A stretch of DNA of 64,000 nt from Robiginitalea marina (GTDB lineage Bacteria; Bacteroidota; Bacteroidia; Flavobacteriales; Flavobacteriaceae): NCBI RefSeq assembly GCF_024006985.1, contig NZ_JAMXIB010000005.1:1-64000 (forward strand), given 5' to 3'. The first letter of the stretch is position 1, and the number at the start of each line of letters is the position of its first letter. Made by a program: the position numbers and the translations under genes. The notes below the pieces were generated by a model, which made no database searches, was not told the origin of the DNA, and saw only the letters and a list, made by a program, of their open reading frames with translations. Below, piece after piece: positions 1 through 64,000 of the stretch.

Positions 1-260
1 CTCATCGCCTGCTTGCCAGGCGATAGCTCCCGTCCCCGGGGTTTTCAGCTATCTGGTACGTATTGGGGGTCAGAGCGGGCGGTCATTTCCATTTTTACCC
101 CGTTCGGTCAGGACTCGCGAAGTTCCGCAGGAACGAGCAATTCCCGTCGCTGCGGTTTTCGGTTTTCGGGTACGTGTTGGTGTAAGTAATACGGGCAGTG
201 TTTTCCATATTCACCCCGTTCGGTCAGGACTCGCGAAGTTCTGAAGGGAGGGTGAATTTA
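1..260. repeat. Degenerate ~105-bp repeat array
   Basis: No gene is visible in 1-443. The stretch holds the 3' part of one repeat unit (about 25-70), a full unit (75-180) and a truncated unit (186-245). The two clearest units share the core CGTTCGGTCAGGACTCGCGA, at 101-120 and 217-236. The first also carries the short palindrome GTTCC-GCA-GGAAC and a tail rich in GGTTTTCGG. A related unit lies at 2889-2982. Positions 4-24 form an inverted repeat, ATCGCCT-N7-AGGCGAT. Short open frames here follow the repeat and look non-coding. The function is unknown. Confidence 0.75.
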
Positions 261-443
261 CATCCAGGGTACTTTAACCTCTTAATCAAAGCCCGCTTGC
301 AAATAGGAGGTCGCCAGACCAGGAGAAGAAGCCCGGTGGCGGTAGCCCGCGGGACCAGACTTATTTTTATCAGCCGTTAGCCATTAAACACCGCTCTTAG
401 TGTACGTTAAGAACCATCACATTCATGTTCGCCCGGGGGATGA

Positions 444-1379
444 CTAAAAACTAATAAACCAGGACAAATTGTAATTATTCGTGCTGGAGCCGATATCCTG
501 CAGTGTTTCAGATCGGATGTACGCAAGCTTCAATCCTTGTCTTTTGGCAATCAGGAAACTATAAGAAGCCGCAACGAGAAAATTGGAACGAAAATCTCCA
601 TTCGGCTGCCGGTTGATAAGAGATTCCCCTCCCAAACCATAGCCGGTACTCAGGGACAGCCAAGCGCCTCCCTGAAGCTGTTTTACCAAATGGGATTGTA
701 CGGCAAATGTAGGCCGCTGATCCCGCTCGGCATTATTAAAAAAGTCAGGATTCCGGGTGTATAGAAAAACAGAACTGGTTAGTTCAAATGACCAACTGCC
801 CCAGTAATGCACCATCCCCACCTGAGGTCTGAATACAAACCGGTTGTTGCCCAGGTTTAATAGCTTATCTTCAAAATATTCCCCAAGGGGGACCGTGATG
901 GCTAAGGATACCCCGAAAGTAGTGTAGGTCGGGTTTTCCAGCCTGTATTGTTGCAGTTCCAGGGCATTGCCCGCCGGGGGGCCGGTCAGCAACACCGAAG
1001 CCCGTACCCTCGGATCTGCAAACCCGGTCCTGTTTACCTCCGCAGGTTCCCCACTTAACAACCCGCTCCAGTCTGCAGCGCTAAAGGGGACCAACAGGCT
1101 AATACTTCCAAACCTGTCACCGATCTTTAGGGGTTGGGCAAATGAGACTGCCATAGAGTGTGCTTTGATTTTAACATTTTCTGCCTGCAGCAGCGGATCA
1201 AAAAAAACATCTCCTGAGGTAAATGAATAACCGGTCCCCAAAACGTGGGTGCCCAGGGGGATCGGGCTCCACCGTCGGGGCTCGATATCCTGGGAAAACG
1301 TATTTTGATTAAGCAGAAATAAAATGGCAACAAAGCAACCTGCTTTTGCAATAGCAGATCTTCTACAGGAATGGGACAT
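444..1379 (-). CDS. Outer-membrane beta-barrel protein, MetA-pathway/transporter-like (PF13557 type)
   Basis: A 311-residue protein with a signal peptide: positively charged start, hydrophobic run at about residues 13-25, end near NTFSQ. The rest alternates short aromatic and hydrophobic strands and ends in Phe, as outer-membrane barrels do. The pattern (VPLGEYFEDK, RPQVGMVHYWGSW, a GYGLGG turn) resembles the family of putative outer-membrane channels annotated as 'MetA pathway of phenol degradation' or simply 'transporter'. The substrate cannot be told. It lies alone, downstream of DUF4239 on the same strand but 205 bp away, so a shared transcript is uncertain. The start gives the whole signal peptide. 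Confidence 0.7.
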   Translation of the reverse strand: MSHSCRRSAIAKAGCFVAILFLLNQNTFSQDIEPRRWSPIPLGTHVLGTGYSFTSGDVFFDPLLQAENVKIKAHSMAVSFAQPLKIGDRFGSISLLVPFSAADWSGLLSGEPAEVNRTGFADPRVRASVLLTGPPAGNALELQQYRLENPTYTTFGVSLAITVPLGEYFEDKLLNLGNNRFVFRPQVGMVHYWGSWSFELTSSVFLYTRNPDFFNNAERDQRPTFAVQSHLVKQLQGGAWLSLSTGYGLGGESLINRQPNGDFRSNFLVAASYSFLIAKRQGLKLAYIRSETLQDIGSSTNNYNLSWFISF

Positions 1380-1584
1380 ACGTTTGCCGTAATGGCTTTA
1401 TTGGATTTTTAAACCAGTTATAGAAATAAGTAGATTTATAAAAGTAGAAAGAAACTCTCAAAGCATACCGGCAATGTATGCCGATTGTACCCAAGGGCCA
1501 TTGAAAATGGATGGTAGGAATCCCCTTTTCGAATATCTTCACGTGATTTCCATTTTGCAACCGTCCCTGGGGGTAGCCCGCCCG

Positions 1585-2388
1585 CTATGGAGTTTTGGAA
1601 AGCCCAGGCGGGCCAATCTGCTCCTGCAGGTCGATAAGTGGAGTTTGGTCTACGATGAGAAAACCACCCTGCGGACGGTCGATGTCGACCACCAGGGAGA
1701 TAACAGCGCCCAGGACGATGATCATCAAAACCGCCGTGGCAGAACTTCTTCGCTGCATAAGGCCCGAATTATACCCCATCGCCGCCAGTGTCAGCAGGGA
1801 ACCGGCAATTAGCAACACGAGTATTGTATGGGGTACCCGTGAATAAATACCGGCCACGATTCGCGTTTCGTGAAGGTCGATGGTCTGGTTGAGTGATTCA
1901 ATGAAGAGGGCCAGTACTTCGGATTCGGGATTATTCCGGGCCAGTTCCTCGGCTATGGACCAGAGTTCTTTATGGATTTGGGAAGCCCTGGCTATCCGCT
2001 CACTAATGTCCCCCGGATCGCCTGCGATGATGCGCAAGGGGACATACTCCCGCAGCAAATCCTGAACTTCCAGCGAGGCAGGTTCCGGTAGATAGCCTGC
2101 ACGCAGGTAGGTAGTCCCGATAGCGTTCGCCTCTTCCAGTACTATGCTGCGGCGCCTGTCGAAACGATCGGCAGCCATCCCCATGGTGATGGCAAGCAAA
2201 AATCCCATCAAGGCCAACAGGGACCCTACGATCATGGCAGTGGGCCCTTCCTTTTCATCTTTAGTTCGATTCTGTAACCAGTGGCCGAAACGATATCCAA
2301 CCTCGCCCACAAATAGCGCACTGATTAAATAGATTCCGAAGAGCGCACCTATTGGCAGCGAATCAAGTGTAGTCTGAAAGTTGATCAT
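1585..2388 (-). CDS. Bestrophin-like membrane protein, DUF4239 family
   Basis: A 267-residue integral membrane protein. Hydrophobic spans lie at about residues 12-32, 50-72, 185-205 and 217-236. The middle is a charged, helical cytoplasmic part with the family's conserved EEANAIGTTYLRAG stretch. The second pair of spans ends in DIDRPQGG, the usual hallmark of DUF4239 (bestrophin-like domain). Length fits the family. The function is not established; homology to bestrophin suggests an ion channel, which is inference. It has no close operon partner. Confidence 0.75.
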   Translation of the reverse strand: MINFQTTLDSLPIGALFGIYLISALFVGEVGYRFGHWLQNRTKDEKEGPTAMIVGSLLALMGFLLAITMGMAADRFDRRRSIVLEEANAIGTTYLRAGYLPEPASLEVQDLLREYVPLRIIAGDPGDISERIARASQIHKELWSIAEELARNNPESEVLALFIESLNQTIDLHETRIVAGIYSRVPHTILVLLIAGSLLTLAAMGYNSGLMQRRSSATAVLMIIVLGAVISLVVDIDRPQGGFLIVDQTPLIDLQEQIGPPGLSKTP

Positions 2389-3031
2389 AAATAAATGATG
2401 CTTAGGTAATAAAACGAATGCTTGAGGGTATCAATACGCTCATTTTGGTTTCAAATCCCGTTCCTGCCAGAGTACACGCACCGCTTCGCTTTGCATTCAA
2501 AGCAGTCGCTGTCCGGTCAGATCAAAAACCATATCAAATATACAGTGTTTACCCTCCCTTTTCATTGTTATTCTTTTTGCGATGCCCACACCCAACTGCT
2601 TCACCGTCGTTGAACATCTCGCGATGCCAAAGCGGGTCCGGTATCGCATAAAAAAGGATCCTTTTTTCCTGACCAACAACTGTTTTGCCCTGCCCAAAAT
2701 TCGGAAAATCCGCACGGGCCTAAGGCCAATATCGAAGGGTTTGTATATTTTTTATAATCCTTGTCATCGAGCGCTCAGGGTGGGGTTTCCCGGGTTGTCT
2801 CGCGGGGTTCCCTGCACCACTAAGCCGGGCCACAGGTATGGATCTTCTTGACTAGTACAAAATACCTTACCCACTTTCCGCCCGGGATGCGGGCGGTCAT
2901 TTACTTTTTCACCCCGTTCGGTCAGGACTCGCGAAGTATCGCAGGAACGAGCAATTCCCGTCACAGTGGTTTTCGGTTTTCGTTGGGAAAAAAATGGGTA
3001 AATTTTGAAGATTGGCCCTGGTCTTTCGGCG
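2389..3031. other. Gene-free stretch with one repeat copy
   Basis: About 640 bp between DUF4239 and the next minus-strand gene. Open frames of 60-90 codons exist on both strands, but none has a recognisable protein pattern or a good start. The only structure found is the dispersed repeat at 2889-2982. Confidence 0.5.
2889..2982. repeat. Dispersed copy of the 1-260 repeat unit
   Basis: It aligns with 75-180 from the shared GCGGGCGGTCATTT start, through the identical core (2915-2934), to the GGTTTTCGGTTTTCG tail. There are only scattered mismatches; I estimate 85-90 percent identity by eye. The palindrome GTTCC-GCA-GGAAC is broken here (GTATC-GCA-GGAAC). The copy sits between two genes. Confidence 0.8.
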
Positions 3032-3610
3032 TTACTTCGCTTTACCCGTCAAGTAACTTTTATTCTCGTCCAGGAACTTTGAGTACGACTCCATAAGCGT
3101 CTGTTCCCCATCAATCACATCCCCCAGTAGGAAGGCAAATTTTGTTTTTACCTCACCGCCTCCATCGTTAATGTGGTCATAGGCGAAATCGGAAAACCTT
3201 TCGATTTTATTGGTGAGAAGGGTTGTCTTTAACTCAATGTCCAATAACTGTGAGATGAGTCCAAAATCAAGGAGTTCGGCCTTGTTGGCAATAAAAAACC
3301 TCAGGCTTACATTTTTGATGGATGCCACTTGAAACCCGCCTGCATTTGACAGGAATTCACCCAGGGTCGGTCCATCTTCACCAAATTCGTTTTCCAGTTT
3401 TTCATAAAGCCTCAGGTGCCTTTCCAGGACCGTGTCAATCTCGCTTTGACTCAACTTGATTTCATTTTCGATAGCCAGCAACGTCTTTTTTACGTACTTC
3501 CTGTTGTCTGATTTCTCTTTGTAATTGCCTATAGAAACCGCAATTAATACCCCGATTACAACGATGGTGATTTCCTTTACAAAGTATACAAGAGGGCTAT
3601 TGTTCTTCAT
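3032..3610 (-). CDS. Single-span membrane protein, DUF6090-like
   Basis: A 192-residue protein with one N-terminal transmembrane helix (about residues 8-28, ITIVVIGVLIAVSIGNY) and a long helical, charged, soluble part. The arrangement (short N-terminus, VVIGVLIAVSI helix, then an Asn/Lys/Glu-rich helix) matches DUF6090-type proteins, common in Flavobacteriia and usually longer (about 240 residues). The function is unknown. A second, more typical member is encoded at 4866-5615, on the other side of the M55 peptidase gene, which suggests an old duplication. Confidence 0.6.
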   Translation of the reverse strand: MKNNSPLVYFVKEITIVVIGVLIAVSIGNYKEKSDNRKYVKKTLLAIENEIKLSQSEIDTVLERHLRLYEKLENEFGEDGPTLGEFLSNAGGFQVASIKNVSLRFFIANKAELLDFGLISQLLDIELKTTLLTNKIERFSDFAYDHINDGGGEVKTKFAFLLGDVIDGEQTLMESYSKFLDENKSYLTGKAK

Positions 3611-3774
3611 GATCCATGATTGGCTTACCTACAACCTGCGCGGAATGTGCATTCTGCACAAAATTCCGGTTTTAGCCCTAAGATAGCAAATCCCCTAATC
3701 CCTGTCTGAGATGCCGGGAAAAGGCGGCAGGATGTAACCCGCCAGGGCATATCCACCCCAAAAACCTTTGGGGG

Positions 3775-4647
3775 TTACCACGACAAATATTTGTAGACAA
3801 TCCGGATCAGCCGATAGGCTTCATCCATGTTTTTTGCCTGGTACGATACGGTGTACCCATCCACGCGTTCCATGCCCGGGATGCCCATGGCCACATCGGC
3901 GAGAGCCGGGGAGCCCACCTTAATCACAAACCCTATGGGGTTATTTACCGCAAAGGCCTGCGCTTTATGGAGTTCCTTAAGGGCTGCGGTGGTTTGTTCC
4001 CGAAGGGCATTTTTAACCCCCTCCGGATGTTTTAGTTTGGCAGCACTGGCACCAATGGCTTCCTTGGTGATTACGGTTCGCACCGTAATTAACTTTCCAA
4101 GCTCCTCCGAAAAGGCTTTATCGCCACTCCCCAGGATTACCGGCACCCCCAGGGCTCCCGCGAAGAACGTATTCAATCCCGCTTCGCCTACTTCCGTCCC
4201 GTTGAGCCATAATCCCTTTACCGCCCCTGAACCGGTATGCGCCAAAAACCCGTTTTCCGTGCCGGCCATGGCGTGGTATCCCAGGAGTATGACCCCGTCA
4301 AAGGTATCGTCCAGCCCCTGGACCATCCCCAGCGGCTTGATGTTGCTCTGGATATATTCGACCCGCGGGTCGAGCTCGGTGTGCAACAGGTTCTGCATAT
4401 CCCCGTGGCTGTCGTTCACCACTACCGTTGCAGGCCCCAGGGCGTAGATGGCTTCAACCACGGCATTTACTTCATCGGTCATCAGCTTCCTGCCCACGGC
4501 ATAATCCTTTCCGTCGCGGGTTACCATTTGGGAGGTGCCAATGCCCCCAATCCCCTCCATGTCAACGGAGATAAAGAGTTTAACGGGCTTTTCCTGTGCA
4601 TTGGAAATGGCGACGAAGAGAAGCAAGAGGGATAGCAGTTTTTTCAT
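3775..4647 (-). CDS. M55 family D-aminopeptidase (DppA-like), exported
   Basis: A 290-residue protein from the chosen start at 4647. That start gives a clean signal peptide (MKKLLSLLLLFVAISNAQ); an in-frame ATG at 4767 would add 40 unlikely residues. The mature part opens with the family's metal-binding strand FISVDMEGIGGI and continues with a VVVNDSHGD motif and GYHAMAG. These are the Asp, Glu and His ligands of the two-zinc M55 site. DppA releases D-amino acids from peptides and is thought to recycle cell-wall D-Ala peptides. Export to the periplasm is inferred from the signal peptide. Flanked by two DUF6090-like genes on the same strand. Confidence 0.85.
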   Translation of the reverse strand: MKKLLSLLLLFVAISNAQEKPVKLFISVDMEGIGGIGTSQMVTRDGKDYAVGRKLMTDEVNAVVEAIYALGPATVVVNDSHGDMQNLLHTELDPRVEYIQSNIKPLGMVQGLDDTFDGVILLGYHAMAGTENGFLAHTGSGAVKGLWLNGTEVGEAGLNTFFAGALGVPVILGSGDKAFSEELGKLITVRTVITKEAIGASAAKLKHPEGVKNALREQTTAALKELHKAQAFAVNNPIGFVIKVGSPALADVAMGIPGMERVDGYTVSYQAKNMDEAYRLIRIVYKYLSW

Positions 4648-4865
4648 GGGCTTTGGTTTTAGGTAAAGATTGAAAGGCGGACGGGTCGCTGCTTCGATTT
4701 CCTGTTTCACCCCGCGAAGGTCACCGTACATTTTTTCCAGAAGATTCCTTGCGATAAATTTAGACAATCATGGCTAAAGCAAACATGCTTTCACACTATC
4801 AATATCCCCAAAGGCAGGCAGCCCTGCGCGGAAGGCCATGCCGGGTCATGCCCCCGCGACCTTCC

Positions 4866-5615
4866 CTATTCCTCCCCCAGCTCTTCCCTGATCCTTTGAT
4901 GCAGGCGGGCATTTTCTGACAGGAACGACTCCCAGTTCCCAATTAAGATGCTGCTGTTGGCTCTCCGCCAGATCAGGAGTTTATTAAAGTCGGGGTTTTC
5001 CAGCAAAGCCGTTACGCTTAAGGGTTCCAGGTGCGGGTTCACAGCGTTCATGACAAATTGCACCGCCTGTCGGGAAGATCCCACGATATCGAGCAACTCC
5101 GGGACGATCTGCGTGGTCTGGTAATGATCGGTGATTTTGTCTTCAAGGTTGTTTTTGGCCCTTTTGTAATAGGCAAAAATGTCGCTGCGCAACGAATCGT
5201 CGAGCAGGGTCTGCAAGGTTCCTGTGGAAACCGCTTCATCAAACGTACCCGTGTTGGCATTGAAAACACTGCTCGCCCCAACGGACTCGCTTTTCTCGAA
5301 CACCTTCATCACCGCCGCTTCATCATTCGCCAGCAAAATGGAAAAGAGGGTATCAATATCCTGGATGATGTGTTGCTCCCGTAAAATCAGTTTTTGAAGC
5401 AACAGGGAATCCTGGGTCAGGTCGCTGGAGAATTTCTGCAGGTTTCTGGATTCCACCCCCCGGTCCTTTTTGTACTGCTGGTGATCGTTAATGGCCAGGG
5501 CGATGAGAATCCCTACCACCACCAGGAAAATTTCACCCAGGGCATACAGCACATATTTGCTGAATTTGTTTTCGGCGAGTAACCGCTTTCGGATAGTCCT
5601 GAAGAATTTGAGCAT
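4866..5615 (-). CDS. DUF6090 family membrane-anchored protein
   Basis: A 249-residue protein. It begins with the typical family N-terminus (MLKFFRTIRKRLLAENKFSKYVLYALGEI), then one transmembrane helix (about residues 24-43, with VVVGILIALAIND) and a long helical domain. The family is widespread in Flavobacteriia and has no known activity. The domain is predicted to be periplasmic or cytoplasmic depending on orientation, which I cannot decide. A shorter paralogue lies at 3032-3610. Confidence 0.8.
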   Translation of the reverse strand: MLKFFRTIRKRLLAENKFSKYVLYALGEIFLVVVGILIALAINDHQQYKKDRGVESRNLQKFSSDLTQDSLLLQKLILREQHIIQDIDTLFSILLANDEAAVMKVFEKSESVGASSVFNANTGTFDEAVSTGTLQTLLDDSLRSDIFAYYKRAKNNLEDKITDHYQTTQIVPELLDIVGSSRQAVQFVMNAVNPHLEPLSVTALLENPDFNKLLIWRRANSSILIGNWESFLSENARLHQRIREELGEE

Positions 5616-5795
5616 GGGTTCAGAGGTTGGCCAGGGGTACTTCTGGGAAGTTTCCGCCCAGCAGGTCCAGGGATCGTTGCAATGAACTAAATGTAAGGAT
5701 TTTATTCCGGGGAGGGAGGTCAGAGAAAGGTGGGCGGAAAGGTTGGTTTTTTTACAGGAAATTTAACCGGGTATATTTGGGGCAAATACCGGACT

Positions 5796-6221
5796 TTATC
5801 CAGGGTCCCAGGTACCCGCATTTTTATTCTTCTCCCCTGGTTCCAGCAGGTCCCAGAGGTTGCCATACAAATCTTCAAACACTGCTACGCGCCCGTATGC
5901 CTCTTCCTTCGGAGGCCTCACAAAATGTACATTCCTGCTGACCATTTTGTTATAATCCCGCCAGAAATCGTCTGTGTAAAGGAATAAAAAAACCCTTCCT
6001 GCGGATTGGTTTCCTATGCTGTTTAATTGTTCCCCGTTGGCTGCTTTTGCGAGCAACAAACAGCACTCTTTCGCTCCCGGAGGGGCAACAAGGACCCATC
6101 GTTTCTTTTCATCAATTTTGGTGTCTTCAATAAGGTTGAAATCCAATTTTTTGGTGTAAAAATCGATAGCCTCGTCATAGTCCCTGACTAGCAGCGTTAT
6201 GTGCGCGATGTGCTGTTTCAT
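5796..6221 (-). CDS. VOC (glyoxalase/bleomycin-resistance fold) protein
   Basis: A 141-residue protein with the vicinal-oxygen-chelate fold. It starts HIAHITLLVRDYDEAIDFYTKKLDF, which is the first beta-alpha-beta module with its metal-ligand His, and ends FEDLYGNLWDLLEP, which supplies the Glu and the DxxGN motif of the second module. The substrate is unknown. The start at 6221 is chosen because GGAGG lies 7 bases before it and the N-terminus then matches the family; the longer frame to 6299 adds 26 unrelated residues. Its ATG overlaps the stop of a 65-codon upstream frame (ATGA). Confidence 0.85.
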   Translation of the reverse strand: MKQHIAHITLLVRDYDEAIDFYTKKLDFNLIEDTKIDEKKRWVLVAPPGAKECCLLLAKAANGEQLNSIGNQSAGRVFLFLYTDDFWRDYNKMVSRNVHFVRPPKEEAYGRVAVFEDLYGNLWDLLEPGEKNKNAGTWDPG

Positions 6222-6415
6222 TCGGGTTCCTCCATTACAGGTAAGGGATGTGTACAGGGCACTGTGCACTTTACCCAACTTGTTCTCCCAAGATAACAAA
6301 TGCCCCCTTTCTTTTGCAGGAAATTCTTAAAGTCCGAAGCTAAGGCCGGTAGTTTTATCCGAGTGCTGTCCCACCAATAGGATAAACCTTCATTAGCCTC
6401 GTCGGTAAATCCCAC
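6218..6415 (-). CDS. Possible small or remnant ORF coupled to the VOC gene
   Basis: A 65-codon frame with a GTG start. The first 45 residues look protein-like (LSYWWDSTRIKLPALASDFK and following), while the last 18 do not. It ends in TGA overlapping the VOC gene's ATG by 4 bases, the usual geometry of translational coupling. I do not recognise a family; the helical FKNFLQKK piece is reminiscent of the end of SMI1/KNR4 proteins, which is a weak guess. It may be the broken end of a lost gene. Confidence 0.25.
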   Translation of the reverse strand: MGFTDEANEGLSYWWDSTRIKLPALASDFKNFLQKKGGICYLGRTSWVKCTVPCTHPLPVMEEPE

Positions 6416-6470
6416 AACTTTTCCCTCTCTATCCTACTGCCGTTTTTCATCAATTAAATTTAACCCCGAC

Positions 6471-6516
6471 TACGGATTCCCGTAAGTAAAGTCCTTAAGG
6501 CTATTTTACCTTAAGG
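6471..6516. promoter_or_regulatory. Inverted-repeat element, copy 1
   Basis: TACGG-ATTC-CCGTA at 6471-6484 is followed by two CCTTAAGG palindromes (6493-6500 and 6509-6516). The same order, a TACGG/CCGTA repeat then a CCTT-AGG palindrome, recurs at 7973-8004. This copy lies 138 bp before the AT-rich gene at 6655 and upstream of the VOC gene on the other strand. It is a candidate protein-binding site; the regulator is unknown. Confidence 0.5.
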
Positions 6517-6654
6517 GTCTGGAATAAAAAGTAGGATTTCTTTTAAAGGGTGAAATCAGAAATCTAAAATCATCAGAGCTGGGGAGTAATTGAATTGTTT
6601 GGGAGTTAGATGTTTTTAAGGAATTGTTTGCTTCACTAAAGATCAATAGATAGT

Positions 6655-7371
6655 ATGAGCTTATTTTCGGATAAAGAGTTAGGTGTTGAGCAAACCCAAA
6701 AACTTAATCAAATTCTTCCAGAAGGGTTTAAAAGGCCTATTTGGAAAATGAGTGATTTTAAGGGTTCAGATAGTCTTTATCAAAGATTTTCATCCAATCT
6801 TAAGACCATGGTCAATATTTCAACTGATCTGGAAAAGAAGATAAAGAAATTAAAGAAGGAAATTTCTACAGTAGAAGCCTCTAACATCATAATTTTTAAT
6901 ACGGAGTTGTATGATGCCAGGCCTCTGGGAATGGTAGATGTTGGTATTGTTGAAAAATTTGGAGCACCTACCACAGGCGATCGTTTTGCAGGAGGTGCAA
7001 TAGGGTATGCCATTGAATCGGCTATCGATGATGCCTATATAAAAAGCAGCATTCAAGAACAAGCTGTAAATAGGGTGAAATTTGAATTGTTGAAGAAGGC
7101 CAGGGCAATTTATCCAGATTGTAATTTGCTTTTCAAGTTTCAGGTTGACTTTAGAGAAATGGGTTCATCGGGTAATGTTTTTATCTATATGCGGGGGACT
7201 GCTGCCAAAGGAGAAAATCAACAATTGGATCGAGCTATAGCAGAATCTGTTCAGGACATAGAAAAATTAGAGAGGGACTTAAAGGTAAAAAAGGCGGAAA
7301 TCGAAGAATTGACTGAGATTAGGAATAAAATCCCCAGGGATAAAAATCAAATCACAGAACTTTTGGGTTAA
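6655..7371 (+). CDS. Coiled-coil protein of unknown function, AT-rich
   Basis: A 238-residue soluble protein with no signal peptide. A predicted coiled coil at about 55-72 (DLEKKIKKLKKEIS) leads to a compact domain at about 75-190, then a second coiled coil at 190-225. The domain ends RVKFELLKKARAIYPDCNLLFKFQ ... IYMRGTAAK, which resembles the last helix-strand-strand of YbjQ/UPF0145 (heavy-metal-binding-like) domains. That link is remote and inferred. The gene is visibly AT-rich (runs of AAA, GAA, ATT, TTT codons) against GC-rich neighbours, suggesting recent acquisition. It is a single gene with its own terminator at 7398-7415. Confidence 0.65.
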   Translation: MSLFSDKELGVEQTQKLNQILPEGFKRPIWKMSDFKGSDSLYQRFSSNLKTMVNISTDLEKKIKKLKKEISTVEASNIIIFNTELYDARPLGMVDVGIVEKFGAPTTGDRFAGGAIGYAIESAIDDAYIKSSIQEQAVNRVKFELLKKARAIYPDCNLLFKFQVDFREMGSSGNVFIYMRGTAAKGENQQLDRAIAESVQDIEKLERDLKVKKAEIEELTEIRNKIPRDKNQITELLG

Positions 7372-7397
7372 AGCGTTTTAAGGGTCCATTTGAATTT

Positions 7398-7415
7398 AAA
7401 ACCGGAAGGTTTTTT
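7398..7415 (+). terminator. Rho-independent terminator after the AT-rich gene
   Basis: AAAACC-GGAA-GGTTTT: a 6-bp stem with a GNRA tetraloop running into T residues, 27 bp after the stop codon. Confidence 0.6.
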
Positions 7416-7485
7416 CACGGTATCCCCTTCTTCCCTTAAAAGGTATTACATCAACCCCTTCCCCCCCACTAGCTCTCACCCCCAA

Positions 7486-7514
7486 CAAAAAAAACCCCTC
7501 TTCACAGAGGGGTT
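7486..7514 (-). terminator. Terminator of the small-membrane-protein pair
   Basis: Read on the minus strand, AACCCCTCT-gtga-AGAGGGGTT (7493-7514) is followed by a T run. It lies 26 bp after the stop of the 35-codon gene, which supports real transcription across both small genes. Confidence 0.8.
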
Positions 7515-7539
7515 CATGGCACAGGATGGTGTTTTAAAG

Positions 7540-7647
7540 TCAGATCCCAAAAACCAGGACCGCGCACAGATAGCCCATGTAAGCCAGCATTGCACTTCCG
7601 ATTCCCAACAGAAGGTCTGTGAACTGAAGGGTCCTGATCGTATTCAT
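7540..7647 (-). CDS. 35-residue predicted membrane peptide
   Basis: MNTIRTLQFTDLLLGIGSAM is followed by LAYMGYLCAVLVFGI and a stop: one hydrophobic helix after a short polar start. It begins 20 bp after the 56-residue gene on the same strand and is followed at once by a strong terminator, so the two look like one transcript. I do not recognise the family. Its small size makes the call uncertain, but an open frame that ends just before a terminator and codes for a clean membrane helix is unlikely to be chance. Translation starts at ATG with only a weak upstream GAGG. Confidence 0.55.
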   Translation of the reverse strand: MNTIRTLQFTDLLLGIGSAMLAYMGYLCAVLVFGI

Positions 7648-7667
7648 AGTGTCTCGTAAAAGGGTCC

Positions 7668-7838
7668 TCAATCAAAAGCAAATCCGGTGGCTACCCGGAA
7701 AACAAACGCGTATACCACCACGCAAAACAAGATGAAACTAAACCAGGCGAAGGCCTTGAAAAAGTTTTTGGTGATAAAGTGGCCCAGGTTCACAAAGGCT
7801 TCCTGGTAAATGTTTTTTATAAGTAGAACTGTTTTCAT
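7668..7838 (-). CDS. 56-residue small membrane protein, DUF6747-like
   Basis: The peptide begins MKTVLLIKNIYQEAFVNLGH and has one transmembrane helix (WFSFILFCVVVYAFVFRV) before a short tail, ATGFAFD. This layout (amphipathic start, KNxFKxFAWFSF, and a final TGFAFD) matches my recollection of the flavobacterial DUF6747 family of about 55-60 residues, of unknown function. It is the first gene of a two-gene unit with the 35-residue peptide. The inverted-repeat element at 7973-7990 lies 135 bp upstream. Confidence 0.65.
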   Translation of the reverse strand: MKTVLLIKNIYQEAFVNLGHFITKNFFKAFAWFSFILFCVVVYAFVFRVATGFAFD

Positions 7839-7972
7839 CAAGAACAGATTTAGGGGTTTTTGCTGGGGCTAAGTTCAGGCAGGCTTCGTATGTGGGATTG
7901 AAATTTGGATCACGGCACTCCAACTTCAGATAAAATGCATTTCAGCGGACGGTTATCGGAAAATAAAACCAC

Positions 7973-8004
7973 TTTACGGATTCCCGTAAAATTGCCCTTG
8001 AGGG
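7973..8004. promoter_or_regulatory. Inverted-repeat element, copy 2
   Basis: TTTACGG-ATTC-CCGTAAA (7973-7990, a perfect 7-bp-arm palindrome) is followed by CCCTTGAGGG (7995-8004) and CTAAAA. Spacing and order match the element at 6471-6516. It lies between the divergent small-membrane-protein pair and trxA. The gene-free stretch 7839-8156 otherwise holds only the trxA promoter box. Confidence 0.55.
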
Positions 8005-8128
8005 CTAAAACGGATTTTTTTCCGGTTGAATGGCAAGGGGTAAGGCAATCGCTTCCCTAAAAGGGGCACCCGGCGGCTGTTCCCCCGCTTTTGTAACCTG
8101 GGTTACTCGCGCCTCCGGGGCACTTGCC

Positions 8129-8136
8129 TATCTTTG
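8129..8136 (+). promoter_or_regulatory. -7 promoter box (TATCTTTG) of the thioredoxin gene
   Basis: It matches the Bacteroidota -7 consensus TAnnTTTG and lies 20 bp before the ATG. No good -33 TTG is seen at the usual distance. Confidence 0.5.
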
Positions 8137-8156
8137 CTGTATAAAATTTAACCCGT

Positions 8157-8519
8157 ATGCCTACCGTAAAACTTACCGCGCAGAAATTCAAGGACGAAAT
8201 CTTTGATTATACCACCCAGAAGGAATGGGACTATAAAGGGGCCAAACCCGCCATTATCGACTTTTATGCCGACTGGTGCGGGCCGTGCAAGATGGTTGCG
8301 CCCATTTTGGAGGAACTCAGCGACGAAAACCCGGAGATCGTGATCTACAAGGTCGATACCCAGGTGGAACAGGAACTGGCAGCAGTGTTCCAGATCCGCA
8401 GTATCCCGAGTATCCTGTTTATCCCCCTCGACAAGCAACCGATGATGCAGGCCGGGGCGTTGCCCAAACACGTGCTGGAAGAAATCATCCAGAAGGAATT
8501 GCTGACATCTGTATCGTAA
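8157..8519 (+). CDS. trxA: Thioredoxin
   Basis: A 120-residue cytosolic protein with the thioredoxin fold. The redox motif WCGPCK lies at residues 40-45 (Cys41 and Cys44), and the cis-proline loop SIPSILF at about 82-88. It reduces protein disulfides using electrons from thioredoxin reductase, which is not in this window. The N-terminus carries about 15 residues more than E. coli thioredoxin. Single gene, with a promoter box at 8129 and a strong terminator at 8542-8571. Confidence 0.93.
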   Translation: MPTVKLTAQKFKDEIFDYTTQKEWDYKGAKPAIIDFYADWCGPCKMVAPILEELSDENPEIVIYKVDTQVEQELAAVFQIRSIPSILFIPLDKQPMMQAGALPKHVLEEIIQKELLTSVS

Positions 8520-8541
8520 CTGCCGAAACGCGTCAGAACAT

Positions 8542-8571
8542 AAAACCGGGCCTTGGGGCCCGGTTTTTTTT
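8542..8571 (+). terminator. Rho-independent terminator after trxA
   Basis: AAAACCGGGCC-ttgg-GGCCCGGTTTT followed by T residues: an 11-bp stem 22 bp after the stop. Confidence 0.9.
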
Positions 8572-8627
8572 ATGACTGGCACAGCCCATCCCCAATGCTC
8601 GCTGCAAAAGGGTGTTTAACATAGCTT

Positions 8628-9116
8628 TCAGGGCTTCCTTTTGAGGTCTAATTCAAAAATCATGGAATCCCTATCAGGGTAGGAGTACCCTTTTGGAATG
8701 TTTTCTCTGGGGATTTCGACAAACCCTTGCTTTGCATAAAACCGGTGGGATGCTTTGGCTATGGACGGTGAGTCCAGGAGGATTTTTTCCAATCCTAAAC
8801 GGGATGCCCGGGCCCTTAGCTCGTTAAAAAGGGTCAACGCGATTTTTGGGTCTTTGCCTCGAAATGCCCGTGCTACAAACAGTTTCCTCAGAATCCCGTA
8901 TTCCGGGTTTAATTTCTGCAGCCCGACACAGCCGACAATTTTGTTTTCACAGACAGCGGTCCAAAACCCACCACCCTGGTAAAACCGGGAGGTGTCCATC
9001 AAATCGGGCTGCCCTTCTCTTGTAAACCCAAGCCCGAATTCTCCATTTTGGATTTGCAGGACAAATTCTGCCAATTCTTCTTGTTGGGCGGGCTCAAACG
9101 GTTGAAAGGAGATCAT
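8628..9116 (-). CDS. GNAT family N-acetyltransferase
   Basis: A 162-residue protein of the GNAT fold. Residues about 45-75 carry the central strands (CENKIVGCVGLQKL). RKLFVARAFRGKDPKIAL is the acetyl-CoA pyrophosphate-binding R/Q-x-x-G-x-A region, here in altered form (RGKDPK). The end, HRFYAKQGFVEIP, is the usual motif B with Tyr. It would transfer an acetyl group from acetyl-CoA to an unknown amine. It stands alone; the 280 bp upstream to the ggt gene show no gene. Confidence 0.85.
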   Translation of the reverse strand: MISFQPFEPAQQEELAEFVLQIQNGEFGLGFTREGQPDLMDTSRFYQGGGFWTAVCENKIVGCVGLQKLNPEYGILRKLFVARAFRGKDPKIALTLFNELRARASRLGLEKILLDSPSIAKASHRFYAKQGFVEIPRENIPKGYSYPDRDSMIFELDLKRKP

Positions 9117-9395
9117 GTTAGCATTTGAAAGAGGGTCCGGCTAAAATAAATATAGTGGTTTTCCAACGCCTGGACGCTTTTGACCCCAATTAAAATTAGG
9201 GGTCGTTCTTTACGGGAAGCGAACCTGAATCGCACCCGAAGGGCAGCATTCGGAAACCACCGCTTTTGATCGGATTGGGCCTTTTGGCCGATGGCTGCCC
9301 GCATGTTTTAAAAATCCAGGCCTTAAGGACGCGTTAACCAGCCCGGGCCATGCCCTGCCTTTGCCCTTGCTCCACAGGTTTTGTATTCCGCCGCC

Positions 9396-11093
9396 TCAGT
9401 ACCCTGCCGCCTGCCCGTCCTTCCGCGATTCGGAAGCCCCGGTGTACACCTGGTTGGTGAGGTCCACCCCAATGGCCTGGTAGCCCCCGAAGATGCCGAC
9501 CGCCGTGGAAATCCGGTGGCCTTTCTTGCGTAGTTCGCGCACCGCTTTGTAGTCGAAGCCGCTTTCGAGGTTCAGGGTGCCCCCATTGGTCATCACCGAA
9601 CCCGTGGGCTGTGAACTGCCGCTGTGCCGCATGCGGGGGGCGTCGCCGGCTTCCTGCAGGTTCATCCCGAAATCCACCAGGTTTACCACCACCTGGGCAT
9701 GGCCCTGGGGCTGTACGGCCCCGCCCATGAGCCCGAAGCTCACCCACGGTTTGCCGTTTTTGGTAATAAAGGCCGGGATGATGGTGTGGAAGGGGCGTTT
9801 CCCCGGCTGCAGGGCATTGGCGTGGCCGGGGTCCTGCACGTTGAACATCTGCCCGCGGTTTTGCAGCACAAACCCCAGGCCGTCGGGCACCATGCCGGAA
9901 GCAAATTCGGAGTAGATGCTCTGGATGAGCGAAACCATGTTCCCGTCCTTGTCGGCCACCGTCAGGTAGGTGGTATTGCCCGTTTCGATTTCCAGGTCCC
10001 CCGCCGGAAAGCTGTCAGCTGCCCGTTCCGGATCGATCAGGGCGCGCCGGCCGGCGGCATAGTCGTCCGAAAGGAGTTCGGCCAGGGGGATGGTGTTGAA
10101 CTCCGGGTCGGCATAGAATTTAGCCCGGTCTTCATAAGCCAGCTTTTTGGCCTCCGTAAGCACGTGCAGGTACTCCGCGCTCCCAAAGCCCATGGAGGCG
10201 ATATCGTACCCCTCCAGGATGTTCAGCATCTGCAGGGCAGCAGTCCCCTGCCCGTTGGGGGGCAGTTCCCAGACGTCGTACCCCCGGTAGTTGACGCTTA
10301 TGGGGTCCACCCAGTTCGAGGTATGGGCAGCCAGGTCCTGGTAGGAAAGCAGCCCCCCGTGTTGTTTCATGTACCGGTCGATGGTGCGGGCAATATCGCC
10401 CTTGTAGAAGGCATCCCGCCCCCCTTTGGCGATCTTCTCGTAGGTGTTGGCCAGGTCGGGGTTTCTGAAGACCTCCCCTTTGGCCGGGGGCCGTCCCCCG
10501 GGCATATAGGTGGAGGCAAACCCGGGCTGGTCTTTCACCGCCTCGTAGTTGCTGGCCATTTCATAGGCGATCACCTCCGAGACCGGGAAGCCCTCTCGCC
10601 CGTAGGCGATGGCCGGCTGCAACAGCGCTGCCATGGGGAGCCTGCCGAATTTCTCGTGCAGGGCGAACCAGCCGTCCACGCAACCGGGGACGGAGACGGG
10701 AAGGGGCCCGTAAAAGGGCACGTATTTCATGCCGCGCTCCATAAAATATTCGATCGAAAGGGATTTCGGGGCCCTCCCGCTGCCGTTGAACCCATAGAGC
10801 TTTTCGGTTTTGGCATCCCAGACGATGGCGAAGATATCGCCCCCGATGCCGCAACTGGCGGGTTCCACCAGCCCCAGTACCGCATTGGCGGCAATAGCGG
10901 CATCCATGGCGCTGCCCCCTTGCTTCAGAATGTCGAGGGCGGCCTGGGTGGCCAGGGGCTGGCTGGTGGCGGCCATGCCGTTTCGGGCCAGCACTTCGGA
11001 ACGGGTGGTGAAGGTCTCCCCGGTAAGCCGGTCCTGGGCCAGGGCGTGAAGGGAAAGTGACATCATTATAATGCAGGAAAACAAGTTTCTCAT
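9396..11093 (-). CDS. ggt: Gamma-glutamyltransferase precursor
   Basis: A 565-residue secreted proenzyme. A signal peptide (about 1-19, LFSCIIMMSLSLHALAQ) is followed by the conserved AASQPLATQAALDILKQGGSAMDAA-like opening. Autocleavage is expected before the catalytic Thr in the GNTTYLTVADKDGNMVSLIQS region (about residue 375), which begins the small subunit. GLMGGAVQPQGHAQVV marks the family's substrate loop. It splits gamma-glutamyl bonds of glutathione and similar peptides in the periplasm and transfers or hydrolyses the glutamyl group. The MBL hydrolase gene lies 34 bp upstream on the same strand, so the two may be co-transcribed. Confidence 0.93.
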   Translation of the reverse strand: MRNLFSCIIMMSLSLHALAQDRLTGETFTTRSEVLARNGMAATSQPLATQAALDILKQGGSAMDAAIAANAVLGLVEPASCGIGGDIFAIVWDAKTEKLYGFNGSGRAPKSLSIEYFMERGMKYVPFYGPLPVSVPGCVDGWFALHEKFGRLPMAALLQPAIAYGREGFPVSEVIAYEMASNYEAVKDQPGFASTYMPGGRPPAKGEVFRNPDLANTYEKIAKGGRDAFYKGDIARTIDRYMKQHGGLLSYQDLAAHTSNWVDPISVNYRGYDVWELPPNGQGTAALQMLNILEGYDIASMGFGSAEYLHVLTEAKKLAYEDRAKFYADPEFNTIPLAELLSDDYAAGRRALIDPERAADSFPAGDLEIETGNTTYLTVADKDGNMVSLIQSIYSEFASGMVPDGLGFVLQNRGQMFNVQDPGHANALQPGKRPFHTIIPAFITKNGKPWVSFGLMGGAVQPQGHAQVVVNLVDFGMNLQEAGDAPRMRHSGSSQPTGSVMTNGGTLNLESGFDYKAVRELRKKGHRISTAVGIFGGYQAIGVDLTNQVYTGASESRKDGQAAGY

Positions 11094-11127
11094 GGTAAAA
11101 GGATAAGGAGGTTAACAGTCAGGGACA

Positions 11128-12015
11128 CTACTCTTGCCCCAGGCTGCGGTAAATAGCGGTAATAATCCCTTCCGGGCCGATAAACCCGGTGCCGAACCGG
11201 GCATCCCATTCTTTGGAAAGGCCCATCGCCAGGGTTTCCTCCAGCGATTTGCCCCCGCTGCGGGCCGTTTGCACCCGGGCGCGGAGCGTCTCCACCATAT
11301 CGCGGTAGGCGCTCAGGTCGTCGCGGGTGGCCACGGGGCCGTGGCCGGGGATGATACGGGTCTGTTCATCGACCAGCAGGAGGGCCCGGTTCAGGTTGCG
11401 CACCAGCCCATCGATGTTTCCCCCCGAATTCAGGTCGATAAAAGGGTACCCCCCGTTGGAGAAATTGTCGCCCATGTGCAAGACGTTGTCCTGCGGGAAG
11501 TACATGTAGGAATCCCCGTCGGTGTGGGCCGCCTCCACGTGCATCACGTGCAGGGTGCGCTCCCCGTCGAGATGGAGGGTAAGTTCGTCCGTAAAGGTAA
11601 TCTCCGGCAGGGCTTCCAGGGGCGATGCCGGCCGCACCTGCCCGTTGCGCTCCGAAGGGCTGCCCAGGCGCCGGCGGACCGCCTCGTGGGCAATCAGCAC
11701 CGTGCCGGCCTTCCCGAAGTTTTCATTCCCCCCTGTATGGTCGCCGTGCCAGTGGGTGTTGACCAGGAATTTCAGGGGTTTGTCGGTGAGTTCCCCGATA
11801 GCCGCCCGGATCTTTTCGCTCAGGGGGGCGTACTGGTCGTCGATCAGGTAGGCCGTGTCGTCCCCCAGGGCCAGGGCCATGTTCCCTCCGGCCCCGAAGA
11901 GCACGTAAATTTGGTCGGCCACTTTTTCGCTGCGGATTTCCACGGCGTCAAAGTTGGGTTGTCCCAGGGCAACGAAAAAGGTCAGGGAAAGCAACAGGGT
12001 AAGGAGGCGTTTCAT
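11128..12015 (-). CDS. MBL-fold metallo-hydrolase, exported
   Basis: A 295-residue metallo-beta-lactamase-fold protein with a signal peptide (MKRLLTLLLSLTFFVALGQ). The zinc motif HWHGDHTGG is followed by a His in HVEAAHTDGDSYMYF and by the final IIPGHGPV. This set is typical of class B-like hydrolases that are not proven lactamases. The substrate is unknown. The start at 12015 is chosen for the signal peptide; a further 16 codons upstream overlap the mutS stop. It follows mutS closely and precedes ggt on the same strand, so mutS-MBL-ggt may form one transcript. Confidence 0.88.
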   Translation of the reverse strand: MKRLLTLLLSLTFFVALGQPNFDAVEIRSEKVADQIYVLFGAGGNMALALGDDTAYLIDDQYAPLSEKIRAAIGELTDKPLKFLVNTHWHGDHTGGNENFGKAGTVLIAHEAVRRRLGSPSERNGQVRPASPLEALPEITFTDELTLHLDGERTLHVMHVEAAHTDGDSYMYFPQDNVLHMGDNFSNGGYPFIDLNSGGNIDGLVRNLNRALLLVDEQTRIIPGHGPVATRDDLSAYRDMVETLRARVQTARSGGKSLEETLAMGLSKEWDARFGTGFIGPEGIITAIYRSLGQE

Positions 12016-12059
12016 GGGATGCAGTATTTGGGTAGATATGGAGTCACTTCCGGGCCGAT

Positions 12060-14675
12060 TCACGACGAGGCCGACTTTTTGGCTTGCAGCAGCCTTTTGA
12101 TTTCATTGAGCTTCATCAGCGCCTCCACCGGGGTCAGCCGGTCGATATCGAGGTGGAGGATTTCTTCCCGGATTTGTTCCAGCAGGGGGTCGTCGAGCTG
12201 GAAAAAGCTAAGTTGAAGGTCTTCCCGGGCCGGGGCCAGGGCCGGTTTGGCCGACCCGCTGCCGTGGGCCTTTTCCATGCGCACCAGCATCTTCTGCGCT
12301 TTCTGCACCACCGCCTGGGGCATGCCGGCCATGCGGGCCACATGGATCCCGAAGCTATGGTGGCTGCCGCCCGGTTCCAGCTTGCGCAAAAAGAGCACTT
12401 TGTCTTTCCCTTCCTTCACCGAAACGTTGAAGTTTTTGATGCGGGGGAAGGTGGCCGCCATGTCGTTGAGCTCGTGGTAGTGGGTGGCGAAGAGGGTTTT
12501 GGCCCGGGCGGGGTGCTCGTGCAGGTATTCCGCAATGGCCCAGGCGATGGAAATCCCGTCGTAGGTGCTGGTCCCGCGCCCGATTTCATCGAGCAGGATA
12601 AGGCTGCGCTCCGAAAGGTTGTTCAAAATGGAGGCAGCCTCGTTCATCTCCACCATAAAGGTCGATTCCCCCAGGGAGATGTTGTCGCTGGCCCCCACGC
12701 GGGTAAAGATTTTGTCGACTACGCCGAGGGTGGCCGCTTCGGCTGGTACAAAGCTCCCGATTTGCGCGAGCAGCACAATCAGGGCTGTCTGCCGGAGGAT
12801 GGCCGATTTTCCGCTCATATTGGGCCCGGTGATCATGATGATCTGCTGGTCTTCCCGGTTCAGCAACAGGTCGTTGGGCACATAGGCCTCCCCGGGGGAC
12901 AGTTGTTGTTCGATGACCGGGTGGCGGCCCTGCACGATGTTCAGGTCGGTGGCGTCGGTCATTTGGGGGGCGGTGTACCCGTATTCCCCGGCCAGGCGGG
13001 CGAAGCCGCACAGGCAATCGAGCCGGGCCACGATGCGGGCGTTCTCCTGCACGGGGAGGATGTATTCCTGCATCCAGGCCAGGAGTTGCCCGAAGAGCTG
13101 CTGCTCCAGCTCGAGCATGCGCTCCTCGGCCCCCAGGATTTTAGCCTCGTACTCTTTCAACTCCTCCGTGATGTACCGTTCGGCATTGACCAGCGTCTGT
13201 TTGCGGATCCACTCCGGGGGCACCTTGTCTTTATGGGTGTTGCGCACCTCGATGTAGTACCCGAAAACATTGTTGGAGGCGATTTTCAGGGAGGTGATGC
13301 CCGTACGCGCCGCTTCGCGCTCCAGCATCTGGTCGAGGTAGCCTTTCCCGGAACGCGCCAGTGCCCTGAGTTCGTCCAGGGCTTCGGAAAAGCCCGGGGC
13401 AATGGTATCGCCTTTTCCGATGCCGGCAGGGGCTTCCTCCAGCAATACCTGTTGGATGCGCTCCCGCAGCGGATCGCAGGGGTCCATGGCCTCCCCCAGG
13501 CGCGCCAGGGCCGGTTCTTCCGAGGAGGCAATGAGGTTTTTCAGGGGGAGGAGGGTGGCCAGGGAGTTTTTCAGGTGCACGGTTTCCCTGGGGGTGATCT
13601 TCCCGGCGGCCACCTTGGCGATCAGCCGTTCCAGGTCGCCCATGCGGCGAAGGTGCTCCTGCACGCGCACACGCAGGGGTTCATCCCCGGCCAGGGTGCC
13701 CACCACCCGGTGACGTTCCCGGATGGGGTCCAGCTGCCGCAGCGGGAGGGCCAGCCAGCGGCGAAGCAGGCGGCCGCCCATGGGGGAGAGGGTCCGGTCG
13801 ATCACCTCCAGCAGGGGCTTGCCCCGTTCGTCCCGGGTATGGAACAGCTCCAGGTTCTGCTGGGTAAACCGGTCCATCCACACGTAGTCTTCAGAAGCCA
13901 GCCGGCTCAGGCCGCCGATATGGCCCAGCTGCCGGTGCTGGGTTTCCTTCAGATAGTGGAGCACCGCCCCGGCGGCAATGATGCCGGCCGGGAAACCGGC
14001 CACCCCGAAACCTTTGAGGCTATTGGTTTTGAAATGGGTGGTAAGGGTTTCCCGGGCGTAGTCTTCCTGGAAAATCCAGTCGTCCATGTAAAAACAGTGG
14101 TAGGCGGGCCCGAAAAGTTCCCCGAAACCCGATTTCTGTTTGCGGGAGACCAGGACTTCGCGGGGGGCGAAATTCTGCAGCCATTTGTCGATGTCTTCCC
14201 GACCCCCTTCGGCCAGGAAAAATTCCCCGGTGGAAATGTCGAGGAAAGAAACCCCCATCCGGGCCGGGCCGAAATGCACGGCGGCCAGGAAGTTGTTCGC
14301 CTTGGCCTGCAGGAGTTCGTCGCTCAGCGACACCCCGGGGGTGACCAGTTCGGTGACCCCCCTTTTGACGATGGTCTTGGTTTGTTTCGGGTCTTCCAGC
14401 TGGTCGCAGATGGCCACCCGCTGCCCTGCCCGCACCAGCCGGGGCAGGTAGGTGTTCAGGGCGTGGTGGGGGAACCCGGCCAGGGCTGTCTGGTCGCCCC
14501 CGTTGTTGCGCTGGGTCAGGACGATGTCAAGGATGCCGGCGGCTTTCTCGGCGTCCTCCCCGAAGGTTTCGTAGAAATCCCCCACGCGGAAGAGCAACAG
14601 GGCATCAGGGTAACGGGCCTTGATGCTGTTGAATTGCTTCATCAGCGGGGTCTCTTTTTTGCCTTGGGCAGCCAC
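12060..14675 (-). CDS. mutS: DNA mismatch repair protein MutS
   Basis: An 871-residue protein from a GTG start at 14675 (MAAQGKKETPLMKQFN), which matches flavobacterial MutS better than the longer frame to 14732. The mismatch-reading FYE motif is in LLFRVGDFYETFGED (about residues 35-50). The ATPase core has the P-loop GPNMSGKSAILRQ, then LILLDEIGRGTSTYDG (Walker B) and ATHYHEL. It binds mispaired bases as a dimer and calls MutL. It is divergent from the TrmH-type methyltransferase gene, with 137 bp between them. Confidence 0.96.
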   Translation of the reverse strand: MAAQGKKETPLMKQFNSIKARYPDALLLFRVGDFYETFGEDAEKAAGILDIVLTQRNNGGDQTALAGFPHHALNTYLPRLVRAGQRVAICDQLEDPKQTKTIVKRGVTELVTPGVSLSDELLQAKANNFLAAVHFGPARMGVSFLDISTGEFFLAEGGREDIDKWLQNFAPREVLVSRKQKSGFGELFGPAYHCFYMDDWIFQEDYARETLTTHFKTNSLKGFGVAGFPAGIIAAGAVLHYLKETQHRQLGHIGGLSRLASEDYVWMDRFTQQNLELFHTRDERGKPLLEVIDRTLSPMGGRLLRRWLALPLRQLDPIRERHRVVGTLAGDEPLRVRVQEHLRRMGDLERLIAKVAAGKITPRETVHLKNSLATLLPLKNLIASSEEPALARLGEAMDPCDPLRERIQQVLLEEAPAGIGKGDTIAPGFSEALDELRALARSGKGYLDQMLEREAARTGITSLKIASNNVFGYYIEVRNTHKDKVPPEWIRKQTLVNAERYITEELKEYEAKILGAEERMLELEQQLFGQLLAWMQEYILPVQENARIVARLDCLCGFARLAGEYGYTAPQMTDATDLNIVQGRHPVIEQQLSPGEAYVPNDLLLNREDQQIIMITGPNMSGKSAILRQTALIVLLAQIGSFVPAEAATLGVVDKIFTRVGASDNISLGESTFMVEMNEAASILNNLSERSLILLDEIGRGTSTYDGISIAWAIAEYLHEHPARAKTLFATHYHELNDMAATFPRIKNFNVSVKEGKDKVLFLRKLEPGGSHHSFGIHVARMAGMPQAVVQKAQKMLVRMEKAHGSGSAKPALAPAREDLQLSFFQLDDPLLEQIREEILHLDIDRLTPVEALMKLNEIKRLLQAKKSASS

Positions 14676-14787
14676 AGCGCGTAGGGTTAGGGGTAATGGA
14701 ACGAAAATACGGGTTTCCCGGGCCCTGCCCAATGGTTGTTGATATTTTGGGAAAACTTCCCGCCGGCTTCCTTCCCCCGCTTCTTTG

Positions 14788-14795
14788 TACTTTTG
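14788..14795 (+). promoter_or_regulatory. -7 promoter box (TACTTTTG) for the RNA methyltransferase
   Basis: TAnnTTTG match 17 bp before the ATG at 14813, inside the mutS/trmH divergent gap. Confidence 0.45.
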
Positions 14796-14812
14796 CAGGC
14801 AAGCAGCTTCCC

Positions 14813-15373
14813 ATGGAAAAACTGAAAAACGAAGAACTGCAGCGCCTCGGGGTGGACGATTTTAAAAAGGCCCCGAAGACCCCCGTGGTACTGGTGCTCG
14901 ACAACATCCGCAGCCTGCACAACGTGGGGTCGGTATTCCGCACCGCCGATGCCTTCCGCATCGAGCAGGTGGTGCTTTGCGGCATTACCGCCACCCCGCC
15001 CCACAAAGACATCCGAAAGACCGCCCTTGGCGCTACCGAAAGCGTGGCATGGGTGTATTTCGGGAGTACGGCTGAAGCCGTGCGCTCGTTGCGCAACACC
15101 CATCGCTGTTGGGCGGTGGAGCAGGCGCGCGGGGCCGTTTACCTCGATGCGTTTACTCCTGGCCCCGGGCAGCCCTATGCCTTTGTGCTGGGTCACGAGG
15201 TAAAGGGGGTGTCGCAGGAGGTCATCGACCTGTGCGAGGGGGTGGTGGAAATCCCACAGGCGGGGACCAAGCATTCCCTGAACGTTTCCGTGGCAGCCGG
15301 CGTGCTGCTCTGGGATTTCTGGACGAAAACCCAAAAAAAATCCCCGGCCGGAGCAGCTGGGGACAGGGAATAG
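14813..15373 (+). CDS. TrmH-type (SPOUT) RNA methyltransferase
   Basis: A 186-residue SpoU/TrmH methyltransferase without the substrate-binding extension of larger members. VVLVLDNIRSLHNVGSVFRTADAF is motif 1 with the conserved Asn and Arg. ALVLGHEVKGVS-like residues (here FVLGHEVKGVS) form motif 2, and IPQAGTKHSLNVSVAAGVLLW is motif 3 of the SAM-binding trefoil knot. It should 2'-O-methylate a ribose in tRNA or rRNA; the target nucleotide cannot be read from sequence. The start at 14813 is preferred over 14696, which would run through the promoter box. Confidence 0.9.
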   Translation: MEKLKNEELQRLGVDDFKKAPKTPVVLVLDNIRSLHNVGSVFRTADAFRIEQVVLCGITATPPHKDIRKTALGATESVAWVYFGSTAEAVRSLRNTHRCWAVEQARGAVYLDAFTPGPGQPYAFVLGHEVKGVSQEVIDLCEGVVEIPQAGTKHSLNVSVAAGVLLWDFWTKTQKKSPAGAAGDRE

Positions 15374-15459
15374 TAGTCTGAGTTAGTTAGTTCCTTCTCT
15401 AAAGGACAGCCAAGAAAGGAAAATACCGGGATTTTTCCAAATAAATCCCCTTGAAAGGC

Positions 15460-16608
15460 TCATCCGTTCCGCTGCAGGGTATGGGCCACCATCTGGTCGA
15501 GCACCGAAGCGTAATCCCCGGGCCTGGTCACGAAATCGAGATCCCCCACATCGATCACCAGGGAGTTCAGCTCGGGGGAATTCCTCATAAAGTCAAAGTA
15601 CCCTTTTTGGATTTGCTCCAGGTAGTCGGCGGGGATCCCCCGTTCGTAATCGCGCCCGCGACGGGCAATCTGGTCGAGCAGGCGCTCGGTGCGCTGGTAG
15701 AGGTACACATAAAGCCGCGGCTTGCGGACTTCCTGGTACATGAACCCAAACAGCTTTCGGTAGAGCTTGAATTCTTCCTCCCCCAGGGTGATGCGGGCAA
15801 AGATCAGGCTCTTGTAGATGTCGTAGTCGCTTACCACAAAGCTTTTGAACAGGTCGAGCTGCCGGGTATCCTCAATGAATTGCTGGTACCGGTCGGCCAA
15901 AAAAGACAGTTCCAGGGGAAAGGCAAACCTGGCCGGGTCCTCGTAAAATTTCGGGAGGAAGGGGTTGTCGGCAAAACGCTCAAGGATGAGCTTGGCATTG
16001 AGGTCTTCGGCCATCATTCGGGCCAGGGTGGTTTTTCCCGCCCCGATGTTCCCTTCCACGGCCACAAAGCCCAGGTCTGAAAAAAATTCCTGCCGGTTGG
16101 CAAACAGGCGGAGGGGCGTTTTTTCCAGGGGGGTATCGTCGCGGCATTCCTGCAGCAGGTTGCGGTGGTCCCTGCCCAGGGCGGGGTGGTACACCTGGGG
16201 GGCAATATCGGCCAGGGGTTTCAAAACAAAGCGTCGCTCCTGCAGCCGGGGGTGGGGTACCACCAGGGTTTCGGTACGCAGTTGCAGGTCCCCGTAATAC
16301 AGCAGGTCCAGGTCGAGGGTGCGCGAGCGATAGCCGGCCCCCGGGACCCGTTCCCGCCCGGCTTCCCGTTCGAGTTCGAGCAGGACCTCCAGGAGCGCTT
16401 CCGGGGGCAGGGAGGTCGACACGGCGGCACAGGCATTTAAGAAATCACCCCCTTCGAAGCCCCAGGCCCGGGAGCGGTAGACCGGGCTCACCTGCTCCAC
16501 CCTGCCTGCGCGCCGGTCCAGTTCAAACAGGGCTTTTTGCAGGAAAAAGGCCCGGTTGCCCAGGTTGCTCCCCAAAGAGAGGTATGCCGTGACGCCTTGT
16601 GTTTTCAT
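15460..16608 (-). CDS. folK: Fusion: FolK (HPPK) plus deoxynucleoside kinase
   Basis: A 382-residue two-domain protein. Residues about 5-155 are 6-hydroxymethyl-7,8-dihydropterin pyrophosphokinase: AYLSLGSNLGNR at the start, the SPVYRSRAWGF loop, RTLDLDLLYYGDL (the two Mg-binding Asp) and VPHPRLQERRFVLKPLADI. Residues about 175-380 are a deoxynucleoside kinase: P-loop EGNIGAGKTTLARMM, LERFADNPFLPKFYEDP, and RRGRDYERGIPADYL. It makes the folate precursor and phosphorylates a deoxynucleoside, two steps that both feed DNA synthesis. The fusion is familiar in flavobacterial genomes. It converges on the TrmH-type gene. A lone kinase of the second type is encoded at 56267-56881. Confidence 0.92.
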   Translation of the reverse strand: MKTQGVTAYLSLGSNLGNRAFFLQKALFELDRRAGRVEQVSPVYRSRAWGFEGGDFLNACAAVSTSLPPEALLEVLLELEREAGRERVPGAGYRSRTLDLDLLYYGDLQLRTETLVVPHPRLQERRFVLKPLADIAPQVYHPALGRDHRNLLQECRDDTPLEKTPLRLFANRQEFFSDLGFVAVEGNIGAGKTTLARMMAEDLNAKLILERFADNPFLPKFYEDPARFAFPLELSFLADRYQQFIEDTRQLDLFKSFVVSDYDIYKSLIFARITLGEEEFKLYRKLFGFMYQEVRKPRLYVYLYQRTERLLDQIARRGRDYERGIPADYLEQIQKGYFDFMRNSPELNSLVIDVGDLDFVTRPGDYASVLDQMVAHTLQRNG

Positions 16609-16723
16609 CCCTGCCAAAGTACGGAAAACCTCCTGAACTGAAGTCGGGGAAACCGGGGGAATCGGCCCTTCGAAACCGGCATGGCCAAAAAAGCGGGCAA
16701 TGCTATTTTAGGTTGCGAATCCG

Positions 16724-16731
16724 TATCTTTG
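16724..16731 (+). promoter_or_regulatory. -7 promoter box (TATCTTTG) of sppA
   Basis: TAnnTTTG match 14 bp before the sppA ATG at 16746. Confidence 0.45.
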
Positions 16732-16745
16732 CGGCACAAGAAAAA

Positions 16746-18503
16746 ATGGCTATGGCTTTTCTGAGAAACTTACTCGCCTCCATCCTGGGGACGCTGGTGG
16801 CGTTGGGCATCCTTTTTTTCATGCTCCTTATTTTCGCCAGCCTGGCAGAAAGCGCGGGCGAGGTGAATGTGCGCCAGCATTCCGTCCTGGAGCTCGATTT
16901 TCCCTATCCGGTATCTGAAAATTCAGGATATGATTCCGAAGACCCCTTTTCCTTCTTCTATGACCCGACCATGGGGCTCAATGACATTACCAAGGCCATT
17001 GCCGTGGCCAAAACAGACGACCGCATCACGGGCATCAGCCTGAAAACCCCATACCTGATGGCCGGCCTGGCGCAGACCCGGGCCATCCGCAACGCCCTGC
17101 AGGATTTCAGGGAAAGCGGGAAATTCGTTTACGCCTATGGGGACTTTTTTATGCAGAAGGACTACTACCTGGCCAGCGTGGCCGACAGTATTTTCCTGAA
17201 CCCCGTGGGGACCGTCGACTTCAAGGGCCTGGCGGCAGAAGTCCTCTATTTTGCCGATTTCCAGGAAAAAACCGGCCTTAAGATGGAGGTGGTACGGCAC
17301 GGGAAGTACAAAAGCGCGGTGGAGCCCTTCCTCTCCAACCAGATGAGCCCCGAAAACCGGGAACAGCTCAGCAGCCTGATCCGTTCGCTCTGGGCGGCCA
17401 TGCGCGATGAAATGGCAGCCAGCCGTGGCCTGGCCCCGGCCGACCTCGACCGGGTGGCCGATACCCTCGGGGCGCGGGAGCCGGAAATGGCCCTTCGGGC
17501 CGGCCTGGTCGACGGCATTGCCTATCAGGATGCCTACGAAGCAAAACTGGTCCGCGAGAGCGGGACCGCGAAAGAACACCCCGAACGGATCTCCCTGCAA
17601 CGCTACATGCGGTACTCCCGGGGCAGAAGCCTGCACACCGGGACCGATGAAATTGCGGTGATCTATGCCCAGGGGGAAATCCTCTATGGGGAGGGCGGGC
17701 CTGAATACATCGGGCAGGAACTGATGACCCGCGCCCTGCGCAGGGCTCGCGAAGACAAAGACATCAAAGCGGTGGTCCTCCGGGTGAATTCCCCTGGGGG
17801 CAGCGCCCTGACCTCCGAAATCCTCTGGCAGGAATTGCAACTGACCCGCAAGGAGAAGCCCGTGGTGGTTTCCCTGAGCGACATCGCCGCTTCCGGGGGG
17901 TATTACCTGGCGGTGGGGGGCGACAGGATTTTGGCGGAACCCACCAGCATCACCGGGTCCATCGGGGTGTTTGCCACGATCCCCAATATGAGTGGCCTTT
18001 CGGACAAAATCGGGATCAATGCCGAACAGGTGGGCACGCACCGGTTTTCCATGGATTACTCCTTTTTTGAGCCCATGCGGGACGATTTCCGCGAAATTTT
18101 ACGGCAGGGCATCGAACGCGCCTATGATACCTTTTTGGAGCGGGTCGCCTCAGGCCGCGGGATTACCGTGGCACAGGCCGACAGCCTCGCCCAGGGCCGG
18201 GTCTGGAGCGGCACCGAAGCCCTTGAAAACGGCCTGGTCGATGCCCTCGGGGGCATGCCTGAAGCCCTGGAAATGGCCGCCGAAATGGCCGGGGTCGACG
18301 ATTACCGTATCCGAACCCTCCCAAGGTATAAAACCGGCCTGGAGCGCCTGATGGAGGACCTGGGGGGCGCGGAGGCCAAAACGGGTTCCCTCCTGGAGGC
18401 TGAATTGGGTGCTGAATGGGCGCAGGCCCTGCGGGAGCTCAGGGCCATGCTGCAGCAGGAAGGGGTACAGGCCCGCATGCCCTTTACCCTGAAAATCCAC
18501 TGA
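16746..18503 (+). CDS. sppA: Signal peptide peptidase SppA, 67K type
   Basis: A 585-residue inner-membrane protease with a single N-terminal transmembrane helix (about residues 8-34). The N-terminal half supplies the general-base Lys in RHGKYKSAVEPF. The C-terminal half supplies the nucleophile Ser in DIAASGGYYLAVGGD. The duplicated domain layout and length are those of the E. coli-type long form. It cuts signal peptides left in the membrane after export. The start at 16746 is chosen because the helix then begins a few residues in and the promoter box lies just upstream. yhhQ follows after 2 bp, so the two are an operon. Confidence 0.93.
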   Translation: MAMAFLRNLLASILGTLVALGILFFMLLIFASLAESAGEVNVRQHSVLELDFPYPVSENSGYDSEDPFSFFYDPTMGLNDITKAIAVAKTDDRITGISLKTPYLMAGLAQTRAIRNALQDFRESGKFVYAYGDFFMQKDYYLASVADSIFLNPVGTVDFKGLAAEVLYFADFQEKTGLKMEVVRHGKYKSAVEPFLSNQMSPENREQLSSLIRSLWAAMRDEMAASRGLAPADLDRVADTLGAREPEMALRAGLVDGIAYQDAYEAKLVRESGTAKEHPERISLQRYMRYSRGRSLHTGTDEIAVIYAQGEILYGEGGPEYIGQELMTRALRRAREDKDIKAVVLRVNSPGGSALTSEILWQELQLTRKEKPVVVSLSDIAASGGYYLAVGGDRILAEPTSITGSIGVFATIPNMSGLSDKIGINAEQVGTHRFSMDYSFFEPMRDDFREILRQGIERAYDTFLERVASGRGITVAQADSLAQGRVWSGTEALENGLVDALGGMPEALEMAAEMAGVDDYRIRTLPRYKTGLERLMEDLGGAEAKTGSLLEAELGAEWAQALRELRAMLQQEGVQARMPFTLKIH

Positions 18504-18505
18504 AG

Positions 18506-19216
18506 ATGACCCCCCGCGACCAGAAGGCGGCTTACCGAATCTACCTGTATCTCGCCGCCCTGTTTATAACTTCCCTGGTAGTTTCGAACCTGATCTTCCA
18601 GAAATTTTTCTACTGGAAACCCTTCGGCGACGCCACGGTGCTGGGCGCCCCGCTGTTTGAAATTTCGGTGGGCGTGCTGCCCTACCCGCTCACCTTCCTG
18701 ATCACCGACCTGATCTCGGAAATCTATGGCCGCAAAAAGGCCAACCAGGTGGTGACTGCGGGCATTTTCGCCTCATTCTTTTCCATGGGCATCATCCTGC
18801 TGGCCGAGCGCGTCCCGGCCATCCCGGGCTCCCCCGTTGGGGATGCCCTTTTCAGCAAGGTCTTTGCCCTTTCGCCCATAGCGGTCCTGGCTTCCATGCT
18901 GGCCTACCTGTTTGCCCAGTACGTGGATATCGCGATCTACCATTTCTGGAAGCGGGTCACCATGGGAAAGTACCTTTGGCTGCGGAACAATTTTTCTACC
19001 TTTTCCTCACAGATCATCGACACCACCACAGTGGTGGGGCTGCTCTGCCTTTTCGGGGTGCTTCCCTGGCCGATGTTTTACGGCCTGGTGGTGAGCGGGG
19101 TCGCTTTCAAGATCCTGATCGCCTTCCTCGACACCCCGCTGTTGTACCTTTTCGTGTACCTTTTCCGCAGGCGTTTCTCCCTGAAGCGTGGGGAAGAACT
19201 GGCCCTCGGGTTTTAA
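18506..19216 (+). CDS. yhhQ: Queuosine precursor transporter (YhhQ/DUF165 family)
   Basis: A 236-residue membrane protein with about six hydrophobic spans. The family signature is present: VSNLIFQKFFYW near the start, YPLTFLITDLISEIYGRKKA in the first loop, AQYVDIAIYHFWKR, and LRNNFSTFSSQIIDTTTV. YhhQ imports the queuosine precursors preQ0 or preQ1 for tRNA modification. It starts 2 bp after the sppA stop. No other queuosine gene is in the window. Confidence 0.92.
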   Translation: MTPRDQKAAYRIYLYLAALFITSLVVSNLIFQKFFYWKPFGDATVLGAPLFEISVGVLPYPLTFLITDLISEIYGRKKANQVVTAGIFASFFSMGIILLAERVPAIPGSPVGDALFSKVFALSPIAVLASMLAYLFAQYVDIAIYHFWKRVTMGKYLWLRNNFSTFSSQIIDTTTVVGLLCLFGVLPWPMFYGLVVSGVAFKILIAFLDTPLLYLFVYLFRRRFSLKRGEELALGF

Positions 19217-19321
19217 AGGGGCCTGCTGTCGAAAAGGCAAGGCTTTCCATACGTTCCGGCAACGATTTTGCGTTCTAACCGGGAACGGGCCATTGGCCCG
19301 GTCCAACCAGCAGAACATACT

Positions 19322-21991
19322 ATGAAACGAAAGAAATGGCTTATCATTTTCGGGGTGGTACTGGGGACCCTCCTGCTCCTTCCCCTGGGCCTGGGGATGT
19401 ACCTCGAAGCCCGTATCGGACCCATCCTCAGGGAGCGGGCAGCGCAGAGCATCCGGGGTACTTTTGATTTCAGCAGGGCCTCCCTGAGCCTGCTGCGCAA
19501 TTTCCCCAGGGCCAGCGTCCGGCTCGAAGACATCTACCTGCTTACCGAAGCCCCATTCCGGGGCGACACCCTGCTGAAGGTGGGTTCCCTGGACCTGACT
19601 ATGGACCTGAGCGCCCTGTTCCGGGAGGCGGGTACCCCCATGCCGGTACGGGAACTGCACGTGCGGGGCATGGACCTGCGGTTGAAAGTGGACGGGGAAG
19701 GGCAACCCAACTACCTGGTGGCCAAAGAATCCGAAGGAGGAGATTCTGACTCCGGGTTTTCCCTGGACCTGCAGCAGTACACTTTTGAAAAGGCCCGGAT
19801 TTCCTACGCAGACAGCGCTACCGGAATGGCCTTGCTGCTCGAGGAGGTCAGTCACTCCGGTTCCGGCGACCTGTCTTCCCAAACCGCCACCCTGGTCACC
19901 GAATCGGAGGGGCTGATGAGCCTGGACTATGCCGGGACTTCCTACCTCACCCGGAATGCCCTGCGCCTGGAGGCCGTTTTCGGGATGGATTTTGAAACGG
20001 ACACCTATACCTTCAGGGAGAACCGCGCCTGGCTGAACCAGATGCCCCTGGTCTTCCAGGGGTCGTTGCAGCTGCGGGAGGAAGGCCAGTGGCTCGACCT
20101 GGAATTCCGGACCCCGGATACCGACTTCAGGAACCTCCTGGCCCTGGTCCCCCCGGCCTATTCCGGGAACCTGGAAGGGGTGGAGACCCGGGGGTCCTTT
20201 GAACTCGGGGGTACCGTTAAGGGCCTGTGGTCCGATATGGGAATCCCCGCCTTTGAGCTTCGCATGGCGGCCCGCAACGGGGCCTTCCATTACCCCGGGT
20301 TGCCCAGGTGGGTAGAGCAGGTGGAAATCGACGCGGTACTGCAGAACGCTTCAGGGAACCCGTCCGAAACTGCCCTGCAAGTGCGTACGGCCAGCTTTGC
20401 GATAGGCCGGGATTCCTTTTCGCTCAGCGGGACCGCAGAGCGCCTGGGCCCGGCAGCTGCGGTGGCAGGGACCCTGAAGGGGCGGATCGACCTGGCGAAC
20501 CTCTCCCAGGCCTATCCCCTGGAAGGAACCCCAGGGCTTCGGGGGATACTGGAGGCCGACCTGCGTACTGCTTTTGGGATGGACGCGGTGCGCCAAAAGC
20601 GCTATCAGGACATCCAAACCTCGGGCAGCCTCGACCTGAGCGGTGTTTCATGGCCCCTTGAGGGCTATGCAGCTCCCCTGGAGGTGCAGCGTGCAGCCAT
20701 TCGGTTCGATCCGCGCAATGCTACCCTGGACCCCATTTCGGGCAAGCTCGGGCAGAGCGATTTTGTAATCAGGGGGGCGTTTACGGATTATATGCCCTAC
20801 CTGCTCGGTTCCGGCGGGGTGCTCGGCGGGCAGGTTACCCTGGTTTCCGAACACCTGCGGGTAGCTGATTTCCAGGGACCCGAGGCGGAGGCGGAAGGGG
20901 AGGAGGCCCCCTTCAAAATCCCATCGGACGTGGCGGTAGGCCTCAGCGCCACGGCCGGCAAGGTCACCTACCACGACCTGGAGCTGAACCAGGTGTCTGG
21001 CGAACTAAACATCTCCGACGGCCAGATGGAGCTGCGAAACTTCCGCTCCAACGCCATGCAGGGCCTCCTGGCGCTGGAGGGCCTGCTCGATACCCGGGGC
21101 GAACGCCCTGCTTTCGCCATGGAACTTGGGATCACCCGCGCACGGATCCAAAGTGCCCTGGAGTCCGTCGAGTTGCTGCAATCCCTGGCCCCGGTGGCTG
21201 CCGCCCTGGAGGGGACCTTCAATTCCCGCATCCGCCTGAGCGGATCGTTGCTGGAAGGTTTTGCTCCGGACCTCATGAGCCTGGGCGGGGAAGCGGCGGC
21301 CGAGATACTGGCTGCGGGGGTTTCGGGCGGGCAGGCAGCCGTGCTGGAGGCCCTGGCCTCCAACCTCGATTTTTTTGACCCGAAAGCCCTGGACCTGAAG
21401 GGCCTGAAAACCTCCCTGTCTTTTGAAAACGGCCAGGTCAGGGTCAGGCCCTTCCGGTTCAACTACAAAGACATCGGCGTTACCGTGCAGGGTAGCCACG
21501 GGTTTGACCGCAGCCTGGATTATGGGCTGGCCCTCGAGGTTCCTGCCCATTACCTGGGCAGTGAAGTGACCCGGCTGCTCAGCGAACTAAACCAACCTGA
21601 ACTGGAGGATGCCCCGGTACCCGTGAACGTCAGGCTGTCGGGCACCTTTGCCGCGCCCCGCCTGCAAACCGACCTGAAGGCTTCCGCGGCGGCTTTTGCC
21701 GGCCAGTTGGTGGAGGTTCAGAAACAGCGGCTGCTAACCACAGGCACTTCAAAGGCACAGGAGCTTATCGGGGACCTGCTGAAAGGAAAGGCCGATTCCA
21801 GCCAGGCCCGCACGGGGGTTGACGGCCTTTCGGAGGTGCTGAAGGGGGTGGTGCAGCCCGGGGCTTCCGATACGGCGGTTGCGGCACCCGCCAACACAGG
21901 GGAAAAGGCCCGCACCTTGCTTAAAAACCTGCTGGGCAGGCGAAAGGACACGGTCAACCAGCCTAAAGACAGCCTGCCTAGGAACCGTTGA
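19322..21991 (+). CDS. AsmA-like (bridge-type) envelope protein
   Basis: An 889-residue protein with an N-terminal signal anchor (MKRKKWLIIFGVVLGTLLLL), then repeated beta-rich segments typical of the AsmA/TamB/YhdP group. The AsmA opening is present (GTFDFSRASLSLLRNFPRAS: first repeat with an amphipathic strand). A C-terminal AsmA_2-like part lies around residues 600-770. Such proteins form long hydrophobic grooves that are thought to move phospholipids to the outer membrane. The last 100 residues are polar and low-complexity. It overlaps the convergent DUF2797 gene by 14 bp. Confidence 0.85.
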   Translation: MKRKKWLIIFGVVLGTLLLLPLGLGMYLEARIGPILRERAAQSIRGTFDFSRASLSLLRNFPRASVRLEDIYLLTEAPFRGDTLLKVGSLDLTMDLSALFREAGTPMPVRELHVRGMDLRLKVDGEGQPNYLVAKESEGGDSDSGFSLDLQQYTFEKARISYADSATGMALLLEEVSHSGSGDLSSQTATLVTESEGLMSLDYAGTSYLTRNALRLEAVFGMDFETDTYTFRENRAWLNQMPLVFQGSLQLREEGQWLDLEFRTPDTDFRNLLALVPPAYSGNLEGVETRGSFELGGTVKGLWSDMGIPAFELRMAARNGAFHYPGLPRWVEQVEIDAVLQNASGNPSETALQVRTASFAIGRDSFSLSGTAERLGPAAAVAGTLKGRIDLANLSQAYPLEGTPGLRGILEADLRTAFGMDAVRQKRYQDIQTSGSLDLSGVSWPLEGYAAPLEVQRAAIRFDPRNATLDPISGKLGQSDFVIRGAFTDYMPYLLGSGGVLGGQVTLVSEHLRVADFQGPEAEAEGEEAPFKIPSDVAVGLSATAGKVTYHDLELNQVSGELNISDGQMELRNFRSNAMQGLLALEGLLDTRGERPAFAMELGITRARIQSALESVELLQSLAPVAAALEGTFNSRIRLSGSLLEGFAPDLMSLGGEAAAEILAAGVSGGQAAVLEALASNLDFFDPKALDLKGLKTSLSFENGQVRVRPFRFNYKDIGVTVQGSHGFDRSLDYGLALEVPAHYLGSEVTRLLSELNQPELEDAPVPVNVRLSGTFAAPRLQTDLKASAAAFAGQLVEVQKQRLLTTGTSKAQELIGDLLKGKADSSQARTGVDGLSEVLKGVVQPGASDTAVAAPANTGEKARTLLKNLLGRRKDTVNQPKDSLPRNR

Positions 21992-22778
21992 GGGACAGGC
22001 TGACATAATAGCCTTCGCTGCCGCGCACATTGAAAACGGTGCCGTCTGCAAAGATGAGGTACTGCCCCTTGATGCCTTTCAGGACCCCGCGGTAGGTGGG
22101 GGTTTTCCCGAGGTTAAGGCTTGAGATCTTTTCCGGGTACTGCGTTACCGGGAAATGGATCTGGGTTTCCCGGGCATTTTCGAGGAAGTAGGGTGCAGCC
22201 TCTTCAGGGATAAAGGGGCGCAGCCGTTCCCGCCAGGCGACCAGGTCCTCGTCTTTCAGGGTGTTGGTCAGCATCTTCCGCCAGTGGGTCTTGTCGCTCA
22301 CGTGTTCCTTGAGGGCGACTTCGGTGATGCCCGCGAGGTACCGGTTGGGCGTTTCCACGATTTCAATGGCCTCATGAGCCCCCTGGTCGATCCACCGCGT
22401 GGGGACCTGGGCCTTGCGGGTCACCCCCACCTTTACGCTGCTGGAGTTGGCCAGGTACACGACGTGTGGTTGCAGCTGCATGGCCTGCTCGTATTCCAGG
22501 TCGCGGTCTTCTTCCCCCAGGTGGGCCCTGCTCCGCTCGGGGTGCATGATCCAGTCGCCGGCCTGGGGCAGTTCAAAAAAACAGCTGCGGCAATACCCCT
22601 GTCTGAAGATGGGCCGGTCTTCCCCGCAGCCCAGGCACTGGTATTTGAGCAGGCTGATTTCCAGGGTGCGCCCGAGCAGGAGGTTCATATGGATGAAATC
22701 GCCGGGCAGCACCAGGTAATAGTCTACCGGATCGTTCAGTTCCGTCCGCATTTTTCTCAATACCCCCTCGTATTGCAT
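21978..22778 (-). CDS. DUF2797 protein with zinc-ribbon-like cysteines
   Basis: A 266-residue protein of the DUF2797 family. Residues about 45-70 hold CLGCGED ... GYCRSCFF, a CxxC-x(n)-CxxC zinc-binding pair. After it come VVYLANSSSVKVGVTRKAQVPTRWIDQGA and the closing GIKGQYLIFADGTVFNVRGSEGYYV. The VYLA ... VKVGVT segment resembles a GIY-YIG-like start, an inference from pattern. The function is unknown. It is divergent from the GH3 gene with 74 bp between starts. Confidence 0.85.
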   Translation of the reverse strand: MQYEGVLRKMRTELNDPVDYYLVLPGDFIHMNLLLGRTLEISLLKYQCLGCGEDRPIFRQGYCRSCFFELPQAGDWIMHPERSRAHLGEEDRDLEYEQAMQLQPHVVYLANSSSVKVGVTRKAQVPTRWIDQGAHEAIEIVETPNRYLAGITEVALKEHVSDKTHWRKMLTNTLKDEDLVAWRERLRPFIPEEAAPYFLENARETQIHFPVTQYPEKISSLNLGKTPTYRGVLKGIKGQYLIFADGTVFNVRGSEGYYVSLSLNGS

Positions 22779-22852
22779 AAGGCCCCTTTTTGAAGAATGG
22801 ATAAAATAGTATCTTTAGCTGCTGCAGCAAGCCGACCGTAAAGATACCAAAA

Positions 22853-24391
22853 ATGCCTATCCCGCTGTTTCATTCCATAGCTTCCTGGCTGCTGAAAAAG
22901 CGATACCACCAGATCGAGCTGTTCCTGAAATACCCGGCGGAGGTGCAGTTGGAAGTGCTGCAGGAGCTCCTTGATTTTGCCGATGAAACAGAAACAGGCA
23001 CGCGATACGGCTTTGAGGAGATCACCCGCTACGAAACTTTTGCCGCCCGGGTCCCCATTGTGACCTATGAAGAGATAGAACCCCTGATCGAGCGGACCCG
23101 CAGGGGGGAGCAGAACCTGTTCTGGCCCACCGAGATCAAGTGGTTTGCCAAGAGCAGCGGCACCACCAATGCCCGGAGCAAGTTTATCCCGGTGAGTTCC
23201 GAGGCGCTGGAAGACTGCCATTACAAGTCGGGCAAAGACCTGCTCTGCCTGTACCTGAACAACAACCCCAATGCCCAGCTCTTCCGGGGCAAGAGCCTCC
23301 GGCTGGGGGGCAGTAAGGAGTTATACGAAGACAACGGGACCTTCTTCGGCGATTTGTCGGCCATTCTCATCGACAACATGCCCTTCTGGGCCGAGCTCAG
23401 CAGTACGCCCAGCAACAAGGTGTCGCTGATGAGCGAATGGGAGGCCAAGCTGCATGCCATCATCCAGGAGAGCATACAGGAGAACGTCACCAGCCTGGCC
23501 GGGGTGCCCTCCTGGATGCTCGTACTGCTCAACAAGGTGTTGGAGGAAACCGGGAAGGGACACCTCTTTGAGGTTTGGGACCAGCTGGAGGTATACTTCC
23601 ACGGGGGGGTAAACTTCAACCCCTACCGGGAGCAATACCGGCGCCTGTTGCCCAGGGATTCGTTCCAGTATTACGAGATTTATAACGCCTCGGAAGGATT
23701 TTTTGCCATCCAGGACCAAAATAACAGCGAAGACCTGTTGCTGATGCTCGACTATGGGATTTTCTATGAGTTCATCCCCATGGCTACCTTCGGCACCCCC
23801 GGGCAGAAGGTCCTCCCCCTGTGGGAGGTTGAAACCGGCGTGAATTACGCCATCGTGATCACCACCAATGCCGGGCTCTGGCGCTACCAGATCGGCGACA
23901 CCGTGCGGTTTACCAGTACCGACCCGTACCGGATCCGGATCACCGGGCGTACCAAACACCACATCAACGTCTTCGGGGAAGAGCTCATCATTGAAAATAC
24001 GGAGGAAGCCCTGAGGCGGTCGTGCTTGCGCACCGGGGCATCCATAGCCGAGTATACCGTGGCCCCGGTCTTCATGTCGGGGCAGGAAAAGGGGGCCCAC
24101 GAGTGGCTGATCGAATTCCGAACCCCCCCGGCCGACCTGGCGGAATTTGCAACCTGCCTCGACGATGCCCTCAGGGCGCTGAATTCCGATTACGATGCCA
24201 AGCGGTACAAAAACATCACCCTGAACCCCCTCAGGGTTCATGTGGCCAGGGAAAACCTTTTTTACGACTGGCTGAAATCGAGGAATAAGCTCGGGGGGCA
24301 ACACAAAGTGCCCCGCCTTTCGAACCAAAGGGATTTTTTGGAGGAACTCCTGGCCGCCAACCCGAAGGTAAACCCCGGGATCCCGGGGTAG
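22853..24391 (+). CDS. GH3-family acyl-adenylate enzyme
   Basis: A 512-residue protein of the GH3 family (ANL adenylating superfamily), best known from plant hormone-amino acid synthetases. The adenylate loop reads WFAKSSGTTNARSKFIPVS (about residues 99-117). YNASEGFFAIQD is the A5-like motif, and ITGRTKHHINVFGEELIIEN is the A8 hinge. Bacterial members are common in Bacteroidota, but their substrates are unknown. It would activate a carboxylate as acyl-AMP and pass it to an amine. No biosynthetic partner genes are adjacent. Confidence 0.88.
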   Translation: MPIPLFHSIASWLLKKRYHQIELFLKYPAEVQLEVLQELLDFADETETGTRYGFEEITRYETFAARVPIVTYEEIEPLIERTRRGEQNLFWPTEIKWFAKSSGTTNARSKFIPVSSEALEDCHYKSGKDLLCLYLNNNPNAQLFRGKSLRLGGSKELYEDNGTFFGDLSAILIDNMPFWAELSSTPSNKVSLMSEWEAKLHAIIQESIQENVTSLAGVPSWMLVLLNKVLEETGKGHLFEVWDQLEVYFHGGVNFNPYREQYRRLLPRDSFQYYEIYNASEGFFAIQDQNNSEDLLLMLDYGIFYEFIPMATFGTPGQKVLPLWEVETGVNYAIVITTNAGLWRYQIGDTVRFTSTDPYRIRITGRTKHHINVFGEELIIENTEEALRRSCLRTGASIAEYTVAPVFMSGQEKGAHEWLIEFRTPPADLAEFATCLDDALRALNSDYDAKRYKNITLNPLRVHVARENLFYDWLKSRNKLGGQHKVPRLSNQRDFLEELLAANPKVNPGIPG

Positions 24392-24517
24392 TTCGCCGGA
24401 TTTTTTCAGATTTTGGACGGGGATGGGCCCCATCGGCATGTTGGGAAAACATCCATAAAAGGGCCCGAATTCGTATTTATAACGAAGAATCGCCTCCGCT
24501 GATCCAATAAATACCGG

Positions 24518-24525
24518 TATTTTTG
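24518..24525 (+). promoter_or_regulatory. -7 promoter box (TATTTTTG) for the gene at 24586
   Basis: TAnnTTTG match 60 bp before the start. No clear -33 element is seen. Confidence 0.4.
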
Positions 24526-24585
24526 CCAGGCGGAGCCAACTTGGGAAGGCGTTAACCTACAAATTGCACCAAACCTTCCAAACCT

Positions 24586-25140
24586 ATGGCAAACAGACTT
24601 GTTATCTTATCGGACCTGTGGGGATCAAAAAAAGGGTTGTGGATAACCTCTTACCTCGGCTACCTCCAGCAGTACTTTGACATTGTTTACTACGATACCC
24701 AGCAACTGGCTGATATTGAGGTGGACATGCCCACCGCAGCCAATGTGTGCGAGGCATTTGACAACGGCGGCCTCGAGCGGGGTGTCCGGAACCTCCTGGC
24801 CCGGGAAAAGGATACAGTGCCCAGCCATTACCTGGCTTTTTGTGCCGGGGGCTCCATTGCCTGGAGGGCGGCCCTGGAAGGCCTGCAGGCCGAGTCGCTC
24901 TATGCGGTCTCGCCCCTCTGCCTGCACCGCGAACAGCAGGCGCCCAACAGCGAAGTAACCCTGGTATTCGGGGAATATGGGGAAAACAGGCCTTCCCGCG
25001 ACTGGGCGCTCCGGCTCGGGGTGCAGATGGAAGTCATCCCCAGGTTCGGGCAGGAATGTTATACCGACGAAAAAATCATCCAGAAGGTCTGCAAGGACCT
25101 GCTCAGCGCAGCCCTGCGCAAACAATACCAAAGCCTTTAG
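24586..25140 (+). CDS. Small alpha/beta-hydrolase-like protein
   Basis: A 184-residue protein with an alpha/beta-hydrolase core. The first strand is [14 protein letters not shown]. The nucleophile elbow is replaced by [15 protein letters not shown] (about residues 84-98), with Cys or Gly where Ser is usual, so catalysis is doubtful. [15 protein letters not shown] is the acid-loop strand. No convincing final His is seen. The function is unknown. Its stop codon overlaps the convergent clpX stop by 4 bases (TTAG). Confidence 0.65.
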
Positions 25141-26372
25141 GAAACGGCCTTGAGCTTTTTGATGGTCTCAAAAGAGAGCTTTTCCTCGGCATAGGGCTTG
25201 TTCACCTTGAATTCCGTGATATCGGAACTCGGCAGCTCGAACATGGCGTCGGTAAAAACGGCTTCGCAAAGCGACCGCAGCCCGCGGGCGCCCAGCCGGT
25301 ATTCCATGGCCTTGTCCACGATGTATTCCAGGGCCTGTTCGGTGATTTCGAAAGAGATCCCATCCATGGCAAAGAGCTTCTCGTATTGCTTGATAATGGC
25401 ATTTTTGGGCTCCGTCAGGATCGCCCTAAGGGTCTTGCGGTCGAGGGGATCCATATGGGTCAGCACGGGAAGCCTTCCGATGATTTCCGGGATGAGCCCG
25501 AAATCCTTCAGGTCCTTGGGGATAATATATTGTAATACGTTTTCCTTGTCGAGGGAATCCTCCAGCCTGGAAGCGCTATACCCGATGGCCTGCATGTTGA
25601 GGCGCTTGGTAATGATCCGTTCGATGCCGTCGAAGGCACCCCCGGCTATAAAGAGGATGTTTTCGGTATTGACCTCGATGAACTTCTGGTCGGGGTGTTT
25701 GCGGCCGCCTTTTGGGGGTACGTTCACCACGGTCCCTTCCAGGAGCTTGAGCAGCCCCTGTTGTACCCCTTCCCCGGAAACGTCGCGGGTGATGGAGGGG
25801 TTGTCGCTCTTGCGGGCGATCTTGTCTATTTCATCGATAAAGACAATTCCCCGTTCAGCCTTTTCCAGGTTGTAGTCCGCGGCCTGCAAAAGGCGGGTGA
25901 GGATGCTTTCCACATCTTCCCCCACGTACCCGGCCTCGGTCAGCACGGTGGCATCCACAATGGCCAGGGGTACGTTAAGCATGCGGGCGATGGTCTTTGC
26001 CATAAGGGTTTTTCCCGTCCCGGTCTGGCCCACCATCACGATGTTGCTCTTCTGGATTTCGATTTCATCTTCCCGGGATGAGGGCTGCAGCAGCCTTTTG
26101 TAGTGGTTGTAAACCGCAACCGAGAGGACCTTTTTGGTGCGCTCCTGCCCAATGATGTAGGTGTCGAGGAAATCCTTGATTTCCATCGGTTTTTTCAGGA
26201 CGAGTTCCGAAAGCAGATCCTCATTTTTGGATTGTCTCGATTCTTCGGCCACAATGCCGTGTGCCTGTTCGATGCACCGGTCACAGATATGGGCATCCAG
26301 CCCTGCGATCAGCAGGTTGGTTTCCGGTTTTTTCCTCCCGCAAAATGAACATTCCAAATTATCCTTGGCCAT
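25137..26372 (-). CDS. clpX: ATP-dependent Clp protease ATPase subunit ClpX
   Basis: A 411-residue AAA+ unfoldase. The N-terminal zinc domain has four Cys (CSFCGRK ... CDRCIEQ). Walker A is [13 protein letters not shown], the pore loop is [11 protein letters not shown], Walker B is [12 protein letters not shown], and IIGRLPV begins sensor 2. The ClpP-docking loop reads IGYS rather than IGF. It unfolds tagged proteins and threads them into ClpP. It follows clpP on the same strand with 76 bp between them; a weak hairpin (26409-26428) lies in that gap. Confidence 0.97.
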
Positions 26373-26448
26373 AATCCCTTTCGTTCTCTACTCCTAAAAC
26401 GTCAAATGCGCTAAAAATTGCCTTAGCGTATCCCGCCCCGGCGGCTCC

Positions 26449-27129
26449 CTATTCGGGGTCGCGGACCAGGATTTCGTCAATCATCCCGTAATCGCGGGCT
26501 TCCCCTGCTTTCATCCAGAAGTCGCGGTCGCTGTCTTCGTAGATCTTATCAAAGCTCTGCCCGGTGTGCGAGGCGATAATCTGGTAAAGCTCATCGCGCA
26601 GCTTCAGGACTTCCTTGGCGGCGATTTCGATATCGCTGGCCTGCCCCTGGGCCCCGGACATTGGCTGGTGGATCATCACCCGCGAATGCTTGAGCCCGCT
26701 GCGCTTGCCCTTATGCCCTGCACAGAGCAGCACGGCAGCCATGGAGGCAGCGATGCCCGTGCAGATGGTAGCCACGTCGGGTTTGATGAACTGCATGGTA
26801 TCGTAAATCCCCAGGCCGGCGTAAACGCTTCCGCCCGGGGAATTGATATAAATCTGGATATCCTTAGAAGAATCCGTGCTGGCCAGGAACAACAACTGGG
26901 CCTGGATGATATTGGCAACCTGGTCGCTCACCGGGGTCCCAAGAAAGATGATGCGGTCCATCATCAGGCGTGAAAACACGTCCATGGCGATGGCGTTGAG
27001 CTGCCGTTCCTCAATGATATTCGGGGTCATCCCCACCGGATACATGCTCTGCAGCAGGGGCTCGAGGTAAAGGCTGTTCATCCCCCGGTCTTTGATGGCA
27101 AATTTTTTGAATTCCTTGGCGTAGTCCAT
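26449..27129 (-). CDS. clpP: ATP-dependent Clp protease proteolytic subunit
   Basis: A 226-residue serine protease. The catalytic Ser is in [14 protein letters not shown], the His in [11 protein letters not shown], and the Asp in [28 protein letters not shown] is the conserved handle region. A propeptide of about 30 residues precedes the mature start. It forms the 14-mer chamber that degrades substrates fed by ClpX. It lies between tig, whose terminator is at 27155-27189, and clpX. Confidence 0.97.
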
Positions 27130-27154
27130 GCGTTTTGGCTAAATCTTTTGGTTT

Positions 27155-27189
27155 AAAAAAAAGGTGCCGAAACAGGAACTTTCGGCACC
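27155..27189 (-). terminator. Terminator between tig and clpP
   Basis: Read on the minus strand, GGTGCCGAAA-N7-TTTCGGCACC (27163-27189) is followed by eight T residues. It ends the tig transcript, so clpP likely has its own promoter. Confidence 0.88.
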
Positions 27190-27250
27190 GTAAAGATACT
27201 GATTTTGTCCATGCCAAATGCAGGCTGCCCCGGTACGGGTGCGGCCGGCA

Positions 27251-28573
27251 TTATCCGTATACCTCCTTTACGAATTGTTCGTAGGTCACTTCCCGGGTCT
27301 TCAGGTTGGCCTTTTCCTTGTAAAGGTCCAGCAATTTCTGGCTCATCAGTTGTTCGGAAAGCCGTTTTACCTCGTCCCGGTTGCTGAGCACCCGGGCAGC
27401 GATGCCCTCGAGGTCCTCCTCACTGGGGTTGGTCTGTCCGTACTGTGCCATCTGCGACCGGATAAACCCCTTGGCAAAGTCCTTCAATTCCTCGAACTGC
27501 ACCTGCAACCCGTGTTCGCTGATGAGCTTGCCTTCGATCAGCTGGTAGCGCAGGCCTTTCTCGGACCGCTCATATTCGTCCTGCGCTTCTTCAGCGGTAA
27601 GGGGCTTTTCCCCCGTGTTCTGGATCCATTTCTTCAGGAATTCCATCGGCAGGTCGAAGCGGGTGGATTCGATCAGGCTCTCGGTAACGTCGTTCAGCAA
27701 TTTCTGGTCTGCCTGCTGCAGGAATTGCTTTTCGGAATCGTCCTTGATTTTTTCGCGCATTTCCTTTTCGGAATGCACCTGGTCGGGGCCAAAGAGCCGG
27801 TCAAAAAGCTCCTGGGTCAGCTCGGCAGGCTGGCGCTCATTGATTTCCTCCACCGTAAAGGACACTTCGATATCGAGGTCCTTTGCCTTGTCGAACGGAA
27901 CCCCAAGGGCGCTGGGCAACAGGTAATCCTCCGTGAAGAGCCCTTTGGTCTTCAGGGTCACTGTGTCCCCGGGTTTTTTCCCCTTCAGGGCCTCCAGTGC
28001 CTTCTTGCTTTTCACCTTGGCCAGTTCCAGGGTGGTTTTATGGTTGATTTCATGCGCTTCGCTCAGGAAGGTCCCGCTCACTTCATCTTCTTTGCCCACT
28101 TCGGGGCGGGAGACCAGTTTCCCGTATTGCTTGCGGATGCGGGCAACCTGGTCGTCAATCATCTTTTTGTCGGCGACGATCTTATAGTGAGGGATTGCCT
28201 TTTTGCCCTTAAGGGATACCTGGAAGTCCGGCGCCAGGCCGAGTTCGAATTCGAAGGCCAGTTGTTCGGCATCCCAGTTGAAGTTGTCCTGCTGCTTGGG
28301 CAGGGGGTTCCCCAGCACATCCAGCTTTTCCTCCACCAGGTAGGTGTTCAGGTGGTCTTGCAGGAGTTTGTTTACCTCGTCGACCAGGACGGCTTTCCCG
28401 TACTGCTTCTTGATCAGGCCCATCGGCACCTGGCCTTTGCGGAAGCCGGGGATGTTCGCGTTTTTACGGTAATCCCTCAGGATGCTGTCTACCTTCTCCT
28501 GGTAATCCTCCCGGGTGATTTCCACCTTCAGGACGGCATTCAGGTCATCGATCTGCTGTTTGGTGATATTCAT
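27251..28573 (-). CDS. tig: Trigger factor
   Basis: A 440-residue ribosome-associated chaperone. Residues 1-115 form the ribosome-binding tail; the usual signature FRKGQVP appears as PGFRKGQVPMGLIKKQYG at about 42-59. The middle part keeps a degenerate FKBP-like domain, and the long C-terminal arms are helical. The prolyl-isomerase motif is poorly kept, as in other Bacteroidota. It binds nascent chains at the tunnel exit. A good promoter (28609-28639) and an 8-1-8 palindrome lie just upstream. Confidence 0.93.
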   Translation of the reverse strand: MNITKQQIDDLNAVLKVEITREDYQEKVDSILRDYRKNANIPGFRKGQVPMGLIKKQYGKAVLVDEVNKLLQDHLNTYLVEEKLDVLGNPLPKQQDNFNWDAEQLAFEFELGLAPDFQVSLKGKKAIPHYKIVADKKMIDDQVARIRKQYGKLVSRPEVGKEDEVSGTFLSEAHEINHKTTLELAKVKSKKALEALKGKKPGDTVTLKTKGLFTEDYLLPSALGVPFDKAKDLDIEVSFTVEEINERQPAELTQELFDRLFGPDQVHSEKEMREKIKDDSEKQFLQQADQKLLNDVTESLIESTRFDLPMEFLKKWIQNTGEKPLTAEEAQDEYERSEKGLRYQLIEGKLISEHGLQVQFEELKDFAKGFIRSQMAQYGQTNPSEEDLEGIAARVLSNRDEVKRLSEQLMSQKLLDLYKEKANLKTREVTYEQFVKEVYG

Positions 28574-28608
28574 CTATTTGCGTGCTTAAGCTTTTTAAAA
28601 CAGGGAAG

Positions 28609-28642
28609 CAAAAGTAGCGCATTTTAACTTGCCTGGCAAGTT
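28609..28642 (-). promoter_or_regulatory. tig promoter with overlapping palindrome
   Basis: On the minus strand TTG (28637-28639), 20 bases, then TACTTTTG (28609-28616) fits the Bacteroidota -33/-7 pattern, 36 bp before the tig ATG. The palindrome AACTTGCCTGGCAAGTT (28626-28642) covers the -33 region and could be an operator. Confidence 0.55.
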
Positions 28643-28673
28643 TTCAACCCCTTGTCCGTCAATCTTTAACTTC

Positions 28674-29021
28674 CTATTTGGAGTCGTCCTTCAGGATGGC
28701 GAAGAAAATGGATTGCAGCACCGACAGCAGCAGGGAGAACAGCAGGGCCCACCAAAACCCGTCCACGGTGAACCCCGACACCAGGGAACCGGCCAGCAGG
28801 ATGATAATGGCATTGATGACCAGTAAAAATAACCCCAGGGTAAGGATGGTGACCGGCAGGGTAAGGATCACCAGCAGCGGTTTGACCAGGCCATTGAGCA
28901 GGCTGAGGACCAGGGCCACCAGGACGGCGATCCAGTAGGTTTCCACATGGATGCCCGGCAGGATGTTGGCCAGCAATACCACGGCCAGGGCACTGAGCAG
29001 GAGGCGAAGGATGAACTTCAT
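28674..29021 (-). CDS. Holin-like membrane protein (PF04020 type)
   Basis: A 115-residue protein made almost wholly of four hydrophobic helices (about residues 4-22, 28-48, 55-80, 86-108). The family motif appears in LNGLVKPLLVILTLPVTILTLGLFLLVINAIIILL. The family is called phage holin family 4 or 'mycobacterial 4 TMS phage holin', but it is widespread on bacterial chromosomes, and no phage genes are near. The true role is unknown. It lies downstream of the GDSL lipoprotein gene, with a terminator between them. Confidence 0.88.
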   Translation of the reverse strand: MKFILRLLLSALAVVLLANILPGIHVETYWIAVLVALVLSLLNGLVKPLLVILTLPVTILTLGLFLLVINAIIILLAGSLVSGFTVDGFWWALLFSLLLSVLQSIFFAILKDDSK

Positions 29022-29046
29022 AGGGTTGAGGTTTAGGTTGTTTCAA

Positions 29047-29080
29047 TAAAAAAGGGTACCCCGTTTTTACGGGATACCCT
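29047..29080 (-). terminator. Terminator after the GDSL lipoprotein gene
   Basis: Read on the minus strand, AGGGTATCCCGT-N4-ACGGGGTACCCT is a 12-bp stem with one G-T wobble, followed by six T residues, 24 bp after the stop. Confidence 0.82.
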
Positions 29081-29103
29081 AAAGATACATGAATATTTTC
29101 AGA

Positions 29104-30606
29104 TTAGTTGATGTACAGCCCTTTGAACGCCAGGGGGTCGATTTTGGGGAGGACAGCCCCGTACCGGGATTCGATTGCCCTGATGAATTCGTTGGCTGCC
29201 AGGGCGTTCCCGCGCGGGGTCAGGTGCACCCCGTCAAGGGAAAACCCTCCACCAACGGCATACTGAGCGGTAACCACGCTGCCGTCTGACAGGGGTACCC
29301 CCTGGGAAGCCAGATTCTCCAGGTATGAAAAAGCATCGAAAAAGGCAAGGTTGTACTGTTGGGCCAGGGCCTCGATGGTTTGGTTGTACGCAGTTGTGGC
29401 AGTGGAAATGAGTTCCTGTTCTTCAGGGGTCAGGACCCAACGGTCGGCCAGGGGTACCGCGACCCCGTTGATGCTGGTGGGGTCATTGGGGTTGGCCAGG
29501 GTCCCGATGATGGTCTGGGAGGTGAAAACCAGCAGGTCGTCTGCCGTGGCCTGCCGCATATTGATCAGGGCAGGGTTAAATGCCGTGAGGTCGGTCAGGT
29601 CCTCGTCGAGGATGACCACCGCGTTGCCCGGGCCGGCGGAAAAGGTAATCGTCCGGCGGGCGAGTTCTTCAGCCGAGATAAAACCCAGGGCCTGGAGTTG
29701 CGCAAGCCCCCCGTTGTAGGCGGCATATGCCCCGTTGAGCAGGTCTGTCGTAGCCGGGTCCAGGGGTATAGGGTTATGGGGTACCGTGGTGAAAAAGGGG
29801 ATGCTGGTCACATCGGGGATATTGGCCACCACGCCCTCTGCCCCATTGGCGGTGAGGGCTTGAAGGATTTGGTTGTATACGCTGGCAAACACATTGGGGT
29901 CGGTAATGTCGTTGCCCCCGTAGGTGCTCGGGTCGAGGTTGCCGGTCTGGTCTACCCCGCTTCCCCCGGAAGTGGCGAACCCCAGCACGTCATTGTTGCC
30001 GATCCACAGGGTGAAGAAGGTCGGGTTCTGCGCCACGGCATCGCCCAGTACGGTGGCGGAGGGGCTGCTGGCAAAGCGGGCGAAATACGGGTTGGCCAGG
30101 CCGGCCTGTACCCCGGCGACATTGCCGTATCCTGGGGCCAGCAGGTGGTAGCTTTTCGCCCCCGGGACCCCCATATTGTTAAAGGGCCCGGCCAGGGTAT
30201 TGGTGATTTCGGTGGTGCCCTGCCCGTCTACGGGCCTGGGGGTCGGGGAGCCCGAGGAGAAATCCAGGAAAAGCCGGTTTCCTGCGATGGGCACGCCCCC
30301 GAGGGTCATCCCGCCGAGGTTGTCGGCCATGAAGGGCGTGGTGAACGCCCCGCCCCCGACCTCGGCAAAACTGCCAGCAAGCATATTGGGGAACGAACTG
30401 GTCTGCCCGTCCACAAAAAGGGCGGCATCGGAATATCCGGCGGTAAGGGAATTCCCCAGGGCAACGTAGGTGGAGAAGTCGGCGGAGCCACTGGTGAAAT
30501 CAATGGGGGGTTCCGGGTTTCCACCATTGTCGGGGATGCTGTCGTCGTCGCTGCAGGAAACCGCAAAGAGGCCCATAAAGGCCAGCAAGGCCAGGTACTT
30601 TTTCAT
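29104..30606 (-). CDS. GDSL/SGNH hydrolase lipoprotein, probably surface-exposed
   Basis: A 500-residue lipoprotein. The signal peptide ends in a lipobox (LFAVSC, Cys18) followed at once by SDDDS, the acidic export signal that sends Bacteroidota lipoproteins to the cell surface. The catalytic block I is ALGNSLTAGYSD, with the nucleophile Ser in GNSLTAG. The oxyanion Asn is in LWIGNNDVLG, and the final DGVHLTPRGNALAANEFI supplies Asp and His. It should be an esterase or lipase of unknown substrate. It is a single gene with a good promoter (30656-30685) and its own terminator. Confidence 0.88.
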   Translation of the reverse strand: MKKYLALLAFMGLFAVSCSDDDSIPDNGGNPEPPIDFTSGSADFSTYVALGNSLTAGYSDAALFVDGQTSSFPNMLAGSFAEVGGGAFTTPFMADNLGGMTLGGVPIAGNRLFLDFSSGSPTPRPVDGQGTTEITNTLAGPFNNMGVPGAKSYHLLAPGYGNVAGVQAGLANPYFARFASSPSATVLGDAVAQNPTFFTLWIGNNDVLGFATSGGSGVDQTGNLDPSTYGGNDITDPNVFASVYNQILQALTANGAEGVVANIPDVTSIPFFTTVPHNPIPLDPATTDLLNGAYAAYNGGLAQLQALGFISAEELARRTITFSAGPGNAVVILDEDLTDLTAFNPALINMRQATADDLLVFTSQTIIGTLANPNDPTSINGVAVPLADRWVLTPEEQELISTATTAYNQTIEALAQQYNLAFFDAFSYLENLASQGVPLSDGSVVTAQYAVGGGFSLDGVHLTPRGNALAANEFIRAIESRYGAVLPKIDPLAFKGLYIN

Positions 30607-30655
30607 AGGAGTCGTTTTGAGTTAGTTGAAGCAGGTATTCTGGGAATACTTCGTT

Positions 30656-30685
30656 CAAAAATATGTAAAATTATCACACTCGCAA
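30656..30685 (-). promoter_or_regulatory. Promoter of the GDSL lipoprotein gene
   Basis: On the minus strand TTG (30683-30685), 19 bases, then TATTTTTG (30656-30663): the consensus -33/-7 spacing, 50 bp before the ATG. Confidence 0.6.
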
Positions 30686-30733
30686 TACGGGCGCATCTAA
30701 AAGTAAGGGTGCACAATAAATGGCCGCATTCTT

Positions 30734-31504
30734 TCAGGAATCCATAAAACCAAGGGTGGCCCCGAGGAAGGCATCCGGTTTTTCAGCGTGCAGCCAGTGC
30801 CCGGCCCCTTCTATGGTTTCCAGGCGCGCCCCGGGGAAGTGGTCGTGGATCAGGGGGAGGTCGGCGTCGGTAATATACCCGGAGGCCCCGCCCCGCAGGA
30901 AGAGCACCGGGCCTTCATAGCGCGCCCCTTCGGGCAGGACGGCGCCGATTTCCTCCATGCGGTTTTTCAGTACGGGAAGGTTTACGCGCAGGCCGAGCTT
31001 CCCGGGCTGCTCCCAGTAGAGGTTTTTGAGCAGGAACTGGCGGATGCCCCAGTGTTCGATGTGTTTGGCGAGTTCCTCATCGGCCGCGGAACGCGATTCC
31101 AGGGTGTCGAGGGCAAGGGCTTCCAGCGCCTCCAGGATATGCTCGTGGTGGGGCGGGTACCGCCTGGGGGCGATGTCGGCCACGATGAGCTTGTCGACCC
31201 GCTCCGGGTAGGTGCAGGCAAACTGCATGGCGGTTTTCCCCCCCATGGAATGGCCGAGCAGCACTGCGGACCCGATTCCCGAGGCCTCCATGTAGGCCCG
31301 CAGGTCTTCCGCCATCACCTCATAGGTAAAGGTCTCCGACCAGAAGCTCCGCCCGTGGTTGCGCTGGTCCAGCAGGTGGACTTCATACCCCGCTGCGGCA
31401 TATTTCTGACCCAGGGTCTTCCAGTTGTCGGACATGCCCAAAAAACCGTGCAGGATAATCAGGGGAGTCCCTTTGCCCAGGACGTTCGCGTGCAATAGTT
31501 CCAT
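30734..31504 (-). CDS. Alpha/beta-fold hydrolase (YbfF-like esterase)
   Basis: A 256-residue hydrolase. LIILHGFLGMSDNWKTLG is the oxyanion region, AVLLGHSMGGKTAMQFA the Ser elbow (about residue 95), and the final His is in IEGAGHWLHAEKP. The opening LLHANVLGKGTPLIILHGF matches YbfF-type esterases of about 255 residues. The substrate is unknown. Its ATG overlaps the pdxJ stop by one base (TGATG), so it is co-translated with pdxJ. Confidence 0.9.
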   Translation of the reverse strand: MELLHANVLGKGTPLIILHGFLGMSDNWKTLGQKYAAAGYEVHLLDQRNHGRSFWSETFTYEVMAEDLRAYMEASGIGSAVLLGHSMGGKTAMQFACTYPERVDKLIVADIAPRRYPPHHEHILEALEALALDTLESRSAADEELAKHIEHWGIRQFLLKNLYWEQPGKLGLRVNLPVLKNRMEEIGAVLPEGARYEGPVLFLRGGASGYITDADLPLIHDHFPGARLETIEGAGHWLHAEKPDAFLGATLGFMDS

Positions 31505-32217
31505 CAGCGCAGCCGGGCTTTATACATATTAATTACATTTTCCAGGCCCAGGTACAGCGATTCGCAGATGAGGGCATGTCCAATGGAAACCTCCAGCAAG
31601 TGGGGTACTTCCTGCCGGAAGAAGGAAATGTTTTCCAGGCTGAGGTCGTGCCCCGCGTTTAGCCCCAGGCCTGCCTCCCCCGCCGCCAGGGCGGCTTTCA
31701 CATAGGGCTTCACGGCTTCCCCCGGGTTTGAGGGGAAGGCCCTGGCATAGCCCTCTGTGTAGAGTTCCACCCGCTCGGTGCCCGTGTCCCGGGCGGCCCG
31801 AACCATATCGGGGTCGGGGTCGACGAAGATGGAGGTGCGGATCCCGGCCTCGCGGAACCGGGCGATCACCCCTTGCAGGAATGACCGGTTCGCCCGGGTA
31901 TCCCAGCCGGCGTTGGAGGTGATGGCATCCGGGGCATCCGGGACCAGGGTGACCTGGTCCGGGAGGACTTCCAGCACCAGGTCGATGAATTCCGGGATGG
32001 GGTTGCCCTCGATGTTCAATTCGGTCTGCACCACTTTTTTGAGGTCCCGGGCGTCCTGGTAGCGGATGTGCCGCTCGTCGGGCCGGGGGTGGATGGTGAT
32101 CCCCTGCGCCCCGAAGGACTCGATGTCGCGGACCACTTCCAGCAGGTTCGGGACATTCCCTCCCCGGGCATTTCTAAGGGTGGCAATCTTGTTCACATTT
32201 ACGCTCAATCTCACCAT
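31504..32217 (-). CDS. pdxJ: Pyridoxine 5'-phosphate synthase
   Basis: A 237-residue TIM-barrel enzyme. It joins 1-deoxy-xylulose 5-phosphate and 3-amino-2-oxopropyl phosphate in the last step of the deoxyxylulose route to vitamin B6. Family marks: [22 protein letters not shown] at the start, [16 protein letters not shown] (phosphate and substrate loop), [11 protein letters not shown], and the final [20 protein letters not shown]. First gene of a pair with the alpha/beta hydrolase. A -7 box (TATTTTTG, minus strand, 32247-32254) lies 30 bp before the ATG. It is divergent from the CBS gene. Confidence 0.96.
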
Positions 32218-32312
32218 GGGGGCCGTATTTTCGGTTCTTCAGCCGACAAAAATACGAATTCGGTATGCCTTTTGCAGCCTAAAATTTAGTAATTTGCCAT
32301 ACGATCGGAACT

Positions 32313-32969
32313 ATGCAGATGCAGGAACAAATCAACACGACCATCCCCGTCTTTGAGGTGGGGGACTCCCTCAAGGAAGCCATACATTTCTTCAGGCATT
32401 CCACCTATTCCCATGTGGCCATTACGGAACAGGGAAAATTCCTCGGGTTGCTGGGGGAGGCTGACCTGGAGAATTTCCACGAATCCGGGCCCATAGAGGA
32501 GTTCCGCTACCAGCTTGAGGATTTCCGGGCTTCCCCCGACGCTTCCTGGCTCGACCTCCTGCAGGTGTTTACCCGCAATGAGGCCAATATCCTCCCCGTG
32601 GTCGACCGGGCGGGGAAGGTGATGGGGTATTTTGACCTGAACGACATCGTTACCCTTTTCACGGAGATGCCCTTTTTCACCGAGGCCGGGGCCATCCTGG
32701 TGGTGGCCAGGCCTATCAGGGACTACAGTTTCAGTGAAATCGCGCAGATCGTGGAAGGCAATAATACCCGCCTGCTGGGGGCCTTCATTACCCGGATCAA
32801 GAATGAAATGGTGCAGGTTACCCTGAAGATGGGGGATACCAACATCAACGAGGTCCTGCAGACCTTCCGCCGTTACGGATACAGCATCCTTTTCGGCAGC
32901 GTGGACGACAAGTTCCTCGAGGAGCTCCGGGAACGATCCGACTACCTCGACAAATACCTCAATGTCTGA
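32313..32969 (+). CDS. CBS-domain protein
   Basis: A 218-residue protein. Two CBS motifs occupy about residues 1-125: VGDSLKEAIHFFRHSTYSHVAITEQGKFLGLLGEAD, then ANILPVVDRAGKVMGYFDLNDIVTLF. The rest is an ACT-like regulatory part (ILVVARPIRDYSFSEIAQIVEGNNTRLLGAFI). Such proteins bind adenosine nucleotides and sense energy state; the partner is unknown. nadK starts 3 bp after its stop, so a role tied to adenylate or NAD(P) balance is possible but inferred. Confidence 0.85.
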   Translation: MQMQEQINTTIPVFEVGDSLKEAIHFFRHSTYSHVAITEQGKFLGLLGEADLENFHESGPIEEFRYQLEDFRASPDASWLDLLQVFTRNEANILPVVDRAGKVMGYFDLNDIVTLFTEMPFFTEAGAILVVARPIRDYSFSEIAQIVEGNNTRLLGAFITRIKNEMVQVTLKMGDTNINEVLQTFRRYGYSILFGSVDDKFLEELRERSDYLDKYLNV

Positions 32970-32972
32970 ACC

Positions 32973-33848
32973 ATGAAGGTAGCCCTCTACGGCCAGGTGT
33001 TCTCCCAGGATATCCTGGGCCCGGTGACCGAATTGCTCGACGAGCTGGGCAGGCATCGCTGCCAGGTGGCGGTGGAGGTTGAGTTTGCCCGGGCCCTTGA
33101 CCCCCACCTCGGGGGCTTCCCGTCCTTTTCCCTGCAAAAGGGGCTCGACCCGTCCTTTGACCTGCTGGTTAGTTTTGGGGGCGACGGCACCATCCTCAGG
33201 GCCATTACCTATGTACGCGATATGGGGATCCCCGTGGTTGGCGTCAACACAGGGCGGCTCGGTTTTCTTTCCACCTGTCAGAAGGAACAGGTACGGCAAA
33301 TGGTGCGCGAATTCGTTTCGGGGAATTACCGGCTGGTGGAGCGCAGCCTGGTGACGGCTTCCCTGGACGGGCGGCCGCCGGGCGGGGAAATCCTGAACTT
33401 TGCCCTGAACGAGGTCACCGTAAGCCGGAAGGACACCACTTCCATGATTACGGTGGAAACCTTCCTGAACGGGGAATACCTCACCTCGTACTGGGCAGAC
33501 GGCCTGATCGTGGCCACCCCAACCGGTTCCACCGGGTATTCCCTCAGCTGCGGCGGCCCGGTAATGATGCCCACAGCCCGTTCCCTGGTGATCACCCCCA
33601 TTGCCCCCCACAACCTGAATGCCCGTCCCCTGGTGATTTCCGACGATACGGAGATCCGGTTGCGCGTGAGCGGGAGGGAACCCCAGCACCTTTTGTCCCT
33701 GGATTCCAGGATCACGGCGGTGGACAACGAAACGGAAATCTGGGTGCGCAGGGCAGGCTTTAGCGTGAAAATGCTGGAGTTTGCCTCGGAGAGTTTCCTC
33801 AAAACCATCCGCAACAAGCTCCTCTGGGGCGAGGACCGCCGGAATTGA
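32973..33848 (+). CDS. nadK: NAD kinase
   Basis: A 291-residue kinase that makes NADP from NAD and ATP. The family motifs are the GGDGT loop (VSFGGDGTILRAITY, about residues 64-78) and the NE/D motif (ALNEVTVSRKDT). Next comes the ATP/NAD-binding ATPTGSTGYSLSCGGP, followed by ITPIAPHNLNARPLVI. Length is normal. It starts 3 bp after the CBS gene. Confidence 0.97.
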   Translation: MKVALYGQVFSQDILGPVTELLDELGRHRCQVAVEVEFARALDPHLGGFPSFSLQKGLDPSFDLLVSFGGDGTILRAITYVRDMGIPVVGVNTGRLGFLSTCQKEQVRQMVREFVSGNYRLVERSLVTASLDGRPPGGEILNFALNEVTVSRKDTTSMITVETFLNGEYLTSYWADGLIVATPTGSTGYSLSCGGPVMMPTARSLVITPIAPHNLNARPLVISDDTEIRLRVSGREPQHLLSLDSRITAVDNETEIWVRRAGFSVKMLEFASESFLKTIRNKLLWGEDRRN

Positions 33849-33963
33849 CTCCCCGCACAGGCAATAAACTCCCTGATTTGGTGTTTACAATGAGTATAGA
33901 ATTCAGGCGGATCACTGCCCTGTGAGGCGGTGAAATTCCTATATTTGCAAACTTTTGGATTCG

Positions 33964-34650
33964 ATGAGGACCATTTATACGGTGTTTTGCCTCCTGATGG
34001 TTACCCTGGCCGGGGCACAGACCTACGAAGCGGGGCTGTTTGCCGGGGGGGCCAACAACATTGGGGATATCGGGAGGATGAATTATATCGCACCTTCCGG
34101 CCCGGCGTTCGGGGCCGTGTTTAAATGGAACAAAAGCAAGCGGTATGCCTGGCGGGCCCATATGATCTATGGCCGCTTTACCGCAGATGATTCGAAATCC
34201 GATATGCGGTCCAGGCAACAGCGGGGACTCCGGATGGACAATTCCATCCTGGAAGCCTCTGCCGGGCTGGAATTCAATTTTGTGGAGTATAACCTGCACA
34301 AACTGGGGCCGGCGTTCACGCCCTATCTGTACACTGGGGTCACCTACTTCAGGTACGATTTTAATTATTTCGACGCCGGGCAGTTGATCGATGTGGGCCA
34401 GCGGGAAGGATCCTTTGCGATCCCCATGACCGCCGGGGCCAAGATGCGGCTGAACCAGTTCCTGATCCTGGGGTTGGAAGTCGGGGCGCGGTATACCTTC
34501 ACGGATAACCTGGATGCCAGCAACCCGGAAGGCTCGAATTTCGAAGCCTTTCGCCTGGGAAATGTGTTTAGCGATGACTGGTATGTGTTTTCGGGGGTGA
34601 CTTTAACCTACACCTTCGGAAGAAAACCCTGCCAGGATTGCTTTGAATAG
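33964..34650 (+). CDS. DUF6089 family outer-membrane beta-barrel protein
   Basis: A 228-residue protein with a signal peptide (MRTIYTVFCLLMVTLAGAQ), then a beta-barrel opening YEAGLFAGGANNIGDIGRMNYI typical of DUF6089. The family often lies next to uppS and bamA in Flavobacteriia, as here, which hints at a role in envelope assembly. It ends in a Cys-containing tail (PCQDCFE), not Phe. A -7 box (TATATTTG, 33940-33947) lies 16 bp before the ATG. The Met at 33964 gives the better signal peptide than that at 33955. Confidence 0.82.
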   Translation: MRTIYTVFCLLMVTLAGAQTYEAGLFAGGANNIGDIGRMNYIAPSGPAFGAVFKWNKSKRYAWRAHMIYGRFTADDSKSDMRSRQQRGLRMDNSILEASAGLEFNFVEYNLHKLGPAFTPYLYTGVTYFRYDFNYFDAGQLIDVGQREGSFAIPMTAGAKMRLNQFLILGLEVGARYTFTDNLDASNPEGSNFEAFRLGNVFSDDWYVFSGVTLTYTFGRKPCQDCFE

Positions 34651-34661
34651 CGAGTTTGCGA

Positions 34662-35402
34662 ATGGACACTATGGAAACTTTAAAAGAGGGGCGCCTCCCG
34701 GAGCACCTGGCCATTATTATGGACGGGAATGGCCGCTGGGCCAAGGAACGGGGCAAAAGGCGCGTCTTCGGGCACAAGAACGGGGTAAAGGCCGTTCGGC
34801 AGACGGTGGAATCCGCCGCCCGGATGGGGATCAGGTACCTGACCCTCTATGCCTTCAGCACCGAAAACTGGAACAGGCCAAAAACCGAAGTGGACACCCT
34901 GATGCGGCTGCTGGTGGCCTCCCTTAAAAAGGAACTCAAAACCCTCCACAAAAACAACATCCGGCTCAACGCCATCGGCTGCATCCACAACCTTCCCGGC
35001 AAGGCTGCCGAGGAACTGCAGGAGGTTATCGGGCAGACCCAAAAAAACGATGCGATGACCCTTACCCTGGCCCTGAGCTACGGCTCCCGGGAGGAGATTA
35101 CGTCGGCGTTCAGGGCCCTGGCAACCAAAGTTAAAAATAATATAATTTCGCCCGAAAATATTGATGGTGCCATTATTAATGATCATCTTTACACGCACGA
35201 TTTGCCGGACGTAGACTTGCTAATCCGTACCAGTGGGGAATATCGGATCAGCAATTTTTTGCTTTGGCAGATTGCTTACGCGGAGCTGTATTTTACAAAG
35301 GTATTTTGGCCCGATTTCACGGAAGCGCACCTGATTGAGGCCATCAAAAGTTACCAGAACAGAGAACGTAGATTTGGAAAAACGAGCGAACAACTTAACT
35401 AG
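34662..35402 (+). CDS. uppS: Isoprenyl (undecaprenyl) diphosphate synthase
   Basis: A 246-residue cis-prenyltransferase that builds the C55 lipid carrier of peptidoglycan and O-antigen. LAIIMDGNGRWAKERGKRR is motif I with the catalytic Asp. YAFSTENWNRPKTEV and ALSYGSREEI follow, and the end is DLLIRTSGEYRISNFLLWQIAYAELYF. The start is uncertain between 34662 (taken) and 34671. The 3' end overlaps the bamA start by 29 bp in another frame, implying coupled translation. Confidence 0.95.
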   Translation: MDTMETLKEGRLPEHLAIIMDGNGRWAKERGKRRVFGHKNGVKAVRQTVESAARMGIRYLTLYAFSTENWNRPKTEVDTLMRLLVASLKKELKTLHKNNIRLNAIGCIHNLPGKAAEELQEVIGQTQKNDAMTLTLALSYGSREEITSAFRALATKVKNNIISPENIDGAIINDHLYTHDLPDVDLLIRTSGEYRISNFLLWQIAYAELYFTKVFWPDFTEAHLIEAIKSYQNRERRFGKTSEQLN

Positions 35403-38013
35403 TGGTTTGAAGGCATTCTTACCGCTGAGTACCCTGCTTCCGATCCTGGCTTTATTCCTTGGCTTTCAAATCTCCGCTCAGGATTTTTCCTACGAGAACG
35501 GCAAGGTGTATATTCTGGCAGGCCTGGAGGTTACCGGCCTTCAGAGCTACAATGAGCAGACCGTCAAAACCTACACGGGCCTGAGGGAGGGCCAGCCCAT
35601 CACTATCCCCGGCGACCAGATCAGCCAGGTGATCAACAAGCTCTGGAGCCTTGAATTGTTTACCGACGTGGAATTCTACGTCACCCGGATCGAGGGGGAC
35701 GATATTTACCTTGAACTCCACATCGAGGAGCGCCCCACGCTTTCCAAAGTTACCTTTTACGGGGTGAAAAAGCGGAAGGTCGACGACCTGATCAACGACA
35801 CCGACCTGAAAAAAGGCAAAAAAATCACCCAGAGCCTCATTTCAAACACCAAGAATTACCTGGAGAACAAATACAGGAAGCAGGGCTTCCTCAATACCAG
35901 GGTGACCATTGCCACCAGTGTGGATACCTCCCAAACCAATGCCCGGAACATGGTGGTGAACGTTAACAAAGGCGACCGGGTGAAAGTGAAGAATATCGAT
36001 TTTGAAGGAAACGAGAAAATTTCTTCCTCCAGGCTCCGGGGCGCCATGAAAAATACCCGGGAAAAGAGGTTTGGCAGGTTCTGGAAAAAATCGAAGTACA
36101 TCGAAGCCGATTACCAGGAGGACCTGAAGTCGCTGATGGACACCTATGCCGAGAACGGGTATCGCGATGCGCGTATTTTGCTCGACACCATCCGGAAGCT
36201 GAACGACCGGAACATCGACATACAGATCAAGGTCGAGGAAGGGAACAAATACTACTTCGGGGAGATCGATTTTGTCGGGAATTCCGTCTACACAGACCGC
36301 CAGCTCTCCCAGGTGCTCGGCATCAAGGAAGGCGAAACCTATAATGGGGTGCTGCTGCGCAAACGGATTGCAGACGATACCAAGCCCGACGGGGAAGACC
36401 TTACCAACCTCTACCAGAACAACGGCTACCTCTTTTCGCGGATCAACCCGGTGGAGGTATCGGCCGAAAACGATACCATCGATTTCGAAATCCGGATTAT
36501 CGAAGGCAAGGAGACCTTCCTGAACAAAGTCAACGTGTACGGAAACGACAAGACCAACGATCATGTGATATTCCGTGAAATTCGCACCCGGCCCGGTCAG
36601 AAGTACAGCAAGGACGACATCATCCGCTCGGTCAGGGAACTGGGGCAACTGGGCTTTTTTGACCCTGAGGCCATTAAGCCTGAAATCGAGAACCCCGACC
36701 CGAACGAGGGCACCGTTGACCTCCGGTTTGACCTGGTGGAATCCGGGGCCAGCCAGATCGAGCTGCAGGGGGGCTACGGCGGGGGAGGCTTCATAGGCAC
36801 CCTTGGCCTCTCTTTCAACAACTTTTCCATACAGAACCTCTTCAACGGGGAAGCCTATAAACCCGTGCCCATGGGGGACGGGCAAACCTTTGCGCTCCGC
36901 CTTCAGGCCAGCCGGACCTTCCGGGTCTACAGCCTGAACTTTTCGGAACCCTGGCTTGGGGGACGCAAACCGGTGCGGTTTAACCTGTCCCTTTCCCGGA
37001 CCCAGCAATTCCTGGCCTCATTTGACCGCAATGGTCGGGTACAGGTCGACAAGAACCAGCAGTTTTCGGTTTCCGGCATCTCTGCGGGCCTTGCCAAGCG
37101 GGTGCAGTGGCCCGATGATTATTTCACCATATCGCACGCCCTGAGCTACCAGCTCTACGATTTCCGGAACTACCGCACCGGGCTTTTCAACTTTGGGAAT
37201 GGCAAGTCGAATGCCCTGGCCTATACTTTGGGGATCTCCCGGAGTTCGGCGGGCCCCGGGTTCATATTTCCCCTCACCGGTAGCGTCTTTGAGGTAACCG
37301 CAAAGTTCACCCCCCCGTATTCCCTGTTCAGCAATAAGGACTTTGCCTCCCTGAAGCAGCGCAGCGAGGAACTGAGCAGCATCCAGCTGGAGCGCCCGCT
37401 CACCGATGCGGAGCGCAACGAGCTGGAGGCGGTGGACCAGGAGCGTTTCCGCTGGCTGGAATACTACAAGATCAAATTCAAAGGCGACTGGTATACCCGC
37501 CTGGTCGATAAGTTGGTGCTGCGCACCAACGTGGAATTCGGGTTTTTGGGTTCCTACAACAGCGATGTGGGCAAGGTGCCCTTCGAGCGCTTCTTCCTGG
37601 GGGGCGACGGGCTGGGCCGGAACTTTACCCTCGACGGTCGGGAGGTAATCCAGCTCCGCGGGTATGAGAACAACTCCCTTACCCCCGTGGACCCTATTAC
37701 CCAGCAACAGGAAGGGGGCACGGTCTACAACAAGTATTCCCTCGAGCTTCGGTACCCGCTGACCCTGAAGCCATCTGCCTCCATTTATGCCCTGACCTTT
37801 CTTGAGGCCGGGAATTCCTTCAACAATTTTAGGGAGTTTGAACCGTTTCAATTAAGGAGATCAGCAGGGGTTGGGTTGCGCATTTTCATGCCTGCCTTCG
37901 GGCTGCTCGGGATTGACTTTGGTTATGGCTTTGATGAGGACCTCAGGCCTTCTTCGGTAGGTACGGGGCCCAGCGGGTGGCAAACCCACTTTATCATCGG
38001 GCAACAATTCTGA
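35374..38013 (+). CDS. bamA: Outer-membrane assembly factor BamA
   Basis: An 879-residue Omp85 protein. Five POTRA domains fill about residues 35-450 and the 16-strand barrel the rest. The barrel part opens with a GYGGGGFIGTLGLSFNNFS strand, and the loop-6 motif is VRGY-like (QLRGYENNS). The end is aromatic (HFIIGQQF). No ATG exists in the upstream part of the frame. The TTG at 35374, inside uppS, gives MEKRANNLTSGLKAFLPLS and a full signal peptide, so it is chosen. BamA folds and inserts outer-membrane proteins; two periplasmic chaperone genes follow. Confidence 0.93.
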   Translation: MEKRANNLTSGLKAFLPLSTLLPILALFLGFQISAQDFSYENGKVYILAGLEVTGLQSYNEQTVKTYTGLREGQPITIPGDQISQVINKLWSLELFTDVEFYVTRIEGDDIYLELHIEERPTLSKVTFYGVKKRKVDDLINDTDLKKGKKITQSLISNTKNYLENKYRKQGFLNTRVTIATSVDTSQTNARNMVVNVNKGDRVKVKNIDFEGNEKISSSRLRGAMKNTREKRFGRFWKKSKYIEADYQEDLKSLMDTYAENGYRDARILLDTIRKLNDRNIDIQIKVEEGNKYYFGEIDFVGNSVYTDRQLSQVLGIKEGETYNGVLLRKRIADDTKPDGEDLTNLYQNNGYLFSRINPVEVSAENDTIDFEIRIIEGKETFLNKVNVYGNDKTNDHVIFREIRTRPGQKYSKDDIIRSVRELGQLGFFDPEAIKPEIENPDPNEGTVDLRFDLVESGASQIELQGGYGGGGFIGTLGLSFNNFSIQNLFNGEAYKPVPMGDGQTFALRLQASRTFRVYSLNFSEPWLGGRKPVRFNLSLSRTQQFLASFDRNGRVQVDKNQQFSVSGISAGLAKRVQWPDDYFTISHALSYQLYDFRNYRTGLFNFGNGKSNALAYTLGISRSSAGPGFIFPLTGSVFEVTAKFTPPYSLFSNKDFASLKQRSEELSSIQLERPLTDAERNELEAVDQERFRWLEYYKIKFKGDWYTRLVDKLVLRTNVEFGFLGSYNSDVGKVPFERFFLGGDGLGRNFTLDGREVIQLRGYENNSLTPVDPITQQQEGGTVYNKYSLELRYPLTLKPSASIYALTFLEAGNSFNNFREFEPFQLRRSAGVGLRIFMPAFGLLGIDFGYGFDEDLRPSSVGTGPSGWQTHFIIGQQF

Positions 38014-38112
38014 CCGTGGCGCGTTTTCTTTCCAGGCTGAACTATTAAGTGGTTCATTTTAAAAGAAATACTTATTTTGGCACGATATTTTCTCTTATCT
38101 GGAAAGGCTGTG

Positions 38113-38937
38113 ATGAACAAGAAGTGGAACCTGCTGCTTTGTGCCTGCCTCGCGGTGGGCATGGGATACGCCCAAAGGGGCGTGCGGATCGGGTATGTGG
38201 ATATGGAATACATCCTGGAAAACGTGGAGGAGTATCGCGAGGCCACTGAGCAACTCGACAACAAGGTGGTGCAGTGGAAAATGGAGATGGAGGAGCGCCA
38301 GCGCCGCATCGACCAGATGAAACAGGACCTCGATGCCGAGCGCGTGCTGCTGACCGATCAGCTTATTGCCGAGCGGGAAGAAGAAATTGCCATCCTGGAA
38401 AAAGAGCTGCTCGATTACCAGCAGAACCGCTTTGGGCCCAGGGGCGACCTGGTGCTTCAGAAGCAACGGCTTATACAGCCTATCCAGGACCAGGTTTTTA
38501 ATGAAGTGCAGAAAATAGGGGCCAACAAAAAGTACGATTTTATTTTCGATAAATCGGCGGATGTCGTAATGTTGTACTCCGAAAAAAGACACGATATCAG
38601 TGACTTGATCCTCCGCGGGATTGCGCGTACCCGACGGGTGAGCAGCCCGCCCAAATCCCCGACAAGTCAGTTGGATGCCTTCGAGGGGGAAGAGGAAGGG
38701 GAAGAGGTGATTTCTGAGGCCCTGCTTGAACGGCAACAGAAGGCGCAGCAGGCTGAAGAGGCACGCGCCAAAACCGCAGAAGAAAAGCGGGAAGAGGCCC
38801 TGAAGCTCAGGGAAGAGCGGCGCAAGGCTTATGAAGCCCGTCGCCAGAAGCTGCTCGAGGAACGGGAAGCGCGGAATAAGGCCAGGGAGGACGCCCGGAA
38901 GAAAGAAACGGAAACGAAAAAGGATACGATTAACTAA
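38113..38937 (+). CDS. OmpH/Skp-family chaperone with long charged tail
   Basis: A 274-residue protein with signal peptide MNKKWNLLLCACLAVGMGYA. An OmpH domain at about 25-165 (RIGYVDMEYILENVEEY) carries a long coiled-coil hairpin. Unlike Skp, it continues with an acidic linker (EGEEEGEEV) and about 70 residues of Arg/Lys/Glu-rich helix. Skp holds unfolded outer-membrane proteins for BamA. The extra tail is unusual and unexplained. The start at 38113 rather than 38077 gives the signal peptide. It is followed 46 bp later by a second OmpH gene. Confidence 0.88.
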   Translation: MNKKWNLLLCACLAVGMGYAQRGVRIGYVDMEYILENVEEYREATEQLDNKVVQWKMEMEERQRRIDQMKQDLDAERVLLTDQLIAEREEEIAILEKELLDYQQNRFGPRGDLVLQKQRLIQPIQDQVFNEVQKIGANKKYDFIFDKSADVVMLYSEKRHDISDLILRGIARTRRVSSPPKSPTSQLDAFEGEEEGEEVISEALLERQQKAQQAEEARAKTAEEKREEALKLREERRKAYEARRQKLLEEREARNKAREDARKKETETKKDTIN

Positions 38938-38983
38938 CTCTAGAATTCATTAAATAATAACTTCAATTAGCAAATTTCTGATC

Positions 38984-39493
38984 ATGAAACAACTGAAAAA
39001 GGTAGCTGTAGCAATACTATTGTTTGTCGCTGCTACGAGCTATGTCCAGGCCCAGAGCAAGGTAGCTCACATCGATGTGTCGGAGCTCCTTTCGCAAATG
39101 CCCGAAATGAACGCGGCCCAGGCGGAACTGAAGAAGCTTGAGGAAACCTACCGGGCCGATATCCAGGGTTCTGTGGAAGCGTACCGCAACAAACTCACCC
39201 AGTATAACAACGAGGCGAATTCCATGTCGCAGGAAGAGAACCAGAAGCGCGCCCTGGAATTGCAGGGGTTCGAGCGGAATATCGGGGAGGCCCAGCAGGC
39301 TGCCCAGCAGGAGCTGGCCCAGAAACAGGCTGAGCTCTTTGAGCCGATTTCCAAGAAAGCCAAAGATGCCATCGAAAAGGTGGCTGCCGCCCAGGGATAC
39401 GATTATGTGATGGATGCCAGCCCCGGATCAGGGGTGATCGTTGCCAAGGGCAAGGATTTGCTGCCGGATGTGAAAAAGGAACTCGGTTTCTAA
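38984..39493 (+). CDS. OmpH/Skp-family periplasmic chaperone
   Basis: A 169-residue protein of standard Skp length. The signal peptide is MKQLKKVAVAILLFVAATSYVQA, then KVAHIDVSELLSQMPEMNAAQAELKKLEETY, a long coiled coil, and a C-terminal strand pair (YDYVMDASPGSGVIVAKGKDL). It likely forms a trimeric jellyfish-shaped cage for unfolded outer-membrane proteins. It is the last gene of the bamA block, with a terminator at 39516-39547. Confidence 0.93.
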   Translation: MKQLKKVAVAILLFVAATSYVQAQSKVAHIDVSELLSQMPEMNAAQAELKKLEETYRADIQGSVEAYRNKLTQYNNEANSMSQEENQKRALELQGFERNIGEAQQAAQQELAQKQAELFEPISKKAKDAIEKVAAAQGYDYVMDASPGSGVIVAKGKDLLPDVKKELGF

Positions 39494-39515
39494 GTCCTGA
39501 ATCCATAAAAAAGAA

Positions 39516-39547
39516 AAACCGCCCCAGGCCATCCGGGCGGTTTTTTT
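39516..39547 (+). terminator. Terminator after the second ompH gene
   Basis: AAACCGCCC-N10-GGGCGGTTT followed by T residues, 22 bp after the stop. Confidence 0.9.
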
Positions 39548-39575
39548 AATTTAGGCCTGCACCCAGCCCACCTTT

Positions 39576-40364
39576 ATGAAAGACGCCCCTATTGGTTTTT
39601 TCGACTCCGGCCTCGGAGGGCTTACCGTCCGGGAGGAGGTCATGCGCTTGTTGCCGGGGGAACACACCTGCTACTTCGCCGACAGCGCCAATGCCCCCTA
39701 TGGGGAGAAGGCACCCCTGGAGATCCTGGAGCTCAGCCGGCGCAACACCCGCTGGTTGCTGGGGATGGGGTGCAAGATGGTGGTGGTGGCCTGCAATACG
39801 GCAACCACCAACGCCATAGCGCAGCTTCGGGAGGAGTTCCCCGTCCCTTTTATTGGCATTGAGCCGGCCATAAAACCGGCAGCCCTGCAATCGGAAACTG
39901 GCAGGGTGGGGGTGCTGGCTACCCGGGGAACCCTGAGCAGCAGCCTTTTTGCCAGTACAACCCGCAACTTCGCCTCGGGGATCACGGTGATGGAGCAGGA
40001 GGGGTACGGGCTGGTGCGCCTTATTGAATCCGGGAAACTCGATGCCCCCGAAACCCGGGACCATCTGGAGCAGCTCCTCCAACCCATGATCAGGGCGGGC
40101 ATAGACCACCTGGTCCTGGGGTGTACCCATTACCCCCTGCTCATCCCCCACCTGAGGGAAATCCTGCCCGTGGGGGTCAGGATTGTGGATCCCGGCCCGG
40201 CTGTGGCCCGGCAAACCCGGGCCGTACTGGAACAGCACGGTCTTCTGCGCCTGGCCGACGGCCCGGCCCGCCATGCCGTCTATACCTCTGGCAACCTGGC
40301 CGTAGCCAACCAAATGTTGTCCAGGCTGGGGCACCCTCCCCGGGCACTGCCGGTGCAGGGTTAA
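39576..40364 (+). CDS. murI: Glutamate racemase
   Basis: A 262-residue enzyme that makes D-Glu for peptidoglycan. The motifs are IGFFDSGLGGLTV (Asp and Ser), YFADSANAPYGEK, VVACNTATTNAI with the first catalytic Cys (about residue 73), and LVLGCTHYPLLIPHL with the second Cys. The order bamA-ompH-ompH-murI is common in the family. Its stop overlaps the convergent folA stop by 4 bases (TTAA). Confidence 0.96.
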   Translation: MKDAPIGFFDSGLGGLTVREEVMRLLPGEHTCYFADSANAPYGEKAPLEILELSRRNTRWLLGMGCKMVVVACNTATTNAIAQLREEFPVPFIGIEPAIKPAALQSETGRVGVLATRGTLSSSLFASTTRNFASGITVMEQEGYGLVRLIESGKLDAPETRDHLEQLLQPMIRAGIDHLVLGCTHYPLLIPHLREILPVGVRIVDPGPAVARQTRAVLEQHGLLRLADGPARHAVYTSGNLAVANQMLSRLGHPPRALPVQG

Positions 40365-40858
40365 GGTCGGGGCCGGAAATGCTGTTTGGTAAAGGCAACC
40401 TCGTGGCGCGCGTCTCGGGGGTGGTATTCCGATTGCACCAGTTCCCATGCTTTGGGGTCCAGTTCCGGAAAGAAGGTGTCGGCTTCAAAATTGCCATGCA
40501 CCCGCGTCAGGATGATCTGCGTGGCATGGGGGAGGGCCTGCCGGTAGATTTCCCCCCCTCCGATGACAAAGGCTTTTTCCCGGGAGGCTACAGCCTGTAG
40601 TGCCGCCTCAAGGGAATGCACCACCGTGCACCCCGGATGGCCTGCCGCGTAGTCGCGATCGCGGGTCACGATGAGGTGCCAGCGGTTGGGAAGGGGTTTG
40701 GGAAAGGTTTCGAAGGTTTTCCGCCCCATGATGATGGGATGGCCCGAAGTGGCCTTCTTGAAATGGGCAAAATCGTCGGGGAGGTGCCATGGGAGGTCCC
40801 CATCCCGCCCCAGTTCATTCGCCTCGCCGGCAGCGGCTATCAGTATGATTTCGTTCAT
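40361..40858 (-). CDS. folA: Dihydrofolate reductase
   Basis: A 165-residue enzyme reducing dihydrofolate with NADPH. IILIAAAGEANELGRDGDLPWHLPDDFAHFKKAT holds the substrate Asp and the WHLPDD loop, HPIIMGRKTFETF the cofactor site, and VIGGGEIYRQALP the diphosphate-binding GG. Its ATG overlaps the stop of the upstream 2TM gene by 4 bases (ATGA). thyA lies 2 kb away on the same strand, with two plus-strand genes between. Confidence 0.95.
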   Translation of the reverse strand: MNEIILIAAAGEANELGRDGDLPWHLPDDFAHFKKATSGHPIIMGRKTFETFPKPLPNRWHLIVTRDRDYAAGHPGCTVVHSLEAALQAVASREKAFVIGGGEIYRQALPHATQIILTRVHGNFEADTFFPELDPKAWELVQSEYHPRDARHEVAFTKQHFRPRP

Positions 40859-41259
40859 TCTTTGGTCGGCTCGTTCTTTTGTGGTTCAGGGGGTTGGGGC
40901 AGGGGGTGGTCACGGGCTATTTCGGCTTCGAGTTTCCGAATCTTTTCCTGTTGCTTCTTCAGGAGTTTCTCCCGCTGCGCCCGCTCCCATTTTTTTCCCA
41001 TAAAGGGGTCGATGAGGTAGACCTGGGCCAGGTGGACGACAAAGAAAAACCCCCAGGCGGTAATAGCCCAGAGATACCAGTCATGGGTGGCCCCGACTTT
41101 CAGGATCTTGTTGATCACCAACAGGAAAAGACCCCCGATCAGAAACACCACAAAATGGCGGTACAAACGCTTTTTCTGCCTGATCCTCAGCTGGGCATAT
41201 TCCAGCAGCTCGTGCTGTTCGGGATTTAGTACCGGGTCTTTTTTTTGACGGAAGCGCAT
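40855..41259 (-). CDS. 2TM-domain protein
   Basis: A 134-residue protein. A charged N-terminus is followed by the two helices of the 2TM domain (about residues 34-54 and 62-84: FVVFLIGGLFLLVINKIL, WAITAWGFFFVVHLAQVY) and FMGKKWERAQREKLLKKQQEKIRKLE. The latter is the family's basic helix, here leading to a Pro-rich tail. The family is often linked to histidine kinases or ligases; here it is a stand-alone domain coupled to folA. A -7 box (minus strand, 41279-41286) lies 19 bp upstream. The start at 41259 is preferred over 41310, which lies beyond the promoter. Confidence 0.85.
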   Translation of the reverse strand: MRFRQKKDPVLNPEQHELLEYAQLRIRQKKRLYRHFVVFLIGGLFLLVINKILKVGATHDWYLWAITAWGFFFVVHLAQVYLIDPFMGKKWERAQREKLLKKQQEKIRKLEAEIARDHPLPQPPEPQKNEPTKE

Positions 41260-41268
41260 GCGTTTATG

Positions 41269-41286
41269 TATCTTTAAACAAAGATA
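41269..41286. promoter_or_regulatory. Divergent promoter palindrome
   Basis: TATCTTT-AAAC-AAAGATA. On the minus strand it ends as TATCTTTG, an exact -7 box for the 2TM-folA pair. On the plus strand TATCTTTA is one base off for the aminotransferase gene. The two boxes face each other across a 4-base centre. Confidence 0.45.
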
Positions 41287-41309
41287 ACAGAATTCAAGCG
41301 TACCCCGCA

Positions 41310-42404
41310 ATGGACGATTTTTCCCGCTTCCGCTCCGGTTTCCCAGCCCTGAGGCAATACACCTACCTCAACACCGCAGCCTGGGGCCTGATGCACGAAG
41401 ACCTGCAGGAATGGCGGCAGGACCACGACCTCGAATTCCTCATCGGGGGCAGCGTGATGAAGATGGCGGCACTGCCCCTGCTGGAGCACACCAGGGAACG
41501 CCTGGGGCGATTTTTCGGGTGTGACCCGGGACGGATAGCCCTGAGCCCGAATTTTTCACTGGGGCTGAACCTGCTCCTGGAAGGCCTCGACAGCAGCAGC
41601 CGGGTCCTGTTGCTTGAAGGGGACTATCCTTCGCTAAACTGGCCCTTTGAAAGCCGGGGCTTCCCCATCTCCAGGATACCCCTGGCCGCCGACCTGGAAG
41701 CCCGGATCGAAACGGCCCTTGAGGCGGGCCCGGTGGAGGTGCTGGCGCTGAGCCTGGTGCAGTGGCTTAACGGCATCCTGGTGCGCCCTGAATTTCTCAG
41801 GGGGTTGAAGGAAAAGTACCCGGAGCTCCTGATCATTGCCGATGCCACCCAGTATGCCGGGGCATTTGCACTGGATTTTGAAGCCTCGGGCATCGATGTG
41901 CTTGGCGCCAGCGGGTACAAATGGCTGCTGGGCGGCAATGGAAACGGGTTTTTCCTGTTCAGCCCGCGGGCCGAAGAGCGCATTGTTGTGCGCTCCCATG
42001 GCTTTAATGCGGCAGGGGCCGACCCGGACCGCAAAGAGGGCATCCCTTTTGCCCGAAGGCTTGAACCCGGACACCTCGACACCCTTTGCTTCGGAAGCCT
42101 CGGTTTTGCCCTGGAGCAGTTGGAAAGACTCGGGATGGACCGGGTAGACCGCTATAACCGCGACCTGTCGGCCCGGGTAAAGCAGGCCCTGGCCTCCCTT
42201 TCCCTTCTCGATGCGCAGGTGCTCGGGCGCCAGGACCACAGTACCATTTTCAACATCCCGGAACCCGGGGGGCGGTACCGCTACCTGAAGGAACACGGGG
42301 TGGTCTGTGCCCCCCGCGGGGGCGGGATCCGGGTGAGCTTCCACTGTTATAATTCTGAAAATGACCTCGATAAACTGGTGGAACTGATCAAAAAAGCCCC
42401 CTGA
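41310..42404 (+). CDS. Class V aminotransferase family PLP enzyme
   Basis: A 364-residue fold-type I PLP enzyme related to cysteine desulfurase and isopenicillin N epimerase-like proteins. TYLNTAAWGLMHE opens the fold, ISPNFS-like ALSPNFSLGLNLLL binds cofactor phosphate, IIADATQYAGAFALDF holds the PLP-binding Asp, and GASGYKWLLGGNGNGFFLF holds the Schiff-base Lys. No catalytic Cys loop like that of IscS is evident, so a desulfurase role is less likely. The substrate is unknown. Expressed from the divergent gap shared with the 2TM gene. Confidence 0.85.
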   Translation: MDDFSRFRSGFPALRQYTYLNTAAWGLMHEDLQEWRQDHDLEFLIGGSVMKMAALPLLEHTRERLGRFFGCDPGRIALSPNFSLGLNLLLEGLDSSSRVLLLEGDYPSLNWPFESRGFPISRIPLAADLEARIETALEAGPVEVLALSLVQWLNGILVRPEFLRGLKEKYPELLIIADATQYAGAFALDFEASGIDVLGASGYKWLLGGNGNGFFLFSPRAEERIVVRSHGFNAAGADPDRKEGIPFARRLEPGHLDTLCFGSLGFALEQLERLGMDRVDRYNRDLSARVKQALASLSLLDAQVLGRQDHSTIFNIPEPGGRYRYLKEHGVVCAPRGGGIRVSFHCYNSENDLDKLVELIKKAP

Positions 42405-42555
42405 ACTTGCGGGTCCTTTAATTTGGCAGGTGGCTTTTTAGAAAGTTGAACAGATTGTAAAATCAATTTTACGAAATTCATAAATCTGTTTTAACTAATT
42501 GTCTTTTAACCCTTTTATGCGTTGCTTTGTCGTGAAATTTGAAACAACTCAAATC

Positions 42556-42852
42556 ATGGCAATAAAGAAACAATACCTGAAAACCAAGCCTGTGTGCAAG
42601 GTAACCTTTACGGTTCCTGCAGAGGATGCAAAGAAAGTGGCAGTTGTAGGGGATTTCAATAACTGGAACCCCAAAGGCAGCATGCTGAAGAAACTTAAGA
42701 ACGGTACCTTCAAAGGCACCTTCGACCTGCCCAGCGAGCAGAGTTTTGAATTCCGTTACCTGGTCGACGGCGAATACGTCAATGAAGACGCTGCAGACCG
42801 GTACCAGTGGAATGACTTTGCCGGTGCGGAAAACGCCGTTCTGGAACTCTGA
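42556..42852 (+). CDS. CBM48/isoamylase early-set domain protein
   Basis: A 98-residue stand-alone glycogen-binding-type (CBM48, E-set) domain. VCKVTFTVPAEDAKKVAVVGDFNNWNPKG carries the family's DFNxW motif, and FEFRYLVDGEYVNEDAADRYQWNDFAGAENAVLEL follows the usual F-x-Y-x-V-D-G pattern. No catalytic domain is attached. Such proteins are common in Flavobacteriia; the ligand may be a glucan. The start at 42556 matches homologues; the longer frame from 42499 adds an unlikely leader. A terminator follows. Confidence 0.88.
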   Translation: MAIKKQYLKTKPVCKVTFTVPAEDAKKVAVVGDFNNWNPKGSMLKKLKNGTFKGTFDLPSEQSFEFRYLVDGEYVNEDAADRYQWNDFAGAENAVLEL

Positions 42853-42877
42853 ACTTACCCCTATTGCAAAGCAAGAA

Positions 42878-42908
42878 GGGCCCTGCCATCCGGCAGGGCC
42901 CTTTTTTT
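42878..42908 (+). terminator. Terminator after the CBM48 gene
   Basis: GGGCCCTGCC-atcc-GGCAGGGCCC followed by T residues. It lies between the convergent CBM48 and thyA genes, and with A residues on the other side it may serve both. Confidence 0.9.
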
Positions 42909-42931
42909 GTCGGCATGCACCACGAGGGACC

Positions 42932-43756
42932 TTAAACAGCCACCTTCCCCTTGATGTGGGGGTGGGGGTCGTAATTTTCCAGGGTAAAGTCTTCAAAGCG
43001 AAAGGCGAACAGGTCGGTGACCCCGGGGTTCAGCGTCATGGTTGGCAATGGCCTGGGTTCCCGGCTGAGCTGCAGGTGGATTTGTTCCAAATGGTTGTTG
43101 TAGATGTGGGCATCGCCGAAGGTATGGATGAATTCCCCGGGCTGCAGGCCGCTGACCTGTGCCACCATCAGGGTCAGCAGGGCGTAGGAGGCAATGTTGA
43201 AGGGCACCCCCAGGAATATGTCGGCGCTACGCTGGTATAGCTGGCAAGAGAGCTTCCCGTCAGCCGCGTAGAACTGGAAAAAGGCATGGCAGGGGGGAAG
43301 GGCCGCCTTGCCTTCCGAGACGTTCGCTGCGAAAGATTTTGAAGTGTCCGGGAGGACCGACGGGTTCCACGCAGCCACCAGCATCCGCCGGCTGTCGGGG
43401 TTGGTTTTCAGGGTATGCAGGAGTTCCCTGATCTGGTCGATCCCCTCGCTGTTCCAGTTGCGCCACTGGTGTCCGTAGACCGGGCCCAGGTCGCCCTGCG
43501 CATCGGCCCATTCATTCCAGATGCGCACCCCGTTCTCCTGCAGGTACCCGATGTTGGTATCGCCTTTCAGAAACCACAGCAATTCGTGGATTACCGATTT
43601 TACGTGGATCTTCTTGGTAGTCACCAGGGGGAAGCCCTCTGAGAGGTTGAAGCGCATCTGATAGCCGAAAACACTGAGGGTGCCCGTTCCGGTGCGGTCC
43701 GATTTCAGGGTCCCGTGCTGCAGCACATGCTTTAAAAGGTCGTGGTATTGTTTCAT
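42932..43756 (-). CDS. thyA: Thymidylate synthase
   Basis: A 274-residue enzyme that methylates dUMP with methylene-tetrahydrofolate. Residues 1-60 carry [19 protein letters not shown]. The catalytic Cys is in [12 protein letters not shown], followed by [22 protein letters not shown] and the final [15 protein letters not shown]. Its product dihydrofolate is the FolA substrate; folA lies 2 kb downstream on the same strand. It follows adenosine deaminase by 96 bp. Confidence 0.97.
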
Positions 43757-43852
43757 GGCGGGCTGTTTTTCCCTGGGTTTGAAAAGTCCATAAAATTACG
43801 GATTCAGTCCCGGATCCGGGAACGGGGCGCCCTGCTTTTATCCACAGCCTTA

Positions 43853-44863
43853 TCAACCTGCCGGGAGGGGGTAGGCGTCCAGGAGCCGCTTTCGGACCTT
43901 ATCCTTAACTTCATCAGGCGCAAAGGCATGGGCAATGGCCTCGAGGTTGCACTTTCTGAAGTGCCCTAAATCCCACCCGAAGGCCTGTTCCAGGAGCCCG
44001 TATTCCCGGGTCAGATCCGTGTCGGAAATAGTCCTGGTATCGGTATTGATGCTCATGGAAATCCCGTTTTGGTAGAGGTAGTCGGCCGGGTGTTTGGCTA
44101 GGGTATCAAAGACGTTTACCTGAATATTGCTGGTGGGGCAAACCTCCAGGTGGAGGTTGTGATCGCGAATATAGTGCAGCAGGGCCGGGTCTTCAATACA
44201 CCGCACCCCATGGCCAATGCGCCGGGGGCGGAAATGGCGGATGGTTTCCCACATGCTTTCGGCTCCCTTTGCCTCCCCTGCGTGGGCGGTACAGGGGATG
44301 CCGACCTTATGGGCATAGGCAAAGGCAGCCTTGTGGGCATCGATTGGGAAGCCCGCTTCATCCGCAGCAATATCGAACCCTGCCACCAGGGTATCGCGGA
44401 ACCTTTCGCACAGGCCGATGGTTTCAAGGCTCTGTGGTTCGTCGAAATGCCGGAGCGTGCATAGGATAAGGCGCGCCTCGATGCCAGAGGTGCGGATTCC
44501 TTCCCCGGTGGCGTCCATAACGGCCTGCACCACTTCGGCCGGTGTTAGGCCGCGGGCCGTATGCAGCAGGGGGGCAAAGCGTATCTCGGCGTAGATGACC
44601 CGGTCCCTTTCCAATTGTTCAAACAGATCGAGGGTAACAAGGCGCAAATGTTCCGGGGTCTGCATCAGTTCGAATCCCTTTACCGCCCGTGAGATATAAT
44701 CGGCCAGATCGGTGCACTTCGCCGGGGCTATAAAAGACTCCCGGTACGCCTCAAACGTGAGGTCGGGTTGGATACGCCGGGCCACCGAATAACTCAGGGA
44801 GCAATCCAGGTGCAGATGGAGTTCGACTTTGGGCAGGGCATTCAGGTCCATTAGAGTCGTCAT
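43853..44863 (-). CDS. add: Adenosine deaminase
   Basis: A 336-residue zinc enzyme of the adenosine/AMP deaminase family. VELHLHLDCSLS gives the HxH metal ligands. TAHAGEAKG holds the metal His and catalytic Glu, RRIGHGVRC the His in the active site, and SINTDTRTIS the metal Asp. The last motif reads NTDT where many have NTDD, close to the NTDxRTVS form of the Gram-positive type. It converts adenosine or deoxyadenosine to inosine. The NupC nucleoside importer gene is just upstream (39 bp), which fits nucleoside salvage. Confidence 0.9.
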   Translation of the reverse strand: MTTLMDLNALPKVELHLHLDCSLSYSVARRIQPDLTFEAYRESFIAPAKCTDLADYISRAVKGFELMQTPEHLRLVTLDLFEQLERDRVIYAEIRFAPLLHTARGLTPAEVVQAVMDATGEGIRTSGIEARLILCTLRHFDEPQSLETIGLCERFRDTLVAGFDIAADEAGFPIDAHKAAFAYAHKVGIPCTAHAGEAKGAESMWETIRHFRPRRIGHGVRCIEDPALLHYIRDHNLHLEVCPTSNIQVNVFDTLAKHPADYLYQNGISMSINTDTRTISDTDLTREYGLLEQAFGWDLGHFRKCNLEAIAHAFAPDEVKDKVRKRLLDAYPLPAG

Positions 44864-44902
44864 TTGAGCGGGTTCGCATTTGGAGCCCGGATGGCCCGCG
44901 GG

Positions 44903-46363
44903 CTACCCCAGGATCATCCCGGCGATGGTGGCTGAAAGCAGGGAGGCCAGGGTACCGCCCAGCACAGCCCTCAGCCCGAACTCGGAAAGGGTTTTCCGCT
45001 GGCCCGGGGCCAGGGAACCAATCCCCCCGATCTGGATGCCGATGGAGGCGAAATTGGCAAACCCGCACAGCATATACGTTGCCATAATTACCGATTTCTG
45101 GTAACCCAGCCGGGTAGCGCTCGCAGCGTCCTTCAGTTCGGCCAGTTGGATGTAGCCGACGAATTCGCTCGCTGCCAGTTTGATCCCCAGTAGCTGCCCC
45201 ATCATCATAATGTCGCTGCCCTCCACCCCGATGAGCCACATCAGCGGGGCAAAAAGTGCGCCCAGGAGGGCTTCCAGGGAAAGGGTTTCATATACGGTAT
45301 TCCCGGCAATCCAGGAGTTGAGGGTCGTCAGGTCCCCCAGCCAGCCCAAAATCCCATTCACCATGGCGATAAAAGCCACGAAGACCAGGAGCATGGCCCC
45401 CACGTTTACCGCCAGTTTCAGGCCTTCCGTGGTGCCATTGGCGATGGCGTCGAGCAGGTTGCTGCCAATTTTTTCCCCTGAGATCCGGATTTCCCGGTCC
45501 ACGGCTTCCGTTTGGGGATAGAGCATTTTGGAAATCACGATGGCCCCGGGGGCGGCCATCACCGAGGCCGCAATCAGGTGGCGGGCAAATTCGACCCGTA
45601 ACTGGGGGTCGCTGCCCCCCAGGAAGCCGATGTAGGCTGCCAAAACCCCCCCTGCCACCGTGGCCATGCCCCCGATCATGACCAGGAGGATCTCCGACCG
45701 GTTCATTTTTTCCAGGTAGGCCTTGATCAGCAGCGGGGCCTCGGTTTGACCCAGGAAAATGTTCCCGGCAACGCTCAGGCTTTCCGGGCCGGAGATGCCG
45801 AGGCTTCGGGTGAGCAGCCAGGCCAGCCCTTTGACGATCTTCTGGATGATGCCCAGGTAATACAGCACGGAGGTCAGGGCCGAGAAAAAAATAATGGTAG
45901 GCAAAATCTGGAAGGCGAAAACGTAGCCGATGTTGGTGTTTTCAAGGTCCATGAGGTTTCCGAAAAGGAAGGTGCTCCCGGCTATGGTGAATTCCAGGAT
46001 GCTGTTGAAGAACCCCCCCAGGACATTAAAGAACCATTGCACGGCGGGGACTTTGAGTACCCCGATGGCCAGCAGGAGCTGGAGGCCAAGGCCAATGCCC
46101 ACGGTTTTCCACTTGATTTGCCTCCTGCGGGCGCTGAAGGCAAAGGCGACCAGCAAAAGGACTGCAAGCCCGAGCGCCCCACGGGCCAGGGAATCGAGGG
46201 TAAACCCCTCGTTCGGGATCAGGTGGCTGGCGATCTGGTCGGCAGCCGGGTCAGAGGCCATGGAGGCTGGGTGTGACGCCTGACCCATGGCGGTTTCCGG
46301 ATGGAGGAAGGCCCCCATCAGGCACAGGGCCCACATCAGCGCCTTTACCCGCGGATTTTTCAA
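44903..46363 (-). CDS. nupC: NupC-type Na+/nucleoside cotransporter
   Basis: A 486-residue inner-membrane symporter of the concentrative nucleoside transporter family. The core shows QTEAPLLIKAYLEKM (the EAP substrate motif), VLAAYIGFLG and the Na+-site regions, plus a C-terminal gate with MGQLLGIKLAASEFVGYIQL. The N-terminus looks like a signal peptide (MKNPRVKALMWALCLMGAF) if translation starts at the TTG at 46363, right after the DUF151 stop. An ATG at 46336 is the alternative; the ATG at 46462 lies inside DUF151 and is unlikely. It sits between DUF151 and add in a likely operon. Confidence 0.9.
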   Translation of the reverse strand: MKNPRVKALMWALCLMGAFLHPETAMGQASHPASMASDPAADQIASHLIPNEGFTLDSLARGALGLAVLLLVAFAFSARRRQIKWKTVGIGLGLQLLLAIGVLKVPAVQWFFNVLGGFFNSILEFTIAGSTFLFGNLMDLENTNIGYVFAFQILPTIIFFSALTSVLYYLGIIQKIVKGLAWLLTRSLGISGPESLSVAGNIFLGQTEAPLLIKAYLEKMNRSEILLVMIGGMATVAGGVLAAYIGFLGGSDPQLRVEFARHLIAASVMAAPGAIVISKMLYPQTEAVDREIRISGEKIGSNLLDAIANGTTEGLKLAVNVGAMLLVFVAFIAMVNGILGWLGDLTTLNSWIAGNTVYETLSLEALLGALFAPLMWLIGVEGSDIMMMGQLLGIKLAASEFVGYIQLAELKDAASATRLGYQKSVIMATYMLCGFANFASIGIQIGGIGSLAPGQRKTLSEFGLRAVLGGTLASLLSATIAGMILG

Positions 46364-46364
46364 T

Positions 46365-46994
46365 TCAGCTTTTTCGTTTGGAAATTTCGTCCCTGATTTT
46401 GGCAGCCTTTTCGTAGTCCTCGCTGGTGACCGCTTTTTCCAGTTCCTTGTGCAGCTCTTCAAGGGTCATCTCCCTGTAGGGGGCAGCCCCCCCGGGGTCC
46501 AGTTCCACAGCTTCTCCTTCCTGCAAAATTTCGTCCACCATAATGCTGTCATCCCCTTCCTCCTTATCCTTGTCCTTGGAGAATTTCAGGAAGATACCCG
46601 CTTTGTCCAGGATGGCCTTGTAGGTGAATATGGGCGCATCGAAGCGCAGGGCCAGGGCGATGGCATCGCTGGTTCGGGCGTCGATGATCTCCTCGATCTT
46701 GTCGCGTTCACAGATGATGCTGGAATAGAATACCCCGTCAACGAGTTTATGGATGATCACCTGTTTGATGACAATATCGAACCGGTCCGCAAAATTCTTG
46801 AAAAGGTCATGGGTAAGCGGGCGGGGCGGTTTGATCTCCTTTTCCAGGGCGATGGCAATGGACTGGGCTTCAAAAGCCCCGATAACGATCGGGAGTTTTC
46901 GCTCCCCGTCCACTTCATTCAAAATCAGCGCATACGCCCCGTTCTGGGTCTGACTATAGGAAATCCCTTTAATTTTTAACCTGACAAGGCTCAT
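46365..46994 (-). CDS. Bifunctional nuclease family protein (DUF151) with UVR motif
   Basis: A 209-residue protein. Residues about 1-135 are the DUF151 bifunctional nuclease domain (LPIVIGAFEAQSIAIALE; SDAIALALRFDAPIFTYKAIL). The last 40 residues form a UvrB/UvrC-type UVR motif (LHKELEKAVTSEDYEKAAKIRDEI), which usually mediates protein contact. Biochemical reports call relatives DNase and RNase; the cellular role is unclear. It opens the nupC-add-thyA stretch and abuts nupC. Confidence 0.9.
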   Translation of the reverse strand: MSLVRLKIKGISYSQTQNGAYALILNEVDGERKLPIVIGAFEAQSIAIALEKEIKPPRPLTHDLFKNFADRFDIVIKQVIIHKLVDGVFYSSIICERDKIEEIIDARTSDAIALALRFDAPIFTYKAILDKAGIFLKFSKDKDKEEGDDSIMVDEILQEGEAVELDPGGAAPYREMTLEELHKELEKAVTSEDYEKAAKIRDEISKRKS

Positions 46995-47080
46995 AGGAAG
47001 GTATAAAGCATGGAAGGGCTGTTAAACAACAGGGATGTCCGGTCATTTAACAGCCCCTTAAAGGGACAAATTAACAAAAA

Positions 47081-48049
47081 TTAGCCGTTTTGAGCCTTAA
47101 ATTCCTTTAATTTTTCGATCAACTCAGGCACTACCTGGAAGGCATCGCCCACCACCCCGTAGTCGGCCGCCTTGAAGAAGGGGGCTTCCGGGTCGGTATT
47201 GATCACCACCTTGGTCTTGGAGGCATTTACGCCTGCCAGGTGCTGGATGGCCCCTGAGATCCCAATGGCGATATAGAGGTTGCTCGCCACGGGTTTTCCG
47301 GTTTGCCCGACGTGTTCGCTATGCGGCCGCCACCCCAGGTCCGATACGGGTTTGGAGCAGGCGGTGGCTGCCCCGAGCACCCCGGCAAGCTCTTCGATCA
47401 TGCCCCAGTTTTCGGGTCCCTTCAGGCCCCGGCCACCGGAAACGACGATCTCTGCATCGGCGATGGTCACCTTGTCGGATGCCTTGTCCACCGAAACGGG
47501 CTTTACCCCGAAGTCGGCATCGGCCAGGGCGGGAGCGAAGGCTTCAGCAGCAGCATTTACAGGGTTTTCCACTACCCCGAAGGCATTGTTGGAGACCCCG
47601 ATAATGGATACATCCCCCAGGAGTTCGGTGTAGGCAAAGGCCTTGTTGCTGAAGGCAGTGCGCCGGACCACCAGGGATTCCCCGGGTTCCGGGAGGCTGA
47701 CCACGTTGTTGACGTAGCCCGCTTTCAACAGCCCGGCCAGGATGGAAGCGGCGTATTTGGCATCGGTACTGGAACTGGTGACCACGATACGGGCCCCGGC
47801 CTGGGAAACCGCCTGTTTCAGGACAGCAGCGGTAGCCCGGGCATTGAAGGTTTTCAGGCGGTCTTCGCTCACCTGCAAGACCCTGCCAATGCCATAGGCG
47901 CCAAGGGCTTCCGGGTGGTCTGCGTTTATAGCCACCGCCACGGCCTCGACCCCGAGGGAAGCGGCGAGCTGGCTGGCATAACTTGCGACCTCAAAGGCAT
48001 TTTTCCTGAAGGTGCCGTTTTCGGTTTCGGCATAGACGAGTACTGACAT
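47081..48049 (-). CDS. etfA: Electron transfer flavoprotein subunit alpha
   Basis: A 322-residue subunit carrying the FAD. The N-terminal domain (1-185) is followed by the FAD-binding part: VVSGGRGLKGPENWGMIEELA, DLGWRPHSEHVGQTGKPVASNLYIAIGISGAIQHLAG, and KTKVVINTDPEAPFFKAADYGVVGDAFQVVPEL. It takes electrons from acyl-CoA and similar dehydrogenases and passes them to ETF-quinone oxidoreductase. It follows etfB by 21 bp. No dehydrogenase gene is in the window. Confidence 0.96.
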   Translation of the reverse strand: MSVLVYAETENGTFRKNAFEVASYASQLAASLGVEAVAVAINADHPEALGAYGIGRVLQVSEDRLKTFNARATAAVLKQAVSQAGARIVVTSSSTDAKYAASILAGLLKAGYVNNVVSLPEPGESLVVRRTAFSNKAFAYTELLGDVSIIGVSNNAFGVVENPVNAAAEAFAPALADADFGVKPVSVDKASDKVTIADAEIVVSGGRGLKGPENWGMIEELAGVLGAATACSKPVSDLGWRPHSEHVGQTGKPVASNLYIAIGISGAIQHLAGVNASKTKVVINTDPEAPFFKAADYGVVGDAFQVVPELIEKLKEFKAQNG

Positions 48050-48070
48050 TTTCTGATTTTTAAGCGTTTA

Positions 48071-48817
48071 TTAAATCACCTTGGCTTCTTTGTGGAGCAA
48101 CTCGATCAATTCGTCGAGGTTATCGGCATCTACCAGTTTTACAGGCCCCCTCGGGGCGGGTTTTTCGAAGCGGAGATCCCTGGAACCATGGGCGGCATCC
48201 AGGGCGGGGACCACCGTAAGCTTCTTTTGGCGCGCCATCATGATCCCCCGCATGTTTGGGATCCGCAGGTCGCTTTCTTCCACCAGGCCTTTCTGCCCGC
48301 CGATGATCAGGGGCAGACGGGTCTCCAGGGTTTCCCTGCCGCCGTCGATTTCCCTTATGGCGGTAGCTTTGTCGCCATCCACCTCCAGGGAGATGCAGGT
48401 ATTGACGAAGTTCATCTCCAGCATGGCCGCCATCATCCCGGGGACCATCCCCCCGTTATAGTCGATGGACTCCCTTCCGGCAATGACCAGGTCATAGCCC
48501 CCGTTTTTCACCACCTCGGCCAGTTGCCGGGCCACGAAGAGCCCGTCGGTCGGTTCCGCATCGATGCGGATGCCCTCGTCGGCACCAATGGCCAGGGCTT
48601 TCCTCAGGGTGGGTTCCACAGCGGGGCCCCCAACGGTGGCCACATGTACCAGGGCCCCCTGCTTTTCTTTCATCCACATGGCGCGGGTAAGGCCGAACTC
48701 GTCGTTCGGGTTGATGACGTATTGTACCCCTGTGGTATCGAAGGCCGTCTGGTCGGCGGTAAAATTGATTTTGGAAGTGGTATCGGGCACATTGCTGATA
48801 CAAACCAGGATCTTCAT
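48071..48817 (-). CDS. etfB: Electron transfer flavoprotein subunit beta
   Basis: A 248-residue subunit binding AMP. It starts MKILVCISNVPDTTSKINF, with NPNDEFGLTRAMWMKE, then LVIAGRESIDYNGGMVPGMMAAML (nucleotide loop) and LPLIIGGQKGLVEESDLRIPNMRGIMMARQKKL. The latter includes the recognition loop used to dock partner dehydrogenases. First gene of the etfBA operon. A 12-bp palindrome (48880-48891) lies 63 bp upstream of the ATG. Confidence 0.96.
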   Translation of the reverse strand: MKILVCISNVPDTTSKINFTADQTAFDTTGVQYVINPNDEFGLTRAMWMKEKQGALVHVATVGGPAVEPTLRKALAIGADEGIRIDAEPTDGLFVARQLAEVVKNGGYDLVIAGRESIDYNGGMVPGMMAAMLEMNFVNTCISLEVDGDKATAIREIDGGRETLETRLPLIIGGQKGLVEESDLRIPNMRGIMMARQKKLTVVPALDAAHGSRDLRFEKPAPRGPVKLVDADNLDELIELLHKEAKVI

Positions 48818-48879
48818 AGAAGCGAGCGATTTTGCGTTTTTTACTGGGGACTAAGATAGCTATTTTATTTCTAAATTAC

Positions 48880-48891
48880 TATGCATGCATA
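48880..48891. promoter_or_regulatory. Palindrome TATGCATGCATA upstream of etfB
   Basis: A perfect 12-bp palindrome in an AT-rich setting between the divergent etfB and pdhB starts. It lies where an operator for etfBA could be, but no regulator gene is in the window. Confidence 0.4.
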
Positions 48892-48946
48892 ATAAAATTT
48901 ACGGATTTTTTGGGTACGGGTCCCCCTGATTTGCGACGGATTTTTC

Positions 48947-48954
48947 TATTTTTG
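48947..48954 (+). promoter_or_regulatory. -7 promoter box (TATTTTTG) of pdhB
   Basis: TAnnTTTG match 46 bp before the ATG at 49000. Confidence 0.45.
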
Positions 48955-48999
48955 TGGGCATTTTAACCCCAAGCGCCCTGCGCGCCAGAACTTGAGCCT

Positions 49000-49977
49000 A
49001 TGAGGACCATACAATTCAGAGAAGCCATTGCAGAAGCCATGTCCGAAGAGATGCGGCGCGATGAATCCATCTACCTGATGGGGGAAGAAGTGGCCGAATA
49101 TAACGGGGCCTACAAGGCTTCAAAGGGAATGCTCGATGAATTTGGCCCAAGGCGGGTGGTGGATACCCCCATTTCCGAGCTTGGTTTTGCCGGGGTGGGC
49201 GTGGGTTCCGCCATGAACGGAAACCGGCCCATCATAGAATTTATGACCTTTAATTTTTCCCTGGTGGGCATTGACCAGATCATCAACAACGCGGCCAAGA
49301 TGCGGCAGATGTCGGGCGGGCAGTTCAATATCCCCATCGTCTTCCGGGGACCTACCGCTTCAGCCGGACAGTTGGCTGCTACCCACTCCCAGGCCTTTGA
49401 AAGCTGGTTTGCGAATTGCCCGGGCCTTAAAGTCGTGGTGCCTTCCAACCCCTACGATGCCAAGGGCCTCCTGAAATCTTCCATCCGCGATGACGACCCC
49501 GTCATCTTTATGGAATCTGAACAGATGTATGGCGACAAGGGCGAGGTACCCGAAGGGGAATACACCATCCCCCTGGGCGTTGCTGATATTAAACGGGAAG
49601 GCACCGACGTCACCATCGTTTCCTTTGGGAAAATCATCAAAGAGGCCTATGCAGCCGCCGATACCCTTGCAGAAGAAGGGATATCCTGTGAAATCATCGA
49701 CCTGCGCACGGTGCGGCCAATGGACCAGGAAACCATCCTGGCCTCGGTTCGCAAGACCAACCGCCTGGTGGTCCTAGAAGAGGCCTGGCCCTTTGGGAAT
49801 GTGGCTACCGAGATTACCTACCTGGTGCAGAGCAAGGCCTTTGATTACCTGGATGCCCCCGTCGTCAAATTGAATACCGCCGATACCCCGGCCCCTTTTT
49901 CCCCGGTTTTGCTGGAGGAATGGCTCCCCAACCGGGACGATGTGGTAAAGGCCGTGAAAAAAGTCCTGTATAAATAA
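49000..49977 (+). CDS. pdhB: Pyruvate dehydrogenase E1 component, beta subunit
   Basis: A 325-residue thiamin-diphosphate enzyme subunit. YLMGEEVAEYNGAYKASKGM is the start, and the cofactor-activating Glu lies in it. DTPISELGFAGVGVGSAMNGNRPIIEFM and FRGPTASAGQLAATHSQAFESWF form the alpha-contact and active-site region. The C-terminal domain has EEAWPFGNVATEI. Length and motifs fit PdhB rather than the branched-chain E1 or transketolase. The alpha subunit and E2 genes are not in the window, so the complex is split. Confidence 0.93.
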   Translation: MRTIQFREAIAEAMSEEMRRDESIYLMGEEVAEYNGAYKASKGMLDEFGPRRVVDTPISELGFAGVGVGSAMNGNRPIIEFMTFNFSLVGIDQIINNAAKMRQMSGGQFNIPIVFRGPTASAGQLAATHSQAFESWFANCPGLKVVVPSNPYDAKGLLKSSIRDDDPVIFMESEQMYGDKGEVPEGEYTIPLGVADIKREGTDVTIVSFGKIIKEAYAAADTLAEEGISCEIIDLRTVRPMDQETILASVRKTNRLVVLEEAWPFGNVATEITYLVQSKAFDYLDAPVVKLNTADTPAPFSPVLLEEWLPNRDDVVKAVKKVLYK

Positions 49978-50132
49978 AACGGAAAAGTTGTAATACGGCC
50001 CCGTTTTTGACGACTTATCCGGGAAGACCCAACAGGCACAACCTATTCGACCCTATTTTTACCACGCCTTTTTCTGAGGATGTATACGGCCTGCCCCCCG
50101 GGAGGGAGTCAGGCCCCGGCAACACCTTATTC

Positions 50133-52625
50133 ATGAAGAGACTCCTGGCCGTTCTGGTTTTCTGTTGGGCATCGCTGGCCATGGCGCAAACCAAGGTGGG
50201 CGGGATGGTCCTGGACCCGGAAGGGGACCCGGTCGCTTTTGCCAATGTGCTCTTCAAGAACTCCGGCGAGGGGACCATCACCAACGATGACGGGCGATTT
50301 TACCTGGAATCTGAGGCGCGGTATGATACCCTGGTGGTGTCTTTTGTGGGGTATGCCCGGCGGGAAATCGTTTTGCCCGGGAGGGTAAACCTCGGCATGG
50401 AGATCGTACTGGAGGAAGGGGAGCAGCTCGACGAGGTGATCGTCTACTCGGGGAAGCAATCCAAAAAGGACAACCCGGCCATCGAGATCCTCCGGAAGAT
50501 CTGGGCAAAAAAGCGGCAGAATGGCCTGCGCCTGTTCCGGCAGTACCAGTATGACGAGTACGAAAAGATCCAGTTCGACCTGAATACCATCGACAGCGCC
50601 CTGATGGCCAGCCGGGTCTTCCGGGGGATGGAGTTTATCTTCGAAGACCTCGACACCTCCCGGATCACGGGGAAGACGTACCTCCCCGTCTTTATCAATG
50701 AAAAATTCAGCCGGGTATACGGCGACAATGCCCTTGGCCAGGAAAAACGCGACGTTCTGGGGAACAAAAACTCCGGCTTCAGCAACAACCAGGCCATCAT
50801 CGCTTTTGTCCAGGACCTTTATGCCCCCTACGATATCTATGACAACTACCTGAAATTCTTCGATAAAAGCTTTACCAGCCCCCTCTCGCGAACGGGGATC
50901 GATACCTACAATTACGTCCTGGCCGACAGCGCCTTTATCGAAAACAAATGGTGCTACAACATCATCTATTACCCCAGGCGGAAGAACGAGCTGACCTTTA
51001 AGGGCGATTTCTGGGTGAACGATACCACGTTCGCCATCAAGAAGATCAACCTGCAGGTGACCCGCAGCGCCAATATCAATTGGGTGAAGGAAATCTATAT
51101 CGAACAGGAATTCGAGGTGCTTTCCGATTCGGTATTCCTGCTCCGGCGCGATTACATGCTTTCGGATTTCGCGCTCAACAAGAAGGAAAAATCAAGGGGG
51201 GTGTACGGCAAGCGGACCACGGTTTACGACAATTACCGGTTTGACGTGCCCAAGCCCGGTAAATTTTACCAGCAGGAACTGAACCCGATTGACCCCCAGG
51301 TGATGCAACGCGACGACGGGTTCTGGGAAACCAACCGGCTGGAGGCCCTGAACCGGCAGGAACAGGGGATATATGCCATGCTGGACACCCTGAAAACAGT
51401 GCCAAGGTTCCAAACCTTTTACTACCTGGCCAGCGTTTTGGGCTCGGGCTATATCGAAATTGACAAATGGGATATAGACCTCGGCGACATCTACAGCGTT
51501 TGGGGGTACAATGAGGCGGAAGGCATCCGCCTCCGGGGCGGGGCCCGGACCTATTTCGGGCAGAACGACCCCTGGCGGCTCGAAGGCTATATGGCTTATG
51601 GCTTCCTCGACAAGAAATTTAAATACGGATTTTCAGGCAAATGGCTCCTGGACCCTGGAAGGCGACTGATCCTCTCCGGGGGGAACCGCCGCGATGTGGA
51701 ACAGCTCGGGCTGAACCTCACGGCCACCACGGATGTCATGGGGCGGAGCATCGCCTCCGGCTCCATCCTCACAGTGGGCAACAACGACCGCCTTACCAAC
51801 ATCAACCTCAGTACCCTCACCCTCGAGATGGAGCCCATGGCGAACTTCAGGATCCGCTTCGGGGGGTCGTACCGTACCCTGAAGTCGGCCCTGCCCGAAG
51901 CCTTCAGCCTCGATTACCTCGATCCGTCAGCGCCCGGGGGCATTTCTTCCCAAATTCGGCAATTTGACCTGATTACCACCCTGATCTACACCCCTGGCAA
52001 GCGGACTATCGGCTATGGGGTCGACCGCCTCGACGTAAACGATAATTACAGCACCCTGTTCCTGAACTATACCCTGGGCCTGCAGGGGTTCCTCGAAAGC
52101 GATTTCGACTACCGCAAGCTGCAATTCTCCTATACCCAGCCCTGGCAGCTGGGGGGTTTCGGCCGGCTGACCACCTCCCTGGAAGCGGGGAAAACCTTCG
52201 GTTCCGTCCCCCTGGCCCTGCTTAACGTCGTGCCGGGCAACCAGACCTTCTTTACCATTTTCAACACCTTCCCCAACCTCGATTTCTACGAATTCGTGAC
52301 CGACACCTACACCTCCCTCCACCTGGAGCATAATTTCAACGGGCGGCTCTTTTCGCGCATCCCCGTGCTGCGCGACCTGAACCTCAGGGAAATCGTCGGC
52401 ATCAGGGGGGTGTGGGGGGAATTGTCCGATGCCAACCGGCTGCTGAGCAGCCCGACCAACATCCCCCTGCTGGCACCCACCGACCAGGTGTACTGGGAGT
52501 ATTCCTTCGGGGTCGGGAACATCTTCAAGATCTTCCGCGTCGATTTCAACTTCCGGGGGAATTACCTCGACAATCCGGACGCCCGTGCCTTCAGTATCAC
52601 CGGGGCCTTCGGCATCCATTTCTAA
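50133..52625 (+). CDS. DUF5686 outer-membrane protein with CarboxypepD-like plug
   Basis: An 830-residue protein. Signal peptide MKRLLAVLVFCWASLAMA, then a CarboxypepD_reg-like beta-sandwich (VGGMVLDPEGDPVAFANVLF ... VVSFVGYARREIVL, about 22-100). The rest is the DUF5686 domain: DNPAIEILRKIWAKKRQNGLRLFRQYQYDEYEKIQFDL, with a C-terminal beta-barrel ending in Phe. The N-terminal module is the same type as in SusC/TonB receptors, but no TonB plug is evident. The function is unknown. The start at 50133 gives the signal peptide; the 42 codons before it look non-coding. Confidence 0.85.
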   Translation: MKRLLAVLVFCWASLAMAQTKVGGMVLDPEGDPVAFANVLFKNSGEGTITNDDGRFYLESEARYDTLVVSFVGYARREIVLPGRVNLGMEIVLEEGEQLDEVIVYSGKQSKKDNPAIEILRKIWAKKRQNGLRLFRQYQYDEYEKIQFDLNTIDSALMASRVFRGMEFIFEDLDTSRITGKTYLPVFINEKFSRVYGDNALGQEKRDVLGNKNSGFSNNQAIIAFVQDLYAPYDIYDNYLKFFDKSFTSPLSRTGIDTYNYVLADSAFIENKWCYNIIYYPRRKNELTFKGDFWVNDTTFAIKKINLQVTRSANINWVKEIYIEQEFEVLSDSVFLLRRDYMLSDFALNKKEKSRGVYGKRTTVYDNYRFDVPKPGKFYQQELNPIDPQVMQRDDGFWETNRLEALNRQEQGIYAMLDTLKTVPRFQTFYYLASVLGSGYIEIDKWDIDLGDIYSVWGYNEAEGIRLRGGARTYFGQNDPWRLEGYMAYGFLDKKFKYGFSGKWLLDPGRRLILSGGNRRDVEQLGLNLTATTDVMGRSIASGSILTVGNNDRLTNINLSTLTLEMEPMANFRIRFGGSYRTLKSALPEAFSLDYLDPSAPGGISSQIRQFDLITTLIYTPGKRTIGYGVDRLDVNDNYSTLFLNYTLGLQGFLESDFDYRKLQFSYTQPWQLGGFGRLTTSLEAGKTFGSVPLALLNVVPGNQTFFTIFNTFPNLDFYEFVTDTYTSLHLEHNFNGRLFSRIPVLRDLNLREIVGIRGVWGELSDANRLLSSPTNIPLLAPTDQVYWEYSFGVGNIFKIFRVDFNFRGNYLDNPDARAFSITGAFGIHF

Positions 52626-52716
52626 GCCCCGGGCGCCGGGGAGACCCTATGGGCCCTGAAGGCCGAGAGCGGACGCAAAGGGGAAAAAAAGTGTTTCATA
52701 TTCCGTAGCCTTTTAC

Positions 52717-52724
52717 TACTTTTG
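52717..52724 (+). promoter_or_regulatory. -7 promoter box (TACTTTTG) of hppA
   Basis: TAnnTTTG match 32 bp before the hppA ATG. Confidence 0.45.
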
Positions 52725-52756
52725 CCCCCGTTTTCAACCACTAAACAAGGGATATA

Positions 52757-55150
52757 ATGGAACCAATCGTGAATTATCTATGGGCCTTCGGACTGCTTGG
52801 CCTGCTTTATGTGTTTGTGAAGAATGCATGGGTGGCCAAACAGGAAGTCGGAGATGCCAGGATGGCCCGGATCGCCAAGAATATCGCCGATGGGGCGATG
52901 TCCTTTTTAAAGGCGGAATATAAGATCCTGGCCGTTTTTGTATTTGCCCTGGCGATTCTCCTCGCTATAAAAGGGGAGCGCGAGACCGGCTCTAACTGGA
53001 TGGTAGCCCTTTCCTTTGTGGTGGGCGCGGTTTGTTCCGCCCTGGCCGGATTTATCGGGATGCGCGTGGCCACCAAGGCCAACGTGCGGACCACCAACGC
53101 TGCCCGTACCTCCCTGGGAAAAGCCCTCGAAGTCGCCTTTGCCGGTGGTTCCGTTATGGGGATGGGCGTTGTGGGCCTCGGCGTACTGGGCCTGAGCGGC
53201 CTGTTTACCTTTTACAGCGGACAGGGATGGGCCATCGCAGAGGTCCTGAACGTCCTGTCAGGGTTCTCCCTGGGGGCTTCCTCCATTGCCCTTTTTGCCC
53301 GTGTGGGCGGGGGGATCTACACCAAGGCAGCCGATGTGGGCGCCGACCTCGTGGGTAAGGTGGAAGCGGGTATCCCCGAAGACCACCCCCTGAACCCTGC
53401 CACAATCGCCGACAACGTGGGCGACAATGTGGGGGACGTTGCCGGGATGGGCGCCGACCTCTTTGAATCGTATGTGGGCTCCATTATCGGAACCATGGTC
53501 CTTGGGGCCTCTTTTGTGGTACTTCCCGAGTTCCAGGGGGCTTTTGACGGCCTGGGTGCCGTGTATCTTCCCCTCGCCCTGGCCGGGGCCGGGATTGTCA
53601 TGTCTATCCTGGGGACCTTCCTGGTCCGCGTCAGGGAAGGCGGTTCCCCCCACAAGGCCCTGAACCTGGGAGAATTTGGCTCAGCCTTCCTGACCCTGAT
53701 CGTATCGTATTTCCTGATCACCAATATGCTGCCCGAGACCTGGATGCTGGGAGGCAAGGAATACAGCTCCCTGGGGGTTTTCCTGGCCACGATTGCGGGC
53801 CTTATCGCCGGCCTGCTGGTCGGGAAAATCACCGAATACTATACAGGTACCGGTACCAAGCCGGTATCGGCCATCGTGCGCCAGTCTGAGACCGGATCGG
53901 CTACGAATATCATCGCCGGCCTCGGGGTCGGGATGATGTCCACCGCCGTGCCCATTTTGCTCATTGCCGCCGCCATCCTGGTATCGCACCACTATGCCGG
54001 GTTGTACGGGATTGCCATCGCCGCCGTGGGGATGCTTGCCAATACCGGGATCCAGTTGGCCGTGGATGCCTACGGCCCCATTTCCGACAATGCCGGGGGC
54101 ATCGCCGAGATGGCTGAACTCCCCAAAGAAGTCCGGGAACGCACCGATACCCTCGATGCCGTGGGGAATACCACTGCCGCCATCGGGAAAGGGTTTGCAA
54201 TTGCTTCTGCAGCCCTTACGGCCCTGGCCCTTTTTGCCGCCTTTATGCAAACCGCAAACGTGGTCGCCATCGACGTATCCCGTCCGGATATCATGGCCGG
54301 CCTGCTGGTCGGGGGGATGCTGCCCTTCGTGTTCTCGGCCCTGGCCATGAACGCCGTAGGCCGCGCCGCCATGTCGATGATTGAAGAGGTGCGCCGCCAG
54401 TTCCGGGACATTCCCGAGTTGAAAGCGGCTTTGGGGATTATGCGTAAGTACGATTCCGACATGTCAAAGGCGAATGCTGAGGACCGCGCGATTTTCGATG
54501 CGGCTGATGGCAAGGCCGAATACGAAAAATGCGTGGCCATTTCCACCAAGGCGTCCATCAAGGAAATGGTACTCCCCGGGCTGTTGGCCATTGCCGTGCC
54601 CGTTGCCATCGGGTTTATCGGTGGGGCTGAAATGCTGGGGGGCCTGTTGGCCGGGGTTACTACTTCCGGCGTGCTGATGGCCATCTTCCAGTCCAACGCC
54701 GGAGGCGCCTGGGACAATGCCAAAAAAATGATCGAGGCGCAGGGCCGCAAGGGTAGCGATGCCCACAAGGCAGCTGTGGTCGGCGATACTGTAGGGGATC
54801 CATTCAAGGATACTTCCGGGCCTTCCCTGAATATCCTGCTGAAGCTGATCTCCGTGGTCGCCCTGGTGATCGCCCCGAGTATCGCCCTGTCTTCGGATGC
54901 GGTTACCGCCTATGTACAGGAAGAGGTGAAAAAAGAGGTGAGTGTCGACGTCACATTTAACCAGGCTGAAGGGGAGATCGCTTCTGCGTTAATCACCACC
55001 ACTACTTCAAAGGATGGCGTGGAAACCATTGAAGAGGAAACCCTGACGGGGACCCTGGAAGAAATCCGGGCCGAAGTCGAAAGGCGTGCCGAAGCGGATG
55101 CAGAGGCCGGCCGGGTTGTCCGGAAGGTGGAAATAAAAGAGAAGGGATAA
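52757..55150 (+). CDS. hppA: Membrane-bound K+-dependent pyrophosphatase
   Basis: A 797-residue integral membrane enzyme with about 16 helices that couples pyrophosphate hydrolysis to H+ and/or Na+ pumping. The substrate loops are [22 protein letters not shown] and [20 protein letters not shown], then [22 protein letters not shown] near the end. The position that separates K+-dependent from K+-independent forms is Ala ([10 protein letters not shown]), so it should need K+; the pumped ion is not decided here. Beyond the last helix is a polar tail of about 75 residues ([15 protein letters not shown] ... [11 protein letters not shown]), longer than usual. A terminator follows. Confidence 0.94.
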
Positions 55151-55174
55151 GCTTTCCAGGAGCTGTTATATAAC

Positions 55175-55206
55175 AAACCCCGGGCATTCCTGCCCGGGGT
55201 TTTTTG
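55175..55206 (+). terminator. Terminator after hppA
   Basis: AAACCCCGGGCA-ttcc-TGCCCGGGGTTT followed by T residues: a 12-bp stem 24 bp after the stop. Confidence 0.92.
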
Positions 55207-55249
55207 ATTATACGGCCCCGGGCATGGGGGTAATTCGTAACTTAGGCCC

Positions 55250-56254
55250 ATGGCCTGGTTTGGAAAGAAAGACCCCCTTCAGATCGTCGCGTTTCGTACC
55301 TATGGGACCCCGGACCACCTCTATGTACGGGGCCGGGCCCTGGAAGACGAAACCATCGACCTGGCCAAAAAAGGTCCCCTGCAATTGCTGGCCAACAGCT
55401 GGAGGCGGTTTGAAACCGATGAAATCCGCCACACCCCCCTGCGGCTTCACCTGCCCGATGGCAGGGAAGTGGCGCTTAAAACGGATTCCCACGGGTATTA
55501 CGTGCTGAACCAAACCCTGGGGAACCTCGCCCCCCTGGCGGGGGAAGAAGGCTGGCTCCCCTATGAGGTGTCCTTTGACCTGGAAGCGGAAGCGCACCCC
55601 ATCCTGGGCGACAACCGGTTCCCGGGCTCCCTCCTGATCCCGCCCGCCAACGCGGCTTACGGGGTCATCAGCGATATTGACGACACCATTATGCATACGG
55701 GGGTCACTTCCTACCTCAAGTGGCAGGTGATTGCCAATACGCTTTTCAAACGGGCGGAACGCAGGATTCCCCTGCACGGGGCTGCGGCCCTGTACCACCG
55801 GTTGCACAAGGGCCGCAGCGGGACAGGGGCCAACCCGGTCTTCTATGTCAGCCACAGCCCCTGGAACTTGTACCGCTACCTCGAGTACTTCCTCCAGATG
55901 AACGGTTTCCCCAAGGGCCCCATCCTGTTGCGCAGCATGGCTACCCTGTTGGGCCGGATCGTGGAAGGCCACATCCCCCACAAGGAACACGAAATCCTGA
56001 ATATCCTGAATACCTACCCCGACACCCCTTTCATCCTGATCGGCGACAGCGGGGAACGCGATGCAGACATCTACCTCGAGGTGGCCCGCCGGCATCCCGG
56101 CCGCATCCTGGCCATTTACCTGCGGTCGGTACGCCATGGCCGGAAGATGCGCAGGGTCCGCAGGCTGATTGCGCTGGAAGCCGAGGTTCCCGTGCTGCTG
56201 GTAGACCACAGCGATGAGGTGCTCGAACACGCCAGGGGCCTGGGGCTTGTGTAA
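55250..56254 (+). CDS. App1-like phosphatase (DUF2183)
   Basis: A 334-residue protein. The N-terminal half is a beta-rich region. The C-terminal half is the App1/DUF2183 catalytic domain, with the HAD-like DxDxT motif in VISDIDDTIMHTGVTSYL (about residues 139-156). FYVSHSPWNLYRYLEYFL, PLRS-like ILLRSM, and FILIGDSGERDADIYLEVARRHPGRILAIYLRS follow. Yeast App1 is a phosphatidate phosphatase; the bacterial substrate is unknown. It lies alone between hppA and a convergent kinase gene. Confidence 0.9.
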   Translation: MAWFGKKDPLQIVAFRTYGTPDHLYVRGRALEDETIDLAKKGPLQLLANSWRRFETDEIRHTPLRLHLPDGREVALKTDSHGYYVLNQTLGNLAPLAGEEGWLPYEVSFDLEAEAHPILGDNRFPGSLLIPPANAAYGVISDIDDTIMHTGVTSYLKWQVIANTLFKRAERRIPLHGAAALYHRLHKGRSGTGANPVFYVSHSPWNLYRYLEYFLQMNGFPKGPILLRSMATLLGRIVEGHIPHKEHEILNILNTYPDTPFILIGDSGERDADIYLEVARRHPGRILAIYLRSVRHGRKMRRVRRLIALEAEVPVLLVDHSDEVLEHARGLGLV

Positions 56255-56266
56255 TAGGTAAAGGGC

Positions 56267-56881
56267 TTAAAAGAGCCCGTGGAATTCCGCGTCTATGCGG
56301 TTGATGACTTCCCCGAGGTGTTCGGGGTTATCCACGAAGTCGAGGTGGTCCACGTCGATAATCAGCAGGCGTCCGGTGTCGTATTTCTGCACCCAGGCTT
56401 CGTACCGCTCATTGAGGCGGCTGAGGTAATCGATCGAAATGGAGTTTTCGTATTCCCGGCCCCGTTTGTGGATCTGGTTCACCAGGTTAGGGATGGAGCT
56501 TCGCAGGTAGATCAGCAGGTCGGGCGGCTGCACCAGGCTTTCCATCAACTCAAAAAGGCTGATGTAGTTCTGGAAATCCCGGTTGGTCATCAGCCCCATG
56601 GCGTGCAGGTTGGGGGCAAAGATGTAGGCGTCCTCATAAATGGTCCGGTCCTGGATGACATTTCTGCCACTTTCCCGGATTTTTAATATTTGCCGGTAGC
56701 GGGTATTGAGGAAGTAAATCTGGAGGTTGAAACTCCACCGTTCCATCTGGGTGTAGAAATCATCCAGGTACGGATTGTCGACCACATCTTCGAAATGCGC
56801 CTCCCACCGGTAATGTTTGGCCAAAAGCTCGGTAAGCGTGGTTTTTCCTGCGCCGATATTGCCGGCCACCGCAATGTGCAT
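56267..56881 (-). CDS. Deoxynucleoside kinase
   Basis: A 204-residue kinase. P-loop AVAGNIGAGKTTLTELL, then FEDVVDNPYLDDFYTQMERWSFNLQIYFL (substrate Glu and Gln region) and VIQDRTIYEDAYIFA, the DRS-like motif (here DRT). Arg residues lie in the lid, KRGREYENSISIDYL. It phosphorylates a deoxynucleoside; which base cannot be told. A related domain is fused to FolK at 15460-16608. The start at 56881 gives the standard length; the longer frame to 57262 runs over the promoter and the metK riboswitch. A -7 box (TATATTTG, minus strand, 56928-56935) lies 46 bp upstream. Confidence 0.93.
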   Translation of the reverse strand: MHIAVAGNIGAGKTTLTELLAKHYRWEAHFEDVVDNPYLDDFYTQMERWSFNLQIYFLNTRYRQILKIRESGRNVIQDRTIYEDAYIFAPNLHAMGLMTNRDFQNYISLFELMESLVQPPDLLIYLRSSIPNLVNQIHKRGREYENSISIDYLSRLNERYEAWVQKYDTGRLLIIDVDHLDFVDNPEHLGEVINRIDAEFHGLF

Positions 56882-57072
56882 GCTTGTAATCTTTGTCGTT
56901 TGGAGGTTTCCGTAAAAAAGGTACTTACAAATATAATAATGCCGGTGGCAATCGCCGGTTTTCCCCATCTCTATTTTTGAGTTTCTTTCCCAAAAGTTCC
57001 ATTTGCCTCCGGCAAACCGGTTCACTTGCACTCCTTTAGGGGAAGATAGACGGAGTATTTGGCCCTCAGATT

Positions 57073-57102
57073 TTGCCGGCAAGTTCCTTTGTCCTATTTT
57101 TG
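57073..57102 (+). promoter_or_regulatory. metK promoter
   Basis: TTG (57073-57075), 19 bases, TATTTTTG (57095-57102): a textbook Bacteroidota -33/-7 pair. The expected start point, about 7 bases later, falls just before the riboswitch at 57112. Confidence 0.7.
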
Positions 57103-57111
57103 CCCCAATCG

Positions 57112-57180
57112 CGAGGATAGATTTGACTGATTGCAACCTCGGACGCCGGGATTCCCGGATCGAAAAAATGCTAAAGCAGT
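57112..57180 (+). ncRNA. SAM-II-type riboswitch (pseudoknot), metK leader
   Basis: The structure follows the SAM-II plan. P1 pairs CGAGG (57112-57116) with CCTCG (57137-57141). The enclosed loop reads GATTTGACTGATTGCAA, close to the SAM-II consensus. P2 pairs ACTG (57126-57129) with CAGT (57177-57180) across P1, making an H-type pseudoknot. The 3' strand carries ATGCTAAAGCAGT, with the conserved GCTAAA. An extra hairpin, CCGGG-att-CCCGG (57146-57158), lengthens the loop, as in the long-loop SAM-II variant. It starts about where transcription should begin. Downstream, CCGCC-ccct-GGCGG (57186-57199) may be the switch element. SAM would turn metK expression down. Confidence 0.75.
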
Positions 57181-57261
57181 AGGCGCCGCCCCCTGGCGGT
57201 TCCTTTCGCGCTGTTCCGCATTCTTTCCCCTCAGTCCGCTGTCCTCCCAACCTGTAGAGCA

Positions 57262-58518
57262 ATGCCTTATTTGTTTACCTCAGAGTCCGTGAGTGAAGGA
57301 CACCCCGATAAGATAGCCGACCAGATCAGCGATGCGCTTTTGGACCATTTCCTGGCGTTTGACCCTGAAAGCAAGGTGGCCTGCGAAACCCTGGTAACCA
57401 CCGGGCAGGTCGTCCTGGCGGGCGAAGTAAAAAGCAATACCTATGTGGACCTGCAGCAGATTGCCCGGGAAACCATCAACCAGATTGGATATACAAAAGG
57501 GGAATACCGGTTCAGCGGGGATTCCTGCGGGGTGATTTCGCTGATCCACGAACAATCCCCCGACATCCTGCAAGGGGTGGAACGGATTCAGAAGGAACTG
57601 CAGGGGGCAGGCGACCAGGGAATGATGTTTGGGTATGCCACCCGTGAAACCGATAATTTCATGCCCCTGGCCCTCGACCTTTCGCACCGTATCCTTAGGG
57701 AACTGGCCGCCCTGAGGCGTGAGGCGGCTGATATGCCATACCTGAGGCCCGACGCCAAAGCCCAGGTGACCCTGGAGTATTCCGACGACCACCAACCCCT
57801 GCGCATCGATTCCATCGTGGTATCGACCCAGCACGACCCCTTCCACCCGGAAGATGCGGTTATGCTTGCCAAAATCAAGGAAGACGTCATCCGGATCCTC
57901 ATCCCCAGGGTCAAGGCCGCACTGCCCCCCCGCATTCAGGCCCTCTTTGGAAGTGATATCACCTACCACATCAACCCGACGGGGAAATTCGTCATCGGCG
58001 GCCCCCACGGGGATACCGGGCTGACCGGACGGAAGATCATCGTGGACACCTATGGGGGTAAAGGGGCCCACGGGGGCGGGGCTTTCAGCGGAAAAGACCC
58101 CAGCAAGGTAGACCGCAGCGCAGCCTATGCCGCGCGGCATGCTGCAAAAAACCTGGTGGCGGCAGGGGTGGCCGATGAGGTGTTGATCCAGGTCAGCTAC
58201 GCCATTGGGGTGGCGGAACCCACTTCTGTCACCATCAATACCCATGGTACTTCCCGGGTGCCCCTCTCCGACGGGCAGATCTCGGAAAAAGTGAAGGAAT
58301 TGTTTGATATGCGCCCCGCCTTTATTGAAAAGCGGCTCAAGCTGCGCAACCCGATCTACCTGGAAACGGCCGCTTACGGGCATATGGGCAGGGAACCGCG
58401 CTGGGAAGACAAGGTTTACGAATCGCCCTACAGCGGCAGGGTGGAAACCCGGGTGGAACTCTTTACCTGGGAGAAATTAGATGCGGTAGATGCCGTGAAG
58501 CAGGCCTTTAACCTGTAA
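57262..58518 (+). CDS. metK: S-adenosylmethionine synthetase
   Basis: A 418-residue enzyme making SAM from methionine and ATP. The motifs are [45 protein letters not shown] (catalytic loop), YSDDHQP, and [19 protein letters not shown]. It is slightly longer than the E. coli enzyme, as is usual in Bacteroidota. Its leader holds the SAM-II-type riboswitch, so its product likely controls it. The metX-thrA fusion, with its own SAM-I switch, follows 252 bp downstream. Confidence 0.97.
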
Positions 58519-58528
58519 AAAGGCCTGC
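58500..58528 (+). terminator. Possible hairpin at the end of metK
   Basis: GCAGGCCTTT ... AAAGGCCTGC is a perfect 10-bp inverted repeat that spans the metK stop. No T run follows, so it may only protect the mRNA end. Confidence 0.3.
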
Positions 58529-58551
58529 GACGTTCAGGATTTTAATGATGC

Positions 58552-58662
58552 GTTATCGAGAAAGGCGGAGGGACTGGACCCGGTGAAGCCTTGGCAACCC
58601 TGTGCCCCCGGGCAGAGAAGGTGCTACATTCTACCCCGGCGGGACCGCTGGGGAAAGATAAC
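58552..58662 (+). ncRNA. SAM-I (S-box) riboswitch
   Basis: The S-box consensus is nearly complete. P1 pairs GTTATC (58552-58557) with GATAAC (58657-58662). GAGAAAGGCGGAGGGACTGG (58558-58577) is the kink-turn and P2 side. TGAAGCCTTGGCAACC follows, then AAGGTGCTACATTCTACC in the J3/4 and P4 region, and GAAAGATAAC closes. Downstream, an almost perfect hairpin (TGCAGGGT with ACCCTGCA, and inside it CCCCGG with CCGGGG; 58720-58754) ends 16 bases before the ATG. It has no T run, which suggests control of translation rather than transcription. It controls the metX-thrA fusion. Confidence 0.93.
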
Positions 58663-58770
58663 CCACCAGGGAGCCCGCCGGCTTTTCCTGCCTTTCTCCA
58701 CGCAGATTTCAACAACCCTTGCAGGGTGCCCCGGGGTGTCCGGGGAACCCTGCAGCAACCATGTGAAGCG

Positions 58771-61700
58771 ATGGAACATACCGGATTGAGGAAGATCCAC
58801 CTGGAGGCCTTTACCACCCTGAGCGGGGTAACCCAACCCATAACCCTTTCCTACCAGCTTTTCGGGCAACCGCTCCACGCAGCCCCGGTGGTGATGGTCA
58901 ACCATGCCCTTACCGGGAATTCCAATGTGGCCGGGGAGGGCGGATGGTGGACCGGGCTGGTGGGTCCCGGGAAATGCATCGATACCCGGCGCTTTGCCGT
59001 GCTCTGCTTCAATATCCCCGGGAACGGGTATGACGGCTTTTTGATCGGGAATTACAAAGATTTTGTGGCTGCCGACATCGCCCGGATTTTCCTGCTTGGC
59101 CTGGAATCCCTGGGGGTGGACCAGCTGTTCGCCCTGATCGGGGGTTCCCTGGGCGGGGGCATCGCCTGGGAAATGGCGGCCCTGAACCCCGGCCTGGCCA
59201 ATCACCTCATCCCGGTGGCTTCCGATTGGAAATCGACCGACTGGCTTATCGCCAACTGCCAGATCCAGGAGCAGTTCCTGCTCAATTCCCGCAACCCGGT
59301 GCACGATGCCCGCATGCATGCCATGTTGTGCTACCGCACCCCGGAATCGTTCAAGCAGCGTTTCAAGCGGAGCACCAACGAGGAGTTGCAGGTGTTTAAC
59401 GTGGAGAGCTGGTTGCACCACCACGGGAAAAAACTCCAGGAGCGCTTCCAGCTGGCCGCCTACAAGCTGACCAACCAGTTGCTCCGCACCATCGATATTA
59501 CCCGGTCAGGGGAGGGGGCCTTCCGGGCCCTGGAGCAAAGCGGGACCACCATCCACATCATCGGGGTCGATTCCGACCTTTTTTTCACGGCCTCCGAAAA
59601 CCGGGATACCTACAGGCAACTGGCCCAGGCGCGGAGCAATGTCACCTATGGGGAAATCCGGTCGGTCCACGGGCACGACGCCTTTTTGATCGAGCACGAC
59701 CAGATGGCCGCCCTGCTCCGGCCCATTTTCCAGCAGGAAGAAACCGCTGCCCCCCTGAAAGTATTGAAATTCGGGGGTACTTCCCTGGCCAACGGGGACG
59801 GGCTGGAACGCGTCCTGAACATCATACAGGAAAAACACCGGGCCGGGGAACGCCTGGTGGTGGTGCTTTCGGCCCGGGAGAAGGCCACGGACCAGTTGCA
59901 GGACATGTTGGACCAGGCGGCCCGGGGGGACGATTACGCCCCCCTGTACCAGGCTTTTGTGGCTTATCAGCAGCACACCTTCACCGAGGTTGACCTTTCC
60001 GATGCCTTCCAGGGCCTGGGAAAACTGTTGGAAGGGGTACGCCTTCTGGGCGATTACAGCCCCAGGGTGCGCGACCAGGTGTGGGCGTTCGGGGAGTTGA
60101 TCTCATCGCGCCTGGTCGCCCGGTTGCTAGCGGACAGGGGTGTCCCCGCCCAGTGGGTGGACACCCGCGAACTGTTGCGAACCGATGCACAATTCGGCGA
60201 CGCCCGGCTCCTGGAGGGGCCTTCCCGGGAAAACGTGAGCCGTTGGTTCCAGGCACTGCCACAGGGGGTGGTGCCCGTGGTTACCGGGTTCATCGCGGCC
60301 ACGGAGACTGGGGAAACCACCACCCTGGGCCGCAACGGGAGCAATTATTCCGCCTCCCTGCTGGCGAACTTCCTCAATGCGGATGAACTGGAAAACTATA
60401 CGCATGTGGACGGCATCTATACGGCGAATCCCGACCTGGTTCCCGAGGCCCGGCGAATTGCCAGGCTTTCCTACGAGGAAGCCAACGAACTGGCGAATTT
60501 CGGGGCAAATATCCTCCATGCCAAGACCATCATCCCCCTGTTGGAAAAAAACATCCCCCTGCGGATCCGCAATACCTTCCGGGAAGACAGCGAAGGTACC
60601 CTGATCAGTGCTGAAGCCAGCCCCGACGGGGTTAGGTCGCTTTCCGCCATGGACCGCCAGGCCCTGGTGCACCTCGAGGGGCGCGGGCTGCTGGGCAGGG
60701 TGGGGGTGGACGCCCGGATCTTCAGGGCTCTCGGGCAGAATGGCATCAGTGTGGGGATGGTTTCCCAGGGATCTTCCGAACGCGGGATCGGCCTGGTAGT
60801 GCGGGCGGCGGATGCAGCCAGGGCCCAGGCCTCCCTGGAGGCGGAATTTGCGGACGACCTGAAATCGCGCGACATCAGCAGGATCTTCGTTACCCCCGAT
60901 GTGGCCGTGGTATCAATGGTGGGACAGGACCTCAGCAGCTTCCATAAACCTTATAACGCCCTGATCCGCAACCAGGTGGTGCCATTGCTCTTCAACAATG
61001 CGGTAACCGGGAGAAACGTCAGCCTGGTGGTCCGAAAAGAGGACCTGCTCAAGGCCCTCAATGTGGTACACGGGCAGATTTTCGGAATCAGCAAAAAGAT
61101 CAACCTGGCCCTGTTTGGCCTGGGGAAGGTAGGCGGCACCCTGGTGGGCCAGCTCCTCGATTCGGCAGACCAGATCGAAGCCCGGAAGGGCATCCGGCTC
61201 CGCATCGTCGCAATGGCCAATTCCAGCCGGATGCTGCTCGACCCTGCCGGGATCGGAAGGGACTGGAGGCAACGCCTGGAAGCTGCGCCTGCAGGATATT
61301 CCCTGGGGGACCTGTACCGCTTTGCGGATTCCCGTCACCTGGAGAACCTCATTGCGGTCGACAATACGGCCAGCGAACCCTTTACTGCCCATTATCCGGA
61401 GCTGGTAGCCAGGGGCTTCGACCTGGTTTCTTCCAACAAGATCGCCAACACGCTTCCCTATGCCAGCTACAGGGCCCTAAGGGACCGGTTGCGCACACAC
61501 CAAAAGCAATACCTCTATGAAACCAACGTGGGGGCAGGGTTGCCCCTGATCGATACCATTAAGCTCCTGCACCTCTCCGGGGAAAATATCACTGGTATCC
61601 GGGGGGTCTTCTCCGGGTCCCTGAGTTTTATCTTTAATGAATTTTCCGAAGGGAAACGGCCGTTCTCCGAAATCCTCGGCGAGGCGATGGCCTCGGGGTA

Positions 61701-62178
61701 TACCGAACCCGACCCCAGGGAAGACCTCTCTGGCAGCGATGTGGGCCGGAAACTGCTGATCCTGGCCCGGGAGCTCGACCTGCACAATGAATTCGGGGAT
61801 ATCCGTATCGAAAACCTTATCCCGGAAGCCTTGCAGGGGGTGTCCCTTCAAGACTTCCTGGAGCGGACCCCCGAACTGGACGCCCACTTCGACCGCCTGT
61901 TGCGCACCCTGCCCCGGGGGCAGGTGCTTCGGTACGTGGGGCAACTCTCCGGCGACCTGCAACAGGAGAAAGGTGCCATGGAGGTGAAGCTGGTGGCCGT
62001 GCCGGAGGGGAGCCCCCTGGGCCGGGTGCGGGGCGCCGATTCCCTCATTGAAATCTACACCGAATCCTACGGGGAACACCCCCTGGTGATCCAGGGCGCG
62101 GGGGCCGGGGCCGCGGTTACCGCCAGGGGGGTCTTTGGGGATATCCTCCGCATCGCCGAAAAGGGCGATTTAAACTAA
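58771..62178 (+). CDS. thrA: Trifunctional fusion: MetX-like acyltransferase, aspartokinase, homoserine dehydrogenase
   Basis: A 1135-residue protein. Residues about 1-325 are an alpha/beta-hydrolase of the homoserine O-acetyltransferase family: NHALTGNSN, the Ser elbow LIGGSLGGGIAWEMA, the Asp in IGVDSDLFF, and the His in HGHDAFLIEHDQ. The usual GSTGP loop is missing and the lid is shortened. Residues about 330-770 are aspartokinase (LKFGGTSLANGD, then TTLGRNGSNYSASLLA) with ACT-like parts. Residues about 775-1135 are homoserine dehydrogenase (LFGLGKVGGTLVG, SSNKIANTLPY, VFSGSLSFIFNEFS). It takes aspartate to O-acylhomoserine, bar the semialdehyde step. A SAM-I riboswitch precedes it. The ATG at 58771 lies after the switch. 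Confidence 0.93.
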   Translation: MEHTGLRKIHLEAFTTLSGVTQPITLSYQLFGQPLHAAPVVMVNHALTGNSNVAGEGGWWTGLVGPGKCIDTRRFAVLCFNIPGNGYDGFLIGNYKDFVAADIARIFLLGLESLGVDQLFALIGGSLGGGIAWEMAALNPGLANHLIPVASDWKSTDWLIANCQIQEQFLLNSRNPVHDARMHAMLCYRTPESFKQRFKRSTNEELQVFNVESWLHHHGKKLQERFQLAAYKLTNQLLRTIDITRSGEGAFRALEQSGTTIHIIGVDSDLFFTASENRDTYRQLAQARSNVTYGEIRSVHGHDAFLIEHDQMAALLRPIFQQEETAAPLKVLKFGGTSLANGDGLERVLNIIQEKHRAGERLVVVLSAREKATDQLQDMLDQAARGDDYAPLYQAFVAYQQHTFTEVDLSDAFQGLGKLLEGVRLLGDYSPRVRDQVWAFGELISSRLVARLLADRGVPAQWVDTRELLRTDAQFGDARLLEGPSRENVSRWFQALPQGVVPVVTGFIAATETGETTTLGRNGSNYSASLLANFLNADELENYTHVDGIYTANPDLVPEARRIARLSYEEANELANFGANILHAKTIIPLLEKNIPLRIRNTFREDSEGTLISAEASPDGVRSLSAMDRQALVHLEGRGLLGRVGVDARIFRALGQNGISVGMVSQGSSERGIGLVVRAADAARAQASLEAEFADDLKSRDISRIFVTPDVAVVSMVGQDLSSFHKPYNALIRNQVVPLLFNNAVTGRNVSLVVRKEDLLKALNVVHGQIFGISKKINLALFGLGKVGGTLVGQLLDSADQIEARKGIRLRIVAMANSSRMLLDPAGIGRDWRQRLEAAPAGYSLGDLYRFADSRHLENLIAVDNTASEPFTAHYPELVARGFDLVSSNKIANTLPYASYRALRDRLRTHQKQYLYETNVGAGLPLIDTIKLLHLSGENITGIRGVFSGSLSFIFNEFSEGKRPFSEILGEAMASGYTEPDPREDLSGSDVGRKLLILARELDLHNEFGDIRIENLIPEALQGVSLQDFLERTPELDAHFDRLLRTLPRGQVLRYVGQLSGDLQQEKGAMEVKLVAVPEGSPLGRVRGADSLIEIYTESYGEHPLVIQGAGAGAAVTARGVFGDILRIAEKGDLN

Positions 62179-62203
62179 TTGCCTAACCTAAAAAAGAAAT
62201 AAA

Positions 62204-63379
62204 GTGGAAAAATATCGCACCGAAACCCAGGCCATACGGACCCAAATCCCGAGGAGCCCTTTCCAGGAGCATTCAGCCCCCCTGTACCTTACCTCAAGTT
62301 TTGTCTTCGAGGACGCCGAGGATATGCGGGCCTCCTTCGCCGAAGAGAAGGAGCGCACCCTGTATTCCCGCTACTCCAACCCCAATACCGATGAACTGAT
62401 CCGGAAAGTCTGCCTGATGGAGGGGGCCGAACAGGGCTTTGCCTTTGCCTCGGGCATGGCCGCGGTCTTTTCCACCTTTGCGGCCCTGCTCGATAGCGGC
62501 GACCATATCGTGGCTTCCCGTTCGGTGTTCGGCTCTACCCATACCCTGTTTACCCAGATTTTGCCCCGCTGGAATATCTCCCATTCCTATTTCCGGTTTG
62601 ATGACCTGGAATCCATAGAATCCCTGATCCGCCCCAATACGCGCATCCTCTACGCAGAATCGCCGACCAACCCCGGGGTGGACGTGCTGGACCTGGAGGC
62701 CCTTGGGAAGATTGCGAAAAAGCACGGGCTGTTGCTGGTTATAGACAATTGCTTTGCGACCCCCTACCTGCAGCAACCCATCCGGTTCGGGGCCGATGTG
62801 GTCATTCATTCGGGGACCAAGCTCATGGACGGGCAGGGGCGCGTACTGGCAGGGCTGGCCGTAGGGCCGGAGGCCCTGATCGACCGGATTTACCGGTTTG
62901 CGCGCATCACCGGGCCGGCCCTTTCACCCTTTAACGCATGGGTGCTCTCCAAAAGCCTGGAAACCCTTCCCGTGCGGGTGGACCGCCACTGCGAAAATGC
63001 CCTGGAGGTGGCCCGGTTCCTGGAAAGCCACCCTGCCGTCAACTGGGTAAAATACCCTTTCCTGCCGAGCCACCCGCAGTATGCCCTGGCCAAAAAGCAG
63101 ATGAAGGCCGGGGGATGCGTGGTCGCCTTTGAAGTGCGCGGGGGCGTCGATGGGGGCCGGGCGTTCTTTGACCGCATCGGCTTGCTTTCCCTGTCGGCCA
63201 ACCTGGGCGATACCCGTACCATTGTTACCCACCCGGCCTCTACCACGCATAGCAAGCTGAGCGTCGAAGAGCGGCTGGAAAGCGGCATTACCGATGGCAT
63301 GGTGCGGATCTCCGTGGGCCTTGAGCACCCTGAAGACATTAAGGCAGACCTGGACCAGGCCCTGCGGGCTATTCCCTAG
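62204..63379 (+). CDS. metZ: O-acylhomoserine sulfhydrylase (trans-sulfuration PLP enzyme)
   Basis: A 391-residue Cys/Met-metabolism PLP enzyme with a GTG start 25 bp after the fusion gene. LTSSFVFEDAEDMRASF opens, YSRYSNPNTDEL is the loop contacting PLP of the neighbouring subunit, FASGMAAVFSTFAALLDSGDHIV binds phosphate, and VIHSGTKLMDGQGRVLAG holds the Schiff-base Lys (S-x-T-K). Its position after a MetX-like domain points to direct sulfhydrylation of O-acylhomoserine to homocysteine. Length suits MetZ; cystathionine gamma-synthase cannot be fully excluded. Confidence 0.88.
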   Translation: MEKYRTETQAIRTQIPRSPFQEHSAPLYLTSSFVFEDAEDMRASFAEEKERTLYSRYSNPNTDELIRKVCLMEGAEQGFAFASGMAAVFSTFAALLDSGDHIVASRSVFGSTHTLFTQILPRWNISHSYFRFDDLESIESLIRPNTRILYAESPTNPGVDVLDLEALGKIAKKHGLLLVIDNCFATPYLQQPIRFGADVVIHSGTKLMDGQGRVLAGLAVGPEALIDRIYRFARITGPALSPFNAWVLSKSLETLPVRVDRHCENALEVARFLESHPAVNWVKYPFLPSHPQYALAKKQMKAGGCVVAFEVRGGVDGGRAFFDRIGLLSLSANLGDTRTIVTHPASTTHSKLSVEERLESGITDGMVRISVGLEHPEDIKADLDQALRAIP

Positions 63380-63408
63380 CGTTTCGCTTATTTCCTTATC
63401 TTCGCTCT

Positions 63409-63816
63409 GTGCTTTCGAGGAAAACAAAATACGGCCTGAAGGCTCTCACCTACCTGGCCAGGACGAAAGACCGCGGGCCGGTGCCCATCGCCGAGATCGC
63501 CCGGGAGGAAAACATTTCCCAGAAATTCCTGGAAAGCATCCTGCTTACCCTCAGGCGGAACGGGTTCCTGGGCTCCCGAAAGGGCAAGGGAGGGGGGTAT
63601 TACCTGATCAAAGAGCCCGTTCAAATCCAGATGGAAACGGTGATGCGGGTGCTTGAAGGGCCCATTGCCATGGTCTCCTGCGTAAGCCTGAATTTCTACG
63701 AACCCTGCGCCGACTGCCCCGACGAGGCCAGCTGCTCGGTCCACAAGCTCATGTTGCAGGTGCGCGACAGCACCCTGGAGGTCTATCGCTCCAATTCCCT
63801 GGCTGACCTTATTTAA
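63409..63816 (+). CDS. Rrf2-family regulator with four Cys
   Basis: A 135-residue winged-helix protein with a GTG start. The HTH region is GPVPIAEIAREENISQKFLESILLTLRRNGFL (about 22-53), then GSRKGKGGGYYLIKEP (the wing). The C-terminal part has four Cys (SCVSL ... EPCADCPDEASC), as in Rrf2 proteins that carry an Fe-S cluster. Next to the methionine genes it may sense sulfur or iron status, as IscR and CymR do. A palindrome that could be its operator is at 63891-63909, and another promoter lies beside it. Confidence 0.88.
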   Translation: MLSRKTKYGLKALTYLARTKDRGPVPIAEIAREENISQKFLESILLTLRRNGFLGSRKGKGGGYYLIKEPVQIQMETVMRVLEGPIAMVSCVSLNFYEPCADCPDEASCSVHKLMLQVRDSTLEVYRSNSLADLI

Positions 63817-63878
63817 GCCTTTATTGGAGGCCTCCTAAAAAATAAGACCCTGATTAGGAAGAATCCCAAAAAGAATTT

Positions 63879-63909
63879 TATGTTTGCAAATCCTATTAAA
63901 CCTATAGGA
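63879..63909 (+). promoter_or_regulatory. Promoter box and candidate Rrf2 operator
   Basis: TATGTTTG (63879-63886) is a -7 box. TCCTAT-N7-ATAGGA (63891-63909) is a 19-bp palindrome lying at or just after the expected start point, where a bound repressor would block transcription of the next gene. Confidence 0.45.
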
Positions 63910-63912
63910 TAA

Positions 63913-64000
63913 ATGAATTTTCTTTACAGCTTCCAAAACCCCGGCAAAAAAGGGTCGGTCCATTTTGCGGCAGACCGTGCCTCCGAACGCCCTTACCGCA
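63913..64000 (+). CDS. Start of a possible next gene, cut by the window edge
   Basis: An ATG at 63913 opens a frame with no stop through position 64000 (29 codons plus one base, MNFLYSFQNPGKKGSVHF and onward). It follows the promoter box and palindrome. I do not recognise the protein, and the fragment is too short to identify. Confidence 0.3.
   Translation, partial: MNFLYSFQNPGKKGSVHFAADRASERPYR

Follow-up and report, generated by a model that had tools for sequence, protein, structure and literature searches.

A long-loop SAM-II riboswitch at the metK promoter of Robiginitalea marina and a likely anti-aptamer expression platform in its linker

The leader upstream of metK in Robiginitalea marina is a SAM-II riboswitch of the long-loop type located at the metK promoter, an assignment supported by a covariance model, by gene context and by covariation. 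Downstream of the aptamer, the linker carries strands complementary to the aptamer itself. We consider it likely that this riboswitch exerts feedback control over metK, and that it does so through an anti-aptamer in the linker that serves as the expression platform and competes with the pseudoknot. The aptamer type is already known from Bacteroidota; what looks new, measured against the open-licence main texts of the literature, is the complementarity of the linker to the sensor. On balance, and with less assurance, we favour a broader reading in which the SAM-II RNAs of Bacteroidota probably share a previously undescribed anti-aptamer platform, two-part in part of the family, that uses neither a Shine-Dalgarno (SD) sequence nor an intrinsic terminator and has been maintained between families through compensatory changes. 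It would stand beside a SAM-I riboswitch in the majority of sampled family genomes, giving one pathway two sensors. To our knowledge, the way riboswitches work in a phylum with so little use of Shine-Dalgarno sequences is an open matter. The candidate switch element described here is defined down to single bases, which makes it accessible to compensatory mutation.

A covariance-model scan with Rfam of the window, meaning the whole 64,000-nucleotide stretch of DNA analysed, placed RF01726 (SAM-II "long loop") at the leader (Table 1), with E = 4.1e-9 for the window and 3.2e-11 for a 501-base stretch. RF00521 (SAM_alpha) did not match the locus even at E<=10 and was rejected as the family. The initial annotation had proposed a SAM-II fold, possibly the long-loop variant, and had made that proposal depend on a covariance-model hit. 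RF01726 supplied one above its cut-off, and gene context, P1 covariation and a 3' loop of 28 nt bear out both the fold and the variant. Its P1, GATTTGACTGATTGCAA loop, ACTG/CAGT strands, GCTAAA and 3'-loop hairpin all lie where it had placed them. The accession that it gave for the long-loop family, RF01826, was wrong, as a table in Weinberg et al. 2010 (PMC2864571) lists SAM-II long loops as RF01726. It recognized the aptamer and the promoter and missed both the anti-aptamer strands in the linker and the SAM-I riboswitch behind metK. Judged by sequence, the RF01726 aptamer presumably binds SAM here.

Table 1. Features of the metK leader and the genes and RNA elements around it (positions in the window).
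Feature	Position	Strand	Basis or remark
Putative Bacteroidota-type promoter	57073-57102	+	TTG 57073-57075, spacer 19 nt, TATTTTTG 57095-57102
SAM-II aptamer, long-loop type (RF01726)	57107-57184	+	60.3 bits; cut-off (gathering score) 44
P1 5' strand CGAGG	57112-57116	+	pairs 57137-57141; covariation
GATTTGACTGATTGCAA loop	57120-57136	+	sequence
P2 5' strand	57126-57135	+	ACTG 57126-57129 plus GCA 57133-57135
P1 3' strand CCTCG	57137-57141	+	covariation
Extra hairpin in 3' loop, CCGGG-ATT-CCCGG	57146-57158	+	arms 57146-57150/57154-57158
P2 3' strand	57167-57180	+	TGC 57169-57171, CAGT 57177-57180; conserved GCTAAA 57170-57175
Small G+C-rich hairpin, tip of anti-P2b arm	57185-57200	+	overlaps weak terminator-like site 57184-57198
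Anti-P2b strand GCTGTTCCGCATT	57210-57222	+	minimum free energy (MFE) fold; complementary to AATGC 57167-57171 and AGCAGT 57175-57180
Anti-core strand	57231-57246	+	MFE fold; duplex z -2.9, p 0.01; co-evolution in relatives
metK, S-adenosylmethionine synthetase	57262-58518	+	TIGR01034, 505 bits; Pfam
SAM-I riboswitch, in front of next gene	58550-58664	+	RF00162, 72.5 bits; cut-off 44.4
MetX-like / aspartate kinase / homoserine dehydrogenase fusion, 1135 aa	58771-62178	+	behind SAM-I

RF01726 is widespread in the family. It was found in 283 of 299 sampled Flavobacteriaceae genomes at E<=0.001 (275 above cut-off), in 136 of 139 genomes of a second family draw restricted to more complete genomes, and in 9 of 10 Robiginitalea genomes, the one without it being 74% complete. 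Among 247 genomes drawn from the class Bacteroidia it occurs in 40, of which 31 are outside the family. A metK match follows the SAM-II RNA in 134 of 137 fetched family loci. In the window, a deoxynucleoside kinase gene (56267-56881, minus strand; Pfam dNK) diverges from metK.

For comparison across leaders we assembled the 137 second-draw matches besides the window, eight genus relatives and the window itself (146 leaders) and used 142, dropping one with a core pattern mismatch (L080) and the three family loci that have no metK match (L077, L205 and L206). The 3' loop is at least 22 nt long in 76 of the 142 leaders and shorter than 16 nt in 64. The inserts of these long 3' loops fold better than shuffled sequences (p<=0.05) in 55 of the 76; for the window's own insert p is 0.23.

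Two pairs of P1 covary over the 142 leaders. Pair c-7:2 is A-U in 135, G-C in five and G-U in two, and pair c-8:3 is G-C in 134, A-U in six and other in two (p 0.0005 for each; the leader set was uncorrected for P2b positions, which these counts do not use). Outside Flavobacteriaceae, GTGG/CCAC replaces GAGG/CCTC in 21 of 22 fetched loci; L212, from the same order, retains GAGG. Within P2, the crossing pair A57135-U57169 also covaries, being paired in 136 of 142 leaders (128 A-U, two U-A, one G-C, five G-U) against a permutation maximum of 134 (p 0.0002). The distal P2 strands ACTG/CAGT form all four pairs in 117 of 142 family leaders and are almost invariant, with own no better separated from swapped strands than p 0.12, so covariation is hard to judge there within the family. 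Outside it, all four pairs form in one of 21 loci, and own strands do no better than swapped ones (p 0.996). The compensatory changes in related genomes to which the initial annotation had tied its pseudoknot are thus present in P1, but not in ACTG/CAGT, which is nearly constant among the family leaders and not retained beyond them. In the loci of other Bacteroidota families (L209-L234), distal P2 ACTG/CAGT is not retained, and TTGC and GCTAAA are. The RF01726 aptamer may come in two subtypes.

A TTG and TATTTTTG pair precedes the aptamer in the window, and we take it to be a promoter on the strength of what we assume to be the Bacteroidota consensus. A scan for E. coli-type promoters gave no match here. 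Of the 142 related leaders, 140 have TAnnTTTG no more than 45 nt upstream of P1 (shuffles would give 9.7), at a median of 13 nt before P1. Only 41 of the 142 have a TTG further upstream whose spacing satisfies a rough test. Of the two-element promoter originally proposed, both elements are present in the window, and the TTG half is poorly kept among relatives. Because P1 begins only 9 nt after TATTTTTG, the RNA should start within a few bases of P1, in line with the initial annotation. In the main text of Corbino et al. 2005 (PMC1273637), SAM-II in alphaproteobacteria likewise has a start site a few nucleotides before P1.

In the mechanism that we propose, RNA with SAM would form the P1 plus P2 pseudoknot and metK would be off. 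Without SAM, the anti-core strand would occupy P1 on its 5' side together with the 5' strand of P2, and the 3' strand of P2 would be taken up by the anti-P2b strand. The two leader folds would be mutually exclusive, with low SAM favouring the anti-aptamer fold and turning metK on. That SAM shifts the balance between the folds, and that the SAM-bound state is the OFF state, is what we infer from this arrangement.

The window itself illustrates the predicted alternative. Unconstrained, positions 57108-57275 reach an MFE of -54.9 kcal/mol with both anti-helices present, against -46.0 kcal/mol for the most stable nested fold in which P1 is retained, both energies excluding pseudoknot and ligand contributions. 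In the anti-core helix, TCAGTC (57231-57236) pairs with GACTGA (57125-57130) and CTGTCCTC (57239-57246) with GAGGATAG (57113-57120), invading both P1 and P2. The P2b arm pairs 57167-57171 with 57218-57222, 57175-57180 with 57210-57215, 57181-57183 with 57202-57204 and 57185-57190 with 57195-57200. The remaining pairs of the MFE fold are 57146-57150 with 57154-57158, 57162-57165 with 57224-57227 and, at the metK start, 57258-57262 with 57271-57275. For anti-P2b in the window, the pairing probability is 0.75 versus 0.23 in shuffled sequences, and duplex energy alone gives p 0.12.

Strands complementary to the aptamer lie downstream of P2 in many leaders. The common linker form, GUCAAAU(C), is present in 66 of 140 leaders and matches GAUUUGAC in the aptamer. 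Where core or flank differs, matching linkers are seen: GCAAUC opposite GAUUGC, and CCUUCC where the flank is GGAAGG. In the genus the form is shifted, the window having UCAGUC...CUGUCCUC against GAGGAUAG...GACUGA. A second linker strand, ACUUCUUUAGC-like by eye in part of the family, matches P2b. The genus version of this anti-P2b strand, RCUGU...GYAY, occurs in eight of nine genus leaders (L039 lacks this half) against 0.07 expected from shuffles, the motif having been defined post hoc on the very leaders that were then used for the count.

Compared with shuffles, the best core-linker duplex has a mean z of -2.56 and reaches p<=0.05 in 99 of 142 leaders, leaving 43 in which it is not significant alone; an equally long upstream stretch used as control gives -0.04 and 9 of 142. 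For P2b the mean z is only -0.71, with 13 of 142 leaders at p<=0.05 (control -0.04 and 7 of 142), computed with P2b positions that are wrong in nine of the 142 leaders, as they also are in the random-linker, flank-covariation and linker-start tests. Corrected positions underlie the relative swaps, the terminator rule and promoter counts in the family, the folds, the pairing probabilities, P2 covariation and accessibility. Set against random other linkers, a leader's own linker fits its core with z -11.1 (none of 5000 permutations was as good) and its P2b with z -4.0.

Linkers were also swapped between nearest relatives. Of 67 pairs compared for the core, 52 favoured the own linker and 13 the swapped one, with two ties (sign p 1.2e-6); in the upstream control the split was 37 to 30. 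For P2b the result was 38 to 24 with four ties in 66 pairs (sign p 0.098, Wilcoxon 0.032; upstream control 35 to 27). These tip pairs are disjoint but may have inner branches in common on a metK tree of poor support, which was built from the 140 leaders with a usable metK protein and has 16 of its 137 inner branches starred. Anti-core tests on supported branches of that tree had 2 and 6 usable pairs and no power.

Covariation of the flank points in the same direction. Among the 83 leaders that share the GAUUUGA register (the other 59 of the 142 were not counted), the second base before AUUUGA forms 57 Watson-Crick pairs with the linker (A-U 43, G-C 13, U-A 1), against a maximum of 52 in 5000 permutations (p 0.0002). 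Covariation is weak at the third base (p 0.016) and absent in these 83 leaders at the first (p 0.076) and at the fourth to sixth (p 0.39, 1.0 and 0.31). In partition-function calculations the core is paired with the linker at a probability of 0.63 versus 0.32 for shuffled linkers, exceeding 0.5 in 117 of 142 leaders versus 19; for P2b the values are 0.49 versus 0.20, and 76 of 142 versus 1. Real pairing lies above shuffled pairing in 134 of 142 leaders for the core and in 127 for P2b. Outside the family, where 20 of 22 fetched loci were usable (one has no metK match and one a core mismatch), the core-linker duplex reaches p<=0.05 in 12 of 20 leaders against 1 of 20 in the control, and the P2b-linker duplex in 0 of 20. 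From the duplex, swap, covariation and pairing tests together, the core half of the anti-aptamer is well supported and extends more widely than Flavobacteriaceae. Support for the P2b half is weaker and confined to part of the family.

How the SAM-bound fold would turn metK off is a separate matter. We lean slightly towards an effect on translation over Rho-dependent termination, since modelling predicts a marginally less accessible start region once the aptamer is locked. The difference in start-region accessibility, free minus locked, is +0.032 versus -0.019 for shuffled linkers and is higher in 102 of 142 leaders (p 1e-10); the predicted effect is small. Anti-core strands of the TCAAAT type end a median of 24 nt before the ATG (87 leaders). 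Linker and start region show no significant direct pairing overall (mean z -0.28; p<=0.05 in 17 of 142 leaders), and a freed linker pairing with the start region was rejected as a general OFF device, despite the slight shift of mean accessibility in that direction.

Rho-dependent termination, with the linker masked in the SAM-free state by its pairing with the aptamer, is in our view somewhat less probable. Linkers are rich in C and poor in G (1920 versus 1039 in 142 leaders, compared with 1356 versus 1236 upstream and 3996 versus 4588 in early metK; 42.5% C and 22.5% G in the window linker), and the strict rule finds no intrinsic terminator in any of the 142. Complementarity to a purine-rich aptamer alone, however, yields C over G. 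The excess is therefore no independent test of Rho and was rejected as a sign of it.

Shine-Dalgarno sequences are little used in Bacteroidota, which counts against a plain SAM-II riboswitch in which P2 directly hides the ribosome-binding site and the linker complementarity is incidental. We regard this explanation as unlikely. An SD sequence inside or next to P2 and close to the ATG is not found in the window, where 81 bases separate P2b from the ATG and thus make SD masking inside P2 unavailable; linker-core co-evolution and the fold statistics speak against chance. In its favour, the aptamer is intact, and the main text of PMC9373788 describes a compact SAM-II RNA from a Sargasso Sea metagenome in this way.

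Slightly less probable still is intrinsic termination, the mode predicted for a large number of SAM-II RNAs from alphaproteobacteria. Terminators follow many SAM-II aptamers in the main texts of PMC1273637 and PMC2258182, and a laxer rule picks out two weak terminator-like sites in the window region, of which one is on the plus strand at 57184-57198, against 0.4 expected in shuffles. Yet the strict rule gives 0 of 142 linkers (shuffled 0.5), on which an intrinsic terminator was rejected as the general platform, and the window hairpin is predicted in both folds. Least probable of all is that the conserved linker strand is a binding site for a protein or small RNA with a secondary match to the aptamer: the recurrence of GUCAAAU would suit such a site, but it would leave unexplained why the linker tends to change to match a differing aptamer core or flank.

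The anti-aptamer platform that we favour would set these RNAs apart from the nearest known systems. With RF01726 as described by Weinberg et al. 2010 (PMC2864571), the locus shares an end-to-end aptamer match, the Bacteroidetes host and a long 3' loop. The Rfam model of that family ends at P2 (60 positions) and includes nothing of the linker, which here carries the proposed anti-aptamer, and the main text of the paper mentions no expression platform for it. With RF00521 (Corbino et al. 2005, PMC1273637), as its main text presents it, the locus shares the P1 plus P2 pseudoknot, a promoter a few nucleotides before P1 and methionine or SAM synthesis genes downstream. Many RF00521 members have putative intrinsic terminators after P2, in contrast to the linkers studied here, none of which has one under the strict rule. 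The SAM-II RNAs of S. meliloti metA and metZ (PMC9373788) also have alternative structures, and the metA start codon is situated downstream and governed from afar, as we propose for that of metK here. In contrast to the present leader, metA relies on an SD sequence within the riboswitch itself and metZ relies on a predicted terminator, and the main text reports no anti-aptamer of the present kind for either.

The second sensor of the locus, SAM-I (S box), belongs to the same ligand class and pathway and has an unrelated fold; in the window it precedes the metX fusion gene and not metK. Only 31 bases separate it from the end of metK, which puts the two sensors 1.4 kb apart. The start of the fusion gene in Table 1 is our choice, as the ORF finder's start (58591) lies inside the SAM-I aptamer. 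A second SAM-I riboswitch lies outside the window (G000:C45:67198-67338). SAM-I occurs in 234 of the 299 sampled family genomes; 16 of the 299 are without a SAM-II match, and six of these have SAM-I (G048, G066, G118, G138, G151 and G170), so 228 genomes carry both classes. In all nine genus genomes with matches, a SAM-I lies roughly 1.4-1.6 kb downstream of the SAM-II and shares its strand. Across the family, 42 of 137 loci include SAM-I within a span of 1 kb upstream to 3 kb downstream of SAM-II, some spans being shortened by contig ends: in 22 it is divergent, lying ahead of metK on the opposite strand, and in 20 it lies behind metK. Both members of the divergent SAM-II/SAM-I arrangement were confirmed with Rfam models in L129, L116, L124, L171, L146, L079 and L189. 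The main text of Barrick and Breaker 2007 (PMC2258182) reports no species with both SAM-II and SAM-I. That of a 2022 survey (PMC9481103) gives nine tandems, seven with SAM-II before SAM-I/IV and two in the reverse order.

The three family loci in which no metK match follows the aptamer come from two small genomes (G004 and G052) without a SAM-I match. In L077, the SAM-II copy (1001-1060) stands before metY, followed by a metX-like ORF, and GUCAAAUC comes after the aptamer. The copy in L205 (1001-1059) precedes a gene of no assigned function and then a gene resembling the N-terminal part of metH, and that in L206 (1001-1061) is separated by two small ORFs from a metZ-like gene downstream. L205 and L206 each contain a hydrophobic ORF of 183-184 aa (L205:1103-1651 and L206:1602-2153); the two look alike by eye, and their product possibly has a methionine- or SAM-related function.
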